The notes under the pieces: model-generated
The model's input: the letters and a program-made list of their open reading frames with translations, nothing else
The model's database searches: none
What the model was told of the DNA's origin: nothing
Position numbers and translations under genes: made by a program
Shown here: piece after piece, positions 1 to 64,000 of the stretch
Layout of the letters: the number at the start of each line of letters is the position of its first letter
Position numbering within the stretch: the stretch's first letter is position 1
Assembly: GCF_021172045.1 (NCBI RefSeq)
Contig: NZ_CP087164.1
Coordinates: forward strand, 4,836,001-4,900,000
Direction of reading: 5' to 3'
DNA from: Capillimicrobium parvum
GTDB lineage: Bacteria; Actinomycetota; Thermoleophilia; Solirubrobacterales; Solirubrobacteraceae
DNA: 64,000 nucleotides

Positions 1-36
1 CGCGCCGCAGCCGCCCAAGGCGGTAGACGTTCCCGG

Positions 37-1216
37 ATGGCGCCGGTCCACACCATAGGTCGCGCGGGGGGCGCCTCGACGATCGCCGTCTTCGGCGCGG
101 CCCTGGCCTGCTTCCTCGCCGTGGGCTCGGTCCTGCCCATCCTGCCCCGCTACGTCCACGGGCCGCTGGGCGCGGGCGACTTCGCCGTCGGCGTCGTCAT
201 CGGCGCGTTCGCCGTGACGGCGATCGTCGCGCGCCCGTGGGCGGCGCGCGAGACCGATCGGCGCGGGCGCCCCGACGTGCTGGCCACCGGCGCGGCGGTC
301 ATGAGGCTGGGCGGCGCCCTCCTGTTCCTGCCGCTCGGCGTGCCCGGTCTCGTGCTCGCGCGGCTGGTGGTCGGCATCGGCGAAGGGCACGGTGTTCACG
401 GCGGCCGCGGCCTGGGTCGTCGACCTCACGCCCGCCGACCGGCGCGGGCGCGTCATCGGGCTGTTCGGCCTGTCGGCCTGGGGCGGCCTGAGCGCGGGGC
501 CGGCGATCGGAGAGGCGCTGCACGCGATCGCGGGCTACGACGCGGTGTGGGCGTTCGCGGTTCTCGCGCCTCTGGCCGGCACCGCGATCACGCTGCGCCA
601 GCCCCGCGACGACGTCACCCGCGAGCGACCGGTCGGCGGCGACCCCCTGTTCGTGCCCGAGGCGGTCGGGCCGGGGATCGCGCTGGCCCTCGCGAACGCC
701 GGCTACGCGACGATGGCCGGGCTCGTCGGGCTGCACCTCGCCGACCGCGCGACCGGGCACGGGGTGCTCGCGTTCACCGCCTTCGCCATCTCCGTCGTGG
801 CCACGCGGCTCGCGCTCGGCCGCATCCCGGACGTCGCAGGACCGCGGATCGCGGCGATCGCCGCCGGGCTCGCGGAGGCCCTGGGGCTGGTGATCGTCGC
901 GCTGGCCTCGGGCTGGCCGGTCGCCGTCGTGGGGGCGGTCGTCATGGGCTTCGGCTTCGCGCTGATGTACCCGGCGCTCGCGCTGTTCGTGGTCGAGCGG
1001 GTGGGCGACGACCGCCGCGGGGCCGCCCTCGGCTCGTTCACCGCGTTCTTCGACGTCGGCTTCGGCCTGGGCGGCCCGGTGGAGGGCGCGATCGCGGCGC
1101 TCGGCGGCTACCCCGCAGCGTTCTGGGCCGCGGCGGCGTTCGCCCTGGGCACCGCGCCGATCTCGTCGCGGCTGACGGTCGCGCCCTCGCGCGCGGCCGC
1201 GGCGTCTACGCCATGA
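37..1216 (+). pseudogene. MFS transporter, single-base frameshift
   Basis: Two overlapping frames together make one major facilitator superfamily efflux-type transporter of about 392 residues. The first frame (from ATG 37) carries the N-terminal membrane segments and ends in GIGEG. The second frame resumes with VFTAAAAWVVDL at 392 and runs to the stop at 1216. Removing one base from the run gaaggg near 381-386 restores GEGTVFTAAAAW, so a one-base insertion is the simplest explanation. It may be a real mutation or a sequence error. The 3' end overlaps the convergent gene at 1206 by 11 bases. The substrate cannot be told. Confidence 0.8.
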
Positions 1217-2153
1217 GCACCGGCCGGCGTCCCGGCCGCCCGCCGAGGTAGCGCAGCGCCGCCGCCGGCCAGCCGTCCAGGACGCTCGGCACGCTGGGCC
1301 GCCAGCCCGTGGCCTCGCGCAAGGGCCGGTTGGAGACCCGCCAGGAGCCGAGCAGGACGTCGGCCATGGGGCCCGAGACGTCCTCCCAGTGTCCGGGCAC
1401 CTCCACGCCGAGCGCCGCGGCCGCCTCCGTGTAGAAGCGCTCGAGCGTGACCGGCTCGTCGTCGGCGACGTTGAACGTGCCACCGTCCAGGGACAGCGCG
1501 GCGACGATCGCGTCCCCCGCGTCCGCGCTCGCGACGAACGGCCAGTAGTTGCGCCCGTCGCCGGGGATCGCGGCCTCACCGCTCGTTAGCCCGGCGATCT
1601 GGGCCTGCAGCTGCTCGGAGCGCTCCGAGTAGATGCTGCCGAACCGCAGCACGACGCCCGCGCACGGACTGCCGGCGAGCCCGCCCAGGGCCTCCTCGGC
1701 GGCCCGCATGCTGTCCATCACGCCGATGTCCGACCAGCGCGGCGCCGCGTCGTCGACGGCCTCGATCCACGCGTCGCCCGCCGGCCGCTGGACGGCGAAG
1801 TAGGACTGCAGGACGAGCACGCGCGTCCCGGCCGCCCCCGCCGCCGCGACCAGGTGCCGCGTCGTCTCGGCCCTGAGCCGATCGTTCTCCTCCCAGTTGG
1901 AGAGTTCGCCCATGTCCGCCGACGGGGGGATCTTCGTGGCGAGGTGCAGGACGGCCTCCGCGTTGCCGACCGCTGCGCGGACCGACTCGCCGTCGAACAG
2001 ATCGGCCCGGATCGGCTGCGCGCCGAGTCCCCGCGCGATCCGGTCACCGTCCTCGCCGCGCGTCGCGGCGCGCACATCGTGGCCGCCCCGGACGAGCGCC
2101 TCCACCGCCGGGCGCCCGATCTCCCCGGTCGCGCCTGTCACAAAAATCTGCAT
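1206..2153 (-). CDS. NAD(P)-dependent epimerase/dehydratase-like (extended SDR fold)
   Basis: A 315-residue protein with a Rossmann nucleotide-binding start (TGATGEIG, glycines at residues 7, 10 and 13) and an atypical extended SDR body. I see no clear YxxxK catalytic pair, so it may be an NmrA-like or non-catalytic member. The C-terminal half (FNVADDEPVTLERFY) matches sugar-nucleotide epimerase-like proteins. The start ATG at 2153 follows AAGGAGG at good spacing. It is transcribed towards the left-end MFS gene and away from the catabolic island. Its promoter region holds an inverted repeat (2200-2230). Confidence 0.8.
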   Translation of the reverse strand: MQIFVTGATGEIGRPAVEALVRGGHDVRAATRGEDGDRIARGLGAQPIRADLFDGESVRAAVGNAEAVLHLATKIPPSADMGELSNWEENDRLRAETTRHLVAAAGAAGTRVLVLQSYFAVQRPAGDAWIEAVDDAAPRWSDIGVMDSMRAAEEALGGLAGSPCAGVVLRFGSIYSERSEQLQAQIAGLTSGEAAIPGDGRNYWPFVASADAGDAIVAALSLDGGTFNVADDEPVTLERFYTEAAAALGVEVPGHWEDVSGPMADVLLGSWRVSNRPLREATGWRPSVPSVLDGWPAAALRYLGGRPGRRPVLMA

Positions 2154-2199
2154 AGTGCTGAGCCTCCTTGACCCTTACTGGTGAGGAACACGACCGGCT

Positions 2200-2230
2200 A
2201 TATCCGTGGCGTCGTCGTGTTGACGGATAT
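2200..2230. promoter_or_regulatory. Inverted repeat upstream of the SDR gene
   Basis: ATATCCGT (2200-2207) and ACGGATAT (2223-2230) are perfect 8-bp inverted arms with a 15-bp spacer. They lie about 50-75 bp upstream of the start at 2153. The position suits an operator, but no bound regulator is implied by the sequence. Confidence 0.35.
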
Positions 2231-2320
2231 GGACCTGTTGTCCACAATTCGACGGCGATAGGTGGGGAATCAACTATCGTTTACCGCGCTAGGAGCGCAT
2301 TATTTGACGACGGCTAGATG

Positions 2321-2376
2321 GCGATGGAACGTCACCTCGTCGACTGACGCGATGGAACGTCACCTCGTCGACTGAC
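2321..2376. repeat. Perfect 28-bp tandem duplication
   Basis: Two identical 28-bp units (2321-2348 and 2349-2376) lie head to tail with no mismatch. Each begins GCGATGGAACGTCACC and includes the GTCGAC palindrome. They lie in the gap between the CE4 deacetylase stop and the SDR promoter. They could be a recent slippage duplication or paired binding sites. Confidence 0.85.
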
Positions 2377-2467
2377 GCCGGCGGGATTTGCCGGTAATTC
2401 CGGAAATGGCAGATCGTCCTACCGCGGGCGGGTGAGGATGGACCCCGCCCGCGGCCGACAGGCCCGA

Positions 2468-3385
2468 TTAGGCCCAGCCGGAGCCCGCCGGAGCCGGCTC
2501 CACGCCGCGCACCACGGGCAGATTGAACAGGCGCTCGTCCTCCTCGTCGGTCACCCACGCTTTGGCGATCTCCTCGCAGGTGGCGAACCAGACGCCGTCC
2601 TTGGAGGAGATGTGCTCGACGAGGCGCTCGAACCACATCATGTGGTGGGCCTGACCGATGACCTGCGGGTGCACCGCCACCGCGTAGCACGCGTTCTCGA
2701 CCCGCTCGTAGCCGTAGTCGAAGATGTCGCGCCAGCGCTTGAAGATCGTGTCGGTGTCCTGCTGGCCGGCCTGCGCGCCCGTGTAGGCGAGCGCGGGGAA
2801 GTCGTCCAGGTACCAGTTGACCGGGATCTCCAGCACGCGGCTGGCGGGCCCGGCGATGTTGGCCGACTCCCAGTTGACCTGCCAGCGCTGCGGGTGGTAC
2901 GGGACCAGATCCCGAGCCATGAGGCTCGAGTCGTAGATGAAGCCGAACTCCTCCACGAGGTCCAGCGTCGACTCGGAGTAGTCCCAGTACGGCGAGCGGT
3001 AGCCCACCGGCTTGATCCCGAGCTGGCGGTCGAACGTGTCGAACGCGAGCTCGATCAGGCGGCGCTCGGTGTCCTCCTGGATCTTCGTGGGGTTCTCGTG
3101 GTAGTAGCCGTGGTGGCCGAACTCGTGGCCATCGGCCTGAATCGCCTTGCAGATGTCGGGGAACGTGTCGATCGTGTGCCCCGGCGTGAAGAACGTCGTC
3201 CTGATGTCGTAGCGGCGAAACAGCTCAAGCAGCCGCGGCACGCCGACGGCTGCGCCGAACTCGCCGCGCGCCATGAACGACGGACTCGGCCAGTTGAAGG
3301 CGCCGAGCCACAGGCTCTGGGCGTCAAAGTCTGCGCCGAGGTTGACGGCGATCTTCTTTCCGGGTGGCATCTGGATGTGGCCCAT
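2468..3385 (-). CDS. CE4/PuuE-like polysaccharide-deacetylase-family hydrolase (module 1)
   Basis: A 305-residue NodB-fold metal hydrolase. Metal-site candidates are D19/D21 in ADFDAQ and the H-x3-H pair H92/H96 in GHHGYYHENP; a conserved RSPYWD motif follows. No signal peptide is seen, so a cytosolic role is likely. This fits the PuuE-allantoinase/HpPgdA-like branch better than a cell-wall deacetylase. ATG 3385 is chosen because AGGAGGG lies just upstream; the open frame extends further upstream without sense. It follows the nitrilase gene by 31 bp and has a paralogue at 16550-17458 with the same partner. A role in opening a cyclic amide or ureide is an inference. Confidence 0.82.
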   Translation of the reverse strand: MGHIQMPPGKKIAVNLGADFDAQSLWLGAFNWPSPSFMARGEFGAAVGVPRLLELFRRYDIRTTFFTPGHTIDTFPDICKAIQADGHEFGHHGYYHENPTKIQEDTERRLIELAFDTFDRQLGIKPVGYRSPYWDYSESTLDLVEEFGFIYDSSLMARDLVPYHPQRWQVNWESANIAGPASRVLEIPVNWYLDDFPALAYTGAQAGQQDTDTIFKRWRDIFDYGYERVENACYAVAVHPQVIGQAHHMMWFERLVEHISSKDGVWFATCEEIAKAWVTDEEDERLFNLPVVRGVEPAPAGSGWA

Positions 3386-3416
3386 GGTGGACCCTCCTCT
3401 CGGTTGGGGACGGAAG

Positions 3417-4301
3417 TCAGCGGGGGACGGCGGTGGTGTGCGACGGCCAGCTGGCGTAGAGGTCCGCGCGACGCCGCCGGTCGCGGAACGTCGGGGCCGC
3501 ACCGTTGTCGCGGTTCTCGTAGAGCCGGTCGATGTCGACCGTGCCGTGGACGACCATCTCTTCGTTCGGGGTCGCCTGGGCGACGATGCCGTCCGGGGTC
3601 CACGGCATGTCGCACGGCGTGAGGATCGAGCTCTGCGCCCAGCCGTTGGGCAGCGGCGCGCCGGGCCGCCCGCCGGTGCAGCAGTGCACGAAGTAGACTT
3701 GGTTCTCGATCGCCCGGGCCTGCGCGCAGTGGCGCACGCGCCAGAAGCCGAACTCGGTGAACGTGAACGAGGGACAGAGGATGATCTCGGCGCCCTGCTC
3801 GGCCGCGGTGGCCGCGCACTCTGGGATCTCGGCCTCGTAGCAGATGTTGAACGCCACCTTGGCGAACGGCAACTCGATCGCCTCGACGGTCGTGCCCTCC
3901 TCGGTCGACCAGCCGGCCTCGGCCGGGAAGATGTGGGTCTTGACGTGCGTGTGCACCGTTCCCGACGGCTCGAAGAGGTGCCCCACGTTGACGTAGCGGT
4001 CACCGTCCTTGAGCAGGTGCGATCCGCCGACGATGAATTGGTCGCGCGTACGCGCCTGCTCCGTGAAGAAGTCCAGGTACTCCTGAGTGAACTCGTCGAT
4101 GCGAGTCAGCTCGGAGATCGGTGCGGACTTCCAGTCGCTGTAGGTGCTGAACAGCTCGACCGTTAAGAGCTCCGGGAAGAGCACCAGGTCGGCGCCCTTG
4201 GCCTGGTTGAGGAGGGTCTCGCAGTGCGCGCCGAACTCGTCGAAGCTGCTGACCGGACGGACGGCGAAGTTCGCCGCTGCGATCGAGATGTGCCGTGCCA
4301 T
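3417..4301 (-). CDS. Nitrilase-superfamily (carbon-nitrogen) hydrolase (module 1)
   Basis: A 294-residue C-N hydrolase with the full catalytic triad: E44 (LFPELL), K121 (VKTHIF) and C154 (FNICYEAEIPE). Enzymes of this fold cleave non-peptide C-N bonds in amides or N-carbamoyl compounds; the exact substrate is not evident. ATG 4301 follows CGGAGG and starts the conserved ARHISIAAANF. It lies between the AhpD-like gene (47-bp gap) and the CE4 gene (31-bp gap), implying one transcript. A diverged paralogue sits at 17458-18318, again directly upstream of a CE4 gene. Confidence 0.88.
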   Translation of the reverse strand: MARHISIAAANFAVRPVSSFDEFGAHCETLLNQAKGADLVLFPELLTVELFSTYSDWKSAPISELTRIDEFTQEYLDFFTEQARTRDQFIVGGSHLLKDGDRYVNVGHLFEPSGTVHTHVKTHIFPAEAGWSTEEGTTVEAIELPFAKVAFNICYEAEIPECAATAAEQGAEIILCPSFTFTEFGFWRVRHCAQARAIENQVYFVHCCTGGRPGAPLPNGWAQSSILTPCDMPWTPDGIVAQATPNEEMVVHGTVDIDRLYENRDNGAAPTFRDRRRRADLYASWPSHTTAVPR

Positions 4302-4347
4302 GGTGTGGGTTGCCTCCGGGTTTGGTGTGGGTGGGACAGGACGAGGA

Positions 4348-4947
4348 TCACGCGGTGGGCACGTCGCCATCGGAACGATCAACAACTCGCTCATCGGCTA
4401 TGAGCGGGCGGACCGCGCAGAATCCCTGCGCTTCGATTCGGAGAGCACGATGGAACTTACTCAGGAAGTTCTCGAATGCGACCGTGCACGTCAGTTCCAC
4501 GATCTGCTCCTCAGTGAACGTGTCATGAACGCGGTCGAAGAGCCCATCGTCTACTCCCGAGCCACTGATCGTCATCGCCTCCGCGTACGCCAGCGCCGTG
4601 CGCTCGCGATCGTCGAACAGGTCGCTCTCCGACCACCGTCCGACATCGAGGAGCTTGACCTCCGATACTCCGTTGCTTCTGCTCACGGCAGAATGCAGAT
4701 CCGTTCAGAAAGGGCATCCGTTCAACAGGGCGACTCGCACGCGCAGCAGCGCCTTGAGGTCCGTAGGGAGGGTGGTTGCTTCGGAGAAACGAGCGACGAA
4801 CTCCTTTACCGCCAGCAGCACCGGGACGTTGTGCGCATACATCTTTGTGTTGTTGAGCACGACGCCGTAAAGACCGACATCTCGGTCGTAGTACGGCTGC
4901 GCCTCAGCGGCCGCTTGCGCACGTTCGATAGGTCTCAATCGAGGCAT
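4348..4947 (-). CDS. AhpD/CMD-like redox protein with in-frame TGA at the CxxC motif (putative selenoprotein)
   Basis: Read through one TGA (4705-4707), this is a 199-residue AhpD-like carboxymuconolactone-decarboxylase-fold protein. The text before the stop ends ALLNGCPF, and the frame continues TDLHSAVSRSNGVSEVKLL with no shift. The TGA falls exactly on the second Cys of the CxxC-xxx-H active site, giving C78, U81, H85. The rest of the family pattern (DVGRW, DLFDDRERTALAYAEAMT) is intact. ATG 4947 follows GTGAGG. A SECIS-like hairpin lies just 3' of the TGA (4677-4693). AhpD-like selenoproteins are known in bacteria. The alternative is a nonsense mutation (TGC to TGA). No Sec machinery is in this window. 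The gene lies between the ABC permease and the nitrilase. Confidence 0.72.
4677..4693 (-). promoter_or_regulatory. Candidate bacterial SECIS hairpin
   Basis: On the coding strand, TTCTGC and GCAGAA form a perfect 6-bp stem closing the 5-nt loop CGTGA. The loop begins 17 nt after the TGA and carries G at its second position, followed by U. Bacterial SECIS elements characteristically have a short apical loop with G in the first two positions, at roughly 16-37 nt from the UGA. All three criteria are met. The stem sits inside the reading frame, as expected in bacteria. Confidence 0.6.
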
Positions 4948-5135
4948 GAGTACCTCACTCCCGTGGGCGCAACGCGTTGTAGGGGTCGGTCGGGGCGCCC
5001 GTCCGCGCCCGACCCCATTGATGTACGACTCGCGGCGTCCATCCCAGTCAGTCTCGTTTCAATCACGCGCCCTAGGTGTGCCGCTGGCGCAGAGACTCAA
5101 TGACCGGCGACTCTGCTTGGCGTCGAGGCACCCGG

Positions 5136-6215
5136 TCATGTTGGCGCCTCCGATGGCGCCACAGCCGACTCGCCGGGTCTCCCCGCCCTCGGCGGCGGCG
5201 CAATTGGCTCGCTGATCGCAGGGTTCTCCTTCCGGCGCCGCACGTACTCGTCCCAGGCGACCGCGATGATCAAGACCACGCCCTTGATGACCACCTGGTA
5301 GAACGGATTGATCTGAAGACTGTCGAAGCCGTTCTGCATGACGGCTAGGAGACCAAGCCCGACCGCAGTCCGCCACATTGCGCCGAAGCCGCCGCTGATC
5401 GCTGTCCCGCCCAGCACGATGGCGATCACGACGTCGAACTCGATGCCGGCCGAGGCGTCGGCCTGCCCAGTGCCCAATCGTGAGGCCATGAACGCGCCCG
5501 CCAACGCGGCGGACACGCCCGATACGGCGTAGGCGGTGATAAGGCGACGGTCCACCTTGATGCCCGACAGCCGCGCCGCGTCCCGGTTTCCGCCCAGGGC
5601 GTACATCGATCTGCCGTAAGTCGTACGGGACAGAACGAAGCCGCCAACGAGGAACGCCAGAATCATCACGACGCTGGGGATGACGAACGGGCCGATCTGG
5701 TTCAGCCCCAAGGCGGCGAAGCTGTCGCCCTCCACGATGAATGGCGTGCCATCGGTATAGACGAGGCCGATCCCGTGGGCGATTTGCCCCATGGCGAGCG
5801 TCGCGATGAAGGGATTCACCCGCAGTTTGGTGATTACGAGGCCGTTGGTGACGCCGAGGAACAAGCCGACTCCCAGCGCAGCGATGAAGGCGACTCCGAC
5901 TGGTACATGACCAGCGAATCCAGCGAAGCAGACCGTCGCGAGCGCGAATATGCCGCCGACGGAGAAGTCGAACCCACCGCTGATGATCACGAAGGTCCCG
6001 GCCACCGCCATGATCCCGACGGGCGCCCACTGCTCCAGCAGGTTCAGAAGACTCTGCCCCTCGACAAAACTCGGCTCGCGGATCGCCACAACGGCGATGA
6101 GGACGACGAGGACCAGAACGAGCCCATATTCCTGCAACACCCTCCGCGCGGCGCCCCTCACGCGGTTGCTCGAGCGTGCAGCCGGTCGTTCGGTTTCCTG
6201 TTGTGCTGTGGTCAC
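5136..6215 (-). CDS. Sugar-type ABC transporter permease (RbsC family)
   Basis: A 359-residue hydrophobic BPD_transp_2 permease with about eight to ten membrane helices, containing the family motifs SGGFDFSVGG and GGTAISGG. It starts at GTG 6215 behind AGGAG. It follows the ATPase gene by 58 bp and, with the binding protein at 7966-9186, completes a CUT2-type importer. Known members take up pentoses, autoinducers, nucleosides or other small polar solutes. The amidase-rich context suggests a cyclic amide or nucleoside-like ligand, which is an inference. The C-terminal tail is proline- and alanine-rich and probably cytosolic. Confidence 0.92.
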   Translation of the reverse strand: MTTAQQETERPAARSSNRVRGAARRVLQEYGLVLVLVVLIAVVAIREPSFVEGQSLLNLLEQWAPVGIMAVAGTFVIISGGFDFSVGGIFALATVCFAGFAGHVPVGVAFIAALGVGLFLGVTNGLVITKLRVNPFIATLAMGQIAHGIGLVYTDGTPFIVEGDSFAALGLNQIGPFVIPSVVMILAFLVGGFVLSRTTYGRSMYALGGNRDAARLSGIKVDRRLITAYAVSGVSAALAGAFMASRLGTGQADASAGIEFDVVIAIVLGGTAISGGFGAMWRTAVGLGLLAVMQNGFDSLQINPFYQVVIKGVVLIIAVAWDEYVRRRKENPAISEPIAPPPRAGRPGESAVAPSEAPT

Positions 6216-6273
6216 CGTGTGCTCCTGAGCTTGGCCGCCCGCGGACTGGCCGACGTTGCTGTGCCCGCGCCGA

Positions 6274-7926
6274 TCACTGCGCGGACTCCGACTTGGAATG
6301 GCGTTGACTTTCGAAGTCCGCCTCGAAGACGCCAGCCAAGACGCGATCGAGCGTCATCTCGTTACCGCTCAACTCGGCGACGCAGCGACCTTTCGAGATG
6401 AGGAGGACGCGATGCGACACAGCGATGACCTCTTCGAACTCCGACGAAACCCAGAGGATCGCGTGGCCGAGATCCGCAAGATCGTTCAGGACACGCATAA
6501 TGTCCTGCTTGGCTCCAATATCGATCCCGCGAGTCGGCTCGTCGATGAGCAGGACCCGTGGCGCACGATGCAGCCACTTCGCCACCATCACCTTCTGCTG
6601 GTTGCCGCCTGACAGCGTGCGCACTGGGCCACCTACCGCGCCGCGGAACTCGACTGACGCGAGCAGCCCGCTCGCCCGCGACCAACTGCGGCTGCGTCTC
6701 AACGTGCCCCCGCGAGATACCGCGCTCAGGTCGGAGAGAGTGACGTTGTCGTAGACCGGCATGTCGAGGACCAGTCCGCGGGTCTTCCGGTCCTCAGGGA
6801 GAAGCGCCACGCCGCGGTCCAACGCCGCCGAGACGCTCTTTGGCCACGCCACCGCCTGCGACTCGAGCTCCATGTGCCCTGTGGACCCAGGAAAGTCGCC
6901 CGCTATGGCGCGCAGGACCGATGTTCGCCCCGATCCGACGAGCCCGGCTAGGCCCACGATCTCGCCGGCGGCCACTTCTATCTCGTCGATGCGCACCTTG
7001 GCTCCGGCCCGCACACCGCGCACCCGCAGCAGCGGGGCGCGGAACTCGCGTGAGCGGGGTGGCCCGGTGCTGGTATGTCCGGTCCGCGCGTCTAGCTCCG
7101 GCGACTCCTTCGAGATTGGGCCGCCCCCAATGCCCTGGGACAGCGTTCCGGCCCGCTCGTCGCCGAGCATGGCGACCACAAGGCGCTCCTTCGTCCATGC
7201 CTCCTTGGGGGCCGTGCGCACCAGCGATCCGTCGCGGAATACCGTCACTGAGTCGGCCAGGCCCATGACCTCTTCGAGGTCATGTGAAACCAGCACGAAC
7301 GTCACCCCCTGCCGACGCATACCGGCGACGATCGCATAGAGCTTCTCGCGCTCGGGAACGCCGAGCGTCACCGTCGGCTCATCCATGATGACCAGGCGCG
7401 CCTCGCGCCGCAGCGCGCGAAGAATCTCGAGCATCGCCTGCTGCGCGACCGACAATCCGCTGACGAGTGCGTCTGCTGGAACGTCGATCCCTCCGCGTTC
7501 CGCGAGTTCGTTGTACTCGCGACGCATGCGGCGCCGGGATACCACCGAGCCGCGAGCAGGGAGATCCCCGAGGAAGACGTTTTCCATCGCGCTGAGCTGC
7601 GGAACCATGAGCAGTTCCTGATGAATCACCGCCACGCCGGCGTCCGCCGCCTTGGACGGATTCCCCTGCACGAGTGGCTGCCCGAAGATCTCGACGCGAC
7701 CGCCGGGATCGGCGACCGTCTTGCCGCCGAGAATGCCGACGAGCGTGGACTTCCCTGAGCCGTTCTCGCCGACCAGAGCCCGGAACTCGCCGGAACGCAC
7801 CGAGAGCGACACGCCCTTTAGCGCCCGCGTCCCCGGATACGTCTTGACGAGATCCTCGACAACGACGGCGGGTGGGAGGCCCGCGGCCGGGCCTCCCACC
7901 GTCGACTCAGACGTCACGACCGACAT
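6274..7926 (-). CDS. Sugar-type ABC transporter ATP-binding protein, two nucleotide-binding domains (RbsA family)
   Basis: A 550-residue fused ATPase typical of CUT2 importers. The first domain has Walker A GENGSGKST (residues 53-61) and Walker B LVIMDEP. Its signature is degenerate (LSVAQQ). The second domain has the usual degenerate P-loop (GLVGSGRTS), a full signature LSGGNQQK and VLLIDEPTRG. This pattern is normal for the family. About 30 residues between the domains are extra and rich in Ser/Gly/Thr (near ISKESPELDARTG). Start ATG 7926. It lies between the binding-protein gene and the permease gene on one strand. Confidence 0.93.
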   Translation of the reverse strand: MSVVTSESTVGGPAAGLPPAVVVEDLVKTYPGTRALKGVSLSVRSGEFRALVGENGSGKSTLVGILGGKTVADPGGRVEIFGQPLVQGNPSKAADAGVAVIHQELLMVPQLSAMENVFLGDLPARGSVVSRRRMRREYNELAERGGIDVPADALVSGLSVAQQAMLEILRALRREARLVIMDEPTVTLGVPEREKLYAIVAGMRRQGVTFVLVSHDLEEVMGLADSVTVFRDGSLVRTAPKEAWTKERLVVAMLGDERAGTLSQGIGGGPISKESPELDARTGHTSTGPPRSREFRAPLLRVRGVRAGAKVRIDEIEVAAGEIVGLAGLVGSGRTSVLRAIAGDFPGSTGHMELESQAVAWPKSVSAALDRGVALLPEDRKTRGLVLDMPVYDNVTLSDLSAVSRGGTLRRSRSWSRASGLLASVEFRGAVGGPVRTLSGGNQQKVMVAKWLHRAPRVLLIDEPTRGIDIGAKQDIMRVLNDLADLGHAILWVSSEFEEVIAVSHRVLLISKGRCVAELSGNEMTLDRVLAGVFEADFESQRHSKSESAQ

Positions 7927-7965
7927 GACCGGCTCTCTCGCGTGCTGTGCCGAGCGCCGGCACCC

Positions 7966-9186
7966 CTAGAACTCCGGCTTGAACTGGTCGACGTTCGCCT
8001 CGGTGATCTGCACCGTGTTGCCGGGCAGGCCCTTGCCGGCGCCGAGATTGTTGAACGTTGGGACCTCCTGGCCGTCGAGGTGCCCGACCAGCAGCTCGAG
8101 GCCCTGACCGACCTCTTCCACAGGCTGCAGGTACTGAATGCCCTGAATCCATCCTTCCTTCAGCAGCGGGAACGTGCGCTCATCGCCGCCGAGATCGAAG
8201 ATGGTGATCTCACCGGGCTTCTTGCCCGCCGACTGCAGTGCCTTGATCGCACCGACCGTGTTCTGGTCATACGACGACAGCAGCATGTCGACGTCTGGGT
8301 GGGTCTGTAGCACCGTCTGCGCCTGCTTGAGCCCCGCCTCGATCGTCCAAGGAGCTGCGATGTTCTGGACGACCTTGACATTCGGATACTTCTTGGCGCC
8401 CTCCTCGGAAGCCCGCTTCAGCTGTTGATAGTGGCCGAACGTCGAAGGCCCGCTCAACACCGCAACCTTGCCGCCGCCCTTCTTCGCGAGCTCGCCAAAC
8501 GCCCAGTCGACGTACTGCTTATAGAACGGGTACGACTGCGAGCTCGACTCCGAGACCGTGCCCTCGGTGTAGCCATCATCCCCACAAAGCGGGAAGTTCG
8601 TCACGACCACCGGCAGCGTCTTGGCGATCCGCTTAACGGTGTTGCACTCCGCATTCGGATCGGCAGCGAACAGAACCATGCCGTCACACTTGTTCTGCTG
8701 CACCAGAGCCTGCATCTGATTGATCTGCTCCGCAGAATCCCAGTTTGCGATTTCCTTGTGGAGCTTGACGCCAAGCGCGTCCGCGGCCGTCTCCGCTCCA
8801 TATTCCATCGCTTGGACATACGTGTTGATCGGCGTGTTGCCAACGTAGCACACGTTGTATTCCTTCGAGGCCTTGCGATTAGGAACCTCACCCAACAGCG
8901 TCAGCGGCTGCTTGTCGCCCTTGGACCCGGTGACCTGATACGGCGTCTGATCAGCCGAGGCAGTCGTGCTCGAATCCGCCGCGGTCGTGCTCGAATCCGC
9001 CGCAGCTGTGCTCGACGCGGACGTGGCCGCCCCCGAGTCACCCGACGAACTCGTCGATGAACCGCTGTCGCCGCCACCGCATCCCGCGACGAGCGCCACC
9101 GTAGCGCCGAGCACGAACACCAGCGCCGCGCCGGAACGCACCATTTTCCAGGTGTCCCGCACAGACCCCCAGGTAAAACGCTCCAT
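7966..9186 (-). CDS. Periplasmic-binding-type lipoprotein of the ABC importer
   Basis: A 406-residue type-1 periplasmic-binding-fold protein. The N-terminal signal ends in lipobox LVAGC (Cys36), followed by a Ser/Thr/Ala-rich linker of about 45 residues, so it is a membrane-anchored ligand receptor. ATG 9186 is preferred over the GTG two codons upstream because it is well spaced from GGAGGAGGAG. The body carries the RbsB-like layout (VCYVGNTPINTY, DGMVLFAADPNAEC, LSSYDQNTVGAIKAL, FDLGGDERTF). It is the first gene of the importer set, 134 bp after the C45 gene. The ligand is unknown. Confidence 0.92.
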   Translation of the reverse strand: MERFTWGSVRDTWKMVRSGAALVFVLGATVALVAGCGGGDSGSSTSSSGDSGAATSASSTAAADSSTTAADSSTTASADQTPYQVTGSKGDKQPLTLLGEVPNRKASKEYNVCYVGNTPINTYVQAMEYGAETAADALGVKLHKEIANWDSAEQINQMQALVQQNKCDGMVLFAADPNAECNTVKRIAKTLPVVVTNFPLCGDDGYTEGTVSESSSQSYPFYKQYVDWAFGELAKKGGGKVAVLSGPSTFGHYQQLKRASEEGAKKYPNVKVVQNIAAPWTIEAGLKQAQTVLQTHPDVDMLLSSYDQNTVGAIKALQSAGKKPGEITIFDLGGDERTFPLLKEGWIQGIQYLQPVEEVGQGLELLVGHLDGQEVPTFNNLGAGKGLPGNTVQITEANVDQFKPEF

Positions 9187-9231
9187 CCTCACTCCTCCTC
9201 CTTTGTGGACACCTTCTCAACTGCCACTGCC

Positions 9232-9248
9232 GGCGACACTTGGTCGCC
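9232..9248. promoter_or_regulatory. Inverted repeat upstream of the ABC importer genes
   Basis: GGCGAC and GTCGCC form perfect 6-bp arms around ACTTG in the 134-bp gap between the C45 gene and the binding-protein gene. It may be an operator, or an intra-operon hairpin that tunes expression of the binding protein. No T-run follows on the coding strand, so a classical terminator is unlikely. Confidence 0.3.
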
Positions 9249-9325
9249 ACGTTATCGACCCCGGAATGCCGCGCATACTCTCCGTCGACGCGATGCTATC
9301 CGCCTCGACGCTCACTGCGCGTCGG

Positions 9326-10441
9326 CTACCGCGGCAGCATCTGTTGATCCTCGACAAAAGCCGGCACGACCGGCACATATGTGCCCTCGCACGGGGCGCC
9401 GAAGCAGAGCTGCGCCGTGGAAGATGAGATGTCGATGACGATCGACCCAAGCGTCGCAAGGCGCTCCGGTTGCGGAAGGCTCTCGTCAGCGTGCCGACAG
9501 ACCGAGCCGGGACGCCCTGCGTGGTCGCAGAGCAGTTCGGCACCGAGCACTTCCGCGTCGAGGCGACCGCGAACCGGGCCGATCAACTCGCGCATGCGCG
9601 TGACGCGGCCGGGCGAGTCCGGCAGGCTGTCCAGGGCTCGGTCCCGGCCGTCCAAGGGCCCGCAAAACGAGTTCGTGTGGATTAGGACGTCATCGACCGG
9701 TGCCATCTCGTGGACGGGGCCCGAGCCGGGCTGCGCCTCGATGTTCACCATGTCACCACCGGCCGTCGCAATGAGGTAGTTACCCGAAGACGCTCGCACC
9801 GGGCGCGTGATGGCCGCCTTGGCCTCTTCGAAGCTCTCGCCCAGCAGGATGTTGCGCAGAATCACATGGAACGGCACACCGAACGTGCCCACGTCGCGAT
9901 CCGTCAAGAGCAGGTTGGTCACCATCGCGACACCAGCGGAATTGAAGCCCATCTTCGCGGCCAGCCCCGCCTCGACGAACGTGACGAACGCAGGTCGCCC
10001 AGGGATGGCGACCTCGAGCAGGATGGTGCTGCGGCTCGCGGCCGGCAGCCAATCCCAGTTCTGCGCGACGATGACGCCGCCGTCCTTGGTGGGCCTTCCA
10101 CGGGCGGCGACCGAAGTGCACTCGGCTAGCACTGCGGCCGAGTGCCCGTACATAACTTCCGTGCGCGTGTTAATAGCGAGGATGTCCTCGAAGTCGAGCC
10201 CGGCACCCTGCGCAGTCCCTGCCATCTCCTCGACCAACTCGGGGTCGTAGCTCGCTATGGCCGGTTCGTACGCACGCGCCAACTCGCGCACCTCAGACCA
10301 GGCGAGCCCGGTGAAATGGGCGAACGTCCGCTGGTAGAGGGCGATGGAGTGGCGAATCTGGTCGGCGGCCTCGTGGCCCAGCTGGGTGCCCCGTTCCATC
10401 GGAGAACCCGAGATCCGGATATGCGGCGGCCGAGCGGTCAT
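9326..10441 (-). CDS. C45-family acyltransferase/peptidase-like Ntn hydrolase
   Basis: A 371-residue protein related to isopenicillin-N acyltransferase (peptidase C45). The expected nucleophile is Cys108 in AECTSVA, after which autoproteolysis would expose the cysteine as a new N-terminus. Conserved blocks follow: VIAQNWDW, GFNSAGVAMVTNLL and HTNSFCGPLD. Known relatives transfer or hydrolyse acyl-amide bonds. The start ATG at 10441 overlaps the hyuB stop (ATGA), so translation is coupled to HyuB. That coupling suggests it acts on the ring-opening product, for instance as an amide hydrolase. The substrate is not determinable. Confidence 0.85.
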   Translation of the reverse strand: MTARPPHIRISGSPMERGTQLGHEAADQIRHSIALYQRTFAHFTGLAWSEVRELARAYEPAIASYDPELVEEMAGTAQGAGLDFEDILAINTRTEVMYGHSAAVLAECTSVAARGRPTKDGGVIVAQNWDWLPAASRSTILLEVAIPGRPAFVTFVEAGLAAKMGFNSAGVAMVTNLLLTDRDVGTFGVPFHVILRNILLGESFEEAKAAITRPVRASSGNYLIATAGGDMVNIEAQPGSGPVHEMAPVDDVLIHTNSFCGPLDGRDRALDSLPDSPGRVTRMRELIGPVRGRLDAEVLGAELLCDHAGRPGSVCRHADESLPQPERLATLGSIVIDISSSTAQLCFGAPCEGTYVPVVPAFVEDQQMLPR

Positions 10442-12426
10442 GACGCCACCGCCTCGAGGTAGGCGGCCTCGTCAAACTGTGCGGGGTAGTCGAAGTCCGA
10501 GACGGTGATCCTGCCCTCCCGGATGAGCTGCTCCGCGTGAGGCCCGCGGTTGATCATCTTCAGCGGCGGGCGCGACGCCTTGCGGTCCGCGCGCAGCGTC
10601 TCGGTCTCCGCCTCGTCGACCTCATACCGGCGAGCGGGGTCGTCGACCATCTGCAGCACGACGCCGTAGTCGTCGCGGGCCCTACCTAGCGACACGAGCC
10701 CCCGTTGGACGTCCAAGCGCACCATCTCAGGCACACGGGCCAGCGGGTCGCCCCACCCGCCGCCGCCGGGAGTCAAGATCCGCACGACGTCGCCCGCCTT
10801 TACCGGAATCGCCTCGCGCTTGTAGAGAATGTGCTGCTCCTGTGGTGTGCCCGGGTTGACTAGCGCGCCGCCCGAGCGGCCGGCCATTCCGCCGTTGACA
10901 CCGAAACACGAGAAGATAGTGCGATAGGACACCGTCAAAAAGTGGCCATCGACGAGGATCTCGACGTCTTTCAGGTAGCCGAGGCCGCCCCGGAAGGCAC
11001 CCGGGCCGCCGGAGTCCTGGAACATGCCGACCCGCCGCACAAGGACGGGGAAGCGCTGCTCGATGAACTCGGTGGGCAGATTCTTCGACTCGGGCACCAG
11101 GTCGACGGTGTCGGTCCCATCGGCGAACGGCCTGGCCCCCGATCCGGCCCCGAAAATCTCTCGGTACAGGAAGTCCTTGCCGTCGAGGTCCTTGCCAAAG
11201 AACCCGTACAGCTGGATGCACTGGGCGTCGCCCACCATCTGCCCGTTGGTCGCCTTGGCCATCGCCGCCGTGTAAGCGCCAATCATCCGCAGCATGCAGT
11301 CCATCCGGTCCGCGCCGGCCGCCGGGTACTCCGCCGACAGCACGGTGCGCGGCGGCAGATAACACTTGAACACGTTCGTCATGCCCTCGTTGACGATCAT
11401 GCCCGGCACCTGGGCCTTGACGAAGCCGCCGAGCCACTTGGAGTAGTGGCGCCCGTCCATGACCCAGTTCACCGGCCCCGGGGTCTGCGGGTCGGTGCCA
11501 GCGAAGTCGACGATCAGTTTGTCAGGGTCCTTGCGGACCGTGAGCATGAGCTTGACCGGCTTCTCGAGGTCGATGCCGTCGGTCTCGAGGAAGTCCTCAC
11601 CGACGTACTCGCCATTGGGGATGTGCGGGAGCGCCTCCTCGCGAACGATCTCCTCGCAGCGCTCGATGATGCGGTAGAAGCCGGCCTCGACGACGTCGGT
11701 GCCGTACCGGCGGCACAACTCCTCAACGCGGCGCTGGATGATACGCGCCGCCCCGACGAAGGCGTCGATGTCGCCACGCAAGTCATCGGGGTACCGGCTA
11801 TTGCGGAGGATGATCTTCCACGCCTCTTCGTTGCGCTGGCCGCGGTCGTAGAACTTGATCGGCGGGCACTGGATGCCCTCCTCGAACACCGTCGTCGAGG
11901 TCAGGGGCCAACTGCCCGCCACGACGCCGCCGACGTCGTTGCAGTGACCGAAGATCTGCGCAAACCCGATGAGTCGCGCGTCGGAGAAGATCGGGACCAC
12001 CACGCAGAAGTCCGGCAAATGCCCGATCGTCGCGCTGGACTCGTGAATGTCGTTATAGAGGAAGACATCGCCCGGGTTGATCTGGTCCAGCGAGAAGTAG
12101 TTGCGGATCGGGTCAGCCGTGGCAGCCCAGGACACGCGGGTGACGCTGTTGCAATCGAGCGTGTTGATCGACGCACGGTAGTCGTGCTGCTCGCGGATGA
12201 TCGTTGAGACGGCCGTCCGCTCGACCGCGGCCTCGCCCTCGTCGATCGCCGCCTCGAGAGCCCACTCGAGGACGTCCAGCGTCACGCTGTCGATGTTGCC
12301 CTTGAGCGTTTCGATCCGCGGCCAGTCGGCATCGTCACGCTGGAAATCCGCCTTGCGGCGGGGGGCGTAGTCGCTCGTTCCGTAGCGCGACTCGTCGATC
12401 ATGAATTGGTCGGTGTCGATGGCCAT
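10438..12426 (-). CDS. hyuB: Hydantoinase B/oxoprolinase subunit (module 1)
   Basis: A 662-residue HyuB-family protein. Landmarks are NPGDVFLYNDIHESSATIGHLPD, FGHCNDVGG and the glycine-rich LTPGGGGWGDPLAR near the C-terminus. With HyuA it forms ATP-dependent hydantoinase, N-methylhydantoinase, 5-oxoprolinase or acetone-carboxylase-type complexes. The start is ATG 12426 with AGGAGG overlapping the hyuA stop; the frame upstream of it is antisense noise. It lies 4 bp after hyuA and overlaps the C45 start by 4 bp. It is the most divergent of the three HyuB copies here, with an N-terminal extension of about 50 residues before the conserved domain. Confidence 0.9.
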   Translation of the reverse strand: MAIDTDQFMIDESRYGTSDYAPRRKADFQRDDADWPRIETLKGNIDSVTLDVLEWALEAAIDEGEAAVERTAVSTIIREQHDYRASINTLDCNSVTRVSWAATADPIRNYFSLDQINPGDVFLYNDIHESSATIGHLPDFCVVVPIFSDARLIGFAQIFGHCNDVGGVVAGSWPLTSTTVFEEGIQCPPIKFYDRGQRNEEAWKIILRNSRYPDDLRGDIDAFVGAARIIQRRVEELCRRYGTDVVEAGFYRIIERCEEIVREEALPHIPNGEYVGEDFLETDGIDLEKPVKLMLTVRKDPDKLIVDFAGTDPQTPGPVNWVMDGRHYSKWLGGFVKAQVPGMIVNEGMTNVFKCYLPPRTVLSAEYPAAGADRMDCMLRMIGAYTAAMAKATNGQMVGDAQCIQLYGFFGKDLDGKDFLYREIFGAGSGARPFADGTDTVDLVPESKNLPTEFIEQRFPVLVRRVGMFQDSGGPGAFRGGLGYLKDVEILVDGHFLTVSYRTIFSCFGVNGGMAGRSGGALVNPGTPQEQHILYKREAIPVKAGDVVRILTPGGGGWGDPLARVPEMVRLDVQRGLVSLGRARDDYGVVLQMVDDPARRYEVDEAETETLRADRKASRPPLKMINRGPHAEQLIREGRITVSDFDYPAQFDEAAYLEAVAS

Positions 12427-12430
12427 TGCC

Positions 12431-14506
12431 TCAGGCCTCCTGCGAGTCGTGGGTGACGATGATCTGGCCCACCGAGTCGAGCGTGGCCGTCCACCCCGGC
12501 TCGAGGACAAAGGTTGCGTCGTACTGCTCGATGACCGCGGGGCCGGGAACGGCTTCCCCGATGGGCGCCAGCGAGCGCTCGTAGATCGGCAGGTCCACGG
12601 CGCCGGTGTCCCGGAACACGCCGCGACGAACTTCGCGACGGGCTTGATCCCAGGTCGCCGACTCACGGATTTCGCTGGCCGTCTTCAGGCGCGGGAACAA
12701 CCCGAAACCGGTCGCCCCGATGTTGACGATCTCCACCGGTTGCCGACCTTCGTACTCGTAGCCGTAGCGGTCGTCGTGCGCGCGATGGAACGCCTTCAGC
12801 GCTCCGCGGATGCCTGCCTCGTCAATACCGTGGCCGTTGACCTCCACCGGCACGCGCACTTCGTAGGCCTGGCCGGCGTAGCGCATGTCGGCGAACGCAC
12901 GCACCGACGTGTCATCGCCGGTGAACCCCTCTCGGTCGAGATCGCCGAGGACCTGCTCTTGCACCGAGGAGAACTCCCGGGTGAGGCGAGGCACGTCCAA
13001 CGCGTCCTCGCGCTGCACGTCGGTCACGACACGATCCGAGCGGACGTCCGTGGATAGCAGCCCCTCGGCGGACGTCACGCCCGGCGACGGCGGCACGATG
13101 ACGGTCTTGATCCCGAGCGACTCGGCGACGAGGCACGCGTTGAGGCCACCGGCGCCGCCGAACGCCATCAGCGCATAGTCGCGTGGGTCCCGCCCGCGCT
13201 TGACGGAGACCACGTTGATGCCCTGGGCGATGTTGCTGGTGGCCAGCTCGAGGATGCCCATGGCGGCCTCCTCGACGGTCATGTCCAGAGGCCTGGCGAT
13301 CTGCTCGCCAATGGCCTGGCGGGCCGCTTCGACGTCGAGGGTGATCTCGCCTCCGAGCAGATACGGCGACACGCGGCCGAGCACGATGTGCGCGTCCGTC
13401 AGGGCGGGCTCGGTGCCGCCGCCGCTGTAGCAGACAGGGCCTGGCACCGCACCTGCGCTCTGGGGCCCCACCCGCAGGCTGCGTCCGGCTGCCAGCCAGG
13501 CGATCGAACCGCCCCCCGCGCCGACTGTGTGCATGTCGATCATCGGCGTCTTGATGTCGTAGACGTCGATCCGGCCCTCCGTCAGCATGTGCGGCGTGCC
13601 CTGGTCGATCAGACAGATGTCGGTCGACGTGCCACCTATGTCGATCGTGATCAGGTCGGGGTGACCGGCGGCCTTGCCGTAATACGCGGCGGTGACCACG
13701 CCCGCGGCAGGGCCTGACAGCACGGCGGAGATAGGCTGCGGCGCCATCTCCTGCGCGCGAATGATCCCGCCGCTCGATTTCATCACGTAAAGACGTGCGT
13801 CGATGCCGTCACCCGCAAGCCGACCCTCGAGCCCCTCGATGTACCCGGTCACCAAGGGCATCAGGCCCGTATTCAGGCACGTGCTCAGTGTCCGCTCATA
13901 CTCACGGTACTCGCGGATCACGTCCGAGGAGATCGACACGAAGCATTCGGGGTGCTCCTCGAGGATCAGCGCGCGCGCGCGCTGCTCGTGCACCGGGCTG
14001 CGGTACGAGTGGATGAACGAGACGGCGATCGCGTCGATGCCCATCGTCCTGAACTCGCGGGCGATCTCGCGGATGCACTCTTCATCCAGCGGCGTGTGCT
14101 CGTCACCCGTGTAGGTGAGTCGGCCTCCCGCCTCGCGCACGAGCTCCAGCGGAACGACTCGCGCGGGCTTGAGCCACCAGGTGATGTCGCCGAAGTCGCC
14201 GGGTACGGTCTGGCGCCCGACCTCCAGCATCTCGCGGTAGCCTTCGGTGACGAGCAGCCCCATGCGCGCGTACTTGGATTCCAGGATGGCGTTCGTGGCG
14301 ACCGTGGTCCCGTGACTGATGAACGTCACCTCGCCCGCTTCGACGCCAATCTCCGCGAGGAGAGCCCGAATGCCGCTGCTGAACGCACGGGAGGGGTCAT
14401 CCGGCGTGGACGAGGTCTTGCGCACGTGCCGCTGCCCCGTTTCCTCGTCCACGGCCACCACATCGGTGAACGTGCCGCCGGTGTCCACTCCGATTCGCCA
14501 CGACAT
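12431..14506 (-). CDS. hyuA: Hydantoinase A/oxoprolinase subunit (module 1)
   Basis: A 691-residue HyuA-family ATPase subunit of the actin/hexokinase fold. Phosphate-binding motifs are VDTGGTFTDVVAVD near the start and IDIGGTSTDICLID in the middle. VGAGGGSIAWL and FGGAGGLNA are also present. ATG 14506 is chosen because GAGAGG precedes it and the family starts at this point; the frame extends 38 codons further without homology. It leads the module 1 gene string and is divergent to the GntR gene at 15586, across a gap of about 1.1 kb. ATP-dependent opening of a cyclic amide is the family function; the ring is unknown. Confidence 0.9.
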   Translation of the reverse strand: MSWRIGVDTGGTFTDVVAVDEETGQRHVRKTSSTPDDPSRAFSSGIRALLAEIGVEAGEVTFISHGTTVATNAILESKYARMGLLVTEGYREMLEVGRQTVPGDFGDITWWLKPARVVPLELVREAGGRLTYTGDEHTPLDEECIREIAREFRTMGIDAIAVSFIHSYRSPVHEQRARALILEEHPECFVSISSDVIREYREYERTLSTCLNTGLMPLVTGYIEGLEGRLAGDGIDARLYVMKSSGGIIRAQEMAPQPISAVLSGPAAGVVTAAYYGKAAGHPDLITIDIGGTSTDICLIDQGTPHMLTEGRIDVYDIKTPMIDMHTVGAGGGSIAWLAAGRSLRVGPQSAGAVPGPVCYSGGGTEPALTDAHIVLGRVSPYLLGGEITLDVEAARQAIGEQIARPLDMTVEEAAMGILELATSNIAQGINVVSVKRGRDPRDYALMAFGGAGGLNACLVAESLGIKTVIVPPSPGVTSAEGLLSTDVRSDRVVTDVQREDALDVPRLTREFSSVQEQVLGDLDREGFTGDDTSVRAFADMRYAGQAYEVRVPVEVNGHGIDEAGIRGALKAFHRAHDDRYGYEYEGRQPVEIVNIGATGFGLFPRLKTASEIRESATWDQARREVRRGVFRDTGAVDLPIYERSLAPIGEAVPGPAVIEQYDATFVLEPGWTATLDSVGQIIVTHDSQEA

Positions 14507-15585
14507 ATAACTGACCTCTCCATGGTTCGGCCGCGGCGGCCCCGGCGAAGGGGCGCCCGCGGATGCTGAAGTTTTCCCCCGCAAACCCCCAACCGAGCCG
14601 CGGTCGTGAAGTTGTACCACGTCGTGCTCAGAAGAGTCGAACTTTTGCTTTTCTAAGCGGATGGCGCCATCATCGGCGGCATGTCGCCTACAGAGACGCA
14701 GCGCCGTGACCTTCCGCTCGACGGCATTCGAGACATAGCGGTCGACTCTGCGCTGGCCGCCCCATCTGCCGACCGCACCTCGTGCATTTCGGCGCCACGG
14801 TCGCCCAGAAGGGACGGCCCGGCGTCGGCGACTTCGCCCGCTAGCACGACGATGGAGTTCCCATCACGCCGCCGTGTACTCGCGTGCTTGAACCGCTGCG
14901 GGGACAGCTTGTTTGGGGACCTCGAGAGCCCACCGACCGCGGGCTTATCTGGCCACTTCATCGCCTGCACCGATGTCTCCGCCGGCCTACGGGGCCGGTC
15001 GCCCCGCCACGACCCGACGTTAAGGTACGACCTATGCATGCTGCGGGCTTTGGTCACGGTCTCGACTCTCTGTCCGCCGCCCTGCTGCGACGCGCCTCGA
15101 CCAAACTCAGCATGCCTAGAGCTCGCGACTGAGCGCAGCGGTCGTACGCTTACACGACGAGGGCGCCCGTATTGCCGTCAAAGTGGCCAGTCAGCGTGCC
15201 CGATGCCGCGCCCCGGTTCTGCCAAAGCCGAGCGACACCTCCGATGCACTCGGGCGGCTGGGGCGGCAGCGATGGCGGACCGGCTGATCCATTGCCGACC
15301 AGAATGCGCCGCCTACGGAGTCCACGCTTGTAGCCCGTTCCGCGCCCGCTTCGCCGGCGGCCCAGGTCCTCGCTCGCGGGACGTACCAGCGAGAGTGCAG
15401 CACGCCGGCGGTCGACGGGCAGCTCCCCCGAACACGTCCACCGGGGCCCAAGCAGGGCACCATCCCGAGTTGCCCGTTGCATGGGCGCTACGGCCGCCGC
15501 GCGTCCGCCGGCCGACCAATTCCGCAGGCTCAAACCCGAATGTGCTCAACCAGTTTGACCGTCCGGCACTGGCGGATACGGTTAT
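14507..15585. other. Long divergent intergenic region
   Basis: About 1.08 kb between hyuA (minus) and the GntR gene (plus). Frames present on both strands are low in family-like patterns, rich in Arg/Ser/Pro and read as noise; I recognise no gene or remnant. Promoters for module 1 and for the regulator must lie here. TTGACC at 15555-15560 could be a -35 element for the regulator, within TTGACCGTC. Confidence 0.5.
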
Positions 15586-16407
15586 ATGAGCGCGACCCCT
15601 ACAGTCACGTCTGGAATGGGCAGCACTTCCAACGAAGCGCCGGCGCCTATTCTCCACGATGCTGTGGCCGACAACGGTCCGATCGTGATGAGTCGCGTTC
15701 GACGCGCGCACGAACAGGTGTATGACCAATTGCGCTCCCAGATCTTGTCCGGGGAGCTATCGAGCGGCCACCGGCTCCCGCCAGAGGTCGCCCTAGCCTC
15801 GGGGTTCGGCGTGAGCCGCGGAACGATCCGTGAGGCACTCCGCCTGCTCGTGGCTGAAGGTCTGATTCGAACGCTGAAGGGTGCCACCGGCGGCAACTTC
15901 GTTACGTTGCCGACCGTGGATCACATCTCGGAGTTCATGCAGCGAAATATCGACTTGCTCAGCCGCACCGAGCTTGTGACGCTGCCCGAGTTCCTAGATG
16001 CACGAGAACTCATCGAGGTGTACGCCGTCCGCCACGTGGCTGAGCGCCACACCGAAGCTGGCCTCGACGCGCTTCGGGCGACGCTCGCGGTTGAGAGTGT
16101 CTCTACCGCGCATGAAAAGTTTCTGCAAAATAAGGAATTCCACCAGATCCTCGTGGACGCCTGCGGCAACACTTTACTTCAGATCGCGGCACAGCCGATC
16201 TTCTCGATCCTGCACACGAACCTCGGCCGATCCAAACTGACCGACGAGTTTCCACGCCGCGTTTGCTCGGAACACCGCGCCATGCTGGATGCAATCTCTG
16301 CCGGAGACGCTGACCGTGCTGAGGCACTCATGCGCCAGCATCTCGCCGATCTTGCCTTGGTCTATCGCCAGATATGGCACTCCGGTGTGGACCTTTCAAA
16401 CCGGTGA
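15586..16407 (+). CDS. GntR/FadR-family transcriptional regulator (module 1)
   Basis: A 273-residue FadR-type repressor. The N-terminal winged helix spans about residues 40-105 (VYDQLRSQILSGEL, SRGTIREALRLLVAEGLI), followed by an all-helical FCD ligand domain. Metal or ligand histidines are visible in EFHQILV and SEHRAML. It is divergent to module 1 and convergent with module 2, so it is the natural regulator of module 1; that link is inferred. The start is uncertain. ATG 15586 has only a weak ribosome site (GGCGGA), and a possible promoter overlaps it. ATG 15688 (MSRVRRAHEQ) would still keep the whole DNA-binding domain. Confidence 0.88.
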   Translation: MSATPTVTSGMGSTSNEAPAPILHDAVADNGPIVMSRVRRAHEQVYDQLRSQILSGELSSGHRLPPEVALASGFGVSRGTIREALRLLVAEGLIRTLKGATGGNFVTLPTVDHISEFMQRNIDLLSRTELVTLPEFLDARELIEVYAVRHVAERHTEAGLDALRATLAVESVSTAHEKFLQNKEFHQILVDACGNTLLQIAAQPIFSILHTNLGRSKLTDEFPRRVCSEHRAMLDAISAGDADRAEALMRQHLADLALVYRQIWHSGVDLSNR

Positions 16408-16549
16408 CCTGCACGCCCACCGAACAGTAGGAAACCACCAGCGTGCTTAGCGTCGCTTGTCCCACCCCAGAGTCCCGAGAACGCTCGGTGCGGACGCCCA
16501 CCCGAAGAGGGGTGTTCTGCGAGCCGCGATCGTTCTAGCTCCATGGGAA

Positions 16550-17458
16550 TTATGGGGTGGTGGGAATTACCGTGATTGCGTTGACTCCCGTGTAGATGGG
16601 ATTTTCGGCCTTCCACTTCGCAACCGGGTTCTCGGCCTTCCACCGCTCTGCGGCGTCGCTCATCCGTTCGAACACCACGCCTTCATGGGCCTTGAAATGA
16701 TCGATGAGCCGCTGCAGCATCGTGATGCGGCTGCCGCGTCCGATGACCTGCGGATGCATCGTCAGAACGATGAGCCCGCCGGGGCTGTTGGCGTACCCGT
16801 AGTCGAATTCACCCCGCCACAGCTCCTCGATGTCCGCCGGCCGGCGCAAGCCTTCCTGGCTGCCCCAGATGTGCTCGAACACGATGAAGTCGTCCAGCAG
16901 CCACGTGACCGGCATCTCAACGAGCTCGGACACCTCGCCGAACTGGTAGAGCTCCTTGGGCCCCCACGTGTCCCCGGTACGCAAGTAGTAAGACTCGAAG
17001 TCGTTCGCCATGCAGCTGGTGTCGTACAGCAGGCCGAACTCGAGCAGAAGCTCGATCGAGTTCGGGCTGAGGTCCCACGCAGCCGAGCGGAAGCCCTTCG
17101 GGCGGACGCCGGCGGCCTTGTCAAGCGCGGCGAAGCCCATCTCCAGGACCTCCTTCTCGCCTGCACGGTCCAGGTCAGCGGGGTTCTCATGGAACATTCC
17201 GTGGTGGCCGATCTCATGGCCGGCGGCGTCGATCTCTTTGACCACGTCTGGGTAGGCGCAGGCGACATGGCCTGGGATGAAGAACGTCGCCTTGATGTCG
17301 TTACGCTCGAGCAGGTCCAGCACCCGCGGCACACCGACCGCGACATCGTACTCGCCACGGGAAATCATGCTGGGATTGTTCGACGCGAACGTCCCGACCC
17401 AGATCGAGGTCGCGTCCGGGTCGAACGTGAGACAGATGCTGAACTTCCGATCTGACAT
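16550..17458 (-). CDS. CE4/PuuE-like polysaccharide-deacetylase-family hydrolase (module 2)
   Basis: A 302-residue paralogue of the CE4 protein at 2468-3385. Metal-ligand candidates are D13/D15 (TFDPDATS) and H86/H90 (GHHGMFHENP). No signal peptide is visible. Its start codon shares one base with the nitrilase stop (TAATG), giving tight coupling. Near the C-terminus a short direct duplication, WKAENP at two places eight residues apart, is encoded by nearly identical DNA. Its substrate may be a cyclic amide, imide or ureide rather than a polysaccharide; that is an inference from fold branch and context. Confidence 0.82.
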   Translation of the reverse strand: MSDRKFSICLTFDPDATSIWVGTFASNNPSMISRGEYDVAVGVPRVLDLLERNDIKATFFIPGHVACAYPDVVKEIDAAGHEIGHHGMFHENPADLDRAGEKEVLEMGFAALDKAAGVRPKGFRSAAWDLSPNSIELLLEFGLLYDTSCMANDFESYYLRTGDTWGPKELYQFGEVSELVEMPVTWLLDDFIVFEHIWGSQEGLRRPADIEELWRGEFDYGYANSPGGLIVLTMHPQVIGRGSRITMLQRLIDHFKAHEGVVFERMSDAAERWKAENPVAKWKAENPIYTGVNAITVIPTTP

Positions 17459-18318
17459 TAGACGACTTCCTTTGACGATGACGAATACACGTCAGGCTGG
17501 CGGTTCTGGAGGTTCGGGTAGTTCTGGCGGTACGTCGCGAGCCGATCCAGGTCAAGGGAGGCGATCGCGACGCCCTCGCCGTCGGGCACCGTCGCCATGA
17601 CCGTCCCCCAGGGATCAACGATCATGCTTCGCCCGTGCAGCCAACTGCCGTCCGCCTGCTCGCCCCACTGCGCTGGTGCCACGACGAATGCCTGATTCTC
17701 GACCGCGCGCGCACGAAGCAGCAACTCCCAGTGATCACGTCCGGTCTCGCGCGGAAAGGCGGCCGGCACGAAGAGGATCTCGGAGCCGTACTCGGCGACG
17801 AGGACGCGGTACAACTCAGGGAACCGGATGTCATAGCAGATGGTTTGCCCCACGGTCGTCGAGCGACCGTCCACTTCGAGGTCGGTGAAAACGATCTCCG
17901 TCCCGGGCGTGACCGCCGACTCCTCTCGATAGGTCAGCTCGGGCGCGCGAGCCTCGAAGAGGTGGATCTTCCGGTAGACCCCGAGCACGTCACCGGCGGG
18001 ATCGACGATGACGTTCGTGTTGTACAGCGCGTCCCCCCGACGCTCGAAGAATGAGCCGCCGTGAATATGGATTCCGAGCTCGTGGGCCAGCGCCTGCAGT
18101 CGCTCGGTCGTCGGGCCGGGAATTGTCTCTGCCGCCTCACCGTATACGGCCGCCACCGACACAGGAGACACCGCCCGCCCGTAACAGCTGAAGTACTCCG
18201 GCAGGGCGACGAGCCGCGCCCCCGCCGCCGCCGCGACGCGAATGAAGCCCTCGGCTCGATCGATGTTGGCCGCCTTGTTCTCAAGGGGGTGCAGCTGGAC
18301 CACGGCGACGTTGAGCAT
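17458..18318 (-). CDS. Nitrilase-superfamily hydrolase, omega-amidase/Nit-like (module 2)
   Basis: A 286-residue C-N hydrolase with triad E41 (LPEYFS), K117 (YRKIHLF) and C161 (TICYDIRFPELYR). The last motif is typical of the Nit1/Nit2 (omega-amidase) branch, so the enzyme probably cleaves a terminal amide. ATG 18318 is preferred because AAGGAAG lies about 8 bases upstream; the ATG two codons earlier is too close. Its stop overlaps the CE4 start. It follows the M20 gene after 185 bp. It resembles the nitrilase of module 1 in fold and context but is clearly diverged, so the two modules probably handle different substrates. Confidence 0.9.
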   Translation of the reverse strand: MLNVAVVQLHPLENKAANIDRAEGFIRVAAAAGARLVALPEYFSCYGRAVSPVSVAAVYGEAAETIPGPTTERLQALAHELGIHIHGGSFFERRGDALYNTNVIVDPAGDVLGVYRKIHLFEARAPELTYREESAVTPGTEIVFTDLEVDGRSTTVGQTICYDIRFPELYRVLVAEYGSEILFVPAAFPRETGRDHWELLLRARAVENQAFVVAPAQWGEQADGSWLHGRSMIVDPWGTVMATVPDGEGVAIASLDLDRLATYRQNYPNLQNRQPDVYSSSSKEVV

Positions 18319-18503
18319 GTTCATCACTTCCTTATCACGGGCGCGGAGCTTGGGCACATTGAGGGTGGTCAACCATTAAAAATCGGTACGACGAGCACGA
18401 AGCGTGTGGGTTGCGTTGCCCGCCAGTGAGTCCGACACCGGGTTCTCGTCGCTGACAGCGCGACCCGGCACCCCATCCGGTTTCAGTCCCCGATCGGCCA
18501 TCC

Positions 18504-19700
18504 CTACAGGAGGTCGCGAGCGACGCGCGCCATGACCTCGGCCGCCTGACGCACCTGCGCCATCGACACCCGCTCGTTCGCGCAGTGGCATTCCGCGACG
18601 TTGCCGGGGCCGAACGTCACGGCCTCCATCCCGGCGTCGTTGACGAGGTTGCGGACGTCGCTGGCGTACGGCGTGCCCCAGATCTCGCCGCGCGTCCCGG
18701 TCACGCCCTTCACCGCGTCCGCGACGATGGCGGCGAACTTCGAGTCGGCGGGGATCTCGGCGGGCTCGAAGCCGAACTCGAAGCTCGTCACCTCGCACGA
18801 GAAGTCGGGGTCGTCGTCGCCGAGCGCGGAGAGCCGGCGTTCCAGCTCGGCCCGCTCGCCTTCGATCGTCTCACCCGGGATGAGCCGGCGGTCGAGCAGG
18901 AGGTCGCAGTAGTCGGCGACCGCGTTCTCCTTGACGCCCGCCCGCACGACCGTGGGCGTGCAGCTGCCGCCGGGCAGCAGCGGATGGGGCTTGGCCATCA
19001 CCTCGCGCTCGTAGTCGTCGATCACCTGCAGCACGCCGCGCAGCCGCGGCACCGGGTTGATCCCGAGCGTGGCCCGGCTGGCGTGGATGGACTGTCCGAG
19101 GATCCGCACCCGGTACAGGCCCAGCCCGCGCTCGGCGACCGCGACGCGGAGCTCCGTCGGCTCGGTCACGATGCCGAAGTCGCCGGTGAAGCCGGCCTGG
19201 ACGAGCGACAGCGCGCCGGGCTCGGCGCATTCCTCTCCCGCGACGAAGTGCAGGATCAGCGTGCCCTTCAGCTCGTCGCGGATGGACGCGAGGCGGTGGG
19301 CGACCGCGATCTGCGTGGTCAGCCCCGCCTTCATGTCGCAGGCGCCGCGCCCGTACATGTACCCGTTGCGGACGTCGCCGGCGAACGGGTCGCTGTCCCA
19401 GAGCGACTCGTCGTCGATCGGCACGGTGTCCATGTGCCCGTTGAGGACGAGCGTCGGGCCGCCGCCGGAGCCCGCCATGACGGCGGCGACCGAAGGGCGC
19501 CCCGGGGCGAACTCGACGACGTGGACGTCCGCGCCGGTCGGCTCGAGCCACCGGCGCACCATCTCCGCCATCTGCGTCTCGTAGATGCCGGGGTTGACGG
19601 AACGCGTCTGCACGAGGCTGCGCAGGACGTCCTGGAGGAACGCATCCGAAAGAGCCCCTTCGGGCGTCGCAAGGTCGATCCCCTCGCTCAGGCTGGACAT
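18504..19700 (-). CDS. M20-family metallo-amidohydrolase (ArgE/DapE-like)
   Basis: A 398-residue zinc hydrolase. Metal ligands are in NGHMDTVP and GRGACDMKAG, and the catalytic Glu pair is in VAGEECAEPG. A dimerisation insert follows (SIHASRATLGINP). M20 members remove acyl, formyl or carbamoyl groups from amino acids, which suits the product of a hydantoinase, but deacylase activity is equally possible. ATG 19700 follows AAGGAGA. It lies 15 bp after hyuB of module 2, in the same transcript. C-terminal NVAECHCANE supplies another likely ligand position. Confidence 0.9.
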   Translation of the reverse strand: MSSLSEGIDLATPEGALSDAFLQDVLRSLVQTRSVNPGIYETQMAEMVRRWLEPTGADVHVVEFAPGRPSVAAVMAGSGGGPTLVLNGHMDTVPIDDESLWDSDPFAGDVRNGYMYGRGACDMKAGLTTQIAVAHRLASIRDELKGTLILHFVAGEECAEPGALSLVQAGFTGDFGIVTEPTELRVAVAERGLGLYRVRILGQSIHASRATLGINPVPRLRGVLQVIDDYEREVMAKPHPLLPGGSCTPTVVRAGVKENAVADYCDLLLDRRLIPGETIEGERAELERRLSALGDDDPDFSCEVTSFEFGFEPAEIPADSKFAAIVADAVKGVTGTRGEIWGTPYASDVRNLVNDAGMEAVTFGPGNVAECHCANERVSMAQVRQAAEVMARVARDLL

Positions 19701-19715
19701 GTCAGGGTCTCCTTC

Positions 19716-21545
19716 TCAGGCGGGCTGGAACGTCGGCACACGCGGCACCGCGGTACGGGGGGCGCGCTCGGACACGGCGTCGCGCATCTCGCGCCGCAAG
19801 CGTGTCGTCGCCTCTTCGTCGACCGTGAGGTCGTCGCGCAGGACGACCCCATAGATCTCCCGGGCCGCGTCGAATCGCGGCAGGTACTCGTCGATCACGT
19901 CATCGGCCACCTCGGCCGCGTCGCGCTCGAGCGGGTCGCCGAAGCCGCCGCCGATCCCGGTCTCGATCCGGACGACATCGCCGGCCTTGAGCGCCATGTT
20001 CGACTGGCGCGAGCTCAGCCGCTCCCACGTGTCGCTGCCGTTGCGCTTGACGTGCATGAGGTTCGGCGCGCCGTCGTCGCCGCCGAACAGGCCGAACGGC
20101 GCGATCGCCGACCGGTCCAGGCAGGTCGAGATCACGCAGTCGGCGGTGACCTCGATGTCGCGGGTGATCCCGAAGCCGCCGCGATGGCGCCCCGCGCCCT
20201 CGACCCCGGTGCGCAGGCCGAAGCGGCGCACCTTGACCGGGAAGGCGTTCTCCAGCGACTCCGCCGGCTGGCAACGGCAGTTCGACAGCGGGTCCTGGAT
20301 GCAGGTCCAGCCGTCCTTGTCGTCCATCCCGCCCCAACCGCCCTTCGGATTGAGGATGGCCACCCACGACTCGCCGTCGGCGCGCTGGCCGCCCAGCGTG
20401 TGCACGTTGCACGAGCCGAGCTCGCCGGCACAGACGCGCTGCGGGATGCCGGGGCTGAGCGCCGCGATCACCATGTCGATGAGGCGGTTGCACGTCTCCG
20501 TGAGGCCGCTGACCGTCGACGCCGGCTTGCGAGGGTTGACGACGCAGCCCTCCGGCGCGGTCACCGTGACCGGCAGGAACGCTCCCTCGCTCGGGTGGAT
20601 GTTCGAGTCGGTGAGCATCAGCATCCCGATCCACACCGACGACAGCGTGACGCTGAACACGCAGTTCACCGCGCCGGCCACCTGCCTGTCGGTGCCCGCG
20701 AAGTCGAACGAGATCTCGCTCTCGCGCTTCGTGGCGGTGATGACGATCTTCACCGGCCGGCCGGTGACGCCGTCGGTGTCCATGTAGTCGGTGAAGGAGT
20801 AGGTCCCGTCGGGGATCCGCTCGATCTCCGAGCGCATGTGGCGCTCGGAGTACTGGATGATCCCGTCGATGCCGGCCATCACCATGTCGCGCCCGTAGCG
20901 CTCCAGCAGCGAGTGGAAGCGCCGCATGCCGGTCTGGATGCCGGCCGTCTGCGCGGCGATGTCGCCCTCGGTGTTGTGCGCGAGGCGGACGTTGGCGAGG
21001 ATGATGTTCCAGACGTCCCGGTTCTTCTTGCCGGCCTCGTAGATGCGCACCGCAGGGACGATCAGGCCCTCCTGGTACATCTCGGTCGCATCGCCCGGCA
21101 TCGAGCCCGGAGCCATCCCGCCGACGTCGGTGTGATGGCCGCGGTTGCCGATGAAGCCGACCAGCTCGCCCTGCCAGAACACCGGCGCGAACACCGTGAC
21201 GTCGGGCAGGTGCGTGCCGCCGCTGTAGGAGTCGTTGACGAGGAACACGTCGCCCTCGTGCATGTTCTCGATGCCGTACTCGCGGATCCCCGCCTTCACG
21301 GACTGCGGCATGGCGGCGATGTGCACCGGACAACCCTGCATGTCCTGGGCGATGAGCCGGCCGTCGCGGTCGAACACGCCGGTCGACAGGTCCTTGCCCT
21401 CGTTGAAGATGACCGAGTGGGCCGTCTTCAGCATCGTGATGGTGACTTCCTCACAGATCTGGATGAAGCCGTTGCGCATGACCTCCAGGGTCACGACGTC
21501 GATCTCGGGGGTGGCGTCGGGCGCACTGCGCTCCGCGACGGTCAT
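19716..21545 (-). CDS. hyuB: Hydantoinase B/oxoprolinase subunit (module 2)
   Basis: A 609-residue HyuB-family protein with canonical landmarks: VTLEVMRNGFIQICEE, SVIFNEGKDLSTGVFD, HEGDVFLVNDSYSGGTHLPD, GNRGHHTDVGG, and C-terminal ETGIGGGFGDPLERD. The ATG at 21545 begins two bases after the hyuA stop, with GGGGAG upstream. The open frame extending far beyond it is antisense or offset sequence over hyuA. It is closer to classical HyuB than the copy at 10438. The M20 hydrolase follows after 15 bp, consistent with ring opening followed by amide or carbamoyl removal. Confidence 0.93.
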   Translation of the reverse strand: MTVAERSAPDATPEIDVVTLEVMRNGFIQICEEVTITMLKTAHSVIFNEGKDLSTGVFDRDGRLIAQDMQGCPVHIAAMPQSVKAGIREYGIENMHEGDVFLVNDSYSGGTHLPDVTVFAPVFWQGELVGFIGNRGHHTDVGGMAPGSMPGDATEMYQEGLIVPAVRIYEAGKKNRDVWNIILANVRLAHNTEGDIAAQTAGIQTGMRRFHSLLERYGRDMVMAGIDGIIQYSERHMRSEIERIPDGTYSFTDYMDTDGVTGRPVKIVITATKRESEISFDFAGTDRQVAGAVNCVFSVTLSSVWIGMLMLTDSNIHPSEGAFLPVTVTAPEGCVVNPRKPASTVSGLTETCNRLIDMVIAALSPGIPQRVCAGELGSCNVHTLGGQRADGESWVAILNPKGGWGGMDDKDGWTCIQDPLSNCRCQPAESLENAFPVKVRRFGLRTGVEGAGRHRGGFGITRDIEVTADCVISTCLDRSAIAPFGLFGGDDGAPNLMHVKRNGSDTWERLSSRQSNMALKAGDVVRIETGIGGGFGDPLERDAAEVADDVIDEYLPRFDAAREIYGVVLRDDLTVDEEATTRLRREMRDAVSERAPRTAVPRVPTFQPA

Positions 21546-21547
21546 GG

Positions 21548-23665
21548 TCAGCTCCCCTCCGACGCGCCGGCCGCCACCGCGGCCGCCGTCTGCGGCTCGG
21601 TGGCGCCCGAGGCGTCCGTGTGGATGATCAGGTTCTCGAACTCGTCGACGTCGCAGGCCATACCCGCGGCGATCCAGATGGTCGAACCGGGCTCCTCGAG
21701 GATCACCGGACCCTCGAGGCGCGTCCCGGGCGCCAGCGTGTAGCGGTCGTAGACGTCCACGCTGACGGTGCCGTCCTCCTCGAGCACGTCGCGCGAGCCC
21801 TTCGGCTCGGCCACCGCGTCGGGCCGCCGCACCTTGGGCACGAGCTCGTAGCGCGGCAGCGCCGCCGAGGCGGTGACGCGCAGGCTCACCATCTCGGGCA
21901 CGCCCTGCTCGAGGCGGATCGTGTAGACGGACTCGTAGACGTCCTCGAACTCGCGCACCAGATCGTTCAGGCTCGCCTGCGTGATCGGGAACTCGGGGAA
22001 CGGGATGCGCAGCTCGTAGACCTGCCCGCGGTAGCGGACGTCGGCCCCGTAGGTCAGCTGCGCCTCCGACTCCTCGACGCCCTGGGCGCGCAGCCGCTCG
22101 AGCGTCTCCTCGCGCAGGGCGTCCAGCCGCGCGTTGACCTCGTCGACGTCGGTCTCGTCGGCCCGGCTGAGGTACGCGACCGCGGTGTCCTCCTGGAAGT
22201 TCGTCATCAGCAGCCCCATCGCGCACGCGTTGCCCGGCACCGGCGGCACCAGGACGCGCGGGATGGACAGCGACCGGGCGACCGCTCCGGCGACCATGCC
22301 GCCGCCTCCGCCGAACGCGACGAGCGTGAGATCGCGCGGATCGAGGCCCTTCCAGATCGACACCGAGCGCGCGGCGTTGGCCATGTTGTTCTGCGCGATC
22401 TCGATCATGCCGAGGACGACGCGGTCCACCGAGAGGCCGAGCGGCTGAGCGAGCTTCTCGTTGACCGCTCGGCGCGCTGCCTCGGCATCGAGCCGCACGC
22501 GGCCGTCGGCCAGCGTGTCGGCGAGGATGCCCTTGAGCAGCAGCGCGTCGGAGAGCGTCGGCTCCGTCCCTCCGCGTCCGTAGCAGACCGGTCCCGGCGT
22601 GGATCCGCCGGACTGTGGCCCCATCTTCAGCGCCCCGCCCTGGTCGATCCAGCCGATCGACCCGCCGCCGGCGCCCACGGACTCGACGTCGAGCATCGGC
22701 ACGCGAGACGGCAGGCCCCACTCGACCTGCTTCTGCGTGTTGAGATAGGGCTTGCCGTCGTGGATGAGCGCCACGTCGGTGCTCGTCCCCCCGACGTCGA
22801 AGGTGACGATGTCGCCGATGCCGAGCCGCGCCGCGATCGCCGCCGCCGCGATGGCACCCGCGGCGGGGCCGGACGACAGCGTGGAGATCGGCTTCTCGGT
22901 CGCCCGCTCGGCGGTCACCAGCCCGCCGCTGCCCTGCATGAGGAACACGCGGCCGCTCAGGCCGCCCGAACCCTTCGCCGACAGGCCGGCGCCGGCGGCC
23001 TCCTCGACGAGGCGGCGGATGTAGCGAACCATCGTCGGCTTGATGTAGGCGTCGATCACCACCGTGTTGGTGCGCTCGTACTCGCGGTACTCCGCGTTGA
23101 TCTCGCTCGACAGGGAGACCGAGACGCCGGGCGCGACCTCCTCGACGAGCTCGGCCAGCCGCTTCTCGTGCGCCGGGTTGGCGTAGGAGAAGAGCAGCGA
23201 CACGGCGATCGACTCGACGCCGGCGTCCCGCAGCTTCGCGATCGCGGCGCGCGCCGCATCTTCGTCCAGGGCGACCTCGACGTTGCCGTCCTTGTCGACG
23301 CGCTCGACGACCTCGAGCCGGTAGCGGCGCGGCACGAACGGCACCGGCTTGACCCATTGCAGGTCGTAGCCGCTCTGGCGGTCGGTGCGCATGATCTCGA
23401 GCACGTCGCGGAAGCCCTCCGTCGTGAGCAGCCCCGTCCGCGCGCCGCGCCGCTCGAGCAGCGCGTTCGTGCCCGTGGTCGTCCCGTGCGCGAGGTACTC
23501 GACCTCGGCAAGCGAGACTCCGGCCGCCTCGATGCTCTGCATCACGCCGACGGCCTGGTTCTCGACGGTGGTGAGCACCTTCGCCGATACGACCTCGCCG
23601 GTTTCGTCGTCGTAGGCGAACAGGTCCGTGAAGGTTCCTCCGACGTCCACTCCCACTCTCAGCAT
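21548..23665 (-). CDS. hyuA: Hydantoinase A/oxoprolinase subunit (module 2)
   Basis: A 705-residue HyuA-family subunit. Nucleotide-binding motifs are VGVDVGGTFTDLFAYD at the N-terminus and TFDVGGTSTDVALIHD in the middle; VGAGGGSIGWIDQGG and VAFGGGGGM are also conserved. ATG 23665 follows GGGAGG. It heads module 2 and is separated from hyuB by 2 bp. The divergent GntR gene starts at 24281. It acts with HyuB in ATP-dependent cyclic amide hydrolysis or carboxylation; the substrate is unknown. Confidence 0.93.
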   Translation of the reverse strand: MLRVGVDVGGTFTDLFAYDDETGEVVSAKVLTTVENQAVGVMQSIEAAGVSLAEVEYLAHGTTTGTNALLERRGARTGLLTTEGFRDVLEIMRTDRQSGYDLQWVKPVPFVPRRYRLEVVERVDKDGNVEVALDEDAARAAIAKLRDAGVESIAVSLLFSYANPAHEKRLAELVEEVAPGVSVSLSSEINAEYREYERTNTVVIDAYIKPTMVRYIRRLVEEAAGAGLSAKGSGGLSGRVFLMQGSGGLVTAERATEKPISTLSSGPAAGAIAAAAIAARLGIGDIVTFDVGGTSTDVALIHDGKPYLNTQKQVEWGLPSRVPMLDVESVGAGGGSIGWIDQGGALKMGPQSGGSTPGPVCYGRGGTEPTLSDALLLKGILADTLADGRVRLDAEAARRAVNEKLAQPLGLSVDRVVLGMIEIAQNNMANAARSVSIWKGLDPRDLTLVAFGGGGGMVAGAVARSLSIPRVLVPPVPGNACAMGLLMTNFQEDTAVAYLSRADETDVDEVNARLDALREETLERLRAQGVEESEAQLTYGADVRYRGQVYELRIPFPEFPITQASLNDLVREFEDVYESVYTIRLEQGVPEMVSLRVTASAALPRYELVPKVRRPDAVAEPKGSRDVLEEDGTVSVDVYDRYTLAPGTRLEGPVILEEPGSTIWIAAGMACDVDEFENLIIHTDASGATEPQTAAAVAAGASEGS

Positions 23666-24280
23666 CGAATACCTCCCGGTGGCAGCTGTCGCGCCACGTC
23701 GATCACACCTTGATGGACGCTGCCTCCACCCAGCCGGCGCTCAGGGCCCACGAACACCGTTCGGGCGGTAGATCGCCAGACGTCGTGCGAACAGCGTCAC
23801 TCCGTCGTCTCTCCTGCGGCCGACTCGTCCCGGTGAGGCGGCTCAGATTTCTCACTCCTCGGACCTTGCTCGACGCTGCCGGAGACACCTGCGGCTGCGC
23901 CACTGGTCAGTTGAACTGCGGTTGGCACTCTAGCTCTGACGACGCCGTCGATGAACGTCTTTTCTCCCGCTGCATGAAGCGCATCGTCTACAACCCGGTG
24001 CCCTGAGTGCGCTCGAGCACCCTCCCGGCGGTGACTAGGCCGCCATCTCCGATGATGCCCTGGTGACGCCTTCCGGCGTACTCCGACTTCGGTGCGCGGG
24101 AAAGGCCGGCGTCCTGGTACACGGAACCCGTAGCGTTGCCCAAAAGATCGCGAGCTGACTCGACGTTCACACTCCTCGGTCATCTACTTGGCGCCTGCAC
24201 GAGGCTCAGGCAGTCCCTGTGCAAGTCGCCTTTGATTATGGGAGCAAAGTCTAGCCCTATACTCCATTGACAGTCAAGCG
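23666..24280. other. Divergent intergenic region before the second GntR gene
   Basis: About 615 bp with no gene I can recognise. A short minus frame (around 23840-24010) reads plausible protein text (AAGEKTFIDGVVRARVPTA) but I cannot assign it, and it could be a remnant. Near the plus-strand end are TATACT (24258-24263), a possible -10 element, and a palindrome just before the start codon. Confidence 0.4.
24267..24277. promoter_or_regulatory. Palindrome at the GntR start (candidate operator)
   Basis: TTGACAGTCAA is a perfect 5-1-5 palindrome three bases before the start codon and just downstream of TATACT. This is where an autorepressor would bind. A related core, TTGACCGTC, occurs at 15555-15563 before the other GntR gene. 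Confidence 0.35.
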
Positions 24281-25069
24281 ATGCACTTCGCCGACCCCAC
24301 ACCCGAGTTCTCAGCGCCGCACGACGACCGTCACCTCTCGTCGTTTCAGCCCATCCGTCAGCGAACTGCGGCCGACGAGGTCGTCGGCGTCCTCATCAAC
24401 GCGATCCGTGGAGGGCTGTACGGACCTGGAGATCTGCTTCCACGTGAGCGCGACCTCGCGGAGCGGCTCGAGGTGAGTCGGACCGTGGTGCGTGAGGCGA
24501 CGAACGTCTTGCGGCGTGCGGAAGTCGTGACCGTCCGCCGCGGCCGTGCCGGCGGCGTGGTCGTCGCCTCCCTAGCGAACCTGTCGAGCGTGGTCGCGCA
24601 GATCCGAGGCGAGACGCAGGAAACGCTGCAGTCAGTCTTCGAAGCGCGTCGGTCACTCGAAACGACGATCGCCCTGTTTGCGGCTGAGCGCGCATGCGCC
24701 GAGCAGTTCGAGCGCCTTGACCGCCTAGTCGAGGAACTCGAGTCGCTGCTCGACCAACCTCAGGAATTCCTCGTTCGCGACGTGCAGTTCCACATCGCCA
24801 TGGGCGAGTTCTCGGGCAACCCGCTGCTGGCGCGGCTGCTACGAACGGTCCTGGACGAGCTGCTACACACGCTGGCGCACTTCCCGGTCGGCCGCGCCGA
24901 TCTGCAGCACGCGATCACCGTGCAGCAGGGGACACTGGCCGCCGTCCGAAGCGGCCGTGCCGACGAAATCGTCCGTGAGGTCGACGAACACCTCGCGATG
25001 CTCGAGGAGACCTTCCTCGGGCGCCGACTAACGTCTAAGCCTCGATCCATCGTTTCGTCCGGGGTCTGA
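24281..25069 (+). CDS. GntR/FadR-family regulator with its 3' end replaced by an IS
   Basis: A 262-residue FadR-type regulator. The wHTH is at about residues 28-95 (AADEVVGVLINAIRGGLYGPG, SRTVVREATNVLRRAEVV) and an FCD domain follows (FEARRSLE, RDVQFHIAMGEFSGNP, EHLAML). It is divergent to module 2. The final residues after LTSK are encoded by the left end of the insertion sequence at 25040. Joining the flanks with one CTAAG copy gives an original ending KRGRARPEPVE followed by TAG at 26674. The insertion therefore swapped ten C-terminal residues for nine and probably left the FCD domain working. Confidence 0.88.
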   Translation: MHFADPTPEFSAPHDDRHLSSFQPIRQRTAADEVVGVLINAIRGGLYGPGDLLPRERDLAERLEVSRTVVREATNVLRRAEVVTVRRGRAGGVVVASLANLSSVVAQIRGETQETLQSVFEARRSLETTIALFAAERACAEQFERLDRLVEELESLLDQPQEFLVRDVQFHIAMGEFSGNPLLARLLRTVLDELLHTLAHFPVGRADLQHAITVQQGTLAAVRSGRADEIVREVDEHLAMLEETFLGRRLTSKPRSIVSSGV

Positions 25070-26638
25070 GGCAAGGTGACCTCCCAAGTCGGGCTTGGTA
25101 GCGACAGATTGCGGCTGTCGCGGCCCGTCTCAGGAGGTCACCTGCATGGTGAACGACTGGGCGGTGGTTGTCTTTGACGATGAGCGGGCGGTCGCGAACG
25201 CGGGCTTGATGCTGCCCGCGGTCGTTGCGACGCGGCTGGGAATCGAACACCTCGTCGACCGGACGGTCGATCTCGGCGACCGGCCGGGCGGCGCGAATCC
25301 GGGGCGCAAGGTGATGACGCTGATCTCGGCGATGGCGCTCGGCGCGGACTGCATCGATGACTGCGACATGCTGCGCGCGGGCCGGACCGGCGAGGTTCTC
25401 GGCCACGATGTCGCTGCGCCGTCGACGATCGGCACGTTGCTGCGCGCATTCACGTTCGGGCACGTGCGCCAACTCGACCGCGTGCTCGGCCAGACGCTCA
25501 TGCGCGCATGGGCGGCCGGGGCTGGGCCTGGTGATCAGCGCCTGGTGGTCGATGTCGACTCGTTCGTCGGCGAGGTTCACGGCCACTCCAAGCAAGGCGC
25601 CGCGTTCGGCTACACCCGCGTGCGCGGCTACCACCCGATCCTCGCCACACGCGCGGACACCGGCGAGGTCCTGCACATCCGGCTGCGCAAGGGCTCGGCG
25701 AACACCTCGCGCGGGATGCTGCGCTTCACCGATGAACTGATCGCCCGCGTTGAGCGCGCGGGCGCGACCGGCCCCAGGCTGCTGCGGGCCGACTCGGGAT
25801 TCTGGGCGGGCGCGACATTCGATCGTCTCGACCGCGCGGACTGGCAGTTCTCGATCGGCGTCCGCCTCCAACCGCAGGTCCGAGCGGCGATCGAGCAGAT
25901 CGACGAGACCGCGTGGACGACGCTGGAGGATTACCCGCCGACGAGCATCGCCCAAATCGCCGAGACGACGCTGAACGAGCGGCGGCTGATCGTTCGCCGT
26001 GTGCGCACCCTCAACCGCCAGGGCGAGCTCTTGCCGTCCTGGGAGCTGTTTCCCTTCGCGACCAACCGCACCGACCCGCTCGCGATCGTCGAGTCAGAGC
26101 ACCGCCAGCACGCGGTCATCGAGCTCTGCATCCGCGACCTCAAAGACCAAGCGCTTGCGCACTTTCCATCCGGCAAGTTCACCGCCAACGCGGCCTGGAC
26201 GGTCATTGCCTGCATCGCGCACAACCTGCTGCGCTGGACCTCGGTGCTCGGCCTGCCGGGGCAGACGATCCGGGCCGCCCGGACCCTCCGCCGCCGCCTG
26301 CTCGCGTTGCCCGGCCGCCTGACCCGGACCGCCAGGCGCTGGACGGTGCACCTGCCGGCCCGCTGGCCCTGGCAACGCGCGTTCATCGAAGCGCTCACGC
26401 GCATCCGCGCCCTGCCCGCCGCCGCCTGACCGCCCAGCACCATCACGTCCACGACGACGCCCGGCCGGCGGCGCCGCGCGCTGCCCGCACAACACGCAGA
26501 TCGCACCCGCCAACCGCACCAGCAACCCGCGATGCGGCTCGCCCGCCCACGTCGGCGGCAACCATGACCGCAACGGCCTCAACCGCTGCCACCACAACCG
26601 CCGACACGCTCACGCGCCGAACAATCGGTGGATCGAGG
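25040..26638 (+). mobile_element. IS1380-family insertion sequence
   Basis: The element is bounded by imperfect inverted repeats. The left end is CCTCGATCCATCG (25040-25052) and the right end, read on the minus strand, is CCTCGATCCACCG (26626-26638), with one mismatch. Both ends are flanked directly by CTAAG (25035-25039 and 26639-26643), a target duplication of 4-5 bp. It holds one transposase gene. The intact ends, intact gene and perfect direct repeat point to a fairly recent insertion. Confidence 0.85.
25146..26429 (+). CDS. IS1380-family transposase
   Basis: A 427-residue DDE transposase. Candidate acidic residues are in DQRLVVDVDSFVGEVHG, LLRADSGFW and AVIELCIRDLKDQ, the latter carrying the catalytic Glu. 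The tail is Arg-rich. ATG 25146 is selected by AGGAGG at 25131-25136; the frame opens slightly earlier at 25095. The gene appears full length and undamaged. About 200 bp of non-coding IS sequence follow it before the right inverted repeat. Confidence 0.9.
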   Translation: MVNDWAVVVFDDERAVANAGLMLPAVVATRLGIEHLVDRTVDLGDRPGGANPGRKVMTLISAMALGADCIDDCDMLRAGRTGEVLGHDVAAPSTIGTLLRAFTFGHVRQLDRVLGQTLMRAWAAGAGPGDQRLVVDVDSFVGEVHGHSKQGAAFGYTRVRGYHPILATRADTGEVLHIRLRKGSANTSRGMLRFTDELIARVERAGATGPRLLRADSGFWAGATFDRLDRADWQFSIGVRLQPQVRAAIEQIDETAWTTLEDYPPTSIAQIAETTLNERRLIVRRVRTLNRQGELLPSWELFPFATNRTDPLAIVESEHRQHAVIELCIRDLKDQALAHFPSGKFTANAAWTVIACIAHNLLRWTSVLGLPGQTIRAARTLRRRLLALPGRLTRTARRWTVHLPARWPWQRAFIEALTRIRALPAAA

Positions 26639-26643
26639 CTAAG

Positions 26644-26980
26644 CGTGGCCGTGCACGACCTGAACCGGTTGAATAGATCAGGCTACGCGCTGAGCCGGAT
26701 CCGAGCAGGTCAGCCGCTTCGGCGGTGGGGAGGGCAGAGAGAGCCTGGCACCCTCTCCTCTGGTGCCCAGCCCTTGCGGCCAAGCGATCGAATGTCCACA
26801 ACGCGCGGTCAACTCCACCGCCCCGACGGGCAGAGTGGACGAGCCGGGGCATTGGAGTAGATCGGCAGCCACGTAGCGGGATCGAGCGCCCGAACAGAGC
26901 TCCAAGAAACCAACGCCGCGCGCGACTTCATCACCGCGAAGCCCTTCGAGAGCAGCGGATTGTCGCTTTGTCACGGCCGA
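26644..26980. other. Region right of the IS, no gene
   Basis: The first 33 bases are the displaced 3' end of the GntR gene (to TAG at 26674-26676). The remaining 300 bp separate it from the convergent IclR gene, and I see no recognisable gene or clear terminator hairpin. Confidence 0.5.
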
Positions 26981-27772
26981 TCAGCAAGAAGACTCCAACG
27001 TCACCCCGGTCGGACCGGGACTCAGCCCGAGCCGGTGTCTCGCGTCGGGCAACGCCTCCTGGAGCGCTGCGCGAAGCCGTGCGGCGTGGCGTGACGTCCT
27101 GCGGGCGAGCGGTGCGATAAGGAGGATTGCCGCCAGTGGTTGCTCGTGATCGTCCACCACGGCCTGAGCGATGCCCCAGGCGTCGCCCTCCGTCTCCTGA
27201 GCGCTCTCGGCCCACCCATCGCGGCGCCGGATTCGCTCGAGTTCCTCGTGCAGCTGAGCCGGATCGGTGATGGTGTTGCGGCCGATCTTCTCTAGGGGCT
27301 GCTCGAGGATCGCCGCCCGATCCGGCATGTAGGCGAGCAGGACCTTCGCTAATGCTCCGGCGTGCAGAGGCCACGTGTGGCCAATGTCGAGGGAGATCCG
27401 GATCATCTCGCGGCCCTCGACTCGATCGACGACCCGCGCGGCGTCGCGAGCCTCAGTAACCACCCCGAGGACCGCGGTCTCGCCGGTCTCGCGGGCGAGA
27501 TGGATGAGCGGAGCCCGCAGCCGCTCGCGTAGCTCGATGGACTCCAGCGCGCGAAACCCCAGCTCGATCGCGCCGAACCCCAGCCGGAACCGCCGGCCCT
27601 CGACTCGCATCAGAAGCCCATTGACCTCCAGCGCGCGCATCACACGGCTCGTCGTGGGAAGCGTGAGCCCCATCTCGCGCGCAACCTCGGCCGCGCCCCA
27701 TTCCGGCCGGTCAGATTGAAAGAGCTTGAGGATCGCCAGCGCCCGGTCGAGAGTCTGCACCCCGCCGCTCAT
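26981..27772 (-). CDS. IclR-family transcriptional regulator (module 3)
   Basis: A 263-residue IclR regulator. The N-terminal winged helix (QTLDRALAILKLFQ, LTLPTTSRVMRALEVNGLL) is followed by an effector domain with LHAGALAKVLLAYM and GIAQAVVDDHEQPLAAI. ATG 27772 (MSGGVQ) fits the family; a TTG 12 codons earlier is possible. It lies 90 bp after hyuA of module 3 on the same strand, so it is probably co-transcribed with the operon it controls. The palindrome at 32637-32657 is a plausible target, an inference from position. Confidence 0.9.
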   Translation of the reverse strand: MSGGVQTLDRALAILKLFQSDRPEWGAAEVAREMGLTLPTTSRVMRALEVNGLLMRVEGRRFRLGFGAIELGFRALESIELRERLRAPLIHLARETGETAVLGVVTEARDAARVVDRVEGREMIRISLDIGHTWPLHAGALAKVLLAYMPDRAAILEQPLEKIGRNTITDPAQLHEELERIRRRDGWAESAQETEGDAWGIAQAVVDDHEQPLAAILLIAPLARRTSRHAARLRAALQEALPDARHRLGLSPGPTGVTLESSC

Positions 27773-27862
27773 ATGATGCTCGCGTCTACCGATCTCACGA
27801 GGCCTCAATCTATCGGCGTGACGCCACGTCTGGGTTCGGATCGGCTCAACGTGGCCCGTCGG

Positions 27863-29980
27863 TCAGACCTGCGTTACCGCCTCTTCGCCACGGCCCGCGG
27901 GCGATCCTGCCCCCACTGTCTGGGAGATGTCGATCGTGAAGCTGCCCGTCTCGCTAACCGAGAGCGCGTGATCCGGGGCGACGACGAGCGTGGTCGTCGG
28001 CAGCTCTGCGATTGCCGGCCCTTCGATCCGGGTCCCAGCTGCAAGCGCCTCACCGTCGTAGACTGGCGTCTCGACCCGATGGCCGAGCTCTGGGAAGTAG
28101 ACGTCGCGCGTCTCCTTGACCGCCTCGCCGCCCCCCGAGCCTCCGGCCGCCTTCGTCGACGCGGGCAGGTCCGGCAGCCGGCCGGTCGCCGTAACACGCC
28201 ATGCGTTGACGTCGACGGGCATCTCGCGCACGCAGTAGGTGTAAAGGCGCTCGTGGTCGTCGTGAAACGTGGTCGCGATGAGTTCTACCGCTTCCGCGGT
28301 GATCTCCCCAGATGGGAGCGGGATCATCAGCTCGTTGATCTGGTAGGGATACTTCGCATCGGCGAACCGCGTGAGGGTGATCTGCTCCGGCGTGAAGCCC
28401 TGCGCGGCGAGCTGGGCCGCCGCGTCGCGCTCCATCCCCGCAAGGATCTCGTTGACACGGTCGATGTCGAGCGTGGCCGTCGACGTCGGATGGGTCGTAA
28501 GGTGGGTGTGGCGGACGTCCGCCACCAGCATCCCGTAGGCGCACAGCCCGCCTGCCACTTGGGGGCAGATCACCTTGCGCATGCCGAGCTCCTCCGCGAT
28601 CTTCGCGGCATGGGTACCGCCGGCGCCACCGCCGACGATCACCGTGTACTCGCGTGGGTCGACGCCTCGCATCACCGACACCGCCCGCATGGCGCCCACC
28701 ATGTTCGTGTTCACGATCCGATACACCGCAGCCGCGGCTTCAGTGACGTCAAGCCCAAGCGGCGTGGCGACACGCTCCATGGCCTGCTCGGCCAGGGCCC
28801 GGTCCAGCGGCATCCGCCCACCCAGGAAGAACCCTGGATTGAGGTAGCCGAGGATGACGTTGGCGTCCGTGACCGTCGGCTCGGTGCCGCCTTGTCCGTA
28901 ACAAGCGGGGCCCGGGTCGGCGCCAGCGCTGCGAGGTCCGACCCGCAGCATGCCTCCGTCATCGATCCAAGCGATGCTGCCGCCGCCCGCACCAACGGAC
29001 TGCATGTCCACCGCAGCGACACCGAGTGGCACGCCCTCGATCTCCATGTCACGGCTCATTGTGAAGGCGCCGTCGGTGATCGTCGAGACCTCGAAGCTCG
29101 TGCCCCCCATGTCGATCACCATGAGGTTGCGCTCTCCCTGGGTCTCGCCGACGACGAGGCCGGCGGGCGGTCCCGCCGCGGGGCCCGAGCCGATCGCAAG
29201 GACAGGGCGCTTCTCGATCTCGGCACCGCTGGCCGACCCGCCGGTGATCTGCATGATCAGGAGGTCATAGCGGTAGCCGTTGTCGCGCAAGTAGCCGGCG
29301 ACCTTGGTCAGGTAGCGGCCGAGCACGGGGCCGACGTACGCGCTCAGCACGGTGGCGCACGAACGGGCATACTCGCGGATTGCCGGCAAGATCTGGGCCG
29401 ACGTTGCGACATAGACGTCCGGCAATTCCTCCCGGATGAGCGCCTCGACGCGTTCTTCGTGCGCCGGGTTGACCATCGACCACAGCAGGGAAACCGCGAT
29501 CGCCTCGACGCCTTCCTCGCGGAAGCCTCGCAGGGTCTCCCGCACCATGTCCTCGTCGAGCGGCCGCTCTACATCCCCGGTGTAAAGGACGCGCTCATCG
29601 ATGCCGGCTCGCAGGTACCGTGGGACGAAGTCGTCGGGCGGTGGCATGTGCAGGTCATAGCGGTCTGGCTTGAACCCATCGCGCAGGAAGAGGATGTCGC
29701 GGAAACCCTTGGTGTGGATCGCGGCGGTTCGCGGACCGTTGCGCTGAATGACGGTGTTCGTGGCGATTGTCGTGCCATGGATGAACAGATCGACACCGGC
29801 GAGGTACTCTTGAACGGTCTGCCCGCCCTCCGCGGCAAGTTCTTCGAGTCCGGTGACGATCGCCCGCTCGGGTGCCTTGGGCGTGCTCGGGGTCTTGTAG
29901 ACATGCAACGCGCCCGTCTCGTCCGCGATGATGAAATCGGTGAAGGTGCCGCCGATGTCGACGCCCACTCGGATTCCCAT
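27863..29980 (-). CDS. hyuA: Hydantoinase A / N-methylhydantoinase alpha-like subunit (module 3)
   Basis: A 705-residue HyuA-family subunit with GVDIGGTFTDFIIAD at the N-terminus, VIDMGGTSFEVSTI centrally, VGAGGGSIAWIDDGG and GGGAGGTHAAKIAEELG. ATG 29980 follows AAGAGGAAGAGGG. Unlike the other modules, hyuA here lies downstream of hyuB (20-bp gap). The first gene of this operon looks like N-carbamoylsarcosine amidase, so ATP-dependent hydrolysis of N-methylhydantoin or a similar hydantoin to its carbamoyl amino acid is a reasonable proposal. Confidence 0.9.
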   Translation of the reverse strand: MGIRVGVDIGGTFTDFIIADETGALHVYKTPSTPKAPERAIVTGLEELAAEGGQTVQEYLAGVDLFIHGTTIATNTVIQRNGPRTAAIHTKGFRDILFLRDGFKPDRYDLHMPPPDDFVPRYLRAGIDERVLYTGDVERPLDEDMVRETLRGFREEGVEAIAVSLLWSMVNPAHEERVEALIREELPDVYVATSAQILPAIREYARSCATVLSAYVGPVLGRYLTKVAGYLRDNGYRYDLLIMQITGGSASGAEIEKRPVLAIGSGPAAGPPAGLVVGETQGERNLMVIDMGGTSFEVSTITDGAFTMSRDMEIEGVPLGVAAVDMQSVGAGGGSIAWIDDGGMLRVGPRSAGADPGPACYGQGGTEPTVTDANVILGYLNPGFFLGGRMPLDRALAEQAMERVATPLGLDVTEAAAAVYRIVNTNMVGAMRAVSVMRGVDPREYTVIVGGGAGGTHAAKIAEELGMRKVICPQVAGGLCAYGMLVADVRHTHLTTHPTSTATLDIDRVNEILAGMERDAAAQLAAQGFTPEQITLTRFADAKYPYQINELMIPLPSGEITAEAVELIATTFHDDHERLYTYCVREMPVDVNAWRVTATGRLPDLPASTKAAGGSGGGEAVKETRDVYFPELGHRVETPVYDGEALAAGTRIEGPAIAELPTTTLVVAPDHALSVSETGSFTIDISQTVGAGSPAGRGEEAVTQV

Positions 29981-30000
29981 AGTGCAGATCCCTCTTCCTC

Positions 30001-31920
30001 TTAGAGCGTAAAGTCGGCGTCGAGTGGCGGATGCGGGTCCAGTTCAAAGCCGTCGCCGTCTCGCATGAGATCGCGGTAATATGTGCCGGCATCGACGTGG
30101 TCCGGGACGACGAGCGCAGTCACTCCGGGGCCGGAGGCTTTCTTCGCACGCAACGCCGTCGTGGCTGCGGCGTCGATCTCGTTCGTCGCGCCGTCGATCA
30201 CGACGCCGTAGTCGCGCTCAGCTGACTCGGTGCTCACGAAGCCGTTGCGTACGTCCGCTCGCACGCGCTCGGGGTCACGTTCAAGCGGGTCGCCGTAGCC
30301 GCCGCCGCCGGTCGATTCGCCCACCCAAGACTCGCCTTCGCGCACCCGGAAGTACGAGATCATGCTGAAGAAGGTTCGCGTTCCGTCCTTGTTGTTGCGG
30401 TAGAGCGCGCCACCGTCGCCAGGCAGTCCACCGAAGACGCCGAACGGTGGATTGAACATGCCATCGCCGTAAGGGTAGTTGTCGACCTGACCGGTGCCGC
30501 GGGGCTCGACGGTGAACGTCAGGCCTGGGCCGCCGCGCGTCCGACCGGCGCCCATCGAGTCGATCCGAACCTCCTGTGTGTGGACGACCAGCGGATAGGT
30601 CATCTCAAGCACCTCGACCGGCACGAACTTCAGACCGCCGATGGCCGCGGGGCAGTACATGAGCGGCCAGCCGTCGTGCTCGAGGCAGGCGCCGCCGCCG
30701 GAGCTCCCGTTGAAGAGGATGACCCCGAACGGCGTCGCGGCGTCGCTGCGACGGTCCAAGCCCGCCGTGACGGCGTTGGGGGCGATGTGCCCGTACCCCG
30801 CGACCGCCTTGTCCGGCGCGGCCTGAGCCAAGCACTTCCAAACGGCGTCGGAAATCGAGTCCGCCGGAACAATGGTGGCGTCCGCGGTGGCACCGGGCCA
30901 CTCGACGTTGGTAATTGTCCCCTTAGGCGCGCTGACCGTGATGTGCCGCAGGCAGCCTTGGTTGTGCGGGACATCGGGATCGAGGCAGGCGAGGACCGGC
31001 GTCGACGCTGCGTTCTGGCACGTTGCCCACGACGCGTTGACGCCGCCGCGCGCCTGCGGGTCGGAGCCGTCGAAGTCGATGTGGATCTGCGACCCGGAGA
31101 TCGTCATCTTGCACCGCACGGTCATGTTGGTCTGACCGGTGCCATCGGAGTCGACCCACGCCTCGGAGGTGTACGTCCCGTCAGCGAACGTCGCGATCTG
31201 CGCCGCCGTGCGACGGTCCGCATAGTCGATGACCTCGTCGGAGAAAGCGCGCAGTGTGTCGGTCCCCCACTTGTCCAGCAGCTCGATCACGCGACGCTTG
31301 CCAGTCTTCACTGAGCCGACCTGCGACATCAGGTCGCCATAGATGAAGTCGCGGTAGCGCATGTTCTGGAGGTAAAGCTCCAGAACGTCTTTGCGGAGCC
31401 GGCCGGCGTCCTCCAGCTTGAGCGGCGAGATCTGGAAGCCCTCCTTCCACACGTCGGTCGCCTGCACGGGGACGCTCGTGTTGTACGGGGAGCCGACGTC
31501 CATCTGGTGGCCTGTCGCTGCGGCCCAGAACAGGTGCTTACCCTCGTAGAAGATCGGCGTTGCGATGACTAGGTCGCCGATGTGTGTCGTACCGAAGTAC
31601 GTGCAGTTGACCATGATCACGTCACCGTCGTTGATGTCGTCGCCGAAGAACTTGGCGATCTCCGCGATCGCCACCGGCTGGGCGTTGACATGGATCGGCA
31701 GCCCATCGAAGACACAGAGCGCGTTCGGGGGAACCGAGGCGTCGTAGATGGCGCACGAGAAGTCGCGGCATTGCGAGAGGATCGACGACCACGCCGAATG
31801 CTCGAACGTCAGTGACATCTCCTCGACGACCGAGTTGAGCGCGTTGAACACGACCGAAAACGTCGTGGGGTCGATCGTCTGTTCGACGCCGATGCGGTCT
31901 TCGTCACCGATCACGGTCAT
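30001..31920 (-). CDS. hyuB: Hydantoinase B / N-methylhydantoinase beta-like subunit (module 3)
   Basis: A 639-residue HyuB-family protein. Recognisable segments are TIDPTTFSVVFNALNSVVEEMSL (typical N-terminus), INDGDVIMVNCTYFGTTHIGD, ATGHQMDVG and ESTGGGGYGDPLERDPE. ATG 31920 is favoured by GAGGGAG upstream; another in-frame start lies eight codons earlier. It lies 35 bp after the isochorismatase-fold hydrolase. The set hydrolase-hyuB-hyuA matches the two last steps of N-methylhydantoin breakdown: ring opening, then decarbamoylation. Confidence 0.92.
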   Translation of the reverse strand: MTVIGDEDRIGVEQTIDPTTFSVVFNALNSVVEEMSLTFEHSAWSSILSQCRDFSCAIYDASVPPNALCVFDGLPIHVNAQPVAIAEIAKFFGDDINDGDVIMVNCTYFGTTHIGDLVIATPIFYEGKHLFWAAATGHQMDVGSPYNTSVPVQATDVWKEGFQISPLKLEDAGRLRKDVLELYLQNMRYRDFIYGDLMSQVGSVKTGKRRVIELLDKWGTDTLRAFSDEVIDYADRRTAAQIATFADGTYTSEAWVDSDGTGQTNMTVRCKMTISGSQIHIDFDGSDPQARGGVNASWATCQNAASTPVLACLDPDVPHNQGCLRHITVSAPKGTITNVEWPGATADATIVPADSISDAVWKCLAQAAPDKAVAGYGHIAPNAVTAGLDRRSDAATPFGVILFNGSSGGGACLEHDGWPLMYCPAAIGGLKFVPVEVLEMTYPLVVHTQEVRIDSMGAGRTRGGPGLTFTVEPRGTGQVDNYPYGDGMFNPPFGVFGGLPGDGGALYRNNKDGTRTFFSMISYFRVREGESWVGESTGGGGYGDPLERDPERVRADVRNGFVSTESAERDYGVVIDGATNEIDAAATTALRAKKASGPGVTALVVPDHVDAGTYYRDLMRDGDGFELDPHPPLDADFTL

Positions 31921-31955
31921 TCTCTGCTCCCTCGAATCCGTCAATCACCAAGACG

Positions 31956-32621
31956 TCAGGCCTGCAATTCGCTGCTTCCCACTGGGGGACGCACGCGACC
32001 CTCGCTGACTCCGCGAAGGTAAGCCACCACGTCGGCCGCGGGCACCACGTCCGCGTAGCGGATGGCGACATCGCGCAGGTTCGCCTCGTGGGGAGCCTCT
32101 CCCTGATCGGCCACGCATTCGCGGGGAAGAATCGTCCGGAACCCGTACGAGAACGAGTCGATCGTCGACGCGCGGATGCATCCGCTCGTATTCGCCCCCG
32201 CCAAGATGACGGTGTCGACGCTGGCCTTGGTGAGGATAGACACGACGGGAGTTCCGAAGAAGATCGACGGCGCCTTCTTAATGACCAGGACGTCGCCGTC
32301 CCGCCAAAGGCGCTCGTCGATCTCGACCTCCCACGACTTATTGATCCATGCGTCCATCGCGGTGATCTTCCACGGCGGCATGTCCTGCTTGTCGGCCTGG
32401 AAGGACGTTGCGCAGAAGACGACGGGAGCGCCGCCTCGGCGCGCAGCCTCAAGCAACTCCTGCGTCTGGGGAATCGCCGACGCGACCAGCGGACTCTGCC
32501 CCATGGGCTGCGTCTCGTTTGTGACGGCGTTCTGGAAGTCGACGACTAGGACGGCCGGGCGCTCGCCAAAGCCGATGTCTCGGCCACCGTAGCCGGCCAC
32601 CTCATACAGATCTGTAGTCAT
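31956..32621 (-). CDS. Isochorismatase-fold amidohydrolase, N-carbamoylsarcosine-amidase-like
   Basis: A 221-residue cysteine hydrolase with the family triad D28 (VVDFQNA), K116 (VIKKAPS) and C148 (ANTSGCIRAST). The TSGC-R-ST motif resembles N-carbamoylsarcosine amidohydrolase, which yields sarcosine, CO2 and ammonia. Ureidoacrylate or biuret hydrolase activity cannot be excluded. ATG 32621 follows AGGAG; a further ATG eight codons upstream lies inside the palindrome and is less likely. It is the first gene of module 3, directly behind a strong candidate operator. Confidence 0.88.
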   Translation of the reverse strand: MTTDLYEVAGYGGRDIGFGERPAVLVVDFQNAVTNETQPMGQSPLVASAIPQTQELLEAARRGGAPVVFCATSFQADKQDMPPWKITAMDAWINKSWEVEIDERLWRDGDVLVIKKAPSIFFGTPVVSILTKASVDTVILAGANTSGCIRASTIDSFSYGFRTILPRECVADQGEAPHEANLRDVAIRYADVVPAADVVAYLRGVSEGRVRPPVGSSELQA

Positions 32622-32636
32622 CTCGCTCCTGAGGGA

Positions 32637-32657
32637 AACTCTCATATAATGAGAGTT
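32637..32657. promoter_or_regulatory. Perfect 9-3-9 palindrome at the module 3 promoter
   Basis: AACTCTCAT and ATGAGAGTT are perfect 9-bp arms around ATA, 16 bp upstream of the amidohydrolase start. TATAAT lies within it on the plus strand, and AT-rich sequence is rare in this window. Size and position fit an IclR- or GntR-type operator that blocks the promoter of the module 3 operon. Confidence 0.65.
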
Positions 32658-33128
32658 ACAACCGTAATATGAGCGACTGTAGGCGGCTGGACGCCGTCTG
32701 TCAAGCGCGGAAGGTCGCTGGGCTCATGTGCGCGCCGCGCACGAGGGCCGCATCGGAGGCGCGCGGTTCTCGCCTATGCGCCTTCGGTGCCGATACCGCA
32801 TCCCGGAAGTCGCCGTGGTCCGCTGGCGGCCATTGCCTAGGCTTGCGATACGCCCGCGGGGCCCATCGAAGCGCCAGCTCCGCGCCGGCCCGGCGTGCCA
32901 CATCGACCGATGTAACGCCGACGTGTCCCGCGCTTTCCGCGCGAGCGACGCGCCGCCCCGTCGACCAAGCCGTCGCACGGCCCGCCGCCCCCGGATTGAC
33001 CCGCGCGCGGTAGCGAGCCCTTGCGTGTCAGGAGCCGTGCGTTGCAGTTCACGGTCCAGGCTTCGCGGCGCAAGGTCGAGCGCCACGCGAAATAGCTGAT
33101 CCTCGACCTTCGTCCTCAAGCAGATATG
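32658..33128. other. Intergenic region, no recognisable gene
   Basis: About 470 bp between the module 3 promoter and the 3' end of the broken enolase-family gene. Frames on both strands are Arg-rich and match nothing I know. The sequence may be a degraded remnant. Confidence 0.45.
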
Positions 33129-34337
33129 TCACCCAGTGGTGGTGGTGTCGACCAGTCGCGCCTGTTGCGGTGCGTCCCGCCCTACGCATGGACCGACCCG
33201 GTAGTGCTCGATGTAGTCCTCATCGAGCTCCCAGCCGAGGCCAGGCCCGTCGGGCAGCGGCAGCTCGCCCGTCGACCAGCTTGGGTCGGTTGGCGATGAG
33301 GTTCCGCCAGATCGGATCGCGGTCCGGATGACAACATTCGACGTAGGTGCCATTGGACACCAACGCGAGCAGGTGGGCGGCCACCTGCGGCTCCTCGTGA
33401 TGGCCCATCGCGACGTCAACGTGAGCGCCATACTGGCGACCCGTCGCCACTCGGTCGGGCCGCCCGACCAAGAGGCATCGAAGTTGCACACGTCGATCGC
33501 GCCGTCGACCATCAGATCCCGGCATCCGGACGCGGAGAACTCGGTTTGGCCGGCGCAGACAGCGACGCGGCCCTCGCGCGCACGTCACGCATCGCCCGGC
33601 GATCGTTGTGCCAGCGGCAAGGCTCCTCGAACCAGCGCAGGTCGTCGTCTGCGACCAAGCGGGCGAAAGTAATCGCTCGTCTCGCGTCCACCCCTGGTTG
33701 GCGTCGGCGGCGAGGATGAAGTCGCTACCCCCGGCGCGGGCGCGCCTCGCGGAAGCGCTCGGCGTCGGTCTGGGGATCGCGGCCCCGACCTTGAACTTCA
33801 TACCGGCCATGCCCGCCTCGCGCAGCTCGGCGATCTCCTCGGCGATGGTCACGGTGCCGTCGTAGTAGCCGCCGATCGAGATCATCGGGAGGCGGTTGCG
33901 ATAGCCGCCCCACAGCCGCCACAGCGGCTGGGCTAGCGCCTTTCCGATTGCGTCCCACAGCGCGGAGTCCACACACGCTTGGGCCACGAGGCCGAGCCGA
34001 CGGTCACGCAGGATGTTGAGCGTGACACCACGCGAGAGCTCCCAGCAGCGCTCGATCGACATGGCGTCGGCGCCGATCAGGCGCGGCGCGATCTCCCCGT
34101 GGATGATCGCGAGCAGGCCGGCGTCCTCGTCACCGGCGTAGGCCTCTCCGACGATGCCTTCGTCCACCATGTAGACGCGCGTGACGATCGTCGAGCGGTG
34201 GCTCATCTCGTAGTAGCTGCCTCGATAGATGCGGCCGAGCGGCACGCGGACTGGGATGGTTTCGATCCGCCGGATGGTGAGGCCCCGATGCCTGTCGACG
34301 AGCCGCCGCCTGGAGCGTCGGCCTGCGTGGCGGTCAT
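33129..34337 (-). pseudogene. Enolase-superfamily (mandelate racemase/muconate lactonizing-like) gene with multiple frameshifts
   Basis: Pieces of one protein of about 400 residues lie in alternating frames: LTIRRIETIPVRVPLG, YMVDEGIVGEAYAGDEDAG, MKFKVGAAI (catalytic KxK), FILAADANQGWT (metal Asp), WFEEPCRWHN (metal Glu), VDGAIDVCNFDASWSGG, GELPLPDGPGLGWELDEDY. At least seven single-base indels are needed to join them. Most are in runs such as CCCC, GGG or CCC. ATG 34337 overlaps the lyase stop (ATGA), so the two genes were once coupled. This is either a decayed gene or a stretch of poor sequence. The substrate, probably an acid sugar or lactone, is unknown. Confidence 0.8.
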
Positions 34338-35779
34338 ATGGCGGTCCTTTCGATACTGGTCGCACTCCGGGTTCCAGCGCGCCAAGCACGCAAGGCCGTA
34401 TCACAGACGAGATCCGGATCACCTACGTAATCCTCCAAAGGGATCAGCTCGAAGGGCGGGTCGCTGTCGGACATGCCAGCCAGCACGGCGTCCAGAGACT
34501 CGCCGCGCCCGCGAGCCTCGAGAACCGCCGCATACATGCGATCGTGCGCGCGCTCGCGCCCCATGTGCCCAGCCAGACGCATCATGTACGCCTCTGCCAT
34601 CACGAACCCCTGGCCCGTCTGCATGTTGCGGCGCATAGTGCTGGGATAGACCTCCAGTCCCGACGCGATCTCGGCCGCATTGAGGGCACAACCGGCCGCC
34701 ATCACCGCAAGAGCGGGCAGCACGACCCACTCGACCTGCCACTCACCAGCCGCTCGTTCGTGACCCGCCTCCATCGCGACGTGCAGAGCGGACGACAACG
34801 CAGCAGCAGTCAACGACATGCCGATGATCGCTTCGGATGCAATGGGATTGGACTTCTGTGGCATCGTCGACGAAGCACCACGATGGTGCCCTCGAGGCTC
34901 GCTGACCTCGCCGATCTCGGTGCGTGACAACGCGACCACTTCTCGCGCGAACCGACTGCAGCTCGCAGCAAGCGTCGAACACGCGAGTCCGAACTCCGCC
35001 AAGCGATCCCGGGCGACGTGCCATGGAACATCAGTCACCTCCAGCGCCAGGATCTGCCCCATGCGCTGACGTACGCGGGGGGCGGAGGGTCCCAGCGCGG
35101 CGGATGTACCGCCAGCGCCGAACAACGACACACAGGCAATCATCGGACGAACCGCCACAAGGCGCTCCCGCCGCCGCGTGAACTCCGCGAGGTGGACCGC
35201 GACCTTCGCACCAAAGGTCGTCGGCACAGCCTGCTGACCGTGCGTGCGGGCCGCCATATAGGTTCGGCGATGAACGTCGACGATGTCCGCAAGCGCGTCG
35301 CCGACGGTCCCCGTAAGGACGATGAGCCGGTCGGTCGCCTCAGCGAGCTGAAGCGCCAGCCCGGTATCCATGATGTCCTGCGTCGTGGCACCGAGGTGCA
35401 TGTGCCCGGCTGCCCTATCTGACAGGGCATCGTCGATCATCCGCACGAGCGGCAAGATCGGATACCCAACGTTGCGAGCGTCACGCCACAAGACGTCAAA
35501 GTCGACGTTCTCGATGACGCATGCCCGTGCGACCTCCCGGGCTATGTCGTCATCCACGACGCCTGCATCGCCCTGTGCCTGTGCGAGGGCTGCCTCTGCT
35601 CGAAGCCAGCCTCTCACTGCCTGCTCTTCGGCAAATACGCCGGCCATCACCGGATCGCCGAACAACTCGGTGAGGAGGTTGAACGGAGCTCGCAAGCCGT
35701 CAGCCGGGCGACAACTCACGATGCGCTCGTCCGGACAGGTGGTACTTGGGACGCCGGCCGCACGTCGGGTAAGGGCCAT
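34334..35779 (-). CDS. Fumarase/aspartase-superfamily lyase (PcaB/PurB-like)
   Basis: A 481-residue lyase related to 3-carboxy-cis,cis-muconate cycloisomerase and adenylosuccinate lyase. The signature loop SSTMPQKSNPI is present, as are TTQDIMDTGLALQL and RTHGQQAVPTTFG. The glutamine in MPQKSNP is usual for PcaB-like members, which argues against housekeeping PurB. The ribosome site for ATG 35779 is weak, and the first 25 residues have no family similarity, so a later start is possible. It is coupled to the broken enolase-family gene; together they suggest degradation of an acid or lactone. Confidence 0.85.
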   Translation of the reverse strand: MALTRRAAGVPSTTCPDERIVSCRPADGLRAPFNLLTELFGDPVMAGVFAEEQAVRGWLRAEAALAQAQGDAGVVDDDIAREVARACVIENVDFDVLWRDARNVGYPILPLVRMIDDALSDRAAGHMHLGATTQDIMDTGLALQLAEATDRLIVLTGTVGDALADIVDVHRRTYMAARTHGQQAVPTTFGAKVAVHLAEFTRRRERLVAVRPMIACVSLFGAGGTSAALGPSAPRVRQRMGQILALEVTDVPWHVARDRLAEFGLACSTLAASCSRFAREVVALSRTEIGEVSEPRGHHRGASSTMPQKSNPIASEAIIGMSLTAAALSSALHVAMEAGHERAAGEWQVEWVVLPALAVMAAGCALNAAEIASGLEVYPSTMRRNMQTGQGFVMAEAYMMRLAGHMGRERAHDRMYAAVLEARGRGESLDAVLAGMSDSDPPFELIPLEDYVGDPDLVCDTALRAWRAGTRSATSIERTAI

Positions 35780-35901
35780 GGACCGATCACACCTGGAGGG
35801 GGTTCTACCACGCGAGCCAACCGCCTTGCGTCAAGAGACCGAATACTCAGCGCCCCGCGGGCGGTTTTCGACAGCATGGGTGGGGTCGGCCGGGCAGCGG
35901 G

Positions 35902-35923
35902 CGACTACCCGATCGGGTAGTCG
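35902..35923. promoter_or_regulatory. 22-bp perfect palindrome between divergent genes
   Basis: The half-site CGACTACCCGA (35902-35912) is followed immediately by its exact reverse complement (35913-35923). It lies between the divergent lyase (35779) and small membrane protein (36029) genes. A site this long and symmetric suits a dimeric regulator; its owner is unknown. It is followed by TAGGCT (35933-35938), a possible -10. Confidence 0.55.
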
Positions 35924-36028
35924 GCGCGCTCGCTAGGCTGAAGGGGTCGCGTCCGACTGGGGCGTGACCCGGACGAGAGCTGCGCCGTACCCGGTGTGAC
36001 GACGGCGCTCCGGGAAGGTGCTTTCGCC

Positions 36029-36727
36029 ATGCTCGACCTGCTGCAGATCCTCGGCGCCCTGGGCGTCCTGATTCCCTTCGTGTGGTCCCAGCTGGGGCGG
36101 ATGTCGCTGACGTCGCCCGTGTACCTGAGTCTCAACCTCGCCGGCTCGGCGCTGCTCGCGGGGCTGGCCCTACATGGCCGCGACTGGGGCTTCCTGCTGC
36201 TCGAGGCCGTGTGGGCGCTCGTCGCGCTGCGCGGGCTGGTGGCGCCGCTACGGGCCGTCGCGCAGCGTGCGTGGGCCGCCGATCGTGCCGAGGTAGGCGG
36301 TGCCGTCGGGGCCAAGCGCGATGCCGGCGTAGTTGTTGTTGGCCTCGAGGCCCGTCCCGGCGGGGTGCTTGAACGCGGTCGCGCCGGTGCGGGCGTCGAG
36401 GCCGGCCCACGACCACCGCTGCCCGCCGAGGCCGTCGGGCTCCTGCACGTACGTGTAGACGAGCCCGGTCGCGGTGGAGAGCTTCGGCACCACGCTCGGC
36501 CCGCGCTCGGTCGTGTTCGTCCACACGACGCGGCAGCCGGTGCGGCGGCGGTCGAGGTCGACCCGGGCGAAGCCGGTCTCGGTGATCGTGCCGGCGAGCG
36601 GGCCGAACGGGTCGCGGTAGCCGTGGTTGTTCTCGACGATCAGCGAGCGGCCGGAGCCGATGAGCGAGTTCTCGGTGGCGCTCGCGCCGCGGGCGAAGAC
36701 GGCACCTCGCAGACGACGCGCCGCTGA
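36029..36727 (+). CDS. Small CBU_0592-like membrane protein; 3' part probably spurious
   Basis: The first ~75 residues (MLDLLQILGALGVLIPFVWSQ, SPVYLSLNLAGSALLAG, LLLEAVWALVALRGL) contain three membrane segments and look like the CBU_0592 family of small membrane proteins. ATG 36029 follows GGGAAGG. Beyond about 36255 the frame is merely the complement of the convergent beta-propeller pseudogene and has no family character. The natural stop was probably lost, or an indel hides it. The function of the family is not known. Confidence 0.6.
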   Translation: MLDLLQILGALGVLIPFVWSQLGRMSLTSPVYLSLNLAGSALLAGLALHGRDWGFLLLEAVWALVALRGLVAPLRAVAQRAWAADRAEVGGAVGAKRDAGVVVVGLEARPGGVLERGRAGAGVEAGPRPPLPAEAVGLLHVRVDEPGRGGELRHHARPALGRVRPHDAAAGAAAVEVDPGEAGLGDRAGERAERVAVAVVVLDDQRAAGADERVLGGARAAGEDGTSQTTRR

Positions 36728-37678
36728 CCGCGCCGCAGATGCTTGGCGGTGCGGTACACGACCACGTTCATCGGGTCGGCGTTATCGGTGATCGCGACGC
36801 GGCCGCCCAAGAGGATCGTCGGCGTCGTGCCCGAGCCCGCGTCGACCTGGCTCGGCTTGACGATCCCGGAGTTGCGGTAGGTGACCTTCCAGTCGACGCG
36901 CGGGCGGCCGTCGCGGCCCGCGCTCAGCCGGTACATGCGGCGGTCGCTGACGACCTAGACGGCGCGGCGGTCGACCGTGAACGAGTTCTCGATCTCCTCG
37001 CCGGTGCGCAGCACGCGGATCCGGCGCGTCCTCGGGTCGAGCACGCCGATCTTGCCGGTGCGCTTCGTGACGAACCAGATGCGCCCGCGGAAGTCGGGCA
37101 GCGCCGAGGTGATCCGCTCGTCGCCGGTGACCACGGAGGTCAGGTCGTAGTCGGCCACCTTGCGGAACTCCGTGCCCGCGCCGGCGCTCAGCACCCAGAG
37201 GTGGCTCGTCTTCGTGGCGCTCCAGGAAGGTCGTCGCCGTCGAGGAAGAAGTAGCCGCCGCCGGTGAAGTTCTGGAACTCGGGGGTGCCCGGAGGGGTGG
37301 GAGCGTTCGGCAGGGTCGTCTCGCCGAGGACCTGCAGCGTCCGCGGGTCGATGAGCCGCAGCGCGGGCGGCGCCACGATCGACGGGCAGACCGTGACGAT
37401 CCGGTCGTGGGAGTCGAAGGTCAGCGATCCGCACAGCGACGGCGGCAGCGCCGAAGCCGGTCTGCAGGCGCGATCCGCGCGGTCCGGGCCCGGCGTACGC
37501 GTCGGTCATCCACGTGTCGTTGTGGATGTTGCTGCGCGGATCGGGCGCGAGGTTCGGGTTCTGCGGCGCGCACGGCGCCGGGATCGCGGGGGCCGCGGCG
37601 GACGTCGTCGCGGCGGCCGAGACGAGCGCGAGCGCGAGGGCGGTGGCGGTGGCGGTGGCGGTGGCGGTGGCGCACCAT
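36248..37678 (-). pseudogene. Secreted beta-propeller protein, frameshifts and an in-frame TAG
   Basis: Segments in several frames make one secreted protein of about 460 residues. It starts with an Ala/Thr-rich signal peptide, then reads CAPQNPNLAPDPRSN, LRLIDPRTLQVLGETTLPN, SHLWVLSAGAGTEFRKV, MYRLSAGRDGRPRVDWKV and GIALGPDGTAYLGTIGGP, a PQQ/WD-like repeat pattern. The frame is interrupted by TAG at 36955-36957, which replaces a codon between RRAV and VVSDRRMYR. Three or more indels are also present, one of them at the start codon. It is a pseudogene or badly assembled. Its 3' end is convergent with the small membrane protein gene. Confidence 0.75.
37641..37671. repeat. GGTGGC hexanucleotide repeat
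   Basis: About five copies of GGTGGC in a row encode Ala-Thr repeats in the signal peptide of the beta-propeller gene (minus strand). Runs of this kind slip easily. The start codon is out of frame with the signal peptide exactly here, so the repeat may act as an on/off switch or may simply be misassembled. Confidence 0.6.
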
Positions 37679-37780
37679 GGCGACGCGACCGTACCGGGTC
37701 GCTACTGTGTAAGGCATCTGCGGTTGGCACCGTGCCGACCGCGAGGCAGCTTGCATGCTTGGGTCCCGCCCCAATCCGGC

Positions 37781-37810
37781 GGTTCGGGTACGCCGTTCGC
37801 CTCCCGAACC
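37781..37810 (+). promoter_or_regulatory. Stem-loop in the leader of the helicase gene
   Basis: GGTTCGGG (37781-37788) and CCCGAACC (37803-37810) pair perfectly around a 14-nt loop, 39 bp before the helicase start codon. It lies between the divergent starts of the propeller gene and the helicase. It may be an RNA leader structure that the helicase itself resolves, or simply an operator. Confidence 0.3.
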
Positions 37811-37849
37811 ACCGCGGCCCGGTAGCGCCGCTTGCCTTCAGGAGTACCG

Positions 37850-39073
<1,224 letters not shown>

Positions 39074-39080
39074 CAGGGCC

Positions 39081-39102
39081 GGGCGGCGCTCCGGCGCCGC
39101 CC
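39081..39102. terminator. GC-rich hairpin between convergent genes
   Basis: GGGCGGCGC and GCGCCGCCC form a perfect 9-bp stem around TCCG, directly after the helicase stop and at the stop of the convergent glycosyltransferase gene. No T-run follows, which is common for high-GC actinobacterial terminators. It could serve both genes. Confidence 0.6.
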
Positions 39103-39838
39103 TACCGCACCAGCCCGCGCGATCCCGCGCAGGTCCTCGAGAGCCGTGGAGACGATGTCCACGCGCGAGTCCGGGTCGTCGACCCAGTCGACCGGCACCT
39201 CGTGGATCCGCAGCCCGCGGCGCTGCGCCAGGACGAGCAGCTCCGTGTCGAGGAACCACGCCTCGTCTCGCACGCCGGGCAGCAGCGCGTGGACCACGTC
39301 GGCCCGTGCCGCCTTGAACCCGCACTGCGCGTCCGAGAACCGGGCGCGCAGCCTGGCGCGCAGCAGCCGGTCGTCGCTGCGTGAGATGAGCTCGCGCTTC
39401 GGTCCGCGCTCCACGCGCGCCCCGCGCGCCAGCCGCGTGCCGATCGCAAGGTCGCTGTGGCCCGACAGGAGCGGCACGACCAGCGGCAGGACGGCACGCA
39501 GGTCGGTCGACAGGTCGACGTCGGTGCAGGCGACGACCTCGGTCGGGCTCGCCAGCCACGCCGCGCGCAGCGCGCGGCCGCGGCCCTTCTCGCCGAGGTG
39601 CAGCACGTCGACCCCCCGGCAGCTCCCACGGGAGCTGGTGGGCGACCGCCAGCGTCGCGTCGGTGCTCGCGTTGTCGGCGACGACGATGCGCCAGGTGAA
39701 GGGGAACCTCGCGTCGAGGTAGCCGTGCAGGCGCTCGACGGCAGTGGCGAGCGTGCGCTGCTCGTTGTGGACCGGCACGACGAGGTCGACCTGGAGGTCG
39801 CCTCGCGCGCGCCGGGGCAGCGTCGCGATCGCCGTCAT
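39102..39838 (-). pseudogene. GT2-family glycosyltransferase (dolichyl-phosphate mannose synthase-like), two frameshifts
   Basis: The first frame (from ATG 39838) reads LQVDLVVPVHNEQRTL and VVADNASTDATL, the nucleotide-sugar domain of a GT2 enzyme. After ELPGG the reading moves to another frame with VLHLGEKGRGRALRAAW, TDVDLSTDL and GFKAARADV. One fewer G in the G6 run near 39612-39617 restores ELPGVDVLHLGEK. A second G-run indel near 39110 gives the likely natural ending IARLVR. Both lie in homopolymers, so sequence error is possible. The upstream neighbour is the sensor kinase. Confidence 0.78.
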
Positions 39839-39894
39839 GCCGAAGGTCCGCGCCGGCGCCGCAGCCGCAGCTCGCGGGCCGACCGTGGGGCCGC

Positions 39895-41382
39895 TCAGGG
39901 AATGGGCTGAGAGGTCGCTGAGAGGACCGGGGCGGCGACCGCGCCCGCAGGCAGCGTCACGACGAACCGCGCCCCGCCGCCCGGCGCGTCCTCGGCGGTC
40001 ACCCGCCCGCCGTGCGCGTCGACGATGCCGGCCACGATCGCCAGCCCGAGCCCCGCGCCGGCCTTGCCGCGCTCGCGCCCCCGCGCGCCCTCGGCGCGCC
40101 AGAAGCGCTCGAAGAGCTGGTGCGGATCGCCCGGCGGCAGCCCGGGCCCGTGATCGCGCACGGCGACCGTCGCCTCTCCGTCCCCGGCGCCCACCGTCAG
40201 CTCGATCGGCGTCCCCGCCGGCGTGTGGACGAGCGCGTTGCGCAGGAGGTTGGCGAGCACCTGGCGCAGCGCGCTCGGGTCGCCGTGGACGATCACCGGC
40301 GCGTCGCCGCCGACGGCGATCGCGCGGTCGGGCGCGACCGCCTGTGCGTCGGACGCCGCGTCGCCGGCGATCGCCGCCAGGTCGACCTCGGCCCGCACGG
40401 CCTCGGGCAGCTCGTCGAGCCGCGCGAGCGTCAGCAGGTCCTCGACGAGCACGCCCATCCGCGCGGACTCGTCCTCGATGCGGCGCATCGCCTTGTCGAC
40501 GTCGCCGGGGTCGCGGGCCGCGCCCATGCGGAACACCTCCGCGTACCCGCGGATCGACGACAGCGGCGTGCGCAGCTCGTGCGAGGCGTCGGCGAGGAAG
40601 CGCCGCAGCCGGTCCTCGGACGCCTGGCGCTCGGCGAAGGCGCGCTCCAGGCGCTCGAGCATCGCGTTGAGCGAGAGCCCGAGCCGCCCGACCTCGGTGC
40701 GCGAGTCCGCCGGCTGCACGCGGCGCGACAGGTCGCCGGCGGCGATCGCGCCCGCGGTCGCGCCGATGCGGTCCAGCGGCCGCAGCCCCATCCGCACCAC
40801 CCACCACGACAGCAGCGCCAGCGCGAGGAGCACGGCGCCGATGACGAGGGCAAGCACGAGCAGCAGGCGGCCGAGCGTCTGGTCGACGTCGCGGAGCGGG
40901 ATCGCCACGACGACGCTGCCGCCGTCGATCGGGTCGCTCTCCGACAGCACGCGGTAGCGCAGGCCGGAGCCGCCCTTCGCGTCGACCGTGACCAGCCGGC
41001 CGTTGGGCAGCTGCTTCGGCAGGTCCGGCGCCGGGAGGCCGGCCTGGCCGTAGCTCAGGGTGGTGGCACCGAGCACCGTCCCGTCGCCGGCGCGCAGCTG
41101 GCCGTACGTGCCCGGCGGCAGGTTCGTCGGGGGCGGCCCGCCGGGTCGGTGGTCGCCGTCGCGATCTCCGGGGAAGCCGGCCCCGGGACGTGGCGAGCCG
41201 TACCCCTGCTCGGCCAGCGCCCGCGACACCGCGCCGGTCGCCGCGCGCGCCTGGCCGTCGACGCGCTCCAGCAGGAACGAGCGCTGCTCGGCGTACGTGA
41301 TCGCCCCGGCGGTGAGCAGGCCGATCGCCGCGAGCACGAGCACGCCGGCGATCAGCCGGGCCCGCAGCGACGCCATCATCAC
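39895..41382 (-). CDS. Sensor histidine kinase (TcrY/MprB-like)
   Basis: A 495-residue membrane kinase. It has a first membrane helix (residues 11-29), an extracellular Pro/Gly-rich sensor of about 140 residues, a second helix (172-195), HAMP, HisKA with phospho-acceptor His268 (DASHELRTPLSSIRGY) and HATPase_c (NLLRNALVHTP, DHGPGLPPGD, GAGLGLAIV). GTG 41382 overlaps the response-regulator stop; ATG 41379 is the alternative. It is co-transcribed with and translationally coupled to the response regulator at 41379-42071. The signal is not known. Confidence 0.95.
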   Translation of the reverse strand: MMMASLRARLIAGVLVLAAIGLLTAGAITYAEQRSFLLERVDGQARAATGAVSRALAEQGYGSPRPGAGFPGDRDGDHRPGGPPPTNLPPGTYGQLRAGDGTVLGATTLSYGQAGLPAPDLPKQLPNGRLVTVDAKGGSGLRYRVLSESDPIDGGSVVVAIPLRDVDQTLGRLLLVLALVIGAVLLALALLSWWVVRMGLRPLDRIGATAGAIAAGDLSRRVQPADSRTEVGRLGLSLNAMLERLERAFAERQASEDRLRRFLADASHELRTPLSSIRGYAEVFRMGAARDPGDVDKAMRRIEDESARMGVLVEDLLTLARLDELPEAVRAEVDLAAIAGDAASDAQAVAPDRAIAVGGDAPVIVHGDPSALRQVLANLLRNALVHTPAGTPIELTVGAGDGEATVAVRDHGPGLPPGDPHQLFERFWRAEGARGRERGKAGAGLGLAIVAGIVDAHGGRVTAEDAPGGGARFVVTLPAGAVAAPVLSATSQPIP

Positions 41383-42071
41383 CGGGGGCTTCGCAGCACG
41401 TAGCCGACGCCGCGCACGGTGTGGATGAGCGGCGAGCCCTGGCCGTCGACCTTCTTGCGCAGGTAGCTGATGTAGGTCTCGAGGATGCGCGCGTCACCGC
41501 CGAAGTCGTAGTCCCAGACGTGGTCGAGGATCTGCGCGCGCGTCAGCACGCGGCGCGGGTTGAGCATGAGGTAGCGCAGCAGCCGGTACTCGGTCGCGGT
41601 CAGCTCGACCGCCGCACCGCCGCGGGTGACCTCGCGCGCGTCCTCGTCGAGCTCGAGGTCGTCGAAGACGAGGCGGCCGGAGTCGGGCTCGGCGGCGCCC
41701 GTGCGCCGCAGGACGGTCCGGATGCGCGCGACCAGCTCCTCGAGGCTGAAGGGCTTGGTGACGTAGTCGTCGCCGCCGGTCGTCAGCCCGCGCACCTTGT
41801 CCTCGGTCGCGTCGCGCGCCGTCAGGAAGATGATCGGCACGGTGCTGCGCTGGCTGCCGAGCCGGCGCGCGACGTCGAAGCCCTCCATGTCGGGGAGCAT
41901 CACGTCGAGCAGCAGCAGGTCGGGCCGGAACGCCGACACCTGCGCGATCGCCTCGCCGCCGGTGTGGGCGGCGGCGACCTCGAAGCCCTGGAAGCGCAGC
42001 GCCATCGAGATGACGTCGACGATGTTCGGCTCGTCGTCGACGACCAGCACGCGTGGAGAGTCGGTGGCCAT
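41379..42071 (-). CDS. OmpR-family response regulator (TcrX/MprA-like)
   Basis: A 230-residue regulator. The receiver domain has the acidic pair DDE near the start, phospho-acceptor Asp56 (LLLLDVMLP) and Lys in VTKPFS. The DNA-binding winged helix ends with YLRKKVDGQGSPLIHTVRGVGYVLR. ATG 42071 is chosen because the family begins there; the frame opens 14 codons earlier without homology. It partners the kinase gene it overlaps. The promoter lies in the 80-bp gap shared with divergent upp. Confidence 0.95.
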   Translation of the reverse strand: MATDSPRVLVVDDEPNIVDVISMALRFQGFEVAAAHTGGEAIAQVSAFRPDLLLLDVMLPDMEGFDVARRLGSQRSTVPIIFLTARDATEDKVRGLTTGGDDYVTKPFSLEELVARIRTVLRRTGAAEPDSGRLVFDDLELDEDAREVTRGGAAVELTATEYRLLRYLMLNPRRVLTRAQILDHVWDYDFGGDARILETYISYLRKKVDGQGSPLIHTVRGVGYVLRSPR

Positions 42072-42151
42072 GGACTCATTGTGCGCAGAAACCTGGGAGA
42101 AGTCTGAGAGCATCGTGGGAAGGCCGCCGGACCTGCGAGCATCGCGCCGCC

Positions 42152-42787
42152 ATGAGCGCCCCGGTCACCGTCGTCGAACATCCCGTCCTGGCCGACCGCA
42201 TGCGCGTCATGCGCGACCGCACGACCTACCACGGCGCGTTCCGCCGCGCCCTGCACGAGGCGTCGGCGATCGTCGCGATCGAGGCCACGCGCGACCTACC
42301 GACCGAGGCGGTCGAGATCGACACCCCGCTCGAGCGCACGGACGCGCGGCGGCTGTGCGGCGACGTGGCGGTGGTGCCGGTGCTGCGCGCCGGGCTGTCG
42401 ATGGTCGAGGGCTTCCTGCGGCTGCTGCCCGACGCGCGCGTCGGCCACCTCGGCATGCAGCGCGACGAGACGACGCACTCCCCGCACGGCTACTTCGAGC
42501 GCCTGCCTCCCCGCCTCGCCGAGACGCACGTGTTCGTCCTCGACCCGATGCTCGCGACCGGGGGCAGCGCGCTCTACGCGCTGGACCGCCTGCGCGAAGC
42601 GGGCGCGCGGCACGTCAGGCTCATCTGCCTCGTGTGCGCCCCCGAGGGCGTCGCCGCGGTCGCCGAGCACCACCCCGACGTGCCGATCTGGACCGCCACG
42701 CTCGACCGCTGCCTGGACGAGAACGCGTTCATCCGGCCGGGCCTCGGCGACGCGGGCGACCGCGTCTTCGGCACCCCGCCCGAGTAG
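42152..42787 (+). CDS. upp: Uracil phosphoribosyltransferase
   Basis: A 211-residue UPRTase of normal length, converting uracil and PRPP to UMP. Diagnostic motifs are VPVLRAGLSMVEG and the PRPP loop LDPMLATGGSA, with the uracil-binding segment near DENAFIRPGLGDAGDR. ATG 42152 fits the family start. It is divergent to the response-regulator gene and convergent with the cyclase/uracil permease pair at 42871-44912, forming a local pyrimidine-salvage neighbourhood. Confidence 0.95.
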   Translation: MSAPVTVVEHPVLADRMRVMRDRTTYHGAFRRALHEASAIVAIEATRDLPTEAVEIDTPLERTDARRLCGDVAVVPVLRAGLSMVEGFLRLLPDARVGHLGMQRDETTHSPHGYFERLPPRLAETHVFVLDPMLATGGSALYALDRLREAGARHVRLICLVCAPEGVAAVAEHHPDVPIWTATLDRCLDENAFIRPGLGDAGDRVFGTPPE

Positions 42788-42870
42788 AGCGCCCACGGGG
42801 CCCGCCTCACGCCGGCAGCCACCGGAACCCCACCCTTGTCCGCCGGGGCCGGCATCGGCGCCCTAGCCCA

Positions 42871-43629
42871 TCAGTCGTCGAGAATCGCCACGACGCGGGC
42901 CGGCGCGGCGCTCGCCCGGGCGATCTTCAGCGGGAAGCAGGCGACGGTGAACCCGGTCGGCGGCAGCGCGCCGAGGTTCACGAGCCGCTCGATCTGCGAG
43001 TACGGCAGGTCGGCCTGGTGCGCCTCCCAGAAGATGCCCCGCTCGCGCCGCTCGAGCGCGTCCGCAGCCTGCATCCCGAGCGGCCGGTCCCATCCCCACG
43101 CGTCGATGCCCATGACGCGCACGCCGCGGTCGTAGAGCCAGTGCGTCGCGGCGGCGGTGACGCCCGGCCCGAGGTTGATGTAGCCGGGGTCCGCGTAGAA
43201 CGCGTCGCGACCGGTGCGGACGAACACGATGTCGCCGGGGCGCAGATCGTGGCCGGCCGCCGCGACGCCGGCCTCCATCTGCTCGGCGGTGACCGCGTCG
43301 CCGTCGGCCTTGTGGGTCATGTCGACGACGACGCCCGGCCCGAGGAAGCGCTCGAGCGGCAGCTCGTCGATCGTCTCCGCGGGCGAGCCCTGGATGTGCG
43401 AGTTGTAGTGGTAGGGCGCATCGACGTGCGTGGCGTTGTGCGTGCCGAGGGTGACCGTCTCGCGCGTCCAGCCCTCGCCGTCGCGCAGCAGCTCCGGCGG
43501 AACGCCGAACAGCGCCCGGATCTCCGCGGCGCCGCCGGCGTGGTCGACGTACTCGACGCCGGTGCGCTGGAAGTCGGGCGTCCCCTCGGGGCTCGCCGAG
43601 ATGGTGGTCGAGAGGTCGATGATCCGCAT
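42871..43629 (-). CDS. Cyclase-family hydrolase (kynurenine-formamidase-like)
   Basis: A 252-residue metal-dependent cyclase-fold protein. The metal motif is in GTHNATHVDAPYHY (HxxxHxD). Also conserved are IDLSTTIS, PGDIVFVRTG and GIDAWGWDRP. Family members hydrolyse amides such as N-formylkynurenine or isatin. The start codon overlaps the stop of the uracil permease gene (TGATG), so the pair is translationally coupled. That suggests a cyclic ureide or pyrimidine-derived substrate, which is an inference. Confidence 0.88.
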   Translation of the reverse strand: MRIIDLSTTISASPEGTPDFQRTGVEYVDHAGGAAEIRALFGVPPELLRDGEGWTRETVTLGTHNATHVDAPYHYNSHIQGSPAETIDELPLERFLGPGVVVDMTHKADGDAVTAEQMEAGVAAAGHDLRPGDIVFVRTGRDAFYADPGYINLGPGVTAAATHWLYDRGVRVMGIDAWGWDRPLGMQAADALERRERGIFWEAHQADLPYSQIERLVNLGALPPTGFTVACFPLKIARASAAPARVVAILDD

Positions 43630-44912
43630 CACGCAGACGCTACGTGCTCGCGCCGGCGCACCGCGCGCAGCACCTGGTAGATCCCGATCGCGGCGACGGT
43701 GCCGAGCGTGATCCCGGCGAACTCGTAGTCGTCCCAGTGCAGGGTGTAGTTGCCGGCGCCGACGATCAGCGCGACGGCCGCCGTGGTCAGGTTGACGGGG
43801 TCGCGGAAGTCGACGCGCGCCTCGAGCCAGATGCGGGCGCCGAGCACCGCGATCATCCCGAAGAGCACCGTCACGGCTCCGCCGAGCACGCCGACCGGGA
43901 TGGCGGCGACGATCGCGCCGAGCTTCGGCAGGAGCCCGAGGGCGATCGCGCACAGGCCGGCGATGATGTAGGCGAGCGTGGAGTACACGCGGGTCAGGCC
44001 CATCACGCCGATGTTCTCCGCGTACGTCGTCGTGCCCGACCCGCCGAACGCGCCGGACAGCGCGGTCGCGGCGCCGTCGGCCATGAGCGTGCGGCCGATG
44101 AGCGGGTCGAGGTCGTCGCCGGTCATCGCCGCGACCGCCTTGACGTGCCCGGCGTTCTCGGCGACGAGCACGAGGATCACCGCCGGCACGATCAGCAGGA
44201 TCGCCCGGCCGTCGAACACGGGCGTCGTGAAATCCGGCCAGCCGACCCAGGCGGCGTCATGCACCGCGGCCCAGTCGACCTTGCCGAGGATCGCGGCGAA
44301 GACGTAGCCGGCGACGACGCCGATCACGACCGACAGCCGGGCGCCGAGGCCCGGCAGCGCGACGCTGGCGATCAGGATGGCGGCCAGCGTGAACACGGCC
44401 ACGCCGGCCTGCTGGGTGAACTGGTCCTTGGCCACCGGTGCGAGGTTCAGCCCGATGAGCGCGACGATCGCGCCGGTGACCACCGGCGGCAGCAGGAACG
44501 CCACGACGCGGTAGCCGGCGCGGTCGACGACCGCTCCGACGACGAGCAGCGCGACCCCGGCGCACAGGATCCCGCCGAGCGCCGCCGGGACGCCGCCCTC
44601 GGCCTTCGCGGCGATGACCGGCGCGATGAACGCGAAGGACGACCCCGTATACGACGGGACGCGGTTGCGCGTGAGCAGGCAGAACAGCAGCGTGCCGATC
44701 CCGGAGAACAGCAGCGTGGTCGAGACCGGGAAGCCGGTGAGGACCGGCACGAGCGCGGTCGCCCCGAACATCGCCAGCACGTGCTGGCCGCCGAGCCCGA
44801 TCATCGCCGGCCAGCGCAGCCGCTCGTCGGGCCGGACGACCGCGCCGGGAGCGACGGAGCGACCGTCGCCGTGGAGCCTCCAGTGGCGGCCGATCGCCTC
44901 GGTCAGCGGCAT
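43629..44912 (-). CDS. uraA: Uracil/xanthine permease (NCS2, UraA-like)
   Basis: A 427-residue NCS2 transporter with about 12-14 membrane helices. Substrate-site motifs include GLGGQHVLAMFGAT, VAENAGHVKAVAAMTG (the conserved Glu region) and GGSGTTTYAENIGV. ATG 44912 begins MPLTEAIGRHW; the much longer open frame upstream is complementary to the next gene. The close match to UraA motifs favours uracil over xanthine. It is coupled to the cyclase gene, with upp nearby, consistent with pyrimidine uptake and use. Confidence 0.92.
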   Translation of the reverse strand: MPLTEAIGRHWRLHGDGRSVAPGAVVRPDERLRWPAMIGLGGQHVLAMFGATALVPVLTGFPVSTTLLFSGIGTLLFCLLTRNRVPSYTGSSFAFIAPVIAAKAEGGVPAALGGILCAGVALLVVGAVVDRAGYRVVAFLLPPVVTGAIVALIGLNLAPVAKDQFTQQAGVAVFTLAAILIASVALPGLGARLSVVIGVVAGYVFAAILGKVDWAAVHDAAWVGWPDFTTPVFDGRAILLIVPAVILVLVAENAGHVKAVAAMTGDDLDPLIGRTLMADGAATALSGAFGGSGTTTYAENIGVMGLTRVYSTLAYIIAGLCAIALGLLPKLGAIVAAIPVGVLGGAVTVLFGMIAVLGARIWLEARVDFRDPVNLTTAAVALIVGAGNYTLHWDDYEFAGITLGTVAAIGIYQVLRAVRRREHVASA

Positions 44913-44975
44913 GGCGCGGCACGCTACCCAGGGCGTCGGAGGACTCCGGCGAGTGACCGTCTCTAGGATGACGCG

Positions 44976-47900
44976 GTGGCCGCCGTGGACCTCACCCTCG
45001 ACGCGAAGTACGTCGCCGAGCAGGGGCCGATCTTCCTGACGGGCGTGCAGGCGCACGTCCGCGCGATCCTCGACCAGCTGCGCCTCGACCGCCGCAACGG
45101 GCTGCGCACCGGCGCCTTCGTCTCCGGCTACCAGGGCTCGCCGCTGGGCACGTTCGACCGCGAGCTGCACCGCCAGCTGCACCTGGCGCCCGACGGCGCG
45201 CTCGTCCACGTCCCGGCCGTCAACGAGGAGCTTGCCGCCACGTCGGTCTACGGCACCCAGCTCGTCGACCAGCTCCCGGGCGCGCGCACCGACGGGGTGT
45301 TCGGCGTCTGGTACGGCAAGGGACCGGGCCTGGACCGGGCGTGCGACGCCATCCGCCACGGCAACTTCGTCGGGGCCGCGCGGACCGGTGGGATGGTGGC
45401 GCTCGTGGGCGACGACCCCGGCTGCAAGTCGTCGACCATCCCCAGCGCCTCGGAGCAGATGCTCGCGGGCCTGCACGTGCCGACGCTCTACCCGGGCCGG
45501 CTCGAGGAGGTGCTGGCGTTCGGCCTGCACGCCGTCGCCTGCTCGCGGGCGTCGGGCCTGTGGTCGGCGATCAAGTCGGTGACGAACATCGCCGACGGCG
45601 CGGGCACCGCGACGCCCGTCGCGGCGGGCTTCGTCCCGGTCGTGCCGCAGCTCGAATGGCGCGGCCGGCCGTTCGTCCACGAGCCGTCGGGCAAGCTGCT
45701 CGCTGCCCGCTCGCTGGAGATGGAGGAGACGCTGGTCTCCGTCCGGCTGCCGCTGGCCAAGCTCTACGCGCGGGCGAACGCGCTCAACGAGATCGCCGTG
45801 GCGCCGCGCGCCGCCCGGCTCGGGATCGTGGCCGCCGGCAAGACGTTCTACGACCTGCGCCACGCGTGCGAGCTTCTCGGCCTCGACGACGCACGGCTCG
45901 AGCGGCTCGGGATCCGCCTGCTGCGGGTCGGGATGCTCTATCCGCTCGACGAGGACGTCGTGCGCGAGCTGGCGCGCGGCACGACCGACGTGCTCGTCGT
46001 CGAGGAGAAGGGCCCGTGGCTGGAGCGGGCGGTGCGCGACGCGCTCTACGACCTGCCGGAGCGCCCGCGCGTGCTGGGCAGGCTCGATGCCGAAGGACGC
46101 CCGCTCGTCCCCGCCGCGGGCGAGCTCGACGGCGATCTGGTCGCGGCGGTCCTGGCCCGGGCCGTGGCGCCGCTGCTGCCCGACGGCGAGCGCCTCGCCG
46201 CCCGCCCGGCGCCCGCCGCCGCTCCCGTGCCCCCGCCCGTCGACCTCCCCGCCCGCAGCCCGTTCTTCTGCTCGGGCTGCCCGCACAACCGCTCCACCGA
46301 CGTCCCCGACGGCACGCAGGTCGGGGTCGGCATCGGCTGCCACACGATGGTGCTCCTCACCCGCGAGGGCAAGGGCGAGCTGACCGGCCTGACCCAGATG
46401 GGCGGCGAGGGCGCCCAGTGGATCGGCATGGCGCCGTTCACCGGCACCGCCCACTTCGTCCAGAACATCGGCGACGGCACCTTCCACCACTCGGGCTCGC
46501 TGGCCGTCCGCGCGGCGGTCGCGGCCGGGGTGAACATCACGTACAAGCTGCTCTACAACTCCGCGGTCGCGATGACCGGCGGGCAGGCGGTCGAGGGCGT
46601 CCTCGCCGTTCCGGAGCTGGCCCGCGGCCTGGCGGCCGAGGGCGTGCGCCGGATCGTCATCACGGCGGAGGAGCCCGAGCGCTACCGCGGCGTGGCGCTG
46701 CCCGGCATCGCCTCCGTCCGGGGGCGTGACGCGCTGCTCGACGCCCAGCGCGAGCTGGCCGAGGTCCCGGGCGTGACGGTGCTCATCCACGACCAGCGCT
46801 GCGCCGCCGAGAAGCGGCGCCTGCGCAAGCGCGGCAAGCTGGCCGACCCGCCGCAGCGCGTCGTGATCGAGGAGCGCGTCTGCGAGGGCTGCGGCGACTG
46901 CGGGCGCAAGTCCGACTGCCTCAGCGTGCGGCCGGTCGAGACCGAGTACGGCCGCAAGACGCAGATCCATCAGGCGTCGTGCAACAAGGACTTCTCCTGC
47001 CTGGAGGGCGACTGTCCGTCGTTCGTCACCGTGCTGCCGCCGCGCGGGCGGCGAGCGGCCTCCGCCCCGGCGCCCTCGCGCCCGTCGCCGTCCGAGCCGC
47101 CCTCAGGGCTGCCGACGCCCGAGCCGCGGGTCCCGGCGCACGACTGCACGATCCGCATGGTCGGCATCGGCGGCACGGGCGTCGTGACGATCAGCCAGGT
47201 CCTCGGCGTGGCGGCGATGCTCGACGGCCGCCACGTGTGGAGCCTGGACCAGACCGGCCTGAGCCAGAAGGGCGGGCCGGTCGCCTCCGACGTGCGTTTC
47301 GCCGACGCGCCGATCGGCGGCGCGAACAAGGCGGCGGCCGGCGGCGCGGACGTGCTGCTCGGCTTCGACCTCCTCGGCGCCGCCGCGCCGAAGAACCTGG
47401 CAACCGCCTCGCCCGACCGGACCGTGGCGGTGATCTCCACGAGCGAGGTCCCCACGGGCCAGATGGTCATCGATCCCGCCGCGGCGTTCCCCGGCGCGCC
47501 CAGCGTGCTCGCGCCGATCGAGGCCGCGACCCGCCGCGACGAGAACGTGCTGCTCGACGCCCAGCACCTGTCGCAGGCCCTGCTGCACGACGACATGCCC
47601 GCCAACGCGCTGCTGCTCGGCGCCGCGTTCCAGGCGGGCGCGCTGCCGCTGTCGGCCGGGGCGATCGAGCAGGCCTTCCGGCTCAACGGCGCCGCCGTCG
47701 AGCGCAACCTGGCCGCGTTCGCGTGGGGCCGTGCGGCGGTCGCCGATCCGGGGGCGGTCGCGGCGGTGCTGGACGCGCCGGACGAGCCGGCGCCGCGGAC
47801 GGCGGACGAGCTGATCGCCGACCGCGCCGCCGAGCTGCGGCGCTACCAGGACGACCGGTACGCGCGCCGCTACGAGGACGCTGCCCTCCGGGTGATGGCG

Positions 47901-48428
47901 GTCGCGGCCGAGCGGGCGCCCGACAAGGCCGGCGCGATCGCGACGGCCTTCGCAGGCGGCCTCTTCAAGCTCATGGCCTACAAGGACGAGTACGAGGTCG
48001 CCCGGCTGCACCTCGACGGCGCCGACCGGGCGCGGGCCGCCTCCGGGTACGGCCCGGGCGCCCGGGTGGCCTGGCACCTGCATCCGCCGGTCCTGCGCGG
48101 GCTCGGGATGCGGCGCAAGGTCCGCCTCGGCTCCTGGTTCACCCCCGCCTTCACGGCCCTGCGCGAGGGGCGCCGCCTGCGCGGCACCCCGCTGGACCCG
48201 TTCGGCCGCACCGAGGTGCGCCGGACGGAGCGGGCGCTCGTCGGCGAGTACCAGGGCATCGTCGACGAGGCGCTGCGCCACCTCACGCCGCGGACGGCGG
48301 ACGCGGTGGTCGAGCTGTGCGAGCTGCCCGGCGTCGTGCGCGGCTACGAGGAGATCAAGCTCGCCGCGGTGGCGCGCTTCCGCGAGGAGGCGGCGCAGCG
48401 CCTGGCCGCCCTGCGCGCCGCGGCGTAG
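44976..48428 (+). CDS. Indolepyruvate:ferredoxin oxidoreductase family protein, fused alpha/beta
   Basis: An 1150-residue fusion. The N-terminal TPP-dependent pyrimidine and core domains (SGYQGSPLGTFD, GKGPGLDRACDAIRHGNF, FCSGCPHN, GIGCHTMVLL, GDGTFHHSG) lead to a Cys-rich Fe-S stretch (VCEGCGDCGRKSDC, CNKDFSCLEGDC). A gamma domain follows (GIGGTGVVTISQVLG, DQTGLSQKGGPVASDV), then a C-terminal extension typical of the long form. It decarboxylates aryl- or branched 2-oxo acids to acyl-CoA, reducing ferredoxin. GTG 44976 is the likely start. It is divergent to the uracil permease gene and stands alone. Confidence 0.95.
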   Translation: MAAVDLTLDAKYVAEQGPIFLTGVQAHVRAILDQLRLDRRNGLRTGAFVSGYQGSPLGTFDRELHRQLHLAPDGALVHVPAVNEELAATSVYGTQLVDQLPGARTDGVFGVWYGKGPGLDRACDAIRHGNFVGAARTGGMVALVGDDPGCKSSTIPSASEQMLAGLHVPTLYPGRLEEVLAFGLHAVACSRASGLWSAIKSVTNIADGAGTATPVAAGFVPVVPQLEWRGRPFVHEPSGKLLAARSLEMEETLVSVRLPLAKLYARANALNEIAVAPRAARLGIVAAGKTFYDLRHACELLGLDDARLERLGIRLLRVGMLYPLDEDVVRELARGTTDVLVVEEKGPWLERAVRDALYDLPERPRVLGRLDAEGRPLVPAAGELDGDLVAAVLARAVAPLLPDGERLAARPAPAAAPVPPPVDLPARSPFFCSGCPHNRSTDVPDGTQVGVGIGCHTMVLLTREGKGELTGLTQMGGEGAQWIGMAPFTGTAHFVQNIGDGTFHHSGSLAVRAAVAAGVNITYKLLYNSAVAMTGGQAVEGVLAVPELARGLAAEGVRRIVITAEEPERYRGVALPGIASVRGRDALLDAQRELAEVPGVTVLIHDQRCAAEKRRLRKRGKLADPPQRVVIEERVCEGCGDCGRKSDCLSVRPVETEYGRKTQIHQASCNKDFSCLEGDCPSFVTVLPPRGRRAASAPAPSRPSPSEPPSGLPTPEPRVPAHDCTIRMVGIGGTGVVTISQVLGVAAMLDGRHVWSLDQTGLSQKGGPVASDVRFADAPIGGANKAAAGGADVLLGFDLLGAAAPKNLATASPDRTVAVISTSEVPTGQMVIDPAAAFPGAPSVLAPIEAATRRDENVLLDAQHLSQALLHDDMPANALLLGAAFQAGALPLSAGAIEQAFRLNGAAVERNLAAFAWGRAAVADPGAVAAVLDAPDEPAPRTADELIADRAAELRRYQDDRYARRYEDAALRVMAVAAERAPDKAGAIATAFAGGLFKLMAYKDEYEVARLHLDGADRARAASGYGPGARVAWHLHPPVLRGLGMRRKVRLGSWFTPAFTALREGRRLRGTPLDPFGRTEVRRTERALVGEYQGIVDEALRHLTPRTADAVVELCELPGVVRGYEEIKLAAVARFREEAAQRLAALRAAA

Positions 48429-48495
48429 CCGGCCGGCCGGTCCGCGGGTGGACAGCGCGTACCGGGAGGCGGGGCGCGCGGGGTAGCCGAGCCCC

Positions 48496-49412
48496 ATGCC
48501 GGCGATCGACGACGTGCGCGTGACCGTCTGCCGGATCCCCACCGACGAGCCGGAGTCCGACGGGACGCTGGAGTGGGACGCCACCACGATCGTCCTCGTC
48601 GAGGTGCAGGCCGCCGGCACGACCGGGCTCGGCTACACGTATGGCGACGCCGCCGCGGCCGGCGTCGCCGCCGGGAAGCTGGCCGGCACCGTCGTCGGCC
48701 GCGACGCGCTCGACGTCCACCAGGCGTGGCTCGCCATGGTCCGCGCGATCCGCAACGACGGCCGGCGCGGGCTCGCCGGGATGGCGGTCTCCGCGTGAAG
48801 ATGAAGGTCGGCCGCGAGCCGGCCCGCGACCGCCACCGCCTCGCGGTGGCGCGCGCCGCCATCGGCCCGGACGTCGAGTTCTACGTCGACGCCAACGGCG
48901 CCTACGAGCGCCGCGAGGCCCGGGCCTGGGCGCAGACGTTCGCCGACGCGGGCGTCACCTACCTCGAGGAGCCGGTCAGCTCCGACGACCTCGACGGCCT
49001 CCGCCTCCTGCGCGACCGCGCCCCCGCAGGGCTGGCGATCGCCGCCGGTGAATACGCCTACGCCCTCGAGGACGTCGCACGGATGCTCGCCGCCGGCGCG
49101 GTCGACGTGCAGCAGGTCGACGTGACGCGCTGCGGGGGCATCACGGAGCTCGTTCGCGCGGGCGCGCTGTGCCAGGCCCTCGGCGTTCCGCTGTCGGCGC
49201 ACTGCGCGCCCGCCGTCAGCGTCCACGCCTGCTGCGCGGTGCAGCGCCTCGCGCACCTCGAGTACTTCCACGACCACGTCCGCATCGAGCGCCTGCTGTT
49301 CGACGGCACGCTCGAGCCCGACGGCGGCGACCTCGTCCCGGACCGGACGGCCGCCGGCCACGGCCTCACGCTGCGCCGGGATGCGGCGGCCCGCTACGCG
49401 ACGTCGGGATAG
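48496..49412 (+). pseudogene. Enolase-superfamily gene with an internal deletion
   Basis: The N-terminal domain (ATG 48496, MPAIDDVRVTVCRIP to GMAVSA) stops at TGA 48796-48798. The second frame starts with GTG 48795 (VKMKVGREP) and runs to 49412 with barrel residues KMK, DANGAY, EEP, GEYAYALED and H in SAHCAP. In intact relatives about 55-60 residues separate these parts (the AVDxALWD segment), so roughly 170 bp is missing as well as the frame. The GTGA overlap could let both halves be translated, but a barrel lacking its first strands is unlikely to work. It overlaps the convergent gene at 49394. Confidence 0.8.
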
Positions 49413-52390
49413 TCGCGCTCCGGCCGCGGGCCCGCCACGCCGGCCGGCCCATGGTCCATCGCCATCTTCAGCACCTGGGCCAGGTGCAGCGCGCGCCGCT
49501 CGGTGCCGTGCTCGATCTGCGTCTTGCACGAGAAGCCGTCGTTGACGATCAGGACGTCGTCGCCGGCCGAGCGGACCGCCGGCAGCAGGCGCCGCTCGCC
49601 GATCCTCATCGACAGCTCGTACTTCTCGGCCTCGAAGCCGAACGAGCCCGCCAGCCCGCAGCACCCCGCGCCCAGCTCGCCGTCGAACCGCAGCCCCATG
49701 TCGTGCAGGACCGCGGACGTCGCGTCCGTCTCGATCACCGCCTTCTGATGGCAGTGCACGTGCAGGATCGCGTCGCGCTCCAGGCGCGGCAGCGGCCAGT
49801 CGGGCACCTCCTGGCGCAGGTACTCGGCCAGCGTCAGCGCCTGCAGCGACAACCGCTTGGCGTCCTCGTCGTGCGGGAACAGGTTGACGAGCTCGTCGCG
49901 CAGCACCGACAGGCAGCTCGGCTCGAGCCCGACCAGGTGGGTGCCCGCACGGATGTGCGGCCGCAGCGCGCGCAGCAGCCCGCGCAGATACCGCTGCGCC
50001 GTGTCGAGCATCCCGTAGTCGTAGAGCGGGCGGCCGCAGCAGATCGGCTCCATCGGGACGACGACCCGGCGGCCCGCCGCCTCGAGGACCTCCACGGCGG
50101 CCTTCGTCACCTCGGGGTGCAGGTGGTCGTTGAACGTGTCGGCGAACAGCACGACCGGCGGTGCGTCCGGGTTGACGACCGGACGCCGCGCGAACCACGC
50201 CCGGAACGTCTGCGTCGCGAACCGCGGCATCTCGCGCTCCGTCGTCAGCCCGGCCAGCCGCTGCACGGACGAGCGGCCCAGCATCAGGTTGGCCAACCGC
50301 GGCATCCGCCGGGCCAGCCGCGCGTGCACCATGATCAGCCCCATCGCGTACGCCGGCCGCGGCCGCAGGCGGCGCCTGTAGTGGTGTGAGAGGAACTCCG
50401 CCTTGTACGTCGCCATGTCGACGCTCACCGGGCAGTCGCCCTTGCAGCCCTTGCACGCGAGGCAGAGGTCGAGCGACTCGTGCACCGCGTCCGAGCGCCA
50501 CCCGCCCGTGATCGTCTCGCCGCGCAGCATCTCGAACAGCACGCGCGCCCGGCCGCGGGTCGTGTGCTGCTCGTCGAGCGTCGCCATGTAGCTCGGGCAC
50601 ATCGTCCCGCTCGACACGTCGCGGCACTTGCCGGCGCCCACGCACCGCAGCGCCGCGTGCGCGAACGAGTCGCCGTCCTCGGGGAACGAGAAGTGCGTGC
50701 GCGGGTTCGGCGGGTTGTAGTCGACGCCGAGCTTGAGGTCGTCGGTGAGCGCGTTCGGCTCGACGACCTTGCCCGGGTTGAGCTTCCAGTCCGGGTCCCA
50801 CAGCGCCTTGTACTCGCGGAACGCGTCCATGAGCCGGGGGCCGAACATCTTCGGCAGCAGCTCCGCGCGCGACTGGCCGTCGCCGTGCTCGCCCGACAGC
50901 GAGCCGCCCAGCGCCGTGACGAGGTCCGACACGTCGTCCATGAACCGCCGCCATGTCTCGATGCCCCCGGCGCTGCGCAGCCCGAAGTTGATCCGGCAGT
51001 GCACGAGACCCTGGCCGAAGTGGCCGTACTTCGACGTGTCGTAGCCGTAGCGGTCCAGGAGCTCCTGGAAGCCGCGCAGGTACTCGCCGAGGCGCTCGGG
51101 CGCGACCGCCGCGTCCTCCCAGCCCTCGTAGTGGTCCTTGCCGCCGGGCAGGTACGCGGTGGCGCCGAGCCCGCCCTCGCGCACCGCCCACAGCCGCTGC
51201 TCGTCGGCCTCGTCGTCGTACATCGTGTACGCGAAGTCGCCGCTCAGCGCGTCGAGGCACTCGCGCGCGCGAGCGTCGGACTCGTCCTTGGTCGGCGCGC
51301 CGAACTCGACGAGGAGGAACCCCGTGCCGTCCGGCAGCATGGGCACCTCGGACTGGTGCATGCCCTGCTCGAGCATGTCGCGCACCATCACGTCGTCGAT
51401 CGCCTCGCAGGCCATGGGCCCGTGCGCCATGACCTCGGGCACGTGGTCGGCGGCGTCGAAGATCGTCGGGTAACCGAGGCAGACGATCGTGCGGGCGGCC
51501 GGCCACTCGGTGAGGTCGACGGTTGCCTCGAGCGTGATCGCCAGCGTGCCCTCGCTGCCCGACAGCGCCCGGGCGACGTGAAAGCCCTTCTCGGGCAGGA
51601 GGTCGTCGAGGTTGTAGCCGGACGCGCGGCGCGGGATCTGCGGGTAGCGGTCCCGGATCTCGTCGGCGTAGCGGTCGCGCAGGTCGCGCAGCCCGCGGTA
51701 CAGCTCGGCCTGCCGGCCGGACCGGGCGACGATGCGCTCGAGCTCGTCGCCGGACGTCTGCCCCACCCGCATGCGCGCCCCGTCGTACAGGACGACCTCG
51801 AGCTCGCGCAGGTTGTCCGACGTCCGCCCGGTCATGACCGAGTGCGCCCCGCACGAGTTGTTCGCGATCATGCCGCCGAACGTGGCGTAGGCGTGGGTGG
51901 ACGTGTCGGGCGGGAACGACAGCCCGAAGTCGCGCTCGGTCGCCTTGGCGAGCTGGTCGCGCACGACGCCGGGCTGCACCCGCGCGATCCGCCGCACCGG
52001 GTCGACGTCCAGCACATCGCGCATGTGCCACGACGTGTCGAGGATCACCGCGGCGTTCGTCGTCTGGCCGGCGAGACTGGTGCCGGCGCCGCGCGCCGTG
52101 ACCGGGGCGCCGAACGCCCGGCACACCGCCACCGCGGCCACGACGTCGCTCGCGTCGCGGGGGCAGACGACCCCGATCGGCGCCTGCCGGTAGTTCGAGC
52201 TGTCGCACGTGTACGCGGCGCGGAACGCCTCGTCGAAGCGCACGTCGCCTCGGACTTCGGCGGCCAGCCGGCGCGCCAGCGCGGCCGCGTCGACCTCGAC
52301 CTGCTCGTGGTGGCGGTTGACGAGCTGGCGGCGCTTGCGGGCGCGGACGCGCTGGAGGTCGGCGCCCGAGAGGCTGACGGCGCCCATCAT
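49394..52390 (-). CDS. FAD-linked oxidase/Fe-S oxidoreductase fusion (GlcD/D-lactate dehydrogenase-like)
   Basis: A 998-residue protein. A FAD-binding PCMH domain (PRDASDVVAAV, RGAGTSLAGQ, NNSCGAHSVMTGRT) and FAD-oxidase C domain (GHFGQGLVHCRINF, SGEHGDGQSRAELL) are followed by [4Fe-4S] motifs (CVGAGKCRD, CLACKGCKGDCP). Two CCG domains close it (HCHQKAV, GCCGLAGSFGFE). This layout oxidises a 2-hydroxy acid such as D-lactate or glycolate and passes electrons to quinone. ATG 52390 overlaps the stop of the TPP enzyme gene (ATGA). The coupling suggests lactate or pyruvate metabolism; the substrate is unproven. Confidence 0.92.
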   Translation of the reverse strand: MMGAVSLSGADLQRVRARKRRQLVNRHHEQVEVDAAALARRLAAEVRGDVRFDEAFRAAYTCDSSNYRQAPIGVVCPRDASDVVAAVAVCRAFGAPVTARGAGTSLAGQTTNAAVILDTSWHMRDVLDVDPVRRIARVQPGVVRDQLAKATERDFGLSFPPDTSTHAYATFGGMIANNSCGAHSVMTGRTSDNLRELEVVLYDGARMRVGQTSGDELERIVARSGRQAELYRGLRDLRDRYADEIRDRYPQIPRRASGYNLDDLLPEKGFHVARALSGSEGTLAITLEATVDLTEWPAARTIVCLGYPTIFDAADHVPEVMAHGPMACEAIDDVMVRDMLEQGMHQSEVPMLPDGTGFLLVEFGAPTKDESDARARECLDALSGDFAYTMYDDEADEQRLWAVREGGLGATAYLPGGKDHYEGWEDAAVAPERLGEYLRGFQELLDRYGYDTSKYGHFGQGLVHCRINFGLRSAGGIETWRRFMDDVSDLVTALGGSLSGEHGDGQSRAELLPKMFGPRLMDAFREYKALWDPDWKLNPGKVVEPNALTDDLKLGVDYNPPNPRTHFSFPEDGDSFAHAALRCVGAGKCRDVSSGTMCPSYMATLDEQHTTRGRARVLFEMLRGETITGGWRSDAVHESLDLCLACKGCKGDCPVSVDMATYKAEFLSHHYRRRLRPRPAYAMGLIMVHARLARRMPRLANLMLGRSSVQRLAGLTTEREMPRFATQTFRAWFARRPVVNPDAPPVVLFADTFNDHLHPEVTKAAVEVLEAAGRRVVVPMEPICCGRPLYDYGMLDTAQRYLRGLLRALRPHIRAGTHLVGLEPSCLSVLRDELVNLFPHDEDAKRLSLQALTLAEYLRQEVPDWPLPRLERDAILHVHCHQKAVIETDATSAVLHDMGLRFDGELGAGCCGLAGSFGFEAEKYELSMRIGERRLLPAVRSAGDDVLIVNDGFSCKTQIEHGTERRALHLAQVLKMAMDHGPAGVAGPRPERDYPDVA

Positions 52391-54177
52391 CGATTGACGA
52401 ACTCCGCCAGCTTGCCCTTCAGCGAGTTCTTGACGATCCGCCCCGCCGCCGGGTCGCCCGACCGCAGTGCGCCCGCGAGCTCCTTGGCCTGCTCGAAGCG
52501 GATGTGCGGCGGCAGCGGCGGCACCTCCGGGTCGGTGTGGACGTCGAGCAGCACGGGCCGGTCGGCGGCGAACGCCTGGTCCCAGCCGCCGGCCACGTCC
52601 TCCGGCCGCTGGACCGTGATGCCGCGCCACCCGATCAGCTCGGCATAGCCCGCGTAGTCGAACGCCGGCAGCACCTGGGAGGCCTCGAGCTTCGGGTCGC
52701 CCGACATCACCCGCTGCTCCCAGGTGACCTGGTTGAGGTCGCGGTTGTTCAGCACGCAGACCACGACGCGGTGGTCGAACGCGCCCTGGGACCAGTGATA
52801 GGCGATGTCGACGAGCGCGTTGATGCCGAGCATCTGCATCGCGCCGTCGCCCACCGCGGCGATCACCGGCCGGTCGGGGTAGGCGAACTTCGCCGCGAGC
52901 GCGTACGGCACCGCCGGGCACATCGTCGCCAGCGTCCCGCTGAGCGCCGCGTCCATCCCCGCGCGCATCCGCAGGTGCCGGGCCCACCAGTTCGTGGCCG
53001 AGCCGGAGTCGGCGGTGAGGATCGCACGGTCGGGCAGGCGCTCGGACAGCTCGTGGAAGACGAGCTGGGGGTTGATCGGGTCGGCCGACTGGTGCGCCCG
53101 ATCGTCGAGGATCTCCCACCACCGCCGCACGCCGGACTCGATCTCCTCGCGCCACGACCGGTCCGGCTTGCGTTCGAGCAGGCCGGCCAGCCGCCGCAGC
53201 GTGGCGGCGGCGTCGCCGACGAGGTTGACCTCCATCGGGTAGCGCATCCCGATCAGCCGCGCGTCGATGTCGATCTGCACGCCGCGCGCCTGCCCGGGCT
53301 CGGGCAGCCACTCCGAGTACGGGAAGCTCGAGCCGACCATGAGCAGCGTGTCGCAGCCCTCCATCATGTCGTTGGAGGGCTTCGTGCCGAGCAGCCCGAT
53401 GGAGCCGGTGACGTAGGGCAGGTCGTCGGGCAGGACGGCGCGGCCGTTGAGCGCCTTGGCGACGCCGCAGCCGAGCAGGTCGGCGACCGCCTCCACCTCG
53501 GCCACCGCGTGCTTGGCGCCCTGGCCGATGAGCATCGCGACCCGCTCGCCGGCGTTGAGCACGTCGGCGGCACGGCGCAGCTCCTCGTCGGACGGGACGG
53601 GGGCGCCGCCCGCGAAGCCGACCGCCGAGGACTGCACCGCGCCGTGGGCGCGCGGCGGCTCGGAGAACGGCGCCTCCTGGACGTCGCCGGGGACGATGAT
53701 GCAGGCGACCGAGCGCGTGGCCTTGGCCACCCGCATCGCCCGGTCGATCAGGTGCGGCGCCTGCTCGGGGGTCATGCACACGTGGACGAACTCGTGCGCG
53801 ACGTCCTTGAACAGCGAGACGAGGTCGACCTCCTGCTGGTACTCGGCGCCGAGCGACATCCGCTTCTGCTGACCGACGATGGCCACGACGGGCTGGTGGT
53901 CGAGCTTGGCGTCGTAGAGCCCGTTGAGGAGATGGATCGCGCCGGGCCCGCTGGTGGCCATGCAGACGCCGACCTCGCCGGTGAACTTCGCGTGCGCGCA
54001 GGCGGCGAACGCGGCGATCTCCTCGTGGCGCGTCTGCGTGAACCGCACGCGGTCCCCCGCCTCGTGGAAGGCGCCGAGCAGGCCGTTGATGCCGTCGCCG
54101 GGGTAGCCATAGACGCGCTGCACGCCCCAATCGGCGAGGCGGTTGAGCATGAAGGCGGCGACGGTCTGGCTGGCCAT
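52387..54177 (-). CDS. Thiamine pyrophosphate-requiring enzyme, pyruvate oxidase/PoxB-like
   Basis: A 596-residue TPP enzyme with the three usual domains: pyrimidine-binding (YGYPGDGINGLLGAF, TRHEEIAAF with catalytic Glu), central, and PP-binding (AVGDGAMQML, NNRDLNQVTWEQ). The closest-looking group is pyruvate dehydrogenase (quinone), PoxB, which converts pyruvate to acetate at the membrane. ATG 54177 follows AAAGGA. Its stop overlaps the start of the FAD/Fe-S gene, so the two are probably functionally paired. It is divergent to the GH15 gene. Confidence 0.9.
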   Translation of the reverse strand: MASQTVAAFMLNRLADWGVQRVYGYPGDGINGLLGAFHEAGDRVRFTQTRHEEIAAFAACAHAKFTGEVGVCMATSGPGAIHLLNGLYDAKLDHQPVVAIVGQQKRMSLGAEYQQEVDLVSLFKDVAHEFVHVCMTPEQAPHLIDRAMRVAKATRSVACIIVPGDVQEAPFSEPPRAHGAVQSSAVGFAGGAPVPSDEELRRAADVLNAGERVAMLIGQGAKHAVAEVEAVADLLGCGVAKALNGRAVLPDDLPYVTGSIGLLGTKPSNDMMEGCDTLLMVGSSFPYSEWLPEPGQARGVQIDIDARLIGMRYPMEVNLVGDAAATLRRLAGLLERKPDRSWREEIESGVRRWWEILDDRAHQSADPINPQLVFHELSERLPDRAILTADSGSATNWWARHLRMRAGMDAALSGTLATMCPAVPYALAAKFAYPDRPVIAAVGDGAMQMLGINALVDIAYHWSQGAFDHRVVVCVLNNRDLNQVTWEQRVMSGDPKLEASQVLPAFDYAGYAELIGWRGITVQRPEDVAGGWDQAFAADRPVLLDVHTDPEVPPLPPHIRFEQAKELAGALRSGDPAAGRIVKNSLKGKLAEFVNR

Positions 54178-54304
54178 GAGCGGTCCTTTCCGCGGGGTCT
54201 CCTTCCTCGGAGTACCCGCCGTGCCGGCCGCGAACAGGGGCGGTCTCCCCGCGGACCGGTCGGGCGGGGTTTGAACCGCCGTCGCTTGCGGACAAGCCCG
54301 CCCC

Positions 54305-56110
54305 ATGAGCCGGCCGCTGCACGACCTCGCGCTGATCTCCGACGGCCACGGCGCCGCGCTGGTCGCGCGCGACGGCGCGATCGAGTGGTGCTGCCTGCCG
54401 CGCTTCGACCACGGCAGCTGCTTCGCGGCCCTGCTCGACGACGAGCGCGGCGGGCGCCTGACGCTCACCGGCCCGGGCGGCGCGCCGCTGCCGGGCGAGC
54501 AGCGCTACCTGCCCGGCACGCTCGTGCTGGAGACCGAGCTGCGCGGCGACGGCGGGCGGGTCCGCGTGCTCGACGCGCTCGCGACGGGGCAGGACGGCGA
54601 GGAGTCCGGCCCTCGCCTCCTGCGGGTCATCGAGGGCGTCGACGGGCGCCTCGAGCTCGAGCTGCGCATCGCGGTGCGCTTCGACTACGGCGCCGTGCGG
54701 CCGTGGCTGCGCCGGGACGCCGACGACCTCGTGTGGGCGATCGGCGGCGACGACGGCCTGTGCATCTGGGTGCAGGGCGGTGCCGGGCTCGACGGCGATC
54801 ACGACGTCGTCGCCACCCTGCCGGTGGCGGCGGGCGAGCGGGTGCGCCTGTCTGTGAGCGCGCTCGGCGCGGCCGCCGCGCAGGAGCGCGGCACCGCGCC
54901 GCCGGCCGCCGAGGTCGACGCGGCGCTCGAGGCCACGATCGGATCGTGGCGCGCGTTCTCGGAGCGCCTGGACCCGGATGCTGACGAGCAGACGCGGCGC
55001 TCCGCGCTGGTCCTGCGCGGGCTGACGTACGAGCCGACCGGGGCGGTGCTCGCCGCGCCGACCACATCGCTGCCCGAGGTCGCCGGAGGGCGGCGCAACT
55101 GGGACTACCGCTTCAGCTGGATCCGCGATTCGAGCTTCGCCGCGCGCACGCAGGCGGTGATCGGCTGCGAGGAGGAGGGCCGGCGGTTCGGGCGCTTCGT
55201 GCTGCGCAGCGCCGCGGGCCACGCGGACGAGATGCAGATCGTCTTCGGCATCGGCGGCGAGCGCCACCTCCCCGAGCGCGAGCTCGACCTCGCCGGCTAC
55301 CGCGGGTCGCGTCCGGTCCGCGTCGGCAACGGCGCCGCCGGCCAGCTGCAGCTCGACGCCCTCGGCGAGCTCGTCACCCTGACCTGGGCCTGGCACGAGC
55401 GCGGCCAGGAGTGCGATGCCGACGAGTGGCGGTTCGTGCGTGCCCTCGTCGACCTGGCCGCCCGGAGCTGGAGGAAGCCCGATCGCGGCATCTGGGAGTG
55501 GCGGGCCGGGCCGCGCCACTTCGTGCACTCCAAGGCCGCCTGCTGGGCGGCGCTCGATTGCGGGATGCGGCTGGCCGAGGCCGTCGGGTCCGAGATCGAC
55601 ACCGAGCCGTGGCGCCGCGAGCGCGATGCCGTCCGCGCGGCGGTCCTCGACCGCGGCTGGGACGCCGGGCGCGGCACGTTCCGCCAGGCGTTCGACGGCG
55701 ACGAGCTCGACGCGGCCGTGCTGCTGCTGCCGGTCACGGGGATCGTCGACTGGGACGACGAGCGCATGCGCAGCACCGCCGACGCCGTCGCGGAAGGTCT
55801 CGACGACGGCGGGCTCATCCGCCGCTACGACGGCGACGGCGACGGGCTGCCGGGCCGCGAGGGGGCCTTCCTCGCGTGCACGTTCTGGCTGGCGGAGGTC
55901 TACGCGCACCAGGGGCGCCTGGACCGCGCGCGGGAGGTCTACGACAGGGCGGCCGCGACGGCCAGCCCGCTCGGGCTGTTCTCCGAGGAGCACGACCCGC
56001 ACACCGGCATGGCGCTCGGCAACTACCCGCAGGCGCTCACCCACCTCGCGCAGATCGCGGCGGCCACCGCGCTGCGCGAGGCGACGAGACCCGCCGATCA
56101 GCCCGCGTAG
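54305..56110 (+). CDS. Glycoside hydrolase family 15 protein (glucoamylase/trehalase-like)
   Basis: A 601-residue cytosolic GH15 enzyme. An N-terminal beta-sandwich (AIEWCCLPRFD) is followed by the alpha/alpha barrel with RRNWDYRFSWIRDSSF, GIWEWRAGPRHFVHSKA (catalytic acid) and FSEEHDPHTGMALGNYPQALTHLAQI (catalytic base region). Actinobacterial proteins of this type are often trehalases or intracellular glucoamylases; the text does not decide. It has no signal peptide. It overlaps the 3' end of the convergent GT2 gene by 13 bp. Confidence 0.93.
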   Translation: MSRPLHDLALISDGHGAALVARDGAIEWCCLPRFDHGSCFAALLDDERGGRLTLTGPGGAPLPGEQRYLPGTLVLETELRGDGGRVRVLDALATGQDGEESGPRLLRVIEGVDGRLELELRIAVRFDYGAVRPWLRRDADDLVWAIGGDDGLCIWVQGGAGLDGDHDVVATLPVAAGERVRLSVSALGAAAAQERGTAPPAAEVDAALEATIGSWRAFSERLDPDADEQTRRSALVLRGLTYEPTGAVLAAPTTSLPEVAGGRRNWDYRFSWIRDSSFAARTQAVIGCEEEGRRFGRFVLRSAAGHADEMQIVFGIGGERHLPERELDLAGYRGSRPVRVGNGAAGQLQLDALGELVTLTWAWHERGQECDADEWRFVRALVDLAARSWRKPDRGIWEWRAGPRHFVHSKAACWAALDCGMRLAEAVGSEIDTEPWRRERDAVRAAVLDRGWDAGRGTFRQAFDGDELDAAVLLLPVTGIVDWDDERMRSTADAVAEGLDDGGLIRRYDGDGDGLPGREGAFLACTFWLAEVYAHQGRLDRAREVYDRAAATASPLGLFSEEHDPHTGMALGNYPQALTHLAQIAAATALREATRPADQPA

Positions 56111-57000
56111 CCGCGTGACGCCGACGTGAGCTGCTGATCCTCGAGCAGGCGCCGCATCGCCTCGACGTGCGGCGGGCTGACGCGCCGCTCGCGCAGGACG
56201 CCGGGCAGTCCGGCGATCGCCTGCACGACCGCTCGGGCGCTGACGAGGTCGGGCGGGCAGCGGCGCAGCTCGCGCACCGTGCGCGCCGCCGCGGCCCGCG
56301 CGGGGCGGCGCAGCCACGGCAGCCAGAGCGCGTTGCGCGTCTGCAGCACGCGGCGCTCGGGCCGCGGACGGCCGCCCGACGGCGGGTGATGATGGGCGAC
56401 GACGCCGGGGACGTAGGCCATCTGCCAGCCCGCTGCCGCGAGGTCCCACCCGACCAGCTCCTCCTCGCCGCCGATGACGAGGCGCGCGGAGAACCCGCCG
56501 ACGCCGAGGATCGCCTCGCGGCGCACCACCACGGCGCAGGCGATGAACGAGAGCAGCGCGTGGCCGGGCACCCCGTCGATGGGCGGCAGCGGCGAGGTCG
56601 CCATCTCGGTGCACAGCGGGTCGTCGCGGCGGTCGGGCCCCACCAGGATGTGGGCGTTGACGACCGCCAGCCGGGGATGGCGGTCCAGCAGCTCGACCGC
56701 GGCGGCGAGCGCCCCGGGCTCCCACCACGCGTCGTCGTCGGTCAGCGCGACGTACGGCGTGCGGGCCGCGACCAGGCCCGCGTTGCGCGCCGCGGCGGCG
56801 CGGGACCGGTCGAGCTCGATGACCGCCACCTCGGGATGCGCATGGCGCAGGGCCGCCGCCGTGCCGTCCGTCGAGGCGTCGTCGACGACGAGCACGCGCG
56901 GGCGCTCGGGCAGCGCGACGTGACGCGCGACGCCGGCGAGCAGGGTGTCGCGGCGGTTGCGCGAGGCGACGACGACGGTGAGCCGGGAGGGCGGGGGCAC
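56098..57000 (-). CDS. GT2-family glycosyltransferase
   Basis: A 300-residue GT-A fold transferase: VVVASRNRRDTLLAGV, VVDDASTDGTAAAL, the DxD-type metal site TDDDAWW and the acceptor-region GGEEELVGWDLAAAGW. GTG 57000 is preferred because GGGAGGGGAAG lies upstream; the frame continues further upstream without family similarity. The C-terminal 80 residues are helical and Arg/Ala-rich. It is divergent to the small gene at 57080. Acceptor and sugar are unknown. Confidence 0.83.
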   Translation of the reverse strand: MPPPSRLTVVVASRNRRDTLLAGVARHVALPERPRVLVVDDASTDGTAAALRHAHPEVAVIELDRSRAAAARNAGLVAARTPYVALTDDDAWWEPGALAAAVELLDRHPRLAVVNAHILVGPDRRDDPLCTEMATSPLPPIDGVPGHALLSFIACAVVVRREAILGVGGFSARLVIGGEEELVGWDLAAAGWQMAYVPGVVAHHHPPSGGRPRPERRVLQTRNALWLPWLRRPARAAAARTVRELRRCPPDLVSARAVVQAIAGLPGVLRERRVSPPHVEAMRRLLEDQQLTSASRGYAG

Positions 57001-57079
57001 CCCGGCGCGGCTTCCCCTCCCTGCGGGATCGGAAACGAGCGCCGCATAGCGTCCCGGCCTTCGGGGTAGCCCGCGGGCG

Positions 57080-57343
57080 ATGGTGACCGTGGACCAGCGC
57101 AGCCCGCACGGCGAGACGTTCCTGCGCGCGCTCGCGCGGCGGCCCATGACGTTCGACGACCTGGTCGCCACCGTCGCCCGCGACGGCGGCTCCAGCACCG
57201 AGGCGATGACCTGGCTGGCGTTCGCGCGCGAGTCGCGCGTGGTGGAGCCCATCCCCCACGAGGCCGGCCGCCAGCGCTTCCGGCTGGGGCGCCGCGGCGA
57301 GGAGATCGTCCGGCGCGACTCGCGTACCGCGATCCGGAGCTGA
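57080..57343 (+). CDS. Hypothetical protein, 87 residues
   Basis: A small basic protein (MVTVDQRSPHGETFLRAL..., ending RRDSRTAIRS) with a helix-rich pattern (TFDDLVATVARDGGSSTEAMTWLAFARESRVVE) and a short beta-like end (RQRFRLGRRGEEIV). It could be a lone winged-helix-like domain. It ends just before the first Ku gene, whose ribosome site overlaps its last codons, so it is probably co-transcribed with both Ku genes. I do not recognise the family. Confidence 0.6.
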   Translation: MVTVDQRSPHGETFLRALARRPMTFDDLVATVARDGGSSTEAMTWLAFARESRVVEPIPHEAGRQRFRLGRRGEEIVRRDSRTAIRS

Positions 57344-57346
57344 GCG

Positions 57347-58126
57347 CTGGCCCGGTCGATCTGGAACGGCGCGATCACCTTCGGGTCGGTCGTCGTGCCG
57401 GTCAAGCTGTTCTCGGCTGTCGAGGACCGCACCGTGCACTTCCGCGAGCTGCACGCGAAGGACGGTGCGCCGATCGAGCATCGGCGCGTCTCCTCCAAGA
57501 CCGGCCGCGAGGTGCCGTCCGAACGGATCGTGAAGGGCTACGAGACCAGCAAGGGGCGCTGGGTGCTCCTCACCAACGAGGAGATCAAGGCGATCGAGGC
57601 GCCGGCGCGCAAGGCGATCGAGATCGAGGACTTCGTGCCGGGCGAGCAGGTCGACCCCGTCTTCTACGACCGTCCGTACCACCTCGGCGTGGGCGACGAC
57701 GGAAGGGAGCCGTACGCGGTCCTCCACGCGGCACTGAAGAAGACCGGCCGGGTCGGGATCGGGCGGGTCGTGCTGCGCGGCCGCGAGCAGCTCGTCGCGG
57801 TGCGCGCGGGCGAGGACAACCTGCTCGAGATGAGCACGATGCGCTACGCCGACGAGCTCGTCGACGCCGGCGACATCGACGTGGCCAAGCCGCAGCGCAG
57901 GCCCACCGACCGCGAGATCAAGATGGCTGCGCAGCTGACGAAGGGGCTGCACCAGCGCTTCAAGCCCCAGCAGTACGAGGACGAGTACCGCTCTCGCGTG
58001 CTCGACTACCTCGAGCGCAAGGCGAAGGGCGAGGACGTCGAGCTGCCCGCGGCCGAGGAGCCCGAGGAGACCGACGACGACCTGGCGGCGGCGCTGCAGG
58101 CGAGCGTGAAGGCGGTGCGGGGCTGA
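57347..58126 (+). CDS. ku: Ku protein (non-homologous end joining), likely CTG start
   Basis: A 259-residue bacterial Ku, a DNA-end-binding protein. The conserved N-terminus ARSIWNGAITFGSVVVPVKLF begins directly after CTG 57347, with GGAG seven bases upstream. The first ATG/GTG/TTG start is GTG 57395, which would delete about 16 conserved residues. A CTG start is therefore proposed. Other Ku landmarks are KGYETSKGRWVLL, YDRPYHLGVGDDGREPYAVL and MSTMRYADE. The last base of its stop is the first of the next Ku start (TGATG). Confidence 0.88.
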   Translation: MARSIWNGAITFGSVVVPVKLFSAVEDRTVHFRELHAKDGAPIEHRRVSSKTGREVPSERIVKGYETSKGRWVLLTNEEIKAIEAPARKAIEIEDFVPGEQVDPVFYDRPYHLGVGDDGREPYAVLHAALKKTGRVGIGRVVLRGREQLVAVRAGEDNLLEMSTMRYADELVDAGDIDVAKPQRRPTDREIKMAAQLTKGLHQRFKPQQYEDEYRSRVLDYLERKAKGEDVELPAAEEPEETDDDLAAALQASVKAVRG

Positions 58127-58911
58127 TGGCGCCGCGCTCGCTGTGGACGGGGGCGGTGAGCTTCGGGCTCGTCAACGTGCCGGTGGCGCTGCGCAGCGCG
58201 ACCCGCGACCTGGCGCCGCACTTCAACCTCGTCGACGAGAAGACCAGGACGCGGATCGAGATCCGGCGGGTCTGCTCGAAGGAGGACAAGCCGGTCGACT
58301 GGGACGAGGTGGCCCACGGCCACGAGGTCGACGGCGAGTGCGTCATGGTGACCGACGACGAGCTCTCCGCGCTCGAGCCGCGCAGGACACGCACGATCGA
58401 CATCGAGGCGTTCGTCGACGTCGCCGAGATCGACCCGGCCCTCTACGACAGCACGTACTTCGTCGTGCCCGTCGGCGGCGAGGGCGCGGCGCGCGCGTAC
58501 CGGCTGCTCGCCGAGGTCATGGATCAGGCCGGGGAGGCGGCGCTCGGGCGCTTCGTCCTGCGCACGCGCGAGTACCTCGCGGCGATGCGGGTGCGCGACG
58601 GCGTGATCACGCTGAGCACGCTGCTGTTCGCCGATGAGCTGCGGCCCGCGAGCGCGCTGGGCGACGCCAGGCCCCGGAGGTCGCGGCCGGCGAAGAAGAA
58701 GATCGACCAGGCGGTCAAGCTGATCGAGGCGCTCGGCAGCGACTTCGACCCGACCGCCTACGAGGACCGCCACCGCAAGCAGGTCGAGCAGCTCGTCAAG
58801 GCCAAGCGCAAGGGCCAGGAGATCGAGACGCCCGACGAGCCGGAGACGCCGGCGGTGGCGAGCGACCTGATGAAGGCGCTCGAGGAGAGCATCGCCGCGG
58901 TGCGCGGCTAG
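58126..58911 (+). CDS. ku: Second Ku protein
   Basis: A 261-residue Ku with MAPRSLWTGAVSFGLVNVPVAL, VCSKEDKPVDWDEVAHGHEVDG, YFVVPVGGEGAARAYRLL and STLLFADELRP. It clearly diverges from the Ku encoded just upstream, so the pair may form a heterodimer, as in some rhizobia. The short C-terminal tail ends AAVRG in both copies. The start overlaps the preceding stop. LigD is not in this window. Confidence 0.93.
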   Translation: MAPRSLWTGAVSFGLVNVPVALRSATRDLAPHFNLVDEKTRTRIEIRRVCSKEDKPVDWDEVAHGHEVDGECVMVTDDELSALEPRRTRTIDIEAFVDVAEIDPALYDSTYFVVPVGGEGAARAYRLLAEVMDQAGEAALGRFVLRTREYLAAMRVRDGVITLSTLLFADELRPASALGDARPRRSRPAKKKIDQAVKLIEALGSDFDPTAYEDRHRKQVEQLVKAKRKGQEIETPDEPETPAVASDLMKALEESIAAVRG

Positions 58912-58956
58912 CCGCGGCGCCGTTTGGCCGGCTCGACCTCGGGTACCCCGCCGCGC

Positions 58957-59478
58957 ATGGCCGCCAACCCGCAGCGCGCGGAGATCGCGCTCGAGGTCAA
59001 CGGGCGCGAGCACCGCCTGACGATCGACACGAGGACCTCGCTGCTGGACCTGCTGCGCGAGCAGCTCGGGCTGACCGGCGCGAAGAAGGGCTGCGACCAC
59101 GGCCAGTGCGGCGCCTGCACCATCCTGCTCGACGGCCGGCGCGCCAACGCGTGCCTGGCGCTCGCGGTCGCCCATGACGGCGCGCGGGTCACGACGATCG
59201 AGGGGCTGGCCGACGGCGAGCGGCTGCACCCCGTCCAGGAGGCGTTCGTCGAGCACGACGGCTTCCAGTGCGGCTACTGCACGCCGGGCCAGATCTGCTC
59301 GGCGGTGGGCATGCTCGACGAGGCGCGCGCCGGCTGGCCCAGCGCGGTGACCGAGGACCTCGGCGGGGATCCGCCGGCCCTCGACGACCGCGAGATCGGC
59401 GAACGGATGAGCGGCAACATCTGCCGGTGCGGCGCCTATCCGGGAATCGTGGCGGCGATCGCGCAGGCGTCGCGATGA
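58957..59478 (+). CDS. Aldehyde/xanthine oxidoreductase, [2Fe-2S] subunit (PaoA-like)
   Basis: A 173-residue subunit with two [2Fe-2S] sites. The plant-type ferredoxin loop is C46, C51, C54 and C66 (GCDHGQCGACTILLDG), and the second pair of motifs is FQCGYCTPGQ and GNICRCGAYPG. ATG 58957 begins at the family start; there is no clear ribosome site. No Tat signal is visible at this start, unlike E. coli PaoA. It overlaps the next start by 4 bases. It carries electrons from the molybdenum centre to the FAD subunit. Confidence 0.95.
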   Translation: MAANPQRAEIALEVNGREHRLTIDTRTSLLDLLREQLGLTGAKKGCDHGQCGACTILLDGRRANACLALAVAHDGARVTTIEGLADGERLHPVQEAFVEHDGFQCGYCTPGQICSAVGMLDEARAGWPSAVTEDLGGDPPALDDREIGERMSGNICRCGAYPGIVAAIAQASR

Positions 59479-60464
59479 GGCCGTTCACGTACGAGCGCGC
59501 GGTCGACGCCGCCGGGGCCGTGGCCGCCGCCGCGCGCTTCGACGGCGGTCCGGCACGCTACCTGGGCGGCGGTACGAACCTCGTGGACCTCATGCGGCTC
59601 GGCGTCGAGCGCCCCGAGCACCTCATCGACGTCAGCCGGCTGGCGCTCGACTGCGTCGAGGAGGTCGAGGGCGGCGGGCTGCGGATCGGCGCAGCCGTGC
59701 GCAACAGCGACCTCGCCGCGCATCCCCTGGTCCTGTCGCGCTACCCGGTGCTGGCGCAGGCGCTGCTGCAGGGGGCGTCGGGACAGCTGCGCAACCTCGC
59801 GACGGTCGGCGGCAACCTCCTGCAGCGCACGCGCTGCCCCTACTTCCAGGACGTCACGAAGCCGTGCAACAAGCGGCGCCCCGGGTCGGGCTGCCCGGCG
59901 GTGGAGGGCGAGCACCGCAACCTGGCCGTCATCGGGCACTCGCCGGCGTGCGTGGCGACGCATCCGTCGGACATGGCGGTCGCGATGACGGCGCTCGGCG
60001 CGACGGTCTCGGTGCAGGGGCCGGGCGGCGAGCGCACCATCGGCATGCCGGGGCTGCATCGCCTGCCGGGCGACGACCCGGCACGCGACACCGTCCTCGA
60101 GCCCGCCGAGCTGATCACCGCGGTGACGCTGCCGCCGGCGGCCGCCGGTGCGCGATCGCGCTACCGCAAGGTCCGCGAGCGCGCGTCCTTCGCCTTCGCG
60201 CTCGTCTCCGTGGCCGCCGTGCTCCGCCTCGACGACGAGGGACGCGTCGGCGACTGCGCGATCGCGCTGGGCGGCCTGGCGCACGCGCCGTGGCGGGCGC
60301 GGCGCGCCGAGGAGGCGCTGCGCGGCGGGCCGGCGGACGAGGCCGCGTTCGCCCGCGCCGCGGAGGCCGAGCTCGCGCAGGCGCGCCCGCTGCGCGACAA
60401 CGCCTACAAGGTCGGCCTCGCGCGCAACGTGCTCGAGCGGACGCTCGTGGAGCTGGCGCGATGA
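59475..60464 (+). CDS. Aldehyde/xanthine oxidoreductase, FAD subunit with extra Fe-S cysteines (PaoB/YagS-like)
   Basis: A 329-residue FAD-binding subunit (ARYLGGGTNLVDLM, LATVGGNLLQRTRC). After the FAD motif comes an insert with four cysteines: TRCPYFQD, PCNKR, GSGCPA and SPACVAT. These match the [4Fe-4S] insert known from E. coli PaoB, so the complex belongs to the PaoABC type rather than ordinary xanthine dehydrogenase. ATG 59475 overlaps the PaoA-like stop, and the stop overlaps the next start (ATGA). Confidence 0.93.
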   Translation: MRPFTYERAVDAAGAVAAAARFDGGPARYLGGGTNLVDLMRLGVERPEHLIDVSRLALDCVEEVEGGGLRIGAAVRNSDLAAHPLVLSRYPVLAQALLQGASGQLRNLATVGGNLLQRTRCPYFQDVTKPCNKRRPGSGCPAVEGEHRNLAVIGHSPACVATHPSDMAVAMTALGATVSVQGPGGERTIGMPGLHRLPGDDPARDTVLEPAELITAVTLPPAAAGARSRYRKVRERASFAFALVSVAAVLRLDDEGRVGDCAIALGGLAHAPWRARRAEEALRGGPADEAAFARAAEAELAQARPLRDNAYKVGLARNVLERTLVELAR

Positions 60465-62545
60465 GCACCGGCCTGCCGCTGCCGCGCGTCGAGGCGCGCG
60501 CGAAGGTCACGGGCGCCGCGCGGTATGCGGTCGAGCACTCCGCGGACGGCGTCGCGTACGGGTGGATCGTCACGTCGACCGTCGCGCGCGGGCGGATCGA
60601 GGCGATAGACACCGCGGCCGCGCTGGCGGCGCCGGAGGTCGTCGCGGTGATCACCCACGAGAACGCGCCGCGTCTGCAGCCGGTCGACGACCACGAGCTC
60701 CGGGTGCTGCAGGCGCCTGAGGTCTCCTACCGGGGGCAGATCGTCGGGGTGGTGGTGGCCGAGTCGCTGGAATCCGCACGCGAGGCGGCGGCGCTCGTGC
60801 GCGTCGACTACGCCGCCGAGGGCCACGACGTCCTGCTCGTGCGCGATCACCCGAAGCTCTACCGCCCCGAGAAGGTCAACCCGAACTACCCGACCGACAC
60901 GTCGTTCGGCGATTTCGACGGCGCGTTCGCCGCCGCCGAGGTGCGCGTGGACGTGACGTACACGACCCCCGCGTTCCACAACAACCCGATGGAGCCGCAC
61001 GCGACGCTCGCCGTGTGGGACGAGGACGGGCTGACGCTGTACGAGTCGTCGCAGGGCGCACCGACGGCGCGGGCACCGGTGGCGAAGGTCCTCGGGCTGG
61101 CCGACGAGCGGGTGCGCGTCGTGGCCGAGCATGTCGGCGGCGGGTTCGGTTCGAAGGGCACGCCGCGGCCGCACGCGGTGCTCGCGGCCGTCGCGGCCCA
61201 GGTCACCGGGCGTCCGGTGAAGCTTGCGGTCACGCGCCAGCAGATGTTCCAGATCACCGGGTACCGCACCCCGACGGTCCAGCGGATGCGGCTGGGCGCC
61301 GACGCGGACGGGCGGCTGGTCGCGATCGGCCACGACGTGCAGGAGCAGACGTCGACGGTCCGCGAGTTCGCGGAGCAGACCGCGACGCCGACGCGCGTCA
61401 TGTACGCGGGTGCGAACCGGCGCACGACGCACCTGGTCGCCGCGCTCGACGTCCCGACCCCGTCGTGGATGCGCGCGCCCGGCGAGTGTCCCGGCATGTA
61501 CGCGCTGGAGTCGGCGATGGACGAGCTCGCGGTGGCGGCCGGGATCGACCCGGTGGCGTTGCGCGTCCGCAACGACCCGGAGGTCGATCCCGAGGAGGGC
61601 GTGCCGTTCAGCTCGCGCAACCTCGTCGCGTGCCTGCGCGAGGGCGCGGCGCGCTTCGGCTGGGACGCCCGCGACCCGCGCCCGTCCACGCGGCGCGAGG
61701 GCCGCTGGCTGGTCGGCAGCGGCGTGGCGTCGTCGACGTACCCGGCGCGGTGCCGGCCGGCGCAGGCGTTCGCCCGGGCGGAGGCCGGCGGCCGGCACTT
61801 CGTCGTGGGGATCGGCGCCACCGACATCGGGACGGGCGCCCGCACGGTGCTCACGCAGGTGGCAGCCGAGACGCTCGGCGTCGAGCCCGGGCAGGTGACG
61901 ATGATGGTCGGCGACAGCGCCCTGCCGCACGCGCCGGTGGCGGGCGGGTCCGCGGGCACGGCGTCGTGGGGCTCGGCGGTGCAGGGCGCGTGCCGGGCGC
62001 TGCGCGCGCAGCTCGACGCCTCCGGCGGCCCCTCAGGGACGGACACCGTCGAGGCGACCTACGACACGACCGAGGATCTCGAGCGACAGAAGGAGCTGTC
62101 GCGCCACGCGTTCGGTGCGCAGTTCGTGACGCTGCGCGTGGACGTCGACTCGGGCGAGATCCGCGTCGACCGGCTGCTCGGCGTCTTCGCCGCCGGCCGC
62201 ATCCTGAACCCTCGGACCGCCCGCTCGCAGTTCATCGGCGGGATGACGATGGGGATGGCGATGGCGCTGATGGAGGAGAGCGTCGTCGACCTCGAGTTCG
62301 GCGACTACCTCAACCACGACCTCGCCCAGTACCACGTGCCCGTCAACGCCGACATCCCGTCGATCGAGGCGCACTGGATCGACGAGGAGGACCCCGACGT
62401 CAACCCACTCGGCGTGAAGGGCATCGGCGAGATCGGGATCGTCGGCACCGCGGCGGCGGTCGGCAACGCGTTCTTCCACGCGACCGGCGTGCGCATCCGC
62501 GACCTGCCGTTGCGGCCGGACCGGGTGCTCGGGGCGCTCGGGTGA
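60461..62545 (+). CDS. Aldehyde/xanthine oxidoreductase, molybdenum cofactor subunit (PaoC-like)
   Basis: A 694-residue catalytic subunit. Moco-binding features are GGGFGSKGTPRPHAVLAA, MRAPGECPGMYALESAMDELA and, near the C-terminus, GVKGIGEIGIVGTAAAVGNAFFHATG with the catalytic Glu. The protein is shorter than xanthine dehydrogenase large subunits, as expected for the PaoC type. It hydroxylates aldehydes to acids; the aldehyde range is not predictable. Its stop abuts the convergent hydrolase stop (TGATCA). No Moco-insertion chaperone lies in this window. Confidence 0.95.
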   Translation: MSTGLPLPRVEARAKVTGAARYAVEHSADGVAYGWIVTSTVARGRIEAIDTAAALAAPEVVAVITHENAPRLQPVDDHELRVLQAPEVSYRGQIVGVVVAESLESAREAAALVRVDYAAEGHDVLLVRDHPKLYRPEKVNPNYPTDTSFGDFDGAFAAAEVRVDVTYTTPAFHNNPMEPHATLAVWDEDGLTLYESSQGAPTARAPVAKVLGLADERVRVVAEHVGGGFGSKGTPRPHAVLAAVAAQVTGRPVKLAVTRQQMFQITGYRTPTVQRMRLGADADGRLVAIGHDVQEQTSTVREFAEQTATPTRVMYAGANRRTTHLVAALDVPTPSWMRAPGECPGMYALESAMDELAVAAGIDPVALRVRNDPEVDPEEGVPFSSRNLVACLREGAARFGWDARDPRPSTRREGRWLVGSGVASSTYPARCRPAQAFARAEAGGRHFVVGIGATDIGTGARTVLTQVAAETLGVEPGQVTMMVGDSALPHAPVAGGSAGTASWGSAVQGACRALRAQLDASGGPSGTDTVEATYDTTEDLERQKELSRHAFGAQFVTLRVDVDSGEIRVDRLLGVFAAGRILNPRTARSQFIGGMTMGMAMALMEESVVDLEFGDYLNHDLAQYHVPVNADIPSIEAHWIDEEDPDVNPLGVKGIGEIGIVGTAAAVGNAFFHATGVRIRDLPLRPDRVLGALG

Positions 62546-63988
62546 TCACGGCCGCGTGAGGAACGGCCGCCGGGCGGCGGTGCGGGCGCAGGACGCGTCG
62601 AGCGACTCGGCCGTGCCCCGCTGCACGAACGCGGCGATCAGGCGCTGCGCACACGGCAGCAGCAGCTGCCCGTGGCCCGCGGCCGGGAACACGACGGTCC
62701 GGCTGTTGGGCAGCTCGCGCCGCGCGCCGGCGACGTTGGCGGGCGGGTCGGCCGTGTCCTCCGCGCCGGTGAGCAGCAGCACCGGCGCGCGCGACCGGAC
62801 CCGCCGGCCGAGCGCCGGGTCGACCACGCCGCGCGGCAACACGCGGCAGGCCGCTCGGGTGAGCGCCATCGACCGTCGCTGCAGAGGCGCGATGAAGCTT
62901 CCGGCGCTCTCATGGGCGATCACACCGGGACGCTGCTCGGCCCAGCGCTCGCTGCACCCGACCAGCGCCGGGTAGGCGAGCTGCTCGGTGGGCGGGTCGG
63001 CCGCGACGACGCGGGCCAGGCCGGTCAGCTGCCCCTGCGCCCCGAGATGGAGCAGCAGCGGGATCGCCGCCTTGTTCGGCGTGTAGTCCAATAGTGCGTC
63101 CACGGCGTTGGCCAGCGCGAAGCGGTCGAACGGCACGTTGGACCCCGCCACCCAGTACGGCCGGCGGCCCAGCCGCGCGGCGATGCGCGCGTAGTCGGCG
63201 CGCGGGTCGGGGAAGGCCGCGTGGCAGGCCGCGTCGGCGCGGCACCGCGCGAAGAGCATGTCCAGGGCACGCTGAGCGTTGCGCGCGCCGCGTTCGAAGA
63301 CCCGCACGTCGAGCAGCGACGCGCCGTCGAGGACCATCGAGCGCACGTGTGCGCCGTGGCGCGCGAGGTAGGCCTGCGCGGTCGTCCCGCCGTACGAGAT
63401 GCCATACACGTCGATGTCGTCGTAGCCGAGGGCCCGGCGTACGCGGTCGAAGTCGTCGACGGCGACCGTCGTGGTGTAGAAGCGCAGCCCGGGTCCTATG
63501 CGCGCCGCGCACCGGCGCACCGCACCGGTGACGGCGCGCAGCGACGCCTGCTCGCCCAAAGGCGGAACCGCGCAGGCCAGGCGGTTCGAGCCGCCGGTGC
63601 CGCGCTGGTCGACGAAGACCAGGTCGCGCGTGCGGTTGACCTCGGCGAGCATCGGGGTCGCGGTCGCCAGCTCGTCCTCGATCGCCGCCGCTCCCCAGCC
63701 GGCGAAGTAGAAGAGCGGGTCGCGCCGCGCCTCGCCGTCGCGGGCGGGGACGACGGCGACCCGGATGGGGATCCGCCGGCCGGCCGGGCGGGAGGGATCC
63801 TCCGCGACGTGCACCGTCGCGCAGCGCGCATGGACTCCGCCGATCGTGCAGGGCCGCAGCGACAGACGCCGCTCAGCCGACGGCGATCCGCCGCCGCACG
63901 CGGCGAGGCCGCCGATCACCAGAACGGCGGCGACACGGCACAGCGAGCGCATGGTGCCCAGCGTCGATCGGCGCACCGGGCCGCGCAT
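62546..63988 (-). CDS. Secreted/lipoprotein alpha/beta hydrolase (TAP-like)
   Basis: A 480-residue exported serine hydrolase of the tripeptidyl-aminopeptidase-like group. The signal region ends LAACGGG, a lipobox-like site. Catalytic residues are Ser in YGISYGGTTAQ, Asp in GAEDTADPPANV and His in AAGHGQLL. LVFVDQRGTGGSNRLAC forms the oxyanion region. ATG 63988 follows GGAGGAG; the internal ATG at residue 13 would also keep the signal. It likely cleaves peptides or esters outside the membrane. Confidence 0.9.
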   Translation of the reverse strand: MRGPVRRSTLGTMRSLCRVAAVLVIGGLAACGGGSPSAERRLSLRPCTIGGVHARCATVHVAEDPSRPAGRRIPIRVAVVPARDGEARRDPLFYFAGWGAAAIEDELATATPMLAEVNRTRDLVFVDQRGTGGSNRLACAVPPLGEQASLRAVTGAVRRCAARIGPGLRFYTTTVAVDDFDRVRRALGYDDIDVYGISYGGTTAQAYLARHGAHVRSMVLDGASLLDVRVFERGARNAQRALDMLFARCRADAACHAAFPDPRADYARIAARLGRRPYWVAGSNVPFDRFALANAVDALLDYTPNKAAIPLLLHLGAQGQLTGLARVVAADPPTEQLAYPALVGCSERWAEQRPGVIAHESAGSFIAPLQRRSMALTRAACRVLPRGVVDPALGRRVRSRAPVLLLTGAEDTADPPANVAGARRELPNSRTVVFPAAGHGQLLLPCAQRLIAAFVQRGTAESLDASCARTAARRPFLTRP

Positions 63989-64000
63989 CCGTACTCCTCC

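Follow-up and report, generated by a model that had tools for sequence, protein, structure and literature searches.

The gene at the centre of this analysis occupies positions 4348-4947 on the minus strand of the window, by which we mean the whole 64,000-nucleotide stretch of Capillimicrobium parvum DNA that was analysed. It begins with an ATG at 4947, preceded by a purine-rich, putative ribosome-binding stretch (GGGAGTGAGG, 4953-4962, minus strand), and its frame runs for 199 codons from 4947 to 4351. The terminating stop, a TGA at 4350-4348, is the second TGA in this frame: codon 81 (4705-4707), the second position of a CxxU motif, is also TGA, as it is in relatives. Reading this codon as selenocysteine (Sec, U81) yields a protein of 199 residues with the active site N-G-C-P-F-U-T-D-L-H. 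The preliminary description of the locus, which named no strand, had placed the TGA exactly at the second active-site cysteine of an AhpD domain, within an otherwise intact frame of 199 codons, and translation with Sec (GCPFUTDLH) bore out both statements. The Pfam profile PF02627 matched across the TGA (residues 54-124, E 2.4e-13, 50.3 bits against a gathering score of 23), and this score together with an all-helical fold (AF2, Foldseek) places the protein in the AhpD/CMD superfamily. GC content by codon position was 0.67/0.42/0.70 before the TGA and 0.68/0.43/0.72 after it, and the stop-free run of 117 codons that follows has a chance probability of about 0.02. Third-position GC was thus 0.70-0.72, compared with 0.80-0.96 in the neighbouring genes. 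A mechanical list of open reading frames divides the gene into two pieces (4705-4947 and 4348-4686), and standard annotation would therefore probably miss it.

The surrounding genes lie on the same strand. On the left are a carbon-nitrogen hydrolase of the nitrilase/amidase superfamily (3417-4304, ATG at 4302; PF00795), a polysaccharide-deacetylase-fold protein resembling the PuuE allantoinase (2468-3385, with the start near 3385 estimated; PF01522) and a NAD-dependent epimerase-like protein (1206-2153; PF13460/PF01370). On the right are an ABC permease of the sugar (RbsC/AraH) type (5136-6215; PF02653) and an ABC ATPase of the RbsA/AraG type (6274-7926; PF00005 twice), both with their nearest NCBIfam models below cut-off, followed by a periplasmic substrate-binding protein (7966-9192; PF13407), a C45-family autoproteolytic acyltransferase/amide hydrolase (9326-10441; PF03417; NF040521 at 252 bits, cut-off 85), a HyuB-like hydantoinase B/oxoprolinase (10438-12666, true start probably inside the ORF; PF02538) and a HyuA-like hydantoinase A/oxoprolinase (12431-14620; PF01968, PF05378). 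A GntR/FCD regulator is encoded divergently on the plus strand (15586-16407; PF00392, PF07729). The Sec gene and the permease gene are 188 nt apart, a scan found no promoter or terminator pattern, and the sequence suggests that the Sec gene is a member of the operon. Rfam and ARAGORN gave no matches in the window. We name no substrate for the operon because HyuA, the deacetylase and the nitrilase all fall under curated cut-offs. HyuA scored 533 bits with the CapA (caprolactamase alpha) model, whose cut-off is 1000, and matched an N-methylhydantoinase (PDB 7hk5) at E 9e-146; the deacetylase scored 91.9 bits with TIGR03212 (cut-off 424.6) and matched PDB 3qbu at E 6e-52.

To place the protein among its relatives, we searched several genome sets. 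Matches at E ≤ 1e-10 were present in 123 of 399 genomes of the same class and, at E ≤ 1e-20, in 99 of 396 genomes of the phylum; the seven best phylum matches after the source genome (G000) and G003, from another family of the class, were TGA forms, all from family f23. Public genome contigs provided 10 loci, with TGA at the site in five, a cysteine codon in three and the site uncovered in two. The closest relatives that share the TGA codon were G263 and G003, both of the same class, and L053-L057. These include two Rokubacteria MAGs (L053, L054), a Nitrospinota MAG (L055) and an Acidimicrobiales MAG (L057) that groups with same-phylum genomes in the tree. Of 95 genomes in the class to which the Rokubacterial genome G399 belongs, 62 matched the alignment at E ≤ 1e-18, with up to six matches each; these fall into several subfamilies, and most among the matches listed (L080-L129) hold one in-frame TGA. 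A plasmid search returned 489 records, all below 60% identity and at 31-37% among the ten matches listed.

We aligned 129 loci, made up of the best matches and 20 picked by hand for variety, some of these for showing no stop, and found TGA at the site in 72, TGC or TGT in 55 and another codon in two; six of the 20 hand-picked loci lacked TGA. The alternation of TGA with cysteine codons that the preliminary description proposed to look for is thus present in the wider family, but no cysteine form was found near the window gene. In a tree of 125 of the loci, from which rows that were identical or shorter than 110 residues were left out and whose bootstrap had not settled, the window gene sits on a long branch (0.79) within 49 all-Sec rows (89/88), nested in a weakly supported clade of 54 rows (84/43), all TGA. 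Across the full tree, the Sec/Cys label must switch nine times, and well-supported branches force at least six of these switches. In five of the 72 TGA loci (L116, L117, L118, L123 and L176) the first cysteine of CxxU is replaced by serine (GSAYU, GSPYU) while the TGA stays, which suggests that Sec is the essential residue. The CxxC-xxx-H proton relay is the motif of the classical AhpD peroxidase, and the site in the window had been presented as its CxxU-xxx-H equivalent. H85 is indeed present here, but the comparison was overstated: four residues after U, the 72 TGA loci have Asn in 49, Gly in 10, Arg in eight and His in five.

Downstream of the TGA, the minus strand can form a hairpin at 4677-4693, with arms TTCTGC (4693-4688) and GCAGAA (4682-4677) and the loop CGTGA (4687-4683). 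This is the 6-bp stem that had been proposed as a SECIS element, and the 17 nt said to separate the TGA from its loop are as described. According to PMC1088965, the small apical loop of bacterial SECIS elements contains a G, as does the loop of the window hairpin. The stricter rule of a G followed by a U held for the G; the U is not universal, as loops of the CGGG and AGGG type attest. Taken alone, the hairpin hardly exceeds chance: for the 45 nt after the TGA, z was -0.44 and 60 of 200 shuffles folded as well. Since the single-sequence fold lends the hairpin no support, the argument rests on comparison with relatives.

For this comparison we counted G-U as a pair and scored perfect stems about fixed centres downstream of the UGA, at two expected registers. 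In a smaller set, in which 55 TGA loci collapsed to 46 distinct downstream stretches, a stem of at least 5 bp was present in 41 of the 46 Sec sequences, compared with two of 40 cysteine homologues; mononucleotide shuffles reached this length at the expected registers in 279 of 2300 cases. In a larger set the counts were 56 of 64 distinct Sec sequences and four of 54 cysteine homologues, after 72 TGA loci and 55 cysteine loci, some of them duplicates of the same place (L053 = L080), had been reduced to distinct stretches. Allowing any register from 36 to 46 weakened the contrast for stems of at least 5 bp (63 of 64 versus 27 of 54) and left it strong for stems of at least 6 bp (61 of 64 versus 10 of 54). 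Eight of the 64 Sec sequences had no 5-bp stem at the two expected registers. In six of these (L106, L120, L121, L125, L177 and L187) a stem of at least 6 bp lies slightly further downstream; L174 forms 5 bp around a large loop, and L069 has no stem with a small loop.

The position of the stem is constant while its sequence varies, with GCATCC/GGATGC, GCTGCC/GGCAGC, CACGCC/GGCGTG, CGCGCC/GGCGCG and TCTCTC/GGGAGA among the forms found elsewhere. Most of this variety belongs to the 26 sequences that share the window gene's register, in which as many as four pair types occur at one stem position; the 30 sequences of the other register contribute little. Four loci of the same-phylum family f23 (L166, L167, L169 and L170) carry CGCTGC-CGTGA-GCAGCG, that is, the loop of the window hairpin and two compensated pairs. 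Conservation in homologues, the check suggested at the outset, therefore came out in favour of the hairpin: its position is kept, its stem shows compensatory changes and it goes with TGA, not with cysteine forms. The occurrence of the stem in 56 of 64 Sec and four of 54 cysteine sequences, together with the compensatory changes, argues that the window hairpin is a conserved SECIS element.

We searched the source genome, a single contig of 5.95 Mb, for the Sec machinery, and found all four components named in the preliminary description over curated cut-offs. A tRNA-Sec (selC) scored 65.7 bits (gathering score 47) with a model that is unspecific by itself: it matched this genome 15 times, twice above the gathering score, and gave matches in all 14 control genomes, above that score in five. 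ARAGORN also calls a tRNA-SeC. selA, selB and selD scored 481, 301 and 384 bits (cut-offs 268, 242 and 125), and in the control genomes their models exceeded the cut-off in one, two and two of 14, respectively. The four genes are clustered within about 12 kb (G000:C1:5454016-5466238). A second, short selA-like stretch lies far from selA (L018, G000:C1:721643-721873, minus strand; 75.5 bits, 88-codon frame) and is perhaps a remnant. Past the right edge of the window, at a distance of about 8 kb, a formate dehydrogenase gene (L161, G000:C1:4907196-4908554, minus strand) has a Sec TGA in the context ENQARI-U-HSSTVPGLG, and a hairpin, folded without a shuffle control, is predicted after this UGA as well. 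Given this classical UGA-containing gene, Sec decoding very likely serves other purposes in the genome as well.

The machinery was also sought in ten genomes with TGA at the site: G263, G003, the genomes of L053-L057, and G361, G289 and G329, in which the TGA lies in more distant AhpD-like genes. A tRNA-Sec of at least 57 bits, a threshold set within this analysis, was present in eight of the ten, and selA passed its cut-off in seven. Only G263, which is 81% complete, lacked both. Among genomes of the same genus as the source, selA and a tRNA-Sec match of 56.9 bits were found in G318, where no AhpD match reached E ≤ 1e-10; G053 and G326 gave no selA match.

The shared TGA codon, the covarying hairpin, the domain that runs across the TGA and the Sec machinery led us to reject three readings in which no Sec is made. 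A nonsense mutation or a read error, which would make the gene a pseudogene or its true codon TGC, could account for the long branch and the third-position GC below that of the neighbours, features that fit a recent gain and also relaxed constraint. Such an origin is very improbable, because the same codon is TGA in many species of several phyla, codon-position GC is nearly unchanged past the TGA and the 199 codons contain no other disruption; a covarying hairpin and a complete decoding system in the genome point the same way. We give even less credence to the TGA being a true stop, with an 80-residue N-terminal product and a remainder that is untranslated or forms a separate short protein from the GTG at 4686. 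The mechanical ORF list splits the gene in just this manner, but the CMD domain spans both halves, relatives conserve both at the protein level, and the selenium-decoding system and a SECIS element are present. From the sequence, it is highly probable that the gene encodes a genuine selenoprotein of the AhpD/CMD family in which UGA is recoded as Sec, and the recoding is about as certain as this kind of evidence can make it. In the proposed mechanism, the hairpin, which lies 12-28 nt downstream of the UGA, would direct SelB and Sec-tRNA to recode codon 81.

The product would be an all-helical protein of the AhpD/CMD fold. An AF2 model built from 20 sequences had a pLDDT of 88 and nine helices; the alignment that was folded (A3) omitted L083, which stood out of frame in A2 (17% identity). 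The nearest solved folds found with Foldseek were AhpD-like, the debrominase Bmp8 among them. The fold and the CxxU motif together suggest that Sec81, as the attacking residue, and Cys78 may work as a selenol/thiol pair with a selenenylsulfide state in the cycle, which would make the protein a small peroxidase or a disulfide/reductive enzyme. Less certainly, the selenoprotein may serve the surrounding pathway, either by protecting its enzymes or by catalysing a single reductive step on the imported compound. That pathway would comprise sugar-type ABC uptake and then amide-, lactam- or hydantoin-like hydrolysis by the nitrilase, PuuE-like, C45 and HyuAB enzymes.

The operon setting bears on this role. 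The genes around the Sec gene are those of the amide-catabolic operon first described, but only one other examined genome keeps the ABC, nitrilase and deacetylase genes together with a Sec AhpD. In that genome, G003, the order is binding protein (32% identical), ATPase (43%), permease (47%), nitrilase (71%) and deacetylase (79%), then a histidine kinase, a response regulator, the Sec AhpD (39-40%) and the contig end; HyuA, HyuB and the C45 enzyme had no match in this stretch. G363 has the binding protein, ATPase, permease, epimerase (55%) and nitrilase (75%), with the epimerase between permease and nitrilase; the contig ends after the nitrilase, so the presence of a Sec gene there cannot be judged. 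The nitrilase was found at E ≤ 1e-60 in five of 399 class genomes, the source included, and in the family of G003 it occurred in G003 only (1 of 103 genomes). Two further genomes, G198 and G111, have a nitrilase (46-47%) with an adjoining deacetylase, and the 18 kb examined there contained no match to a Sec AhpD. Around 22 homologous loci, several of them short and two (L053 and L144) covering the same place, the window's neighbours were absent from 21, save unspecific ABC ATPase matches in three; the exception was G003. In the class of G399, gene families beside the homologues recur in 10, 8, 6 and 6 of 19 loci and were named by eye as methyltransferase, PLP enzyme, NUDIX and SDR; no family recurring in at least three loci there is common with the window neighbourhood except the Sec gene itself. 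The link between the Sec AhpD and the gene set thus comes from two genomes, G000 and G003.

With these data, the chance that the selenoprotein is real and its role unrelated to the amide genes, for example generic peroxide defence after a chance insertion, is only a little short of even. The different gene families beside homologues in the class of G399, the low third-position GC suggestive of recent acquisition, the rarity of the nitrilase and the lack of a nearby Sec AhpD in G198 and G111 all favour such independence. Against it, G000 and G003 belong to different families and both keep the Sec AhpD with an orthologous ABC/nitrilase/deacetylase set, even though their AhpD proteins are only 39-40% identical. 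A more specific role, in which the selenoenzyme performs the committed reductive step on the imported compound of an amide/lactam/hydantoin operon and makes the pathway Sec-dependent, is unlikely on present evidence. An analogy would be Bmp8, an AhpD-like debrominase with reductive chemistry at its CxxC site. By sequence (E 1.1e-18) and by fold (TM about 0.75), Bmp8 (6ohi, 6ohj) ranks with the closest solved relatives, but it is only 22% identical, and structural-genomics AhpD proteins match as well or better on both counts; we regard a Bmp8-like reduction of the imported substrate as distinctly unlikely. If the selenoprotein does act with its neighbours, the locus would link one AhpD-type selenoprotein to a defined set of genes for transport and hydrolysis, and a substrate would offer a way to test what this common kind of selenoprotein does.

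AhpD-like selenoproteins of bacteria, whose existence the preliminary description had noted, have been published in CxxU form since 2005. AhpD-like and CMD-domain selenoproteins with CxxU were described in 2005 (27 and 4 sequences, PMC1088965) and again in 2008 (299 and 70 sequences, PMC2398784), and a 2006 survey of bacterial genomes lists as selenoproteins two AhpD-like COG2128 proteins and two distant AhpD homologues (PMC1794560). Several AhpD-type selenoproteins appear in reviews (PMC9312934, PMC13188914), the latter citing a groundwater study (Deng et al. 2026) on a Methylomirabilota genome with 63 predicted selenoprotein genes. Compared by description, the Sargasso Sea/GOS proteins AhpD-like 1 (COG2128) and AhpD-like 2/CMD (PF02627) share with the window protein the CMD/AhpD domain, Sec in the second position of CxxU and a bacterial SECIS element after the UGA (PMC1088965, PMC2398784); they are metagenome sequences, and the accessible text on them names no such operon. 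The claim that this operon setting is undescribed likewise stands within the accessible text of the open-access literature, where we found none like it. The nearest selenium-hydantoin link there was a gene table of selenium-dependent molybdenum hydroxylases that includes phenyl-hydantoinase (PMC2276186); these enzymes use a selenium cofactor and are not selenocysteine proteins. The window protein is very likely a diverged lineage of the known CxxU AhpD/CMD selenoprotein kind, set in an unusual, partly conserved operon, and as such it would add a lineage with a conserved SECIS element to the AhpD-type selenoproteins of marine and groundwater data.

Comparison with curated family models allowed a finer placement. 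The best model for the window protein was NF053654, described as 'YciW-related (seleno)protein' (GroundWater_YciW), which aligned residues 1-175 to model positions 1-175 and matched all nine proteins of set A1. At 126.5 bits the window protein is below the cut-off of 310, which makes it a sister lineage and not a member by that model; the other eight A1 proteins scored 109-183 bits, including L057 (182.8), a fragment, and L087 and L105, from the class of G399, scored 144-145. Proper members are L111 and L112 (331 and 333.5 bits), Sec forms within the 49-row clade that holds the window gene, and the f23 member L166 falls narrowly short (307 against 310). The AhpD core domain model TIGR00778 (29.9 bits, cut-off 27.8) and the peroxidase-related model TIGR01926 (32.1 bits, cut-off 81.8) share the domain and the active-site position, and both families are mainly CxxC. 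AhpD of Mycobacterium tuberculosis, which has a CxxC site, belongs to the same superfamily and gave only a weak structural match (Foldseek E at least 0.15, TM about 0.5). Two other Sec groups appeared among the aligned loci. One, a subfamily to which L074, L077 and L128 belong, is set apart by the site DCDYU-GxQRS and has its own hairpin. In f23, a second all-Sec AhpD clade (L174, L178, L181, L182, L184, L185 and L190) stands apart from the window clade, with the sites GCPFU-MDIGSAVG or GCPFU-LDIGSAVG.
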